Source: a virus
Length of the DNA stretch: 22,323 nucleotides
Reading direction: 5' to 3' (one strand)
Virus record (IMG/VR): IMGVR_UViG_3300030329_002081
Location: 1 to 22,323 of that record
Shown here: in pieces, positions 1 through 22,323 of the stretch
Layout of the letters: each line of letters starts with the position of its first letter
Numbering within the stretch: position 1 is the stretch's first letter
The notes under the pieces: generated by a model
What the model saw: only the letters and a program-made list of their open reading frames with translations
What the model was told of the DNA's origin: nothing
Databases searched by the model: none
Program-made: the position numbers and the translations under genes

Positions 1-233
1 TACTGTTCGAGATATTCAGGGTCCATTGAGCTTTCTCTATGCTTCTTATCGTAGTAAACAGCAGTCGTATGATCCTTGCCCAATAGTCTTGCTATTTGAG
101 GAAAAGAATAGATTAGATACTTCCGGCATAATGCTGTGAACATAAATCTCAATTTCAGTAATTTACCCATCGCTCTCTTTCCACTCTTCACTTGATTAAA
201 ACTAACCAAAGTCTCCATTTCCATTGCAGTCAC
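1..233 (-). CDS. DnaA domain IV-like DNA-binding protein (partial, runs off left edge)
   Basis: Reading leftward from base 233, an open frame runs off the window edge. It contains the hallmark of the DnaA C-terminal DNA-binding domain: a helix ending in RLLGKDHTTAVYYDKK, which matches the DnaA signature (GRDHTTVxHAxRK type), preceded by the SFPQIA turn that normally precedes it. No ATPase domain (Walker A/B) can lie upstream, because the frame starts just before this domain. It is therefore a stand-alone domain IV. Known role of the family: binding of DnaA-box DNA. Inferred role: origin recognition, or interference with host DnaA. The start is either GTG at 233 (weak AGGA four bases upstream) or ATG at 224. 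It follows the DUF1064 gene by 14 bases, so it is probably the last visible gene of the minus-strand operon. Confidence 0.75.
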   Translation of the reverse strand, partial: MTAMEMETLVSFNQVKSGKRAMGKLLKLRFMFTALCRKYLIYSFPQIARLLGKDHTTAVYYDKKHRESSMDPEYLEQ

Positions 234-247
234 AATGTCCTGAAGTC

Positions 248-571
248 TCAGACCTCCGTTATCTTCGTGCCGGGGTAGAATGCCTCTACCAACTTCTTCT
301 TTAATCTGTAGACTGGTGTTTTCATCCCCTTGACATCCTCCAACACCCTCATTTTTTTCTTCTGATCGAAATACCTGAAATCTGCCTGATACTTGCATAT
401 CTTTTCTCCCTTATAATTGATTTCATAAATAGGTTGTAATTCTAGGTGAGTGATTTCACCTGCCTTCTCTAATAAGACTAGCTCTTGATACCTCTTGGCC
501 TCTTTTTTGGATGCAAACCAAATTCCGTCTACCTCGGTTTTAATCGCCCGGTATTTACTATAATTAGCCAT
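248..571 (-). CDS. DUF1064-family protein, predicted nuclease
   Basis: A 107-residue protein when started at ATG 571. This start is preferred because a GAGG lies nine bases upstream and the overlap with the methyltransferase stop is only 8 bp; a start further upstream (base 607) would overlap more. The sequence follows the phage DUF1064 pattern: the FASKKEAKRYQEL helix (E24), a conserved glutamine (Q46), YQADF (D64), then an EDVKG strand (E78, D79, K81). This acid/acid-x-K spacing is that of PD-(D/E)XK endonucleases, and the family is regarded as a predicted Holliday-junction- or VRR-like nuclease. Function is inferred from family. It sits directly downstream of the methyltransferase, where a nuclease next to a DNA modification gene could act in recombination or restriction of unmodified DNA. 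Confidence 0.8.
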   Translation of the reverse strand: MANYSKYRAIKTEVDGIWFASKKEAKRYQELVLLEKAGEITHLELQPIYEINYKGEKICKYQADFRYFDQKKKMRVLEDVKGMKTPVYRLKKKLVEAFYPGTKITEV

Positions 572-1757
572 TCCAAGTTTCCTCGACCTGTTGAATTCTT
601 TCTCCAATCCATCGCATTACCGGTACGGCCATTGAGTTCCCCAGAGCTTTATACCGTGGACCATCAGCGGTCTGTTTTGTTTGTCGCTTTTCGTCTGGCT
701 TATATTTACCTTTCATTAATTTATGTTGATTAAGATCGGTATAATCTCTGGGAAAACCTTGTAGAGTTTCACACTCATTTGGTGTGAGCCTCCTAACTGC
801 CATGTTATTTTCAGGTATAGATATTGCTAAGTTTTCACTTCCGCCACCGCCTGCACCACCTGCAGCTTTTATAGTCCCGGCTTTACCATCATCAGTCCAT
901 CCTCCAAAACTACTCTCTCTAACTGTTAAAGGTGTATCGCCTCGGACTGAACTACAATTTCTAGTAGTTAATTGTACTGTATCGGATAATTGAGGATTAT
1001 GGTGTTGCTTCATATCGTAGGTAACATGAAACCATGCACCTGCATCACCAAGCATCTGATTATCAACTTGTTTTGATAGATTTGCCGTTAGTGTTGGACA
1101 TTTTTCGGGGATGTACCAGGAACCTTCGTTGGCTGCATTTCCTGTCCGACTTGTTCCAATGCTGTTTTCAGTGTCTCTGGTAGTTCTTTGTCTCTCTTTG
1201 TGGCTCTCCGCAAGATCCCTCTGCAAGCTCTCGGACTCAAATAAAACCGCTGCGGCACGTTTCCAGTCTCCAAAATATCCGACAACAAACACTCGTCTGC
1301 GTCTTTGGGCAACTCCGAAATACTGAGCGTCAAGAACTCTATATGCGAACCCATACCCGAGTTCCCCCAACATTCCGAGAAAGGTGCCAAAATCTCGTCC
1401 TTTGTTTGATGACAGGACACCGGGGACATTTTCCCAAACCATATAGGATGGCTGATACTTTTTAAGAATTCCACCAAAGGTAAGCATGAGGTTCCCTCTA
1501 GGGTCCTCAAGACCTCTCCTAACTCCGGCAACGCTGAAGCTCTGGCAGGGTGTTCCTCCAACAATAAGTCCAACTGGCTCATCTTTCCACTCCTTATATT
1601 TTGTCATATCCCCATAATTCGGTACATCAGGGTAATGAGTTGCTAATAATTCACTTGGGAATTTCTCTATTTCGGAAAAGAAACTAGCTTTCCATCCCAA
1701 TGGCTCCCAAGCCACAGATGCCGCTTCAATCCCGGAACATACCGAACCAAATTTCAT
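564..1757 (-). CDS. DNA (cytosine-5-)-methyltransferase
   Basis: A 397-residue C5-cytosine methyltransferase with all the main motifs visible. Motif I is CSGIEAASVAW near the N-terminus, for S-adenosylmethionine binding. Motif IV is GGTPCQSFS with catalytic C71. Motif VI is ENV with E109. Motif VIII is QRRRRVFVVG. Motif IX is RRLTPNECETLQGFP, and motif X is GNSMAVPVM at the C-terminus. Between VIII and IX is a long variable target-recognition region rich in Gly/Thr. Start: ATG 1757 overlaps the stop of the upstream RHH gene (ATGA); an in-frame GTG at 1766 is possible but less typical for the family. Expected role: methylation of phage DNA at a specific site, protecting it from host restriction. 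The target sequence cannot be read from the protein. A second frame is embedded at 1088-1582. Confidence 0.95.
   Translation of the reverse strand: MKFGSVCSGIEAASVAWEPLGWKASFFSEIEKFPSELLATHYPDVPNYGDMTKYKEWKDEPVGLIVGGTPCQSFSVAGVRRGLEDPRGNLMLTFGGILKKYQPSYMVWENVPGVLSSNKGRDFGTFLGMLGELGYGFAYRVLDAQYFGVAQRRRRVFVVGYFGDWKRAAAVLFESESLQRDLAESHKERQRTTRDTENSIGTSRTGNAANEGSWYIPEKCPTLTANLSKQVDNQMLGDAGAWFHVTYDMKQHHNPQLSDTVQLTTRNCSSVRGDTPLTVRESSFGGWTDDGKAGTIKAAGGAGGGGSENLAISIPENNMAVRRLTPNECETLQGFPRDYTDLNQHKLMKGKYKPDEKRQTKQTADGPRYKALGNSMAVPVMRWIGERIQQVEETWNG
1088..1582 (-). CDS. Overlapping ORF nested in the methyltransferase gene (164 aa)
   Basis: An open frame of 164 codons lies wholly inside the methyltransferase gene, on the same strand but in another frame. 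Two things argue that it is translated. First, its ATG at 1582 is preceded by a perfect AAGGAG (1590-1595) at a seven-base spacing. Second, its C-terminal half carries a motif I recall from annotated phage hypothetical proteins: LSDILETGNVPQRFYLSPR followed by ACRGILRRATKR and KELPETL (residues about 100-138). The recall is from memory and unchecked. No enzyme domain or signal peptide is recognised. The N-terminal half is less distinctive. The alternative is a passive frame whose conservation simply follows methyltransferase motifs VI-VIII beneath it. Function unknown. Confidence 0.5.
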   Translation of the reverse strand: MSQLDLLLEEHPARASALPELGEVLRTLEGTSCLPLVEFLKSISHPIWFGKMSPVSCHQTKDEILAPFSECWGNSGMGSHIEFLTLSISELPKDADECLLSDILETGNVPQRFYLSPRACRGILRRATKRDKELPETLKTALEQVGQEMQPTKVPGTSPKNVQH

Positions 1758-1966
1758 CCGTTCCACCCACCACGTTCAGCTACCATGCGGTTAAGCCGGT
1801 CAGTCAGTGGAACCTTTCCTTTTTCGTATCTTCCCGCCATTCCCTGGGTTAATAAGACCTCACAGAGAGACGCTACACTTCGCCTCTCAATATGAGCCTG
1901 TTCCCCCAATTTCTTGTGTAAGCTAGGTGAGATACGAATAAATAATGCTTTATTTTGCTCTGACAT
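1754..1966 (-). CDS. Ribbon-helix-helix (Arc/CopG-like) DNA-binding protein
   Basis: A 70-residue basic protein. The N-terminal strand ALFIRIS, followed by PSLHKKLGEQAHIERRS and a second helix SVASLCEVLL, is the ribbon-helix-helix arrangement of Arc/CopG repressors. These act as dimers that insert the paired strands into the major groove. It is the first gene of the minus-strand operon and its stop overlaps the methyltransferase start by 4 bp, so the two are probably translationally coupled. A likely job is autoregulation of the operon, and perhaps repression of the divergent early genes, through the palindromes at 2017-2034 and 2042-2056. This is inference. Its ATG has no clear ribosome binding site; the nearest purine run (AAAAAAGG) is about 15 bases upstream. 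Confidence 0.7.
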   Translation of the reverse strand: MSEQNKALFIRISPSLHKKLGEQAHIERRSVASLCEVLLTQGMAGRYEKGKVPLTDRLNRMVAERGGWNG

Positions 1967-2016
1967 CTTGTTGTAATTAAACCTTTTTTCTCTTTTGTTT
2001 CACTTTTTTTTACTAA

Positions 2017-2034
2017 AAGTACCATCTAGTACTT
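2017..2034. promoter_or_regulatory. Inverted repeat in the divergent control region (candidate operator)
   Basis: AAGTAC and GTACTT arms flank a 6-base CATCTA centre. The repeat lies between the RHH gene and the plus-strand early genes, and its right arm touches the candidate -35 hexamer at 2033. Position and symmetry suggest a repressor site. Which protein binds is unknown; the RHH protein and the LexA-like protein are candidates. Confidence 0.45.
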
Positions 2035-2061
2035 GAAACAGATATCATAATGATATATATA
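2033..2061 (+). promoter_or_regulatory. Candidate sigma70-type promoter for the early plus-strand genes
   Basis: TTGAAA (2033-2038) is followed after 17 bases by TATATA (2056-2061). A second possible -10, TATACT, lies at 2058-2063. A palindrome with 7-base arms, ATATCAT and ATGATAT about one central base, occupies 2042-2056 inside the spacer, which is a typical operator position. The first gene starts at 2102 with a GGAG six bases ahead. Confidence 0.5.
2042..2056. promoter_or_regulatory. Palindrome in the early promoter spacer (candidate operator)
   Basis: ATATCAT-A-ATGATAT is a perfect 7-bp inverted repeat with a single-base centre, placed between the -35 and -10 elements of the candidate early promoter. 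Binding here would block RNA polymerase. Confidence 0.45.
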
Positions 2062-2101
2062 CTGTATAGTGAGAAACTTTAGGGAAAGAACGGAGCACCA
2101 A

Positions 2102-2377
2102 ATGACATTTAAAAAGTTAACAAAGCAACAGGACGCACTTGTAGAACTCATAGCATCATTCTCAGCTATAGCAGGTGCAACATTTTCTACGAACACAAGT
2201 GACGGAAGAATGTATTCATGGCATTGCGATGAAACAGATACTTTCTGGCTTAACATTGTAGTTGATGACAGTGGAGTTTCTAATGTCTTACTCCATTCAG
2301 GTGATGACGATACTAAATTCTATGCCGTTATTGGTTACTGTAAGTATCACAACATCCCGTTAGAACTTCAGGAATAG
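2102..2377 (+). CDS. Small hypothetical protein, first early gene
   Basis: A 91-residue acidic protein with no recognised domain. The start at 2102 is chosen over an in-frame ATG at 2069, because GGAG (2092-2095) lies six bases before it and 2069 would fall on the promoter. The N-terminal KKLTKQQDALVELIASF looks helical. The remainder alternates short hydrophobic and Asp-rich strands (WHCDETDTFWLNIVVDD), which suggests a small alpha/beta fold. Being first in the early operon and close to the control region, it could be a host-takeover or regulatory protein; nothing in the sequence proves this. It is followed 10 bases later by the serine recombinase, whose ribosome site AGGAG overlaps this stop codon. 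Confidence 0.7.
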   Translation: MTFKKLTKQQDALVELIASFSAIAGATFSTNTSDGRMYSWHCDETDTFWLNIVVDDSGVSNVLLHSGDDDTKFYAVIGYCKYHNIPLELQE

Positions 2378-2387
2378 GAGAAGAATA

Positions 2388-3152
2388 ATGACTAAAGCAG
2401 GGAAGCCGCATAGAGGTGTATACCATGCTTACGTCCGGGTCAGTACTGAGAAGCAGGATCTAGACCGACAGCAACATATCATCAAAGAATATCTTAATGG
2501 TGGTGACTATACACTTAAATGGTACATAGACGAGGGGTTTAGTGGTTCACTGGATCCAGAGGAAAGACCGGCATTAAAACAGTGCTTGTCAGATGCATTC
2601 AAGAATAAACGTAAGGGAGGGAAGGGTAATATCATAATATCTGATACCTCTAGATTTGCCCGACTACGGCACATAGCCGATAAGTTTTTCCTTGAGCAAA
2701 TGTCGAAAGGTAAGTGTTCTCTTATTGTCGCTGAACAACCCTTCTTAGAAGAACTTCCTGATGAATTAAAAATGAAATTTTTACGTCAGCAAGCAGACAG
2801 TGATGAAAAGTTTCGTGAAGAGATTAGTCTTAAAACAAAGCAAGCTCTCGAAGCGATTAAGTCTGAGATTAATACCAAGGGATTTAAACTATCCAAATTG
2901 GGTAAGAAGATTACCAAGCTCGGTGTTCATGGTGAAATGGAGAAAGCATGGGATCTTGCCGCCAAAAAAAATATCTCTAAAGCTGATGCCTTTGCCCACT
3001 ACTGGTATCCAGAAATTCAGGACAGAATAAGAAGAAATATGACCTACCGGGAGATAGCAGAAGATTTTAACTATCGTGGCAAAAAGACCATGAAGGGTGG
3101 GGAATGGCACGCATCAACAATTAGCAATATTGTGAAGAGGATAAACAAATGA
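2388..3152 (+). CDS. Serine recombinase (resolvase/integrase family), compact
   Basis: A 254-residue serine recombinase. The N-terminal catalytic domain shows YVRVSTEKQDLDRQ (Y15, R17, nucleophile S19), GFSGSLDPEERPAL, and an SDTSRFAR stretch (R89, R92) in the place of the usual D-R-L-x-R arginines. A long helix around residues 125-165 follows. The C-terminal part contains MTYREIAEDFNYRG and WHASTISNIVKRI, resembling the DNA-binding recombinase domain. Family members cut both strands through a 5'-phosphoserine and rejoin them at short paired sites. At 254 residues it is larger than simple resolvases of about 180-200 aa but much shorter than typical large serine integrases (450 aa or more), which carry extra zinc-ribbon and coiled-coil parts. 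It could be an integrase, a dimer resolvase or an invertase. It overlaps the next gene by ATGA. Confidence 0.85.
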   Translation: MTKAGKPHRGVYHAYVRVSTEKQDLDRQQHIIKEYLNGGDYTLKWYIDEGFSGSLDPEERPALKQCLSDAFKNKRKGGKGNIIISDTSRFARLRHIADKFFLEQMSKGKCSLIVAEQPFLEELPDELKMKFLRQQADSDEKFREEISLKTKQALEAIKSEINTKGFKLSKLGKKITKLGVHGEMEKAWDLAAKKNISKADAFAHYWYPEIQDRIRRNMTYREIAEDFNYRGKKTMKGGEWHASTISNIVKRINK

Positions 3153-3742
3153 CAAAGAAAGACATAAAAGTAATTGACCTTGATGGGGCAAGAGTTTCAG
3201 GTTTTGAGCTTAAGAACCCGGCTTTAAAAGATGTTCATCCACACCTTATTGCAATGACTAAAGCCGTTTTGCATGATGAAATAGAAACTGTAAAAAGAGC
3301 GAGAAGCCATGCAACTAATCCATCATCTACGAAATCTCAGAAGTTCTGGAATACAAGTGATATTTATCGTGGTGTTTGTTCGTTTGCAGTCCAAGCGGCA
3401 ATTAAAAATACGAGTACCAGAATATCGTTCGTGGCAAAGGAGCTGTCCACCTCTCTCGCAACAGTTTTGCGGATTTGCAACCAGGCAGAAGAAGCAGGAT
3501 ACATTGAACAATTTAATAAGGGCGTTAATGGGCCGGGGAATGAAACGACAATTCGTGCCTCTGAGTGGCAGTTAGGGAATTTTATCAAACTCTTTACGCT
3601 TTGGAAATTAACGGAATGGTCCAAAATTCGAGAAAGATTTGGAACTGTAAAAGGTTGTGATTGGTTTGATGAGTTGTCACTTAATCAGAGCGATTGGGAT
3701 GATATGATAAAGTCTTTTGATAAGTGGAGTCACGATGTTTAG
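3149..3742 (+). CDS. Winged-helix-like protein, candidate replication initiator or regulator
   Basis: A 197-residue protein coupled by a 4-bp overlap to the recombinase. The middle portion (about residues 75-120) contains ISFVAKELSTSLATVLRICN, followed by QAEEAGYIEQF. This is the recognition helix and wing-entry pattern of winged helix-turn-helix proteins. The N-terminal third looks like a separate helical segment, and the C-terminus is Trp/Asp-rich (WFDELSLNQSDWDDMIKSFD). No named family is recognised. The stop codon lies inside the first unit of a 16-bp tandem repeat array (3732-3811). An initiator gene beside its own iterons is how several plasmid Rep and lambda O-like systems are built, so this is a reasonable candidate initiator. 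It could equally be a repressor acting on the downstream promoter. Confidence 0.65.
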   Translation: MTKKDIKVIDLDGARVSGFELKNPALKDVHPHLIAMTKAVLHDEIETVKRARSHATNPSSTKSQKFWNTSDIYRGVCSFAVQAAIKNTSTRISFVAKELSTSLATVLRICNQAEEAGYIEQFNKGVNGPGNETTIRASEWQLGNFIKLFTLWKLTEWSKIRERFGTVKGCDWFDELSLNQSDWDDMIKSFDKWSHDV

Positions 3743-3811
3743 TGAACATGATGTTAAGTAAATACGATGTTAAGTAAATACGATGTTAACTTAAAACTGT
3801 GTTCAGTATAC
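3732..3811. repeat. Five tandem 16-bp repeats (iteron-like array)
   Basis: Units begin at 3732, 3748, 3764, 3780 and 3796 with strict 16-bp periodicity. Units 2 and 3 are ATGATGTTAAGTAAAT and ACGATGTTAAGTAAAT. Unit 1 (ACGATGTTTAGTGAAC) and unit 4 (ACGATGTTAACTTAAA) diverge at a few places, and unit 5 (ACTGTGTTCAGTATAC) is degenerate. Consensus is ACGATGTTAAGTAAAT. The array starts in the last codons of the winged-helix gene and fills most of the gap to the next gene at 3844. It is compatible with initiator-binding iterons or a multi-site operator. Confidence 0.8.
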
Positions 3812-3843
3812 AGAGAAACAAAAACGCACTAAAAGGGTAATAT

Positions 3844-4227
3844 ATGCCAAAGAAAGAGCAAATTGTGATGAGAAGTAGTGACTACATAGGTGGTTTTAAG
3901 ACTGAGGAACAGGAGCCTCGGAAATTGACTGCCTATCAGGAACTACGGCTACAACATCAACTTAATCAGGATAACCATTATCTTATGAATCGGGGATTAA
4001 AGTTTGGGTCCAGAATAACAGTACCACTGATTTCCCGGATGCAGATTAAACGTGCGTCTACAGCTTTCAGAAACTTAGCCAAACAGTTAGATAAAGTATT
4101 AGCTAACAAAGAATGGAATGATCATCAAAAATTGTTTCAGGCACAGATGCACGTTACTTCTACCTCTCAGCATTTGAAGAGAGAGGCCGGTATGGACCCT
4201 GATGGTTCTTGGAAGGGCATTAAATAA
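3844..4227 (+). CDS. Hypothetical basic protein
   Basis: A 127-residue, strongly basic, mostly helical protein without a recognised domain. Visible features are a polar N-terminus (MPKKEQIVMRSSDYIGG), a Gln/Leu-rich helix (AYQELRLQHQLNQDNHYLMN) and a long basic helix (SRMQIKRASTAFRNLAKQLDK). The composition would suit DNA or RNA binding, but this is only an impression. An AAAAGGG lies about seven bases before the ATG. It is the first gene after the iteron array and is followed by a 78-base gap holding two palindromes, so it may form its own short transcription unit. Confidence 0.7.
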   Translation: MPKKEQIVMRSSDYIGGFKTEEQEPRKLTAYQELRLQHQLNQDNHYLMNRGLKFGSRITVPLISRMQIKRASTAFRNLAKQLDKVLANKEWNDHQKLFQAQMHVTSTSQHLKREAGMDPDGSWKGIK

Positions 4228-4231
4228 GTAT

Positions 4232-4247
4232 TAGACGGGTACATCTA
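4232..4247. promoter_or_regulatory. Imperfect palindrome TAGAnGnnnnCnTCTA (candidate operator 1)
   Basis: TAGACGGGTACATCTA pairs 12 of 16 positions about its centre. Its left nine bases (TAGACGGGT, 4232-4240) are also the exact reverse complement of ACCCGTCTA at 4271-4279. The two palindromes can thus be read as two copies of one site, or as the arms of one large stem. Confidence 0.45.
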
Positions 4248-4261
4248 GTGAGCAGAATTTT

Positions 4262-4290
4262 TTAGGGTAGACCCGTCTAGTAACTATACA
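4262..4290 (+). promoter_or_regulatory. Candidate promoter with operator palindrome in its spacer
   Basis: TTAGGG (4262-4267) and TATACA (4285-4290) are 17 bases apart. The palindrome TAGAC-CC-GTCTA (4268-4279) lies within the spacer. The promoter would drive the membrane protein, YqaJ nuclease, ERF and LexA-like genes. The -35 match is poor, so an activator or a phage factor may be needed. The same TATACAG string occurs at 3807 just after the iterons, hinting at a second promoter there. Confidence 0.4.
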
Positions 4291-4305
4291 GGAAAGGAAA
4301 AAATA

Positions 4306-4572
4306 ATGTATAAGAAAAGAAGGATGCGTAAGAATTTAAGACGCATAATATATATTCCGTTAAGTCGATTAAGTGACTGGTTATTCTGGATGACTTACTT
4401 GACCAAGTTGACTGGTTCAACTCTCATTAAACATCGATCAAATGTTCTAGACACGATCGGTTTAGTTATGATAATATTCGCTTTATATTATCTCTTAACA
4501 ATCTCCTGTGCGTTAAGTGACGAATGTTACTACGGAATATCAGGAGCTGTCAATGAATTCATCAATCAATAA
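4306..4572 (+). CDS. Small membrane protein upstream of the recombination genes
   Basis: An 88-residue protein with a very basic N-terminus (MYKKRRMRKNLRRII), a Trp/aromatic amphipathic stretch (about 24-40) and one clear membrane segment, IGLVMIIFALYYLLTISCAL, near residues 51-70. A short Cys/acidic tail follows. The charge pattern predicts the basic end in the cytoplasm. No family is recognised. It is preceded by AGGAAAGG about eight bases ahead of the ATG and overlaps the start of the exonuclease gene by 20 bp, so the two are coupled. A membrane protein here could be a superinfection-exclusion or host-interaction factor; this is inference from position only. Confidence 0.65.
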   Translation: MYKKRRMRKNLRRIIYIPLSRLSDWLFWMTYLTKLTGSTLIKHRSNVLDTIGLVMIIFALYYLLTISCALSDECYYGISGAVNEFINQ

Positions 4573-5545
4573 AAAACCTGCCGGCAAACTAACCAATAGT
4601 TTTACTCATACGGGATCCTCTGAAGCCGCCATTATAATGTATGGTGAAAATAGGTGGAACAAAAAAATAGAAGAGCATCGTCAAAGAGTACGCTCTAAAG
4701 ATATGGGTTCAGACACGTTTAAATTGTCACAGAAAGCCATTGAGAGGGGAAACATATTAGAACACCCTCTTGCAAAATACTGTCTAGCAAAGGTTAAAAA
4801 AAGCTGTAGGGCAGGTGATCCATTTGTAGAGGAAGTCATGGGTAATGAAGAGGATGTTATGGAACTTCCAACTGACAAAGCAGATATCCATGACACTCTC
4901 CCGGTAGCCGCCTCATGTGATCAAAAAATCTTTGTTAAAAATCATGTTGATATTGAATGCCCAATAACAAAGAAGTGGATCCGTATGTCAGGACTTATAA
5001 TTAATGAGATCAAGACTGACGGATATGAAAGTGGTGAACCACACCGGGATTACTACTGTCAGCTTCAGCATCAGCTTCTTTGTACTGGAGCACAGTTTGG
5101 TTGTATTACTAAATTAGGTCCAAAGTTAGAATTGGAGATCTATCCCTATGAGAGAGATGAAGATTTCATTGCCGAGCTTACAGAAAAGGTAGTCGAATTT
5201 TGGGATAAGGTGGAGAGGGATGACCCCTACGTTGAATTGCCAGATACTAATTTCTATGTAGCAGAGTTAGATAACTTGGACACTGCTCCGCAAGTGGAGG
5301 CACTGGTGGATCAATATAACACTTTAATTACGCAGAAGAGTGGAGTGGAAGAACTTATTAAAGAAACCAAGGATGCTCTCTGTGAAATTTTAAAAGAAGT
5401 AGAGACTGATACCGGCACGATTGGTGGGTATCTGATTACCAATAAAAGGGTGGAGAAAAAACCAAAGCCAGGTAAGTGGACAGAACCCACACCCGGATCT
5501 CACCATTACAGATTTAATGTTAAACCAATAGGAAAAGTTCAATGA
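4553..5545 (+). CDS. YqaJ-like phage recombination exonuclease (PD-(D/E)XK)
   Basis: A 330-residue nuclease of the YqaJ/lambda-exonuclease superfamily. ATG 4553 is chosen because AGGAG lies six bases ahead; an in-frame ATG at 4517 would overlap the membrane protein further. Motifs in order: AAIIMYGENRW near the start, GNILE (E70), SCDQKI (D123), EIKTD (E152, K154) and a YYCQLQHQLLCTGA helix (Q170, Q174). These match the conserved E, D, E-x-K and Gln positions of the fold. The C-terminal third includes a predicted helical hairpin and a basic KRVEKKPKPGKW segment. Known function of the family: processive 5'-3' resection of double-stranded ends to expose a 3' strand for the partner annealase. 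The partner follows directly, with an ATGA overlap. Confidence 0.9.
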   Translation: MNSSINKKPAGKLTNSFTHTGSSEAAIIMYGENRWNKKIEEHRQRVRSKDMGSDTFKLSQKAIERGNILEHPLAKYCLAKVKKSCRAGDPFVEEVMGNEEDVMELPTDKADIHDTLPVAASCDQKIFVKNHVDIECPITKKWIRMSGLIINEIKTDGYESGEPHRDYYCQLQHQLLCTGAQFGCITKLGPKLELEIYPYERDEDFIAELTEKVVEFWDKVERDDPYVELPDTNFYVAELDNLDTAPQVEALVDQYNTLITQKSGVEELIKETKDALCEILKEVETDTGTIGGYLITNKRVEKKPKPGKWTEPTPGSHHYRFNVKPIGKVQ

Positions 5546-6201
5546 GTAAAACACAAACAAATGAAAATGTAGGTATCAAAGCCTTTGTTAAGTTTCGTTC
5601 ATCTATTCCTGGATTAAGCAAGGATGGAAAGGCACACAACTATAGATATGTAAAACTGGATAACATTATGGAAACAATTATTCCATTGGCAGAAGCTAAC
5701 GGATTTCGTATTTCACATCAGCAAAGTGAAGATGAGAAGGGTGAGTTTCTTGTGACCAAGATAGAGCACGTTTCTGGATGGACAGATGCTACCCGAACAC
5801 CTCTCAGATATTCAGTCAATAGTGATACTGGAAAGACCATGCAGTCAATGGGGTCTGCACTAACTTATGCTAGACGTTATGGAATATCCTGCTTGCTAGG
5901 TATTACTGCGGATGAGGATGATGATGGTGCTAAGGCCGGTAAGGCAAAGTACACATTAAAACTGCCAAAGACACAGAAATATCCGGGTGGTCAGGATGTT
6001 CCAATCAATGATCTTCATCAGTTCGCAATTAAACTGGACGAGTTTATGGGTAATGTTATTAAAGCCGGTAAGCCTGACTATGGCAAACAAGCAATAAAAT
6101 ATTTACTTCTTAACAATCAGGTTGCACTTGATGAATTAAAATCTAACAACGTGGAGATGTACAACCAAATCACTCAAAAGTTTGGAGCTTACGATGAATA
6201 A
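5542..6201 (+). CDS. erf: ERF-family single-strand annealing protein
   Basis: A 219-residue protein with the ERF superfamily signature: GKAHNYRYVKLDNIMETIIP in the N-terminal part, the core QSMGSALTYARRYGISCLLG (101-120), then an acidic TADEDDDGA. ERF proteins bind the 3' single strand made by the exonuclease and anneal it to a complement, supporting phage recombination and genome circularisation. The gene overlaps the YqaJ gene by 4 bp, giving a standard exonuclease-annealase pair. The C-terminal 80 residues are variable and helical, as is usual in the family. It overlaps the LexA-like gene by 8 bp. Confidence 0.93.
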   Translation: MSKTQTNENVGIKAFVKFRSSIPGLSKDGKAHNYRYVKLDNIMETIIPLAEANGFRISHQQSEDEKGEFLVTKIEHVSGWTDATRTPLRYSVNSDTGKTMQSMGSALTYARRYGISCLLGITADEDDDGAKAGKAKYTLKLPKTQKYPGGQDVPINDLHQFAIKLDEFMGNVIKAGKPDYGKQAIKYLLLNNQVALDELKSNNVEMYNQITQKFGAYDE

Positions 6202-6466
6202 TATTATGACAACAATCTCTAATATGCAGAGGTCACTAGCGACAACTCGGCAGATGGATGTGTTTAAATTTATAATTAAGAATATTGAAAAAAAGCACGT
6301 TGCTCCAACTATCCCGGAGATTTCTAAGAAGTTAAAAATAAAATCTAAATCTGTCGTTCATAGACATCTTAGAGAACTGCAAAAGAAAGGATATATACAC
6401 AGAGAAAAAGGTAAAAGACAATCAATGATTTTGTTGCGGAACCTAGATGGATCGTCTATAATTTAA
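6194..6466 (+). CDS. LexA-like winged-helix DNA-binding protein without protease domain
   Basis: A 90-residue protein. Residues about 17-80 follow the LexA N-terminal domain: a helix TRQMDVFKFIIKNIEKK, the P-T-I-x-E-I entry to the helix-turn-helix (PTIPEISKKLKIKSK), a recognition helix SVVHRHLRELQKKGYI and a basic wing HREKGKRQS. The Ser/Lys autocleavage domain of LexA is absent; the chain ends ten residues after the wing. It therefore cannot self-cleave and may act as a simple repressor or compete with host LexA at SOS boxes. Start ATG 6194 has GGAG six bases upstream and overlaps the ERF stop by 8 bp. It is the last gene of the early block and faces the endolysin gene across a terminator. 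Confidence 0.8.
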   Translation: MNNIMTTISNMQRSLATTRQMDVFKFIIKNIEKKHVAPTIPEISKKLKIKSKSVVHRHLRELQKKGYIHREKGKRQSMILLRNLDGSSII

Positions 6467-6499
6467 TCAGTGATTTTGTCACTCTGTTCGGCTAAACTA

Positions 6500-6518
6500 G
6501 GCGGCTTAAATAGCCGCC
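6500..6518. terminator. Bidirectional terminator hairpin between convergent blocks
   Basis: GGCGGCT (6500-6506), a five-base loop TAAAT, and AGCCGCC (6512-6518) make a perfect 7-bp GC-rich stem. On the plus strand it is followed by ATTTCTTT; on the minus strand the following bases are CTAGTTT, a weaker T tract. A smaller hairpin (AGTGA/TCACT, 6469-6483) precedes it. It lies exactly between the convergent LexA-like and endolysin genes, so it should end both transcripts. Confidence 0.8.
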
Positions 6519-6524
6519 ATTTCT

Positions 6525-6977
6525 TTACATCAACTCAAAGTGAGGACCATCAATAAAAGGTCTACGTCCTTCTGATCTTCTTAGATCTATATACGAGTTC
6601 ATAGCCTCTTCCATTGTACCTTCCCACTCAGCAATATTTCCTACGCTCCATGCGGCTCCCCACTTAATAGCTACATCATGTTTAATTGCCGCCTGTTTCA
6701 TAGCATCCGCTATATCATCGTAGAGATTTAACTCCCAGGAAGCTCTGGATCCTATGTATGCCATAAGATCTACTGCATCCCCGGTCAGATGCTTTGACTT
6801 TAATGTTTGTGTCGCTCCTCGTGCCATCAAATCCTCTTGCTCTTCCTGGGTACGTAAACCACAGATAACACCAAAGTCTACGTTGCTCATTCCGATTGCC
6901 GAAACAACCACTGAATGAATTTCATTTTTAACACCGTCCAATCTTCCGAGCGATCTTTGTGATAGTTTGAATGCCAT
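6525..6977 (-). CDS. M15-family peptidase endolysin (T5-type L-Ala-D-Glu/D-Ala-D-Ala peptidase)
   Basis: A 150-residue metallopeptidase. SKHLTGDAVDLMAY (H63, D70) is the S-x-H-x-x-G-x-A-x-D zinc motif of M15 peptidases, and DGPHFEL (D143, H146) near the C-terminus supplies the third zinc ligand and the catalytic acid position. The GLRTQEEQEDLMARGAT stretch also fits the family. The length is close to the phage T5 endolysin. There is no signal peptide or wall-binding domain, so release through a holin is expected. Its ribosome site AAGGAGG is very strong. It is the last gene of the late operon, directly after the holin genes. Confidence 0.92.
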   Translation of the reverse strand: MAFKLSQRSLGRLDGVKNEIHSVVVSAIGMSNVDFGVICGLRTQEEQEDLMARGATQTLKSKHLTGDAVDLMAYIGSRASWELNLYDDIADAMKQAAIKHDVAIKWGAAWSVGNIAEWEGTMEEAMNSYIDLRRSEGRRPFIDGPHFELM

Positions 6978-7038
6978 TGTAAAACCTCCTTTAATTTTTT
7001 ACGTTGTTCTTTTGCTTTCCATCTAAGCAATGGATTTT

Positions 7039-7434
7039 CTAATCCTTTAAATTGTTTCGTGCTACGTTCTTCCACTTTTCAAATGACCTCATGCCACCCA
7101 ATCCAAGTAATGAAAGTGTTAAAGTTAAAAGCCCTTCAGTCTGTATAGCCGGGAGAGGGATATCTGATCCGCTTACAGCCACCGCCCAGTTTAGAATAGG
7201 TGCTATAAAGAATGACCATAGTAACCCTAATGCACAGATCCACATGATAGCCGGGCGAGCACCTGCTACAAAAATACTTGGATGTTTAGCCTGGGCAATG
7301 TTTGCATCAGCCTGTGCTTTTTGTAATCCAATAATGGATTGCTCTAGTTGTGCCTTGAGTTCATTAGATTTATCTTTGTCCTCAACAAACTTATCAACAA
7401 TGGGGGCTACACTACTAATTATACTGCCAATCAT
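7039..7434 (-). CDS. Holin of the gene-transfer-agent (3TM) type
   Basis: A 131-residue membrane protein. An N-terminal hydrophobic start (MIGSIISSVAPIVDKF) is followed by a charged helical region (DKSNELKAQLEQSIIGLQKAQADANIAQ). After it come GARPAIMWICALGLLWSFFI-type and LLTLTLSLLGLGGMRSFEKW segments. The G-A-R-P-x-I-M-W and L-G-x-G-G-x-R-x-x-E-K pattern is that of the 3TM holin family known from Rhodobacter-type gene transfer agents and related phages. Role: timed permeabilisation of the inner membrane to let out the M15 peptidase. It overlaps the preceding gene by ATGA and has an AGGA ribosome site. This family match is one reason to suspect an alphaproteobacterial host. Confidence 0.85.
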   Translation of the reverse strand: MIGSIISSVAPIVDKFVEDKDKSNELKAQLEQSIIGLQKAQADANIAQAKHPSIFVAGARPAIMWICALGLLWSFFIAPILNWAVAVSGSDIPLPAIQTEGLLTLTLSLLGLGGMRSFEKWKNVARNNLKD

Positions 7435-7637
7435 TTGTTCTTTCCTATGATGAAATAACTGCCCACCAGACCCGATAAAGCTAGGTACTGTGTCATCAGT
7501 ATACTTTCTGCTTCAGCCATCCTCAGTGGGTCATAAATCGTGGCTATGGTACACACAATCATCATTCCCAGGGCAGACCAACACATCCACCTCCGATTGC
7601 TTTGATATGTCTCTTTGTCTGGTATTGTTTCATTCAT
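7431..7637 (-). CDS. Small two-TM protein, possible second holin/antiholin
   Basis: A 68-residue protein starting at ATG 7637, which has GGAGG six bases upstream and overlaps the preceding stop (ATGA). An in-frame upstream start at 7658 lacks this site and would overlap more. Two hydrophobic segments are visible: WMCWSALGMMIVCTIATIY (about 17-35) and YLALSGLVGSYFIIG (about 51-65), linked by a short DPLRMAEAES stretch. The N-terminal dozen residues are polar. Small size, two membrane passes and position directly before the holin suggest a second holin or an antiholin. I recall similar short proteins in marine phages, but no named family can be assigned. Confidence 0.7.
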   Translation of the reverse strand: MNETIPDKETYQSNRRWMCWSALGMMIVCTIATIYDPLRMAEAESILMTQYLALSGLVGSYFIIGKNK

Positions 7638-8104
7638 TTTTGTCCTCCAAATTCCCAAGCAAAATAAACCATTGCGGCAGTACCACCTATAAAGAGCAAG
7701 CCGGATATTACACTAACAATAATGATTTCTAGTTTACGTCTCTTCTCAGCCTCTTCCTTGAGGCGATCACTTTTTCTTTTACGGATCCTGCCAAGCTCCG
7801 CATTGAAACTTTCCCATTGACCGGGTTTTCCGTATAATTGGAATAGCTCTCTCAACGAATTCATAGCATCATCTCTTGCACTTTTGGCGGCTACGATTGC
7901 AAAGGCTTCACTTTCTGAGCTTCCTAACTTTCCAAATAATCCCTTATGCTTTCCAGTTTCTGCCAATTGAACCTGTGCATCTAGGTCACCAAGTTTTGCC
8001 AAACCCGGAGCAAGACTAGATAGATCCTTACCTGCCTTAACAGCAGAAGAAATTGCCGCACTGACTGCTTTAATTCCACCTGCTAGAGCCATTACTTCAA
8101 TCAT
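7634..8104 (-). CDS. Tail-anchored membrane protein of the lysis region, function unknown
   Basis: A 156-residue protein. The N-terminal half is Ala/Gly-rich and helical (ALAGGIKAVSAAISSAVKAG), with a short GKHKGLFGKLG linker. The middle is a charged coiled-coil-like region (about 105-125, RIRKRKSDRLKEEAEKRRK). A single C-terminal membrane segment, IIIVSVISGLLFIGGTAAMV, ends in a short tail. The strongly basic stretch before the segment predicts a cytoplasmic N-terminal domain. No family is recognised. It is preceded by the 17-bp repeat 8112-8128, whose AGAAGG end serves as ribosome site. It could anchor or time lysis, or be a minor virion protein. Confidence 0.65.
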   Translation of the reverse strand: MIEVMALAGGIKAVSAAISSAVKAGKDLSSLAPGLAKLGDLDAQVQLAETGKHKGLFGKLGSSESEAFAIVAAKSARDDAMNSLRELFQLYGKPGQWESFNAELGRIRKRKSDRLKEEAEKRRKLEIIIVSVISGLLFIGGTAAMVYFAWEFGGQK

Positions 8105-8111
8105 TAGACGG

Positions 8112-8128
8112 ACCTTCTAGTATTTGTA
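8112..8128 (-). promoter_or_regulatory. 17-bp repeat copy A: TACAAATACTAGAAGGT leader element
   Basis: A perfect 17-bp match to 11286-11302. On the coding strand it reads TACAAATACTAGAAGGT and ends in a ribosome site (AGAAGG) seven bases before the ATG at 8104. Together with copy B it occupies the two gaps that interrupt the otherwise gapless genes from 21410 down to 7039. The upstream TACAAATACT may be a phage late-promoter -10 or an mRNA processing or stability element. Confidence 0.55.
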
Positions 8129-8374
8129 TTATTTTTTTTCCAGAAGCCGTTCAAGTTTATCCTCTATTCTGTGCATGGCCTCATTGAGATTATGGATTTC
8201 ATCTTTCAGCTCTGACCTGGGTGTAAAGTCCTCCCTGGTGCGGTTGAGAAGAATATCTATACGCTTCACCTCTGACATCAATCCTCTGAAGGTCCAGAAA
8301 GCCGGAGCTATAATGAGGGTTAAGACAATGTTCCAAAATATAACTGGGTTAATCTCCATCTGGTTTTTTCTCAT
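8129..8374 (-). CDS. Small protein with N-terminal membrane segment and coiled coil
   Basis: An 81-residue protein. It has one membrane segment near residues 10-30 (INPVIFWNIVLTLIIAPAFW), then a charged helix with heptad-like spacing (ELKDEIHNLNEAMHRIEDKLERLLEKK) to the end. This topology recalls i-spanins and XhlA-like haemolysin partners, but no Rz-type motif is visible, so the call is descriptive. Its ATG shares one base with the upstream stop (TAATG), which suggests translational coupling in place of a ribosome site. It lies between the fibre-chaperone-like gene and the lysis genes. Confidence 0.65.
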   Translation of the reverse strand: MRKNQMEINPVIFWNIVLTLIIAPAFWTFRGLMSEVKRIDILLNRTREDFTPRSELKDEIHNLNEAMHRIEDKLERLLEKK

Positions 8375-8649
8375 TAACTAGGTTTTGTAGGCCAAGTGGG
8401 ATTATCCAAATTGCCTTTTGTTATATCTCGTAAAGCCTGCCTGTATGTTTTCCAAGCTGACGCATCAACATTAGTATCTGAAAGCATATTTATTTTATAG
8501 TCAGCTTCCTTTAACAAAGGCTCTCTTGTAGAACGAATATCCATAAGTTTATATTTATCAGGAATTACATTATCCAGATTGTATTGTTTAAGTTCTTCAG
8601 AGGTTAATTCACTTCGAACACCATTAACATTTTTATATTTCTTACTCAT
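8374..8649 (-). CDS. Phage tail fibre/tail assembly chaperone-like protein
   Basis: A 91-residue protein. The C-terminal half shows REPLLKEADYKINMLSD, then AWKTYRQALRDITKG, and ends in NPTWPTKP. The R-x-x-L-L-x-E-x-D / W-x-x-Y-R-Q-A-L-R-D / W-P order is the signature of phage tail-assembly-chaperone-like small proteins usually found just after the tail fibre gene. Here too it follows the fibre gene, with an ATGA overlap. The likely role is helping the fibre fold or trimerise. The N-terminal 30 residues (KNVNGVRSELTSEE) are variable. A conventional ribosome site is weak, so coupling to the fibre gene is probable. Confidence 0.75.
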   Translation of the reverse strand: MSKKYKNVNGVRSELTSEELKQYNLDNVIPDKYKLMDIRSTREPLLKEADYKINMLSDTNVDASAWKTYRQALRDITKGNLDNPTWPTKPS

Positions 8650-11276
8650 ATATTATATCCATATAACGAAACTGTACCTGATTCAAAATCAGAATTAGCC
8701 ATAAAAAACTCAACATAGTTTACAGCCGAATCATAGTGGTTGTGATAAAATCCTTCACCATAAGCTACTGTCGCCATTGAACCACTGGTTGTGATATAAT
8801 TAGCAGACAATACCTCAAGACCTTTGTAAGCTGTCGTGCTTCTTAACTTGTGTAATCTAATGTGCATATTACCTTTTTCTCCTGTTCCACCACCCCAATA
8901 AAATTGCGAGTGCCACGGAGTTAACACCATTGATGTAGCCTCATTATCAGAGTGTGAAATCGAATCTAAACTATCGTCTGATGCGGTAGACCTAAAAGAA
9001 TTAATCCAAGAATAATCGCTGTCACTATCAGCCGCATCCGCAGTTCCAAATCGCATCTGAGCCACAGCACTTGCACTATCAGTATCAAGTTTTAAATCCT
9101 GAATATAAAGGTCGTATGTATTATAACTGTCTGTAATATAAGTTGAATTAAATGAAATAGTTGCATCTCCGTCAGATATTGTTGTCTTTGCTAAAAGAAC
9201 TCCAGAGGTAGTGTTTGAGTCAGTCAGTATCTTTTTACCTTCAATAGTTACAACCCCTGCGGCTGACCGAGCTATAGTAGTATCTGAAGCGTGACCAAGC
9301 TCTATATCTCCAGATGTAGTTAAACTCGTTAATGTACCGACAGAAGTGATATTAGTCTGTGCCGCACCAGTAACAGTAGCCGCAGTACCACTTGTATTAC
9401 CTGTGACATTTCCAGTTATATCACCTGCAAAGCCTGTAGCTGTTAATACTCCTGAACTTGAATTAAAGGTCAAATTCGTGCCACTTTTCGGTGCTAAATC
9501 TCCAGTTGCGGCTGTCGTAAATAGTACATTGCAAGATGTATCGCTCGACTCATCAGCGATTGTTATAGCTGTTGCTACAGCGGCAGTTCCTGAATACCCA
9601 CTAGAAGTGATTGTACCTAATGAAGATCCACCATCAGCAAATGTAATCGTACCATTGTCAGCGTCCAGAGTTATACCTCCACCACTGTTCAATGTAACAG
9701 TTGTCCCTGCTAATTCTGCTGTGCCATCTGCCGTAATGACAATGTTAGCCGCCTCTGCATCGTCATCCGTGGTTGTGATGGTTGTTGCACCATGAGTTCC
9801 AACGGCTATTTCAAGTTTATCGCCAGTATCCGAACTATCCGTAATTGTTATTGTAGACGCATTTGAATTAATGTAATCAACCTGTAAACTCGTAAAAGCA
9901 CCAGTGTTAGGAGTTGATGCACCAATGGCTGAATTATTTATTGTTCCACCAGAAATTGTCAGGTCATTAGCCACATAAGTATCAGCTATTGCTGTACCTT
10001 GCCAAGTCCCAGTAGAAATTGTACCGACACCAGTAATGTTTGTTTGAGAAGCAGTTTGTAATGTTCCAGTAACATTGCCTTCTAAATTTGCAACGAGCGT
10101 TCCAACAGCATAACCAGTTCCACTAGTATCTACTGTAGTGGTAGGAGCCGCTTGTAAGTCTTTAAATAGTTTCCACTTACCACTATCATTCGCGTCTCTA
10201 AATAATCCTGCATATAAATCCTGAGAACCAGAAGTATCATACAATCCATAGAAACCAATATCTACACTGTCACTAGAATTGTTAGCTTTTGCTAAGATTA
10301 TAAGAGGGTCTTCCACTGAAAGCGTAGCTGTATTTACAGTAACAGTATCGCCATTCACAGTCAGATCTCCAGTAACAGTAAAATCTCCACCAGATGTAAC
10401 ATTAGCTCCACTAAAGGTTAAAGCTGTAGTTGTTCCTGATTTTATAATTAAATTACCAGAGGTGTTCGTAGCAGAGCCAAAAGTAGTTCCTGCATCTTTA
10501 AAAAAAATATCACCACCATCAGCATCAAGAACAATGTCAGTAGTCGCATCAAGCGTAATAGTAGAACCGGAGTCAATCTCTGTAATGACTGGAGTTGTGA
10601 GTGTTTTATTCGTAAGGGTTTGTGTTGCAGTTAATCCAACAAAAGTGTCGGTTACATCTGGTATCGTCCAGGTTCTATCAGCCGTAGGGTCAGTGACAGT
10701 GAGGGTAGTTTCATAATCGTTAGCGGTTGAACCTTCAAAAATAATGCTTGCACCTATGCCTAAGTCAGATGGATTTAAATTAGTTGTCACATTTCCACTG
10801 GCATCAAACTTCATAAACCTATTTGCTCTGTCGGATGCCGAGGGTAGGGTCATTGATATAGTGTCCGGGTCACTCTCTGGAGCACCTATAGTTCTATCAA
10901 TTCTCGTACTAATTTGTTGGTGGTGCATAAGGCTTGTATCAAAGTCAGTCTCTAAAGCAGATGCTGTTAATGGACCAGATGTGGTATACACTGACGTTCT
11001 TGAAAGCGGTACATTAGATACAATCGTAATTTTCTGAGAAGAGGTTGGGAAGTTGCTAGACGTAAATCTTACTCTACCCGTTCCGTCTGCGTTAATTTTG
11101 GAACTTTCACTGCTAGAATTTTCTACATTGTAGTGACTGCCGGCAGTTTTTAGAGTGGTGTCTACATAGACTTTAACCTCTGTATAAGCATTTACCTGGA
11201 ATGAAAAATCAAAGGGTCCGGCAGTACCATTACCTGTATAACTTTTAAATCTTGCAGTGCTTGTTATGTTAGTCAT
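8646..11276 (-). CDS. Tail fibre protein with T7 gp17-like N-terminal anchor
   Basis: An 876-residue fibre. Residues about 1-140 match the T7 gp17 N-terminal domain that docks to the tail. Key parts are YTGNGTAGPFDFSFQ, VYVD, VPLSRTSVYTTSGPLTASAL and a DTSLMHHQQISTRIDRTIGA helix. The middle, about 160-690, is a long Gly/Thr/Ser-rich shaft with related beta modules: a pair ITLDATTDIVLDADGGDIFF / GGITLDADNGTITFADGG and a pair GNVTGTLQTASQTNITGVG / GTAATVTGAAQTNITSVG. The last 190 residues form a distinct His/Tyr/Trp-rich receptor-binding-type domain that ends in FESGTVSLYGYNI, a common fibre terminus. Role: host attachment. It is preceded by copy B of the 17-bp repeat. The shaft would let segments be gained or lost by recombination. 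Confidence 0.9.
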   Translation of the reverse strand: MTNITSTARFKSYTGNGTAGPFDFSFQVNAYTEVKVYVDTTLKTAGSHYNVENSSSESSKINADGTGRVRFTSSNFPTSSQKITIVSNVPLSRTSVYTTSGPLTASALETDFDTSLMHHQQISTRIDRTIGAPESDPDTISMTLPSASDRANRFMKFDASGNVTTNLNPSDLGIGASIIFEGSTANDYETTLTVTDPTADRTWTIPDVTDTFVGLTATQTLTNKTLTTPVITEIDSGSTITLDATTDIVLDADGGDIFFKDAGTTFGSATNTSGNLIIKSGTTTALTFSGANVTSGGDFTVTGDLTVNGDTVTVNTATLSVEDPLIILAKANNSSDSVDIGFYGLYDTSGSQDLYAGLFRDANDSGKWKLFKDLQAAPTTTVDTSGTGYAVGTLVANLEGNVTGTLQTASQTNITGVGTISTGTWQGTAIADTYVANDLTISGGTINNSAIGASTPNTGAFTSLQVDYINSNASTITITDSSDTGDKLEIAVGTHGATTITTTDDDAEAANIVITADGTAELAGTTVTLNSGGGITLDADNGTITFADGGSSLGTITSSGYSGTAAVATAITIADESSDTSCNVLFTTAATGDLAPKSGTNLTFNSSSGVLTATGFAGDITGNVTGNTSGTAATVTGAAQTNITSVGTLTSLTTSGDIELGHASDTTIARSAAGVVTIEGKKILTDSNTTSGVLLAKTTISDGDATISFNSTYITDSYNTYDLYIQDLKLDTDSASAVAQMRFGTADAADSDSDYSWINSFRSTASDDSLDSISHSDNEATSMVLTPWHSQFYWGGGTGEKGNMHIRLHKLRSTTAYKGLEVLSANYITTSGSMATVAYGEGFYHNHYDSAVNYVEFFMANSDFESGTVSLYGYNI

Positions 11277-11285
11277 TCTAAAACA

Positions 11286-11302
11286 ACCTTCTAGTATTTG
11301 TA
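11286..11302 (-). promoter_or_regulatory. 17-bp repeat copy B: TACAAATACTAGAAGGT leader element
   Basis: Identical over 17 bases to 8112-8128. It stands in the 30-base gap between the internal-protein gene and the tail fibre gene, with its AGAAGG nine bases before the fibre ATG. See copy A for interpretation. Confidence 0.55.
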
Positions 11303-11306
11303 CATT

Positions 11307-14300
11307 TTAATTAATCGAATATCCGTCACTCTCTGGATTGTCGATCCGATATAATCTATCTAATCTTCCCTCGGTCATAATGTGTGACTTAGCGGCTTTT
11401 CTATGATCACCCAAAATTATTAAATTTAAATGATCAAACTTATCTTCATCAGACATACTCATATACTCCATGAATTCAGGGGAAGTTGTATCAGAAATTG
11501 TTGTATGTAGTCTGTTTCTAAGCGTCATATCCACATCATAAAAATCATCACCCGGCATTCTACCATCTGCATCTGAATTATTGACTGCATTTACATAGTT
11601 TAAATATTCTTCAGATGTTAAAGCATACCCATCTACTTTTCTTGGATGATAGTTAAAAGTTCCGTAACCTAGTTGTGAAAGCCTTAATAGTTCTAAATCT
11701 ACATCTGTATATGCCCCGGTCTGAACACGCATAGGATTAAACGACTGAATGAGTTTACCATTTCTTCGTAATTGTTCTGGGTCCATTTGCATAATGGGTT
11801 CATTCCAGAAATTAACATCATCGTATGTACCTTGAGCAAAAAGTGGATGTCTTGCTCTTGCCTGATTTAGTGCCTCTAGCCAACCTCTCCAGAAAGGATT
11901 AATTTGTTCAATCCTCATACTATTTATTTGATCGTCCGTGAGCATGGTATTTGATTTGTTAGGGTCACTCATTCGCTCCATTGTTGCAGAAAAAGAAGTG
12001 GAGCCAACAAAAACATAGTCATCAACAAATAATGGTTTTAGTCCAAGAGATATTAAATCAAGATTTTCATCCATTTTTCCACCAACTGACATAGTAAATG
12101 AACCACCTTTTCTTCCAAAATATCTTAGAACATTTTCACCCCAGTTGTCGGTATCATCATATTTGTTTCCAACCACCTCTACTAACTCAGCTACACCTTG
12201 CATAAATGGCATATTAGATGAATACTCCGTTGCAACCATAAGTAATGAGTTTAAAAGTTTTTCAGATACATCCGCATCCCCATTATACTCGACAAAGTTA
12301 TTGTAATCTGCCGCCGCAACTAGCAACATTGATAACGGATCAAACCGATTAAAACTAGTAAACTCGTATGTGCCATCATCCTGTTTAAATCCAATAGATG
12401 TTGAAGGTACATTAGCACCTTTATTTATTATCGCTCTTGCCTTCTTATTACCCGGACCCGTTCCAGTTATAATAATGTCATCACCATAATATCCTGACGT
12501 TAGAGCAATTACAGTTCCCATTATTCCCCAACCAGTAACTAGCTTACTTACCGCTTCATCAAACTCCCGTCCTTTACCATTGGTTAATGCCTTCATAGTA
12601 GGATAAATATTTATAGACCGATCGGCTACTTCTAGGAAAATATTAGTAGGGGTTTTGAAAAATGGTACACCCAAAACTTTCGCCACATGATTATTAAATA
12701 GAGCATTACCACCAGAAGCTATTCTCCCCATGACTGGTCCTTCTGCCTTTATTGGTGATTGAAAGGTTTCTTTTAAGGCAGTCTCTTTCTCACGAATTAA
12801 TACCTCTGGTGGGGGATCAGAAAGATATTTCGTATACATTGCTGAAGCGTAATCCTCTGCCTCCTTTTGACTAAAACCTGCACTTAATCGTTTTTCATAT
12901 TCTATATGCTGTGCTCGGTATGCTTCCTGATAACGAACCCTCTTTCTAATCATTACCTTAAATAATTCATCTTCTGCCGCTAAAAATCTTCCTGATAAAC
13001 TATTAGCAACCCCAACAGTGTTTAAAAAAGCCGGCATCCAATTACCCTGGCTATACTGTTCCATAATATGTGCAATGTTTCTGGAATCACCTATAGTTAA
13101 TTCTCTTATATCTAACTTTGACATAAGATCACTAGACTCCCCGGCAATCATAGTGCGAGCCATTAAACTCAATGCATCCTTCTGAGCCATAAGAGATCCA
13201 TGAAGAAATGCCTGTGTTTCTATAAGCATTGCCCGGTCATCCCCGGCACCAAAGCCTCGTCTAATATTTCCTATGACACCGGCTACACCTGTTTCAGCCA
13301 ATCGAGCTAATTGAAATGCACTATTGCCCGACATATTAACCATGTGAGTTACAGGTGATGAGAGGAGGGCATTAATGTACGCTTCCATCATAAAGTCGAT
13401 AGCCTTACGTCCATACTTTGCAGTGTTGGAAATATAGCTTGGAGTTTGTTTTTTAGGTAATGAAGCAACCACCATCAAATCATAGAGTGCTTCTTTTTCT
13501 TCTAACTCGGATAGTATTTGATTTGTAGCACTCACTGATGGCATATCCATAGACGGACCATAGTTACCACCAATACCTAACCGTGTATCGGTATCAATAA
13601 TTTTTTCGGCATGAGATCCGACTGCTAATGTGCGTCCGGCTTCACTCATACTACCGGCTACGTTTGCTAAAAGATTTTCAGTTATTACAGTTAACTTCTG
13701 ATGCTTTCTATACTCTTCCGCAAATTGCTCTGGTGAAATAGTTCCGTCTGCTTTTCTCTGCAAAATACTTGCGGCACCATATTTAGTTTCATCCGATAAG
13801 CGTTTTGCCATTAATAGTCCACCAAGCACTTCCTCTGGTGAAAGCATTTCACCCGGCTTTCGCATCAACATTTTTTGACTTATTTCATACAAACCAATTT
13901 TGTTTGCCATCTTAGTCATATCTTCAATAGACAGTTTACCTCGTCTGGCAAATTCGAATAGTTCTACGTTTTGTGCTCTTAACTGGTTTAGAAAATCATA
14001 ACTGGATGGATCATCTACATCCTTGCCCATTTTTTTCAACCCTTTATACAATACCAAAGGATCAATATTAATTTCCTTGCTGTCAAAAATATCGCCCAGT
14101 CTACCTAAGTTTAGACCCGGACCCTTGTATCCATTTTCTGTGAATACCTCCATAAGACTTTCAATATCTTTGTCACTAGCTTCTGGTAAGACAATACTTT
14201 TACCACCTGATTTTCCAGTTACAACTTCAGGTTTGTCAGATAAATCTTTTGCGTATATTTCAACTTCAGCCGTTCTACCAATTTCTTTGAGCTTATTAAT

Positions 14301-14354
14301 GCCGGCACTAATAATAGCGGCAGGTGCTTTTAACTTTCCTCTAAATTCAGCCAT
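11307..14354 (-). CDS. Large internal virion (ejection) protein, T7 gp16-like position
   Basis: A 1015-residue, largely helical protein in the place of the T7 gp16 internal core protein. ATG 14354 is preferred over the GTG at 14357, because AAGG lies six bases ahead of the ATG. Visible points: charged N-terminal 300 residues; an ALLSSPVTHMVNMSGNSAF segment (about 329-348); a long charged helix around 460-530; VLGVPFFKTPTNIFLEV (about 561-577); a hydrophobic stretch TGWGIMGTVIALTSGYYG (about 607-624); FNRFDPLSMLL after it. The SSP-T-x-x-V-N and PF-x-x-TP-x-N pieces recall the large polyvalent protein-associated domains of injected phage proteins; this is memory, not a search. No transglycosylase motif is seen, unlike T7 gp16. 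Likely role: ejected with DNA to form the trans-envelope channel. Confidence 0.75.
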   Translation of the reverse strand: MAEFRGKLKAPAAIISAGINKLKEIGRTAEVEIYAKDLSDKPEVVTGKSGGKSIVLPEASDKDIESLMEVFTENGYKGPGLNLGRLGDIFDSKEINIDPLVLYKGLKKMGKDVDDPSSYDFLNQLRAQNVELFEFARRGKLSIEDMTKMANKIGLYEISQKMLMRKPGEMLSPEEVLGGLLMAKRLSDETKYGAASILQRKADGTISPEQFAEEYRKHQKLTVITENLLANVAGSMSEAGRTLAVGSHAEKIIDTDTRLGIGGNYGPSMDMPSVSATNQILSELEEKEALYDLMVVASLPKKQTPSYISNTAKYGRKAIDFMMEAYINALLSSPVTHMVNMSGNSAFQLARLAETGVAGVIGNIRRGFGAGDDRAMLIETQAFLHGSLMAQKDALSLMARTMIAGESSDLMSKLDIRELTIGDSRNIAHIMEQYSQGNWMPAFLNTVGVANSLSGRFLAAEDELFKVMIRKRVRYQEAYRAQHIEYEKRLSAGFSQKEAEDYASAMYTKYLSDPPPEVLIREKETALKETFQSPIKAEGPVMGRIASGGNALFNNHVAKVLGVPFFKTPTNIFLEVADRSINIYPTMKALTNGKGREFDEAVSKLVTGWGIMGTVIALTSGYYGDDIIITGTGPGNKKARAIINKGANVPSTSIGFKQDDGTYEFTSFNRFDPLSMLLVAAADYNNFVEYNGDADVSEKLLNSLLMVATEYSSNMPFMQGVAELVEVVGNKYDDTDNWGENVLRYFGRKGGSFTMSVGGKMDENLDLISLGLKPLFVDDYVFVGSTSFSATMERMSDPNKSNTMLTDDQINSMRIEQINPFWRGWLEALNQARARHPLFAQGTYDDVNFWNEPIMQMDPEQLRRNGKLIQSFNPMRVQTGAYTDVDLELLRLSQLGYGTFNYHPRKVDGYALTSEEYLNYVNAVNNSDADGRMPGDDFYDVDMTLRNRLHTTISDTTSPEFMEYMSMSDEDKFDHLNLIILGDHRKAAKSHIMTEGRLDRLYRIDNPESDGYSIN

Positions 14355-15837
14355 CACTAACCTTACTCACATAATTATTATCTATGCGTCTAATTTTACC
14401 ATCATTAAATTTTACATTAATTATAGAACTTCCTTCAGCTTTATCGTGTGAAATAACTTCTCCATCACCAAATTTAGGATGAGTTACTTTTTGCCCTATA
14501 GGCTTTAAAATTTCTTGATTTTGTTGAATAGTTTGAGAAGGACTACCTTCTTTTCTAATATTTCTTTCTAACCTTGCTTTATCACCTCTTTGGTGCTTTT
14601 CATCTGCAACTATTTTACGAGCATTTTCATCAGCCCATTTTTCCCTATCTACCCCATAACGATATAGATTTCTGCCCTTTATCCGAAATGTTTTTTTATT
14701 CATAATTTCTGAGGCATTATCTCCAGAAACCTCTATAGGTCTTATTGTAAATGTATGTTGTTGCTTGTCTGCTCCATAACTCTCTTTAACAACCTCTCCT
14801 TTAATTATTCGTTCCCCTATTTTTTTAGGATTTTTAAAACTACCTCCAAAAACATCTTGCCTAAATGTGACTACATCTCCAACGACAACATCTCTGGAAC
14901 TACGCAAAACATTACCAATTAGAGCTAAACCCTGATCCGTAAGAGCCGTAGGGTCCACTCCCGTATTTAGCTGTGTAGAACCTTTGTTTTCGTCTATCCT
15001 AGCCTGTGCATCATCTCCGGCTTTTATAAGGCTCTCAGTGACGTTATTCTTCATCTCATTAAGTTTTGGACTGTTCTTTATGCGTGTGTATAGAGTGCCT
15101 ATACTTGAGATAGCCTGGTCTAACTTTTCACCTAGATATCCACCACCAAGAAAGTTCTCCGGGGCTTTCTGTAATTTCTGTATTATGTATGGGGCATCCT
15201 CGTCTGCCTGTAGTCCTTCTAGAATAAGAGACTTTATTTCAGAGTTAGGAAGGGCAAGGTCTAATCCCATAGATATCATAGCTTGTTCATCTGCCGGTAC
15301 TGCTATCGCTTCAGCAGTTCCATATCCCAACACATTAGCCAGAAACTTATTACCCATACCCATTGCTTGAGCACCTTTAGATATAGTTGCACCGGGAATT
15401 ACAAACTCACCTACAGGCTCACCAATATACTGACCTCCTATAGTCTGGGCCTTGTTGTCATACTCTAACATATTTGCTGTGAAATCATTAAGCTCTTTTA
15501 ACCCCGGAATATTCTCATCCGCCCACGGCACTACATATTCGTTATAACCCGGTAGGAAAATTCGGTTAAATTCTTCTGCGAAATTAAAGATACCTCTAGG
15601 TATACCCTTCACCGCACCCACGACACCCTGACCTACATTTTTTGTAGTATCCAGGTTGAAATCTCTTTGCTCCTTTTTTAAATCAAGAAAAGCAGACCCA
15701 AAGTTTTCCAGACTATCAAAAGGTCCACCAACCTGAATGTTTAAGCCGATTTTTCCTTTACTCATTGAAAAGGTACGATTACCATCTTTAGAGGCTTGAT
15801 TACTTTCTAACACTGCATTTACAAGCTCATTTGTCAT
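14347..15837 (-). CDS. Internal virion protein with C-terminal PcrA/UvrD-like Tudor domain
   Basis: A 496-residue protein between two internal-protein genes (4-bp and 8-bp overlaps). The N-terminal 230 residues include Gly-rich and amphipathic stretches (GVVGAVKGIPRGIFNFAEEF) suited to membrane contact. Residues about 317-425 form a beta-rich domain with GDVVTFRQDVFGGSF, SYGADKQQHTFTIRP and IKGRNLYRYGV, then a basic helix WADENARKIVADEKHQRGD. I recall this combination from uncharacterised alphaproteobacterial proteins. The last 49 residues start GQKVTHPKFGDGEVIS and end with FNDGKIRRI. This matches the Tudor-like domain at the C-terminus of PcrA/UvrD helicases, which contacts RNA polymerase. 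Inferred role: an ejected protein that meets host machinery. Family assignment of the main body is unknown. Confidence 0.7.
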   Translation of the reverse strand: MTNELVNAVLESNQASKDGNRTFSMSKGKIGLNIQVGGPFDSLENFGSAFLDLKKEQRDFNLDTTKNVGQGVVGAVKGIPRGIFNFAEEFNRIFLPGYNEYVVPWADENIPGLKELNDFTANMLEYDNKAQTIGGQYIGEPVGEFVIPGATISKGAQAMGMGNKFLANVLGYGTAEAIAVPADEQAMISMGLDLALPNSEIKSLILEGLQADEDAPYIIQKLQKAPENFLGGGYLGEKLDQAISSIGTLYTRIKNSPKLNEMKNNVTESLIKAGDDAQARIDENKGSTQLNTGVDPTALTDQGLALIGNVLRSSRDVVVGDVVTFRQDVFGGSFKNPKKIGERIIKGEVVKESYGADKQQHTFTIRPIEVSGDNASEIMNKKTFRIKGRNLYRYGVDREKWADENARKIVADEKHQRGDKARLERNIRKEGSPSQTIQQNQEILKPIGQKVTHPKFGDGEVISHDKAEGSSIINVKFNDGKIRRIDNNYVSKVSDG

Positions 15838-17699
15838 TGCGGTGGTTCCAATGTATTAATTATATTTCTCATTACTGCTATTTGTTTTTGTATTTGAGAA
15901 GGATTTGTAAAAGCAAAACCCAGTTTATTTGCTTCATCAACATTTCCTTGCACACCTACAAGAAAGTTAAGGATGTTTTTATAATTGCTTAAAGTATTGT
16001 CGGTAAAATTTAGAGTTTCCAATAAATCACTATTCTTTTTCTTTTTAAGAGATATTTGAGTGTTTTCCACTACAACCTCTGCCTGGTTAACTGCACTTTT
16101 ATATAGAATTTTATCAACTTCCTCTTTTAAAAAGGTAGTATTTTCGTCAACGAATGTTTGGGCAATACTTACTAGATCCACATCTACGTTAGCCTTTTTG
16201 GCTTTTTTTCTCTCACTATTAAGTTTATTGACACCGTCAATATAAAGTTTTTGTGATATTTTATAGTTAGTTCTGTCATCTCCTTCAGTTTCCAAAAGTT
16301 TACCATCAGGGTCATACCCAAGCTGTTTTAAAATTTGTTTAGCCGCTGTAAAATCCGTATCGAAACTTCCTTCGATTGCATTTACTGCGGCAGTATAATC
16401 TTCCATATTTAATAGGTGGTGATGTTCAGCTAATTGTTTAAAAGTTAAACTTCCGTCACTTGTGGCTTTTAATATCCGTGAAACATTTATGTCGGCTTTA
16501 TCTGTTAATACTCTGCGTTCCGTTTCATTGATAAATCTAACATCTTCAAGCATTTTCTTTAAAAAATCACCTTCCCTGATACCAAGTCCTTTATTAACAA
16601 TATCAATATGTGTTAATGCTGTATCCCATTCCATTTGATCTAACGGGGTTTCAATTAATTTTAAAAAATCTAATTGAGATTGTTTTGCAAGTTCTTTTGA
16701 TCTCAGATTACTGGAATTACTTGTATCGTCTACATTTTCTATCCGTGCTTTTTGCTCAGTGCGAATTCTTTTTACAAGATTTTCCCGAAACGTAGGATCA
16801 TTGAATTTTTTTAATTTTAATAGATTGCTGTATTTTGGATCTCTTAATGGAGTGCCGGTAAGTATTTTTTTGACAACCTCATTTGGAGAATTTTTCATAG
16901 CATAATTTAAGACTGTCTCTTCTGCCCAATTATCTACACTAGCGTTCCATTCTTTTATTTTCGTTTCTAACTTTGGGGCAGTAAAAACATTAGGTATACT
17001 AGTAGCATGACTAATAAAACCAAGTTCGGCATTTTTAATAATTTCATTCGTTAACAGACCATCAGTAAAAACTTGATTTAGTTTTTCATTGTCAACATTA
17101 TCAATCATATTATTAACCGAGATTATATGACCTGAATTAATTTGCTTTTCAGTGCTACTAATACTTGCAGTTAAATATGTGTTGTATTGACTAGCGGCAG
17201 ACAATCCTAACCGGGCGGTAAGTTTCTTGGCTAATGCCGGAGCAGTAGGTCTGAGGATGCCTTCATACCCCATAATCGCACTATCAAGACTATCTCTTAA
17301 TGCTGACGGTTCTGTACCATTTAGTGTAGCTTGAAATACCAAATCATTAATATGTTCTGTAGCAGTGACATAAACATCATTCTCTAAGACTGCGATTGCG
17401 GCATCTTTAGCCGCACGACCAAAAACAGTAGACGTATCAAACTGCTCAAAGACATCTGTATTTTCTGCATTGGCATCCTGAAGCATTTTGAGGGTAGGGG
17501 CATTCTCTACACCAAACTCTGCACCCTCTATTTTTGCCTTTGTCTCCATCTGACGGAGTGCAAAATTTGTCATACGATCCATAGACTGAGAGAGAACCGC
17601 CATAGTTCTACGACCCTCTTGAAAGGCAAATCCTTGCGGCATCTGGGTTTTTTGAAACCTCTCGTTTATACTCTGATATGGTTTAAATACTTCTGCCAT
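15834..17699 (-). CDS. Internal virion protein, T7 gp15-like position
   Basis: A 621-residue, mostly helical, charged protein with no catalytic motif. The start MAEVFKPYQSINERFQ leads into a Met/Gln/Arg-rich helix (RRTMAVLSQSMDRMTNFALR), and much of the rest looks like helical repeats with regular Leu/Ile spacing. The order in this block (nozzle, small Ala-rich protein, this protein, a mid-size protein, a very large protein) mirrors the T7 gp12-gp14-gp15-gp16 order, so it most likely belongs to the ejectosome. Its ATG directly follows the upstream TAG. It overlaps the next gene by ATGA. The function is assigned from position and composition; sequence similarity to gp15 cannot be claimed by eye. 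Confidence 0.65.
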   Translation of the reverse strand: MAEVFKPYQSINERFQKTQMPQGFAFQEGRRTMAVLSQSMDRMTNFALRQMETKAKIEGAEFGVENAPTLKMLQDANAENTDVFEQFDTSTVFGRAAKDAAIAVLENDVYVTATEHINDLVFQATLNGTEPSALRDSLDSAIMGYEGILRPTAPALAKKLTARLGLSAASQYNTYLTASISSTEKQINSGHIISVNNMIDNVDNEKLNQVFTDGLLTNEIIKNAELGFISHATSIPNVFTAPKLETKIKEWNASVDNWAEETVLNYAMKNSPNEVVKKILTGTPLRDPKYSNLLKLKKFNDPTFRENLVKRIRTEQKARIENVDDTSNSSNLRSKELAKQSQLDFLKLIETPLDQMEWDTALTHIDIVNKGLGIREGDFLKKMLEDVRFINETERRVLTDKADINVSRILKATSDGSLTFKQLAEHHHLLNMEDYTAAVNAIEGSFDTDFTAAKQILKQLGYDPDGKLLETEGDDRTNYKISQKLYIDGVNKLNSERKKAKKANVDVDLVSIAQTFVDENTTFLKEEVDKILYKSAVNQAEVVVENTQISLKKKKNSDLLETLNFTDNTLSNYKNILNFLVGVQGNVDEANKLGFAFTNPSQIQKQIAVMRNIINTLEPPQ

Positions 17700-18176
17700 C
17701 TATAACCTCGGGGCTACACTTCCTGGAGCTTTTCCTATACTGTTCATAGACATAGCGGTGGATCCTATTGTTGATAGTGCTCCTATAAATCCCTGAAGCT
17801 GTGCGTATTGACCTGCTGCCCGTGCATCCTCTGCTCTCATCACTCCACCGGCTAATGCCATATTTGCGTTAAAGGCTACATTTCGTAGATCTTCTGCCGC
17901 AGGTTTCATCACCATAAAGATACCCCGGTCAGCTACTGTACCTGCACCCATTCTAACACCTGAACGGGGGGTTCCGGCTATGATGGATGCCAAACTAGCA
18001 TTCGTTCGTCTTATGGCTTCTACCCCTCGTTTTTTAGCGTTAAGAGCGTCTATAGATGCCTGGAGCTTTTCCCGTCTGGCTTTATCCTCGTACTGTTGCT
18101 TGGCAAGGGATCCGGCTTTGATTTGAGCCATTGCTGATATTCCTGATGAAATTGCGGCTACTGCCATAAAAGACAT
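17700..18176 (-). CDS. Internal virion protein B-like (T7 gp14-like) protein
   Basis: A 158-residue protein rich in Ala, Gly and Met. A hydrophobic N-terminus (MSFMAVAAISSGISAMAQI) precedes a charged helix (KQQYEDKARREKLQASIDAL), a GTPRSGVRMGAGTVADRG loop and a C-terminal hydrophobic helix (QGFIGALSTIGSTAMSM). This layout (membrane-active ends, an arginine-rich middle helix, a conserved S-G-x-x-x-G-x-G loop) is seen in the small gp14-like ejection proteins that follow the nozzle gene in podoviruses. In T7 the gp14 protein inserts in the outer membrane. It begins one base after the nozzle stop codon. Confidence 0.75.
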   Translation of the reverse strand: MSFMAVAAISSGISAMAQIKAGSLAKQQYEDKARREKLQASIDALNAKKRGVEAIRRTNASLASIIAGTPRSGVRMGAGTVADRGIFMVMKPAAEDLRNVAFNANMALAGGVMRAEDARAAGQYAQLQGFIGALSTIGSTAMSMNSIGKAPGSVAPRL

Positions 18177-18177
18177 A

Positions 18178-20799
18178 TTATGCTCCTGTGCTTAATTTGT
18201 ATTCCAACCCAAGTACAGTTACGAATTGTGGGGTGGTCATTGTTAGTGTGACTTGAGCTTCATCTGAATATCCCAAAATAGGCGATATCCGTTTGCGACC
18301 TGTAAAGGTTGTTGATGAGGCTCCGGCAGTAGCCGGTAACAGGGAGAAAGGTACCTCTACGCCATTGACCGCAAGATTTTGAGAAAGATAGAGGACAGGC
18401 GTAGCCTCTACAATTCTTCGTTTTCTGCTTACGACCACACCACTCGGTAGGCGTGGCTCTGCCGGAAGGGTTACAACTTCGACTGCGTAGCTCAATCCCA
18501 CCTCTACATAAGTCGTAGGAGCCTGATCAATCGTAATGGCACTAGACACAACAGTCTTGCCGGTAATGACGAGATCATCCCGCACCACATCAACTGGAAA
18601 TCTTTCCAGATGGCCGAGAGAACTACAGGTTGTATTCGTTGGTAAACTCTGATCTGGAGAGGTTGCTCCAGTAAAATATTGTATTGCCGCATCGGTGGTG
18701 CGGTCATCATCAAAAACCTCCAGGTAATATTTTGTCGTTCCATCGGTCACTTGGGTTACTGCTAACCTAGTGGTATCTGAACTGGTGACAGTCTGGTTAT
18801 CGTTTCCATAATCATCTCTCGTCACTGTCACAACTGCCGCACCGGGATTACTCACTGTGAAACCCGATATTGCATTTATGGCGGTATAGATATTATCTGC
18901 TGTAGTGTTGTTGTCTGTGTAGGCTCTCACATAATGTGTATTGCCGGAACTAGAGCTAGGGGCTGATCCACTTGAAGCCTCAAATTGTAAGGTCATTTCC
19001 GTGCCATCATGTTTCGAAAATACAATGGTGGATCCTACCGCAATATTTGCATAGTCAGAGACAGTAATCGTAAATGTCGCTTGAGTTGGCAAAGCACGTT
19101 TCGTGACAGTATAGATATCCTCTACGTCCACCCCAACGTCAATGAACTCACCATTCGTTACCCACTCTACAGGAGCAACCACGTTCTGGGGCCGGAGCAT
19201 AGTATAGACTGCCATTGTTCCATCGGTCGAATTAACAATCATTAACAAATCCCCATCGTCTGTAGAGGTAGCAGACCGGAGAGCCATTTTCGTTGGGGCT
19301 TTCAGTAAATGTGAAGAAAACAAGGACACATTATTTGAATTGTAGTTGAGGTCACTATCACTGAATAAAAATTCTCTAAGAGACTTCCCGGATCGTTGGA
19401 TAAAAAAGGTAGCCGCTTCTGTGCCAGTCGGTCTAATGCCTTCTTTTATACCTCGCCTGGTAGAGGATTTTATAACCAAATTGCTTGGTGTAATAGGGTC
19501 CAAAGTAGACTGTGGAATAAAGAACTCACCCGAACTTGTGAATATTTGTAAGTCTCGACCAGACCGAATTGCATTGATTGAGTTAATACTATCAGTGCTC
19601 AGAGTTACTAGTAGTGCGTCATCCGCTAACATTTCACCAGACTGGAAATTATAAAAATCCGAAACTTTAGATCCAAAAATTGTATTAGGGAGAGACTTAG
19701 AACCACCAAAAAATAATCTTCCTTCGTGAAATGTACAGCTTCTGGGATAGCCTCTATCACTAGAAAAAACATCCTCATAACCATATTCAATTTCATAATC
19801 ACCGGACGCAATCGCAACTGAAGCCTCAAAAAAGGGTATCTCCACCATTGCCTTCACAACTAGCTGTGTAGAGCCATCAACTACTTCGGAATTTCGCTCA
19901 ATAATCTTTGCTCTGCCAAAACCATTATTAACATTGATGTACTGACCCACATGATCCGAGGTTGTGAAAACCGAATCACTTGCAGGGGTAACAGTCCAGG
20001 CAACAGAAACTGTAGCAATTTTGGAGGAACCAACATAATCAGAAATAAATCTTGTTTGTCCTGAACCCGTGCCGGATGTAATTGTAATTTTACAGCCATT
20101 ATAAAGATCGTCAGTGCCAGATGCAGAACCATCAAGAGTGATTGTTGATGAGGCTCCACCTTGAGCTGTCGCTGATCTTTCTGCCGGGAAGGTAGCGGCT
20201 GAAGCTGTTAATTTTACTGTTCCGTCCACGGCATCGGGAGTGATAGTAGCAGCAGGGTTTGTAGTACCGGTTGTGAAATTATATTTTGGAGAAGTAAGAG
20301 TAATTGAACTTTCGGTCCATGTTGCATTCGTTGAACCTCTGACTATTTTTCTAGGTACTATATCTTCCTGCACTAAAATAAGAGTGTCAGCCGACTGTGT
20401 AAAATTTACCTTTGAAAGATCAATGTCTCCCATATTTATGCTGAGATAGTCATTGCCTGATCCATTAATATTGGTGATTTGCACCTGATTGGCAAAGACA
20501 AACATCCGCACATCAGAAGTAGATTGTTTTACAAACAACAACATAAAAGATTGGTCTATGGAAAACTCAAATGGTATTAGCCTTATGCCGGCAAGAGCCG
20601 TGTAGCTTCCCAAGTGTGAAGTTAAATCGAACATAAACCTAGAACCCGGTCTGCGTTCAAATCCACCCTGGGGCATAATCATTACATTTTTTGCTCTGTC
20701 GAGTGCTGAATAATATTGCTCAATATCAACCCGTCCGTGCATTAACGGATCAACTTCACCCTGCGTAAAGTTTGACTGGTAAAGAGTTAAGCGGCTCAT
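18178..20799 (-). CDS. Tail tubular protein B-like (T7 gp12-like) nozzle protein
   Basis: An 873-residue tail nozzle protein. The start SNFTQGEVDPLMHGRVDIEQ, then the NVMIMPQGGFERRPGSRF stretch (39-55), is the clear signature of podovirus tail tubular protein B. Further conserved parts are RLIPFEFS, YPRSCTFHEGRLFFGGS (351-367), FYNF, LQIFTSSGEFFI (418-428) and EFIDVGVDVEDIYTVTKR (551-568). Two beta-rich modules appear to be inserted: about 209-280 and about 573-685. The second splits the usual VKR...TKYYLEVF sequence. The protein forms the hexameric tail tip through which DNA passes. It overlaps the gp11-like gene by ATGA. Confidence 0.92.
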   Translation of the reverse strand: MSRLTLYQSNFTQGEVDPLMHGRVDIEQYYSALDRAKNVMIMPQGGFERRPGSRFMFDLTSHLGSYTALAGIRLIPFEFSIDQSFMLLFVKQSTSDVRMFVFANQVQITNINGSGNDYLSINMGDIDLSKVNFTQSADTLILVQEDIVPRKIVRGSTNATWTESSITLTSPKYNFTTGTTNPAATITPDAVDGTVKLTASAATFPAERSATAQGGASSTITLDGSASGTDDLYNGCKITITSGTGSGQTRFISDYVGSSKIATVSVAWTVTPASDSVFTTSDHVGQYINVNNGFGRAKIIERNSEVVDGSTQLVVKAMVEIPFFEASVAIASGDYEIEYGYEDVFSSDRGYPRSCTFHEGRLFFGGSKSLPNTIFGSKVSDFYNFQSGEMLADDALLVTLSTDSINSINAIRSGRDLQIFTSSGEFFIPQSTLDPITPSNLVIKSSTRRGIKEGIRPTGTEAATFFIQRSGKSLREFLFSDSDLNYNSNNVSLFSSHLLKAPTKMALRSATSTDDGDLLMIVNSTDGTMAVYTMLRPQNVVAPVEWVTNGEFIDVGVDVEDIYTVTKRALPTQATFTITVSDYANIAVGSTIVFSKHDGTEMTLQFEASSGSAPSSSSGNTHYVRAYTDNNTTADNIYTAINAISGFTVSNPGAAVVTVTRDDYGNDNQTVTSSDTTRLAVTQVTDGTTKYYLEVFDDDRTTDAAIQYFTGATSPDQSLPTNTTCSSLGHLERFPVDVVRDDLVITGKTVVSSAITIDQAPTTYVEVGLSYAVEVVTLPAEPRLPSGVVVSRKRRIVEATPVLYLSQNLAVNGVEVPFSLLPATAGASSTTFTGRKRISPILGYSDEAQVTLTMTTPQFVTVLGLEYKLSTGA

Positions 20800-21410
20800 C
20801 GGACATCTACCAACACATAATCTGCGATGACCTGACTAGATTGGCCGGCTCCATCAATATTCATGGCTTGTCGAAAGTATCCACCCCGTCCACTTTCCAA
20901 TGGTGTTCCTACAGCTTCCTGCTTCCAGAATTGTGCTTTAGAAATCTGATCAGTGACCGGCTCGGCTAGATGCCACGCCATCATATAAACTAAGAAAGTT
21001 ACGAAATAAGACGGCATAGAACCTTCAGCTACAGTTGCCTGATAATCCACATAGATTGCGGTTTCCTGAGTAAGAAGTTCCGATCCTTGTATTTCGTATT
21101 CTGTCAGGTGGGGGGCATTGTCCGATGCTGACGTAAAAACTTTTCTAGGAACTCCATTTGCCATATCGCTTGGTAGGGTAAAAGACTTTGCCCAGTAGGT
21201 TAAAGGATCACCCGAACTCTCTGCTAGTTGCACTTTTTTTAGTGAGAAACTCCACGGATACATACCTAAAGCCATAGCCTTTACTCTGGGATAGAGCGTG
21301 TTGCACAATGACCCGGCAGTGGATCCGTCCGAGAAAGAGGTAATAGAGGTAGAGCCTAGCAGTTGTAATGCCTCAGAACAGATAATTACGTCTGTATCAC
21401 CACTCGCCAT
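20796..21410 (-). CDS. Tail tubular protein A-like (T7 gp11-like) head-tail adaptor
   Basis: A 204-residue protein with the gp11-like pattern: an N-terminal helix SEALQLLGSTSITSFSDGS, then NTLYPRVKAMALGMYPWSFS (about 37-56), LPSDM, and a late helix YFVTFLVYMMAWHLAEPVTD (about 134-153) followed by a basic, Gln-rich tail. Together these are characteristic of tail tubular protein A, which forms the ring between portal and nozzle. It directly precedes the nozzle gene with an ATGA overlap, as in T7. The ribosome site is weak (GGGGTAG). The 53-base gap upstream holds hairpin-forming sequence. Confidence 0.88.
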   Translation of the reverse strand: MASGDTDVIICSEALQLLGSTSITSFSDGSTAGSLCNTLYPRVKAMALGMYPWSFSLKKVQLAESSGDPLTYWAKSFTLPSDMANGVPRKVFTSASDNAPHLTEYEIQGSELLTQETAIYVDYQATVAEGSMPSYFVTFLVYMMAWHLAEPVTDQISKAQFWKQEAVGTPLESGRGGYFRQAMNIDGAGQSSQVIADYVLVDVR

Positions 21411-21413
21411 TCT

Positions 21414-21451
21414 CTACCCCAAATGTCGTGGTAGGGCTTGATTGCCCCACC
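21414..21451. promoter_or_regulatory. Alternative hairpins ahead of the adaptor gene
   Basis: GGTAGGGC (21430-21437) can pair with GCCCCACC (21444-21451) around TTGATT, with one mismatch in eight. The same GGTAG (21430-21434) can instead pair with CTACC (21414-21418). The two stems exclude each other. No T tract follows on the minus strand, so this is not a standard terminator. It may set expression levels between capsid and tail genes. Confidence 0.3.
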
Positions 21452-21463
21452 TGTTCTTAAATA

Positions 21464-21748
21464 TTAGTCACTGTCTGAGACAGCACCAATGACAGTACCA
21501 TCACCGATGTCTACATCAGTTCCATCATTTGAAACGACAACGTGCATTGTTACCGTTCTAGTACCGCCCGTGGCTCCATGAATAATTATCATGTCACCAA
21601 CCACAAGCGTATCTGCTAGGTCATTAAAGTAACCTGCCGCATCGATTGCCGTATGAGCATCCGTGCTAGTATACACATAGAGTGCGGGGAGGGTGCCGGC
21701 AAATGCCTGACCGCCCAGTGTTCCCCATCCAGATCTTGCAAAAGCCAT
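21464..21748 (-). CDS. Small head-associated protein (possible decoration/stabilisation protein)
   Basis: A 94-residue protein placed two bases after the capsid gene, with GGAGAG six bases before its ATG. The sequence is Gly/Asp/Thr-rich and beta-like. YVYTSTDAHTAIDAAGYFND is followed by LVVGDMIIIHGATGGTRTVT and a C-terminal VVSNDGTDVDIGDGTVI. I recall short proteins with the A-x-GYFND and L-x-VGD-x-I pattern next to capsid genes in marine phages, but they carry no assigned function. Position and small size suggest a capsid decoration protein. It could equally be a spike or a head-completion protein. Confidence 0.65.
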   Translation of the reverse strand: MAFARSGWGTLGGQAFAGTLPALYVYTSTDAHTAIDAAGYFNDLADTLVVGDMIIIHGATGGTRTVTMHVVVSNDGTDVDIGDGTVIGAVSDSD

Positions 21749-21750
21749 GA

Positions 21751-22323
21751 TTAACTCTCCCTACAAATAACGTCAACCAAACCGTCAGTATCGATTACTA
21801 AGCCGTTAGCTGAAAACATTGATGTTACTAACCAAGATGTGCGGTTTGCGACATAGTTGATTTCCGTTTTTGGAGACATACCCATTGCTAAACCACAAGC
21901 TGATTTATGCCACGCAAAGCAGGTTCTATCATTTGAACCATCCTTGTTAAGGCCACCCTCATCCCGGTCACCTACCATGTGGATAGTGAAGCCGGCAAAT
22001 TGATTGATCTCACCACGAGCCAAGCCCTGAAGTTGAATAAAATCAGAACTTACTGCTCTTTCATCATTTAGTAATGAAGCCATAGAATTTGCATGAATAA
22101 CCATGTGGCGGTCAGTCATTGGTACGTTTTTGGCACTGAGTAGTTTACCTGCTTCGACAATTTTACCAACATCGAGGTCACTTGCTCCTGATCCAGAGGT
22201 TCTGACTGTGTTTGCCACAGTACCCCCGGCAGAAGCCGCAAGCATCGCATCGAGGATCACTTGGTCCTGTCTCCGTGCTATTGATTTGCCTAGCATTTCT
22301 GCTAGTTCAGATCGCTCGTCAAA
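21751..22323 (-). CDS. Major capsid protein (C-terminal part, runs off right edge)
   Basis: The reading frame is open to the window edge, so the true start lies beyond 22323. The ATG at 22296 is internal. The visible 190 residues include ERSELAEMLGKSIARRQDQV followed by ILDAMLAAS, a helix typical of podovirus capsid proteins. After it come VPMTDRHMVIHANSMASLLN, a FAGFTIHMVGDRDEGGL segment, and a hydrophobic CFAWHKSACGLAMGM stretch. The end is WLVTSMFSANGLVIDTDGLVDVIC. This order (spine helix, R-x-x-V-x-x-x-x-x-x-x-LL strand, G-x-x-I-x-x-V and the late A-x-G-x-A-x-G element) fits HK97-fold major capsid proteins. Which subgroup it belongs to needs the missing N-terminus. Confidence 0.85.
   Translation of the reverse strand, partial: FDERSELAEMLGKSIARRQDQVILDAMLAASAGGTVANTVRTSGSGASDLDVGKIVEAGKLLSAKNVPMTDRHMVIHANSMASLLNDERAVSSDFIQLQGLARGEINQFAGFTIHMVGDRDEGGLNKDGSNDRTCFAWHKSACGLAMGMSPKTEINYVANRTSWLVTSMFSANGLVIDTDGLVDVICRES

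Follow-up and report, generated by a model that had tools for sequence, protein, structure and literature searches.

The open reading frame (ORF) that lies inside the C5 cytosine methyltransferase gene of this phage, and out of frame with it, is almost certainly a real protein-coding gene, a conclusion that is computed and for which there are no expression data. The window, that is, the whole stretch of DNA that was analysed, is 22,323 nucleotides long and its relevant features are listed in Table 1. The initial annotation had described a 164-codon ORF on the same strand as the methyltransferase and out of frame with it, with AAGGAG placed seven bases ahead of the ATG at 1582, and this held exactly; relative to the methyltransferase frame the offset is +1. 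The nested ORF has the conserved C-terminal motif LLSDILETG..QRFYLS..AC.GILRRA..R.K.LP..L..AL. The host ORF matches PF00145 with E=1.2e-51 (176.5 bits against a curated cut-off of 22, profile positions 1-323 of 324) and TIGR00675 with E=5.3e-53 (180.8 bits against a curated cut-off of 100.65, positions 3-329 of 329), and a GTG at 1766, used in a longer ORF call, is a possible alternative start of the methyltransferase.

Table 1. Nested ORF, its start signals and its host gene in window coordinates
Feature	Position	Strand	Remark
Nested +1-frame ORF, 164 aa	1088..1582	(-)	ATG at 1582-1580
Shine-Dalgarno AAGGAG	1590..1595	(-)	7-base spacer to nested ATG
TGA ending nested frame upstream of start	1604..1606	(-)	Sequence; in frame, 21 bases 5' of ATG
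C-terminal domain coding region, residues ~99-147	1142..1288	(-)	AF2 model and highest synonymous constraint
Host C5 cytosine methyltransferase, full-length	564..1757	(-)	ATG 1757; PF00145, TIGR00675

When relatives were collected, 80 viral loci were found using the methyltransferase protein only and 13 using the nested protein, which together with the window gave 94 loci. In every one of the 94 the +1 frame ran open through the region, over 147-187 codons, and in most of them the nested start fell at base 175 or 178 of the methyltransferase and was either ATG or TTG. Stops were counted in 80 distinct genes, 69 of them fetched with the methyltransferase and the other 11 being the window gene and those fetched with the nested protein, and the counts were compared to a null model in which synonymous codons were permuted within each gene so that protein and codon usage were unchanged. 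There was only 1 stop in the +1 frame, whereas about 418 (80 x 5.22) were expected; 79 of the 80 genes were free of stops when 0.7 were expected to be. In the third (+2) frame of the same genes under the same null model, 663 stops were observed and 676 were expected. For the window gene alone 7.1 stops were expected in the core of the ORF, and all 500 shuffles contained at least one. Three further sets, each fetched by another methyltransferase, also had fewer +1 stops than expected: 68 against 402 in streptococcal-type methyltransferases (n=70), 6 against 214 in type B methyltransferases (n=76, relatives of the enzyme at locus L238) and 162 against 346 in P1/Vibrio-type methyltransferases (n=75), the scanned region in this last set starting 5' of the nested start. 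Five non-phage methyltransferases served as controls, and in four of these the number of +1 stops was near expectation, namely Dcm (4, with 6.6 expected), Borreliella (12, with 10.6 expected), a SinI-type system (7, with 7.1 expected) and Psychrobacter (9, with 9.5 expected); a Listeria plasmid was the one lower case (2, with 6.1 expected). The nested ORF has no clear presence in these five.

Synonymous sites were examined by a codon-identity test on gene pairs with less than 75% protein identity, at positions sharing an amino acid. Codon identity was 1.65-2.58 times the expectation within the ORF and 1.0-1.12 times outside it, and the limits of the constraint coincide with the start of the ORF and with about nested residue 148. 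The constraint peaks over the C-terminal domain, and the most constrained nested residues include Q3, L40, S75, L104, A119, A127 and P135. From class-wise substitution rates, dN/dS of the nested frame in the overlap was 0.12 (NN/NS) and 0.26 (SN/SS) compared to 0.64 and 0.80, respectively, outside it. In the streptococcal, type B and P1/Vibrio sets these ratios were always lower within the overlap than beyond it. As the pairs are not independent of one another, the pairwise ratios indicate direction and size but give no formal probability.

The start region has the features of a translated gene as well. AAGGAG is present in 59 of the 80 relatives, and several others have AAAGAA with an ATG start. 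Among TTG-started nested genes it is found in 41 of 42, and among ATG-started ones in 18 of 38, a further 5 having a shorter form and 15 having none by the motif list used; the pairing of AAGGAG with the weaker start codon TTG is the pattern expected of a translated gene. Most window-type relatives have an in-frame stop shortly 5' of the nested start. AAGGAG is unpaired in the predicted RNA fold, and RNA structure at the nested start was no better than that of shuffles (z -0.06). The sequence criteria for an overprinted gene are fulfilled, these being frame-specific avoidance of stops, synonymous conservation limited to the overlap, purifying selection, and a conserved start with a ribosome site. 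The proposal of the initial annotation that a second protein gene lies within the methyltransferase gene is strongly supported by the stops, the synonymous constraint, the start with its Shine-Dalgarno sequence, the purifying selection on the nested frame and the recurrence in other subfamilies that is described below. Two of the outcomes that it had named as refuting, frequent stops among relatives and the lack of a conserved AAGGAG, did not occur, and the test for synonymous constraint on related methyltransferase genes that it had suggested did find constraint.

The nested ORF recurs in further subfamilies of phage methyltransferases, including hundreds of P1-like phage-plasmids. A tblastn search with the nested sequence matched 184 phage records at E<=0.001, rising to 282 when the limit was relaxed, and in 14 of 15 records inspected the match overlapped an annotated gene in its +1 frame; in 813R1 the match itself was annotated as a gene. 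The claim of the initial annotation that the C-terminal motif is recurrent in phages held. The dmt gene of P1 contains the nested ORF (NC_005856.1, nested ORF at 66728-67201 on the + strand within an open frame of 66710-67201), and it is also found in Vibrio, mycobacterial, Caulobacter, cyanobacterial and streptococcal phages. A Vibrio-type nested protein matched 532 plasmid records, of which 449 were Escherichia, the overlying genes being called Dam-family in most of the listed rows. Of 80 P1/Vibrio-type loci, 79 have the nested ORF at +1 relative to the methyltransferase, the remaining one being undetermined, and in this set the N-terminal half has little in common with the window type. Overall, phages, prophages and phage-plasmids account for most occurrences of the nested ORF.

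In an AlphaFold2 model built with 55 relatives, residues 1-100 were of low confidence and a two-helix hairpin at about 110-150 had a pLDDT of 84-96, the helices of the window protein being at 117-129 and 136-147. A P1/Vibrio-type member modelled from a separate alignment gave the same hairpin with a confidence of 87-97. The nested protein is thus predicted to have a helical hairpin in its C-terminal 45 or so residues, the remainder being apparently disordered. The hairpin is not universal, because the version in phage MM1 ends ahead of it, and among window-type relatives one nested ORF (L011, 1349-1828) was the only one without the hairpin motif. The methyltransferase at this locus is short, at 290 codons, with a stretch missing between query residues 179 and 316. 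No convincing match to the nested ORF and its relatives was found in Pfam, NCBIfam, PADLOC or PDB sequences, and Foldseek searches of two models against the PDB gave nothing with E below 3. A weak Foldseek match to a helical pair of sigma-A recurred and was judged to be a two-helix coincidence. A beta-clamp-like motif at the N-terminus (QL[TSD]LF) was also rejected, as it overlaps motif IV of the methyltransferase and is absent in the P1 type.

Among viral structures, the model was closest to gp104 of Mycobacterium phage Thibault (UniProt G1FGG9, 81 aa, uncharacterised), with E 2.5e-3, probability 1.00 and 41% identity. It has the same C-terminal domain but differs in being the C-terminal piece alone, with an HNH endonuclease gene annotated beside it. 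Only this part of the nested ORF is left in some cluster-J mycobacteriophages (KashFlow, L109 2408-2650, and Thibault), and in several records it adjoins an annotated HNH endonuclease. Residues 8-118 of the window ORF align with positions 21-130, most of the length, of PHROG 16143 (139 positions, annotated as DNA methyltransferase) with E=2.9e-8. The product of MM1 orf14 (AAZ82426.1), which is annotated as the beta subunit of a C5 methyltransferase, matches the same profile with E=5e-82, and orf14 lies at +1 inside the methyltransferase gene of MM1. These two represent a streptococcal form that stops ahead of the C-terminal hairpin, and no methyltransferase sequence was found in either; their name has been taken from the enzyme that they overlap. 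Parts of the family have thus been annotated earlier, as PHROG 16143, MM1 orf14 and Thibault gp104, but in the literature searched never as one conserved nested family. That search, which left most subscription papers, including the MM1 genome paper, outside its scope, found no description of the nested family. The only published out-of-frame ORF in a phage methylase that it found was the ShiLan element, a mobile insertion whose HNH homing endonuclease had been missed by annotation (PMC11855218). The window ORF is like the ShiLan element in that it uses a different frame of a phage DNA methylase gene and was missed by annotation, but it overprints the conserved motifs of the methyltransferase itself and is no insertion. 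For this reason, and because it has no Pfam or NCBIfam match, a hidden HNH insertion of this type was rejected.

Two-subunit C5 methyltransferases with overlapping ORFs are known, the M.AquI type being an example. The locus resembles these, and gp33/gp34 of Streptomyces phage Euratis, in being a C5 methyltransferase locus with two overlapping ORFs. The nested ORF is not a beta subunit of the M.AquI type (target-recognition region, motifs IX-X), as it matches no Pfam or NCBIfam model, and the host ORF, which by itself spans the entire C5 methyltransferase profile, lacks no half that the nested ORF could supply. In Euratis (L243, 2170-3229) the methyltransferase is split across two overlapping frames; gp33 is the catalytic part, and gp34, in a +1 frame open from 2231 to 3226, has LLPTPT, EWMMGLDPGW and GNGVVPHQA and is the target-recognition/motif IX-X part. 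A second class of +1 nested ORF was seen in phage C5 methyltransferases at four loci (L238, L240, L241 and L242), with motifs like W..SGT/M.RNG, LPTP and EWMMGFP.GW. For a family with W..SGM...LLPTPT...EWMMGFP.GW a free gene had been anticipated, but its members also proved to be largely +1 nested ORFs. Positions 14-138 of the PHROG 1008 profile match nested ORFs (L096, L097 and others) and its positions 184-324 match stretches in the methyltransferase frame of other records, as though the family joins both frames. Nested viral genes in general, or overprinting, have been reviewed (PMC8227390). The ORF described here is like them in being nested on the same strand with selection in both frames, and it differs from them in that it tracks one enzyme family over many unrelated tailed phages.

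No copy of the nested ORF apart from a methyltransferase was found in viral contigs or species genomes when one form of the motif was searched. Two DNA patterns that specify the motif while introducing a stop into the methyltransferase frame had 0 matches in 2.9 million viral contigs, whereas the same motif with codons that keep this frame open had at least 120 matches. A methyltransferase motif was present in the overlapping frame in 77 of 80 motif loci examined, and the other 3 were too near the end of the contig to judge. In 84,980 species genomes there was a single match to one of these stop patterns (L230), and it was in an unrelated 391-aa ORF. As these patterns represent one motif form only, a diverged free copy remains possible. 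The initial annotation had asked whether homologues occur away from methyltransferase genes and had regarded homologues found only as shadows of methyltransferases as refuting. All homologues were found inside methyltransferases, so that this was literally met; that they are passive shadows is contradicted by the constraint data.

The explanation that we favour, by a modest margin, is a genuine nested gene with its own start, the product of which is probably a dedicated partner or regulator of the methyltransferase. Ribosomes would initiate on the shared mRNA at the internal AAGGAG-ATG/TTG site, and this internal initiation, although inferred, is a likely one as opposed to frameshifting. The product would be a protein of about 150 residues with its N-terminal two thirds disordered and a basic C-terminal helical hairpin, and, as a single message encodes the two, it would be produced along with the enzyme. 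It may, for example, bind the enzyme or the enzyme's DNA and tune its activity. Such a role is inferred without functional data, and the case for it is about as strong as the case against. The main argument for it is that no copy was found apart from the enzyme, which is only suggestive, since overprinted genes are hard to free and the obligate linkage might reflect that difficulty rather than a shared function. The roles that the initial annotation had proposed, a partner, a regulator or a defence inhibitor, are not distinguished by these analyses. Since +1 ORFs occur in several methyltransferase subfamilies, they may be typical of phage methyltransferases at large. A bolder reading, which on balance we do not quite favour, is that a modulator of viral DNA methylation, encoded in cis and dependent on the enzyme itself for its function, is widespread among tailed phages; it could possibly delay, redirect or limit methylation, or protect the phage while methylation is incomplete.

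Among the alternatives, the one that survives best is an independent effector, such as one inhibiting host restriction or some other defence, that is encoded in the methyltransferase by happenstance and acts alone. This remains a possibility, as the nested ORF occurs mostly in phages, prophages and phage-plasmids and is not clearly present in the five non-phage methyltransferases; small basic proteins of such size are frequent among phage effectors. Against it, a free gene would be expected somewhere and none was found in viral contigs or species genomes, and PADLOC defence models, Pfam and the PDB were without a match. That ribosomes reach the nested frame by programmed +1 frameshifting, so that a methyltransferase isoform with a different C-terminus is made, is unlikely. 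Frame-split methyltransferases do exist, as the two overlapping frames of Euratis show, but the nested ORF has a start at a conserved position with a Shine-Dalgarno sequence, and most window-type relatives have an in-frame stop just upstream. That there is no protein, the constraint arising instead from an element in the RNA or DNA of the methyltransferase gene, is all but excluded; a long RNA structure would likewise give synonymous constraint, but stops are avoided in the +1 frame only, the conserved residues are those of the nested protein, and folding at the start region equals that of shuffles. Equally close to exclusion is a shadow, in which the +1 frame is conserved merely through the conserved methyltransferase protein, for although the first half of the nested ORF overlaps catalytic motifs IV-VIII, which fixes many nested residues, a null that holds both the methyltransferase protein and its codon usage constant nevertheless predicts 5 stops in each gene, and the 1.65-2.6-fold constraint at synonymous sites and the dN/dS of the nested frame also contradict it.

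Phage methyltransferases are routinely annotated as single genes. If the nested gene is real, knockouts and clones of them may alter two proteins together, and conservation just past motif VIII has been misread as constraint on the enzyme. A protein family that is present in P1, which is among the best-studied phages, has been largely unrecognised, and databases mostly miss the hidden gene.

Other overlaps were seen near the methyltransferase in the window. A 70-aa ORF at 1754-1966 (-) has a weak HicB-family match that is under Pfam's cut-off, and its TGA shares bases with the methyltransferase ATG at 1757 as ATGA, an overlap that suggests translational coupling, although this is inferred from sequence alone. 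At 3-398 and 251-571 (-) there are an ORF like the DnaA C-terminal domain (E=2e-7, 0.1 bit short of Pfam's cut-off) and a DUF1064 ORF (E=1.6e-23), which are in different frames and overlap by about 150 bases.
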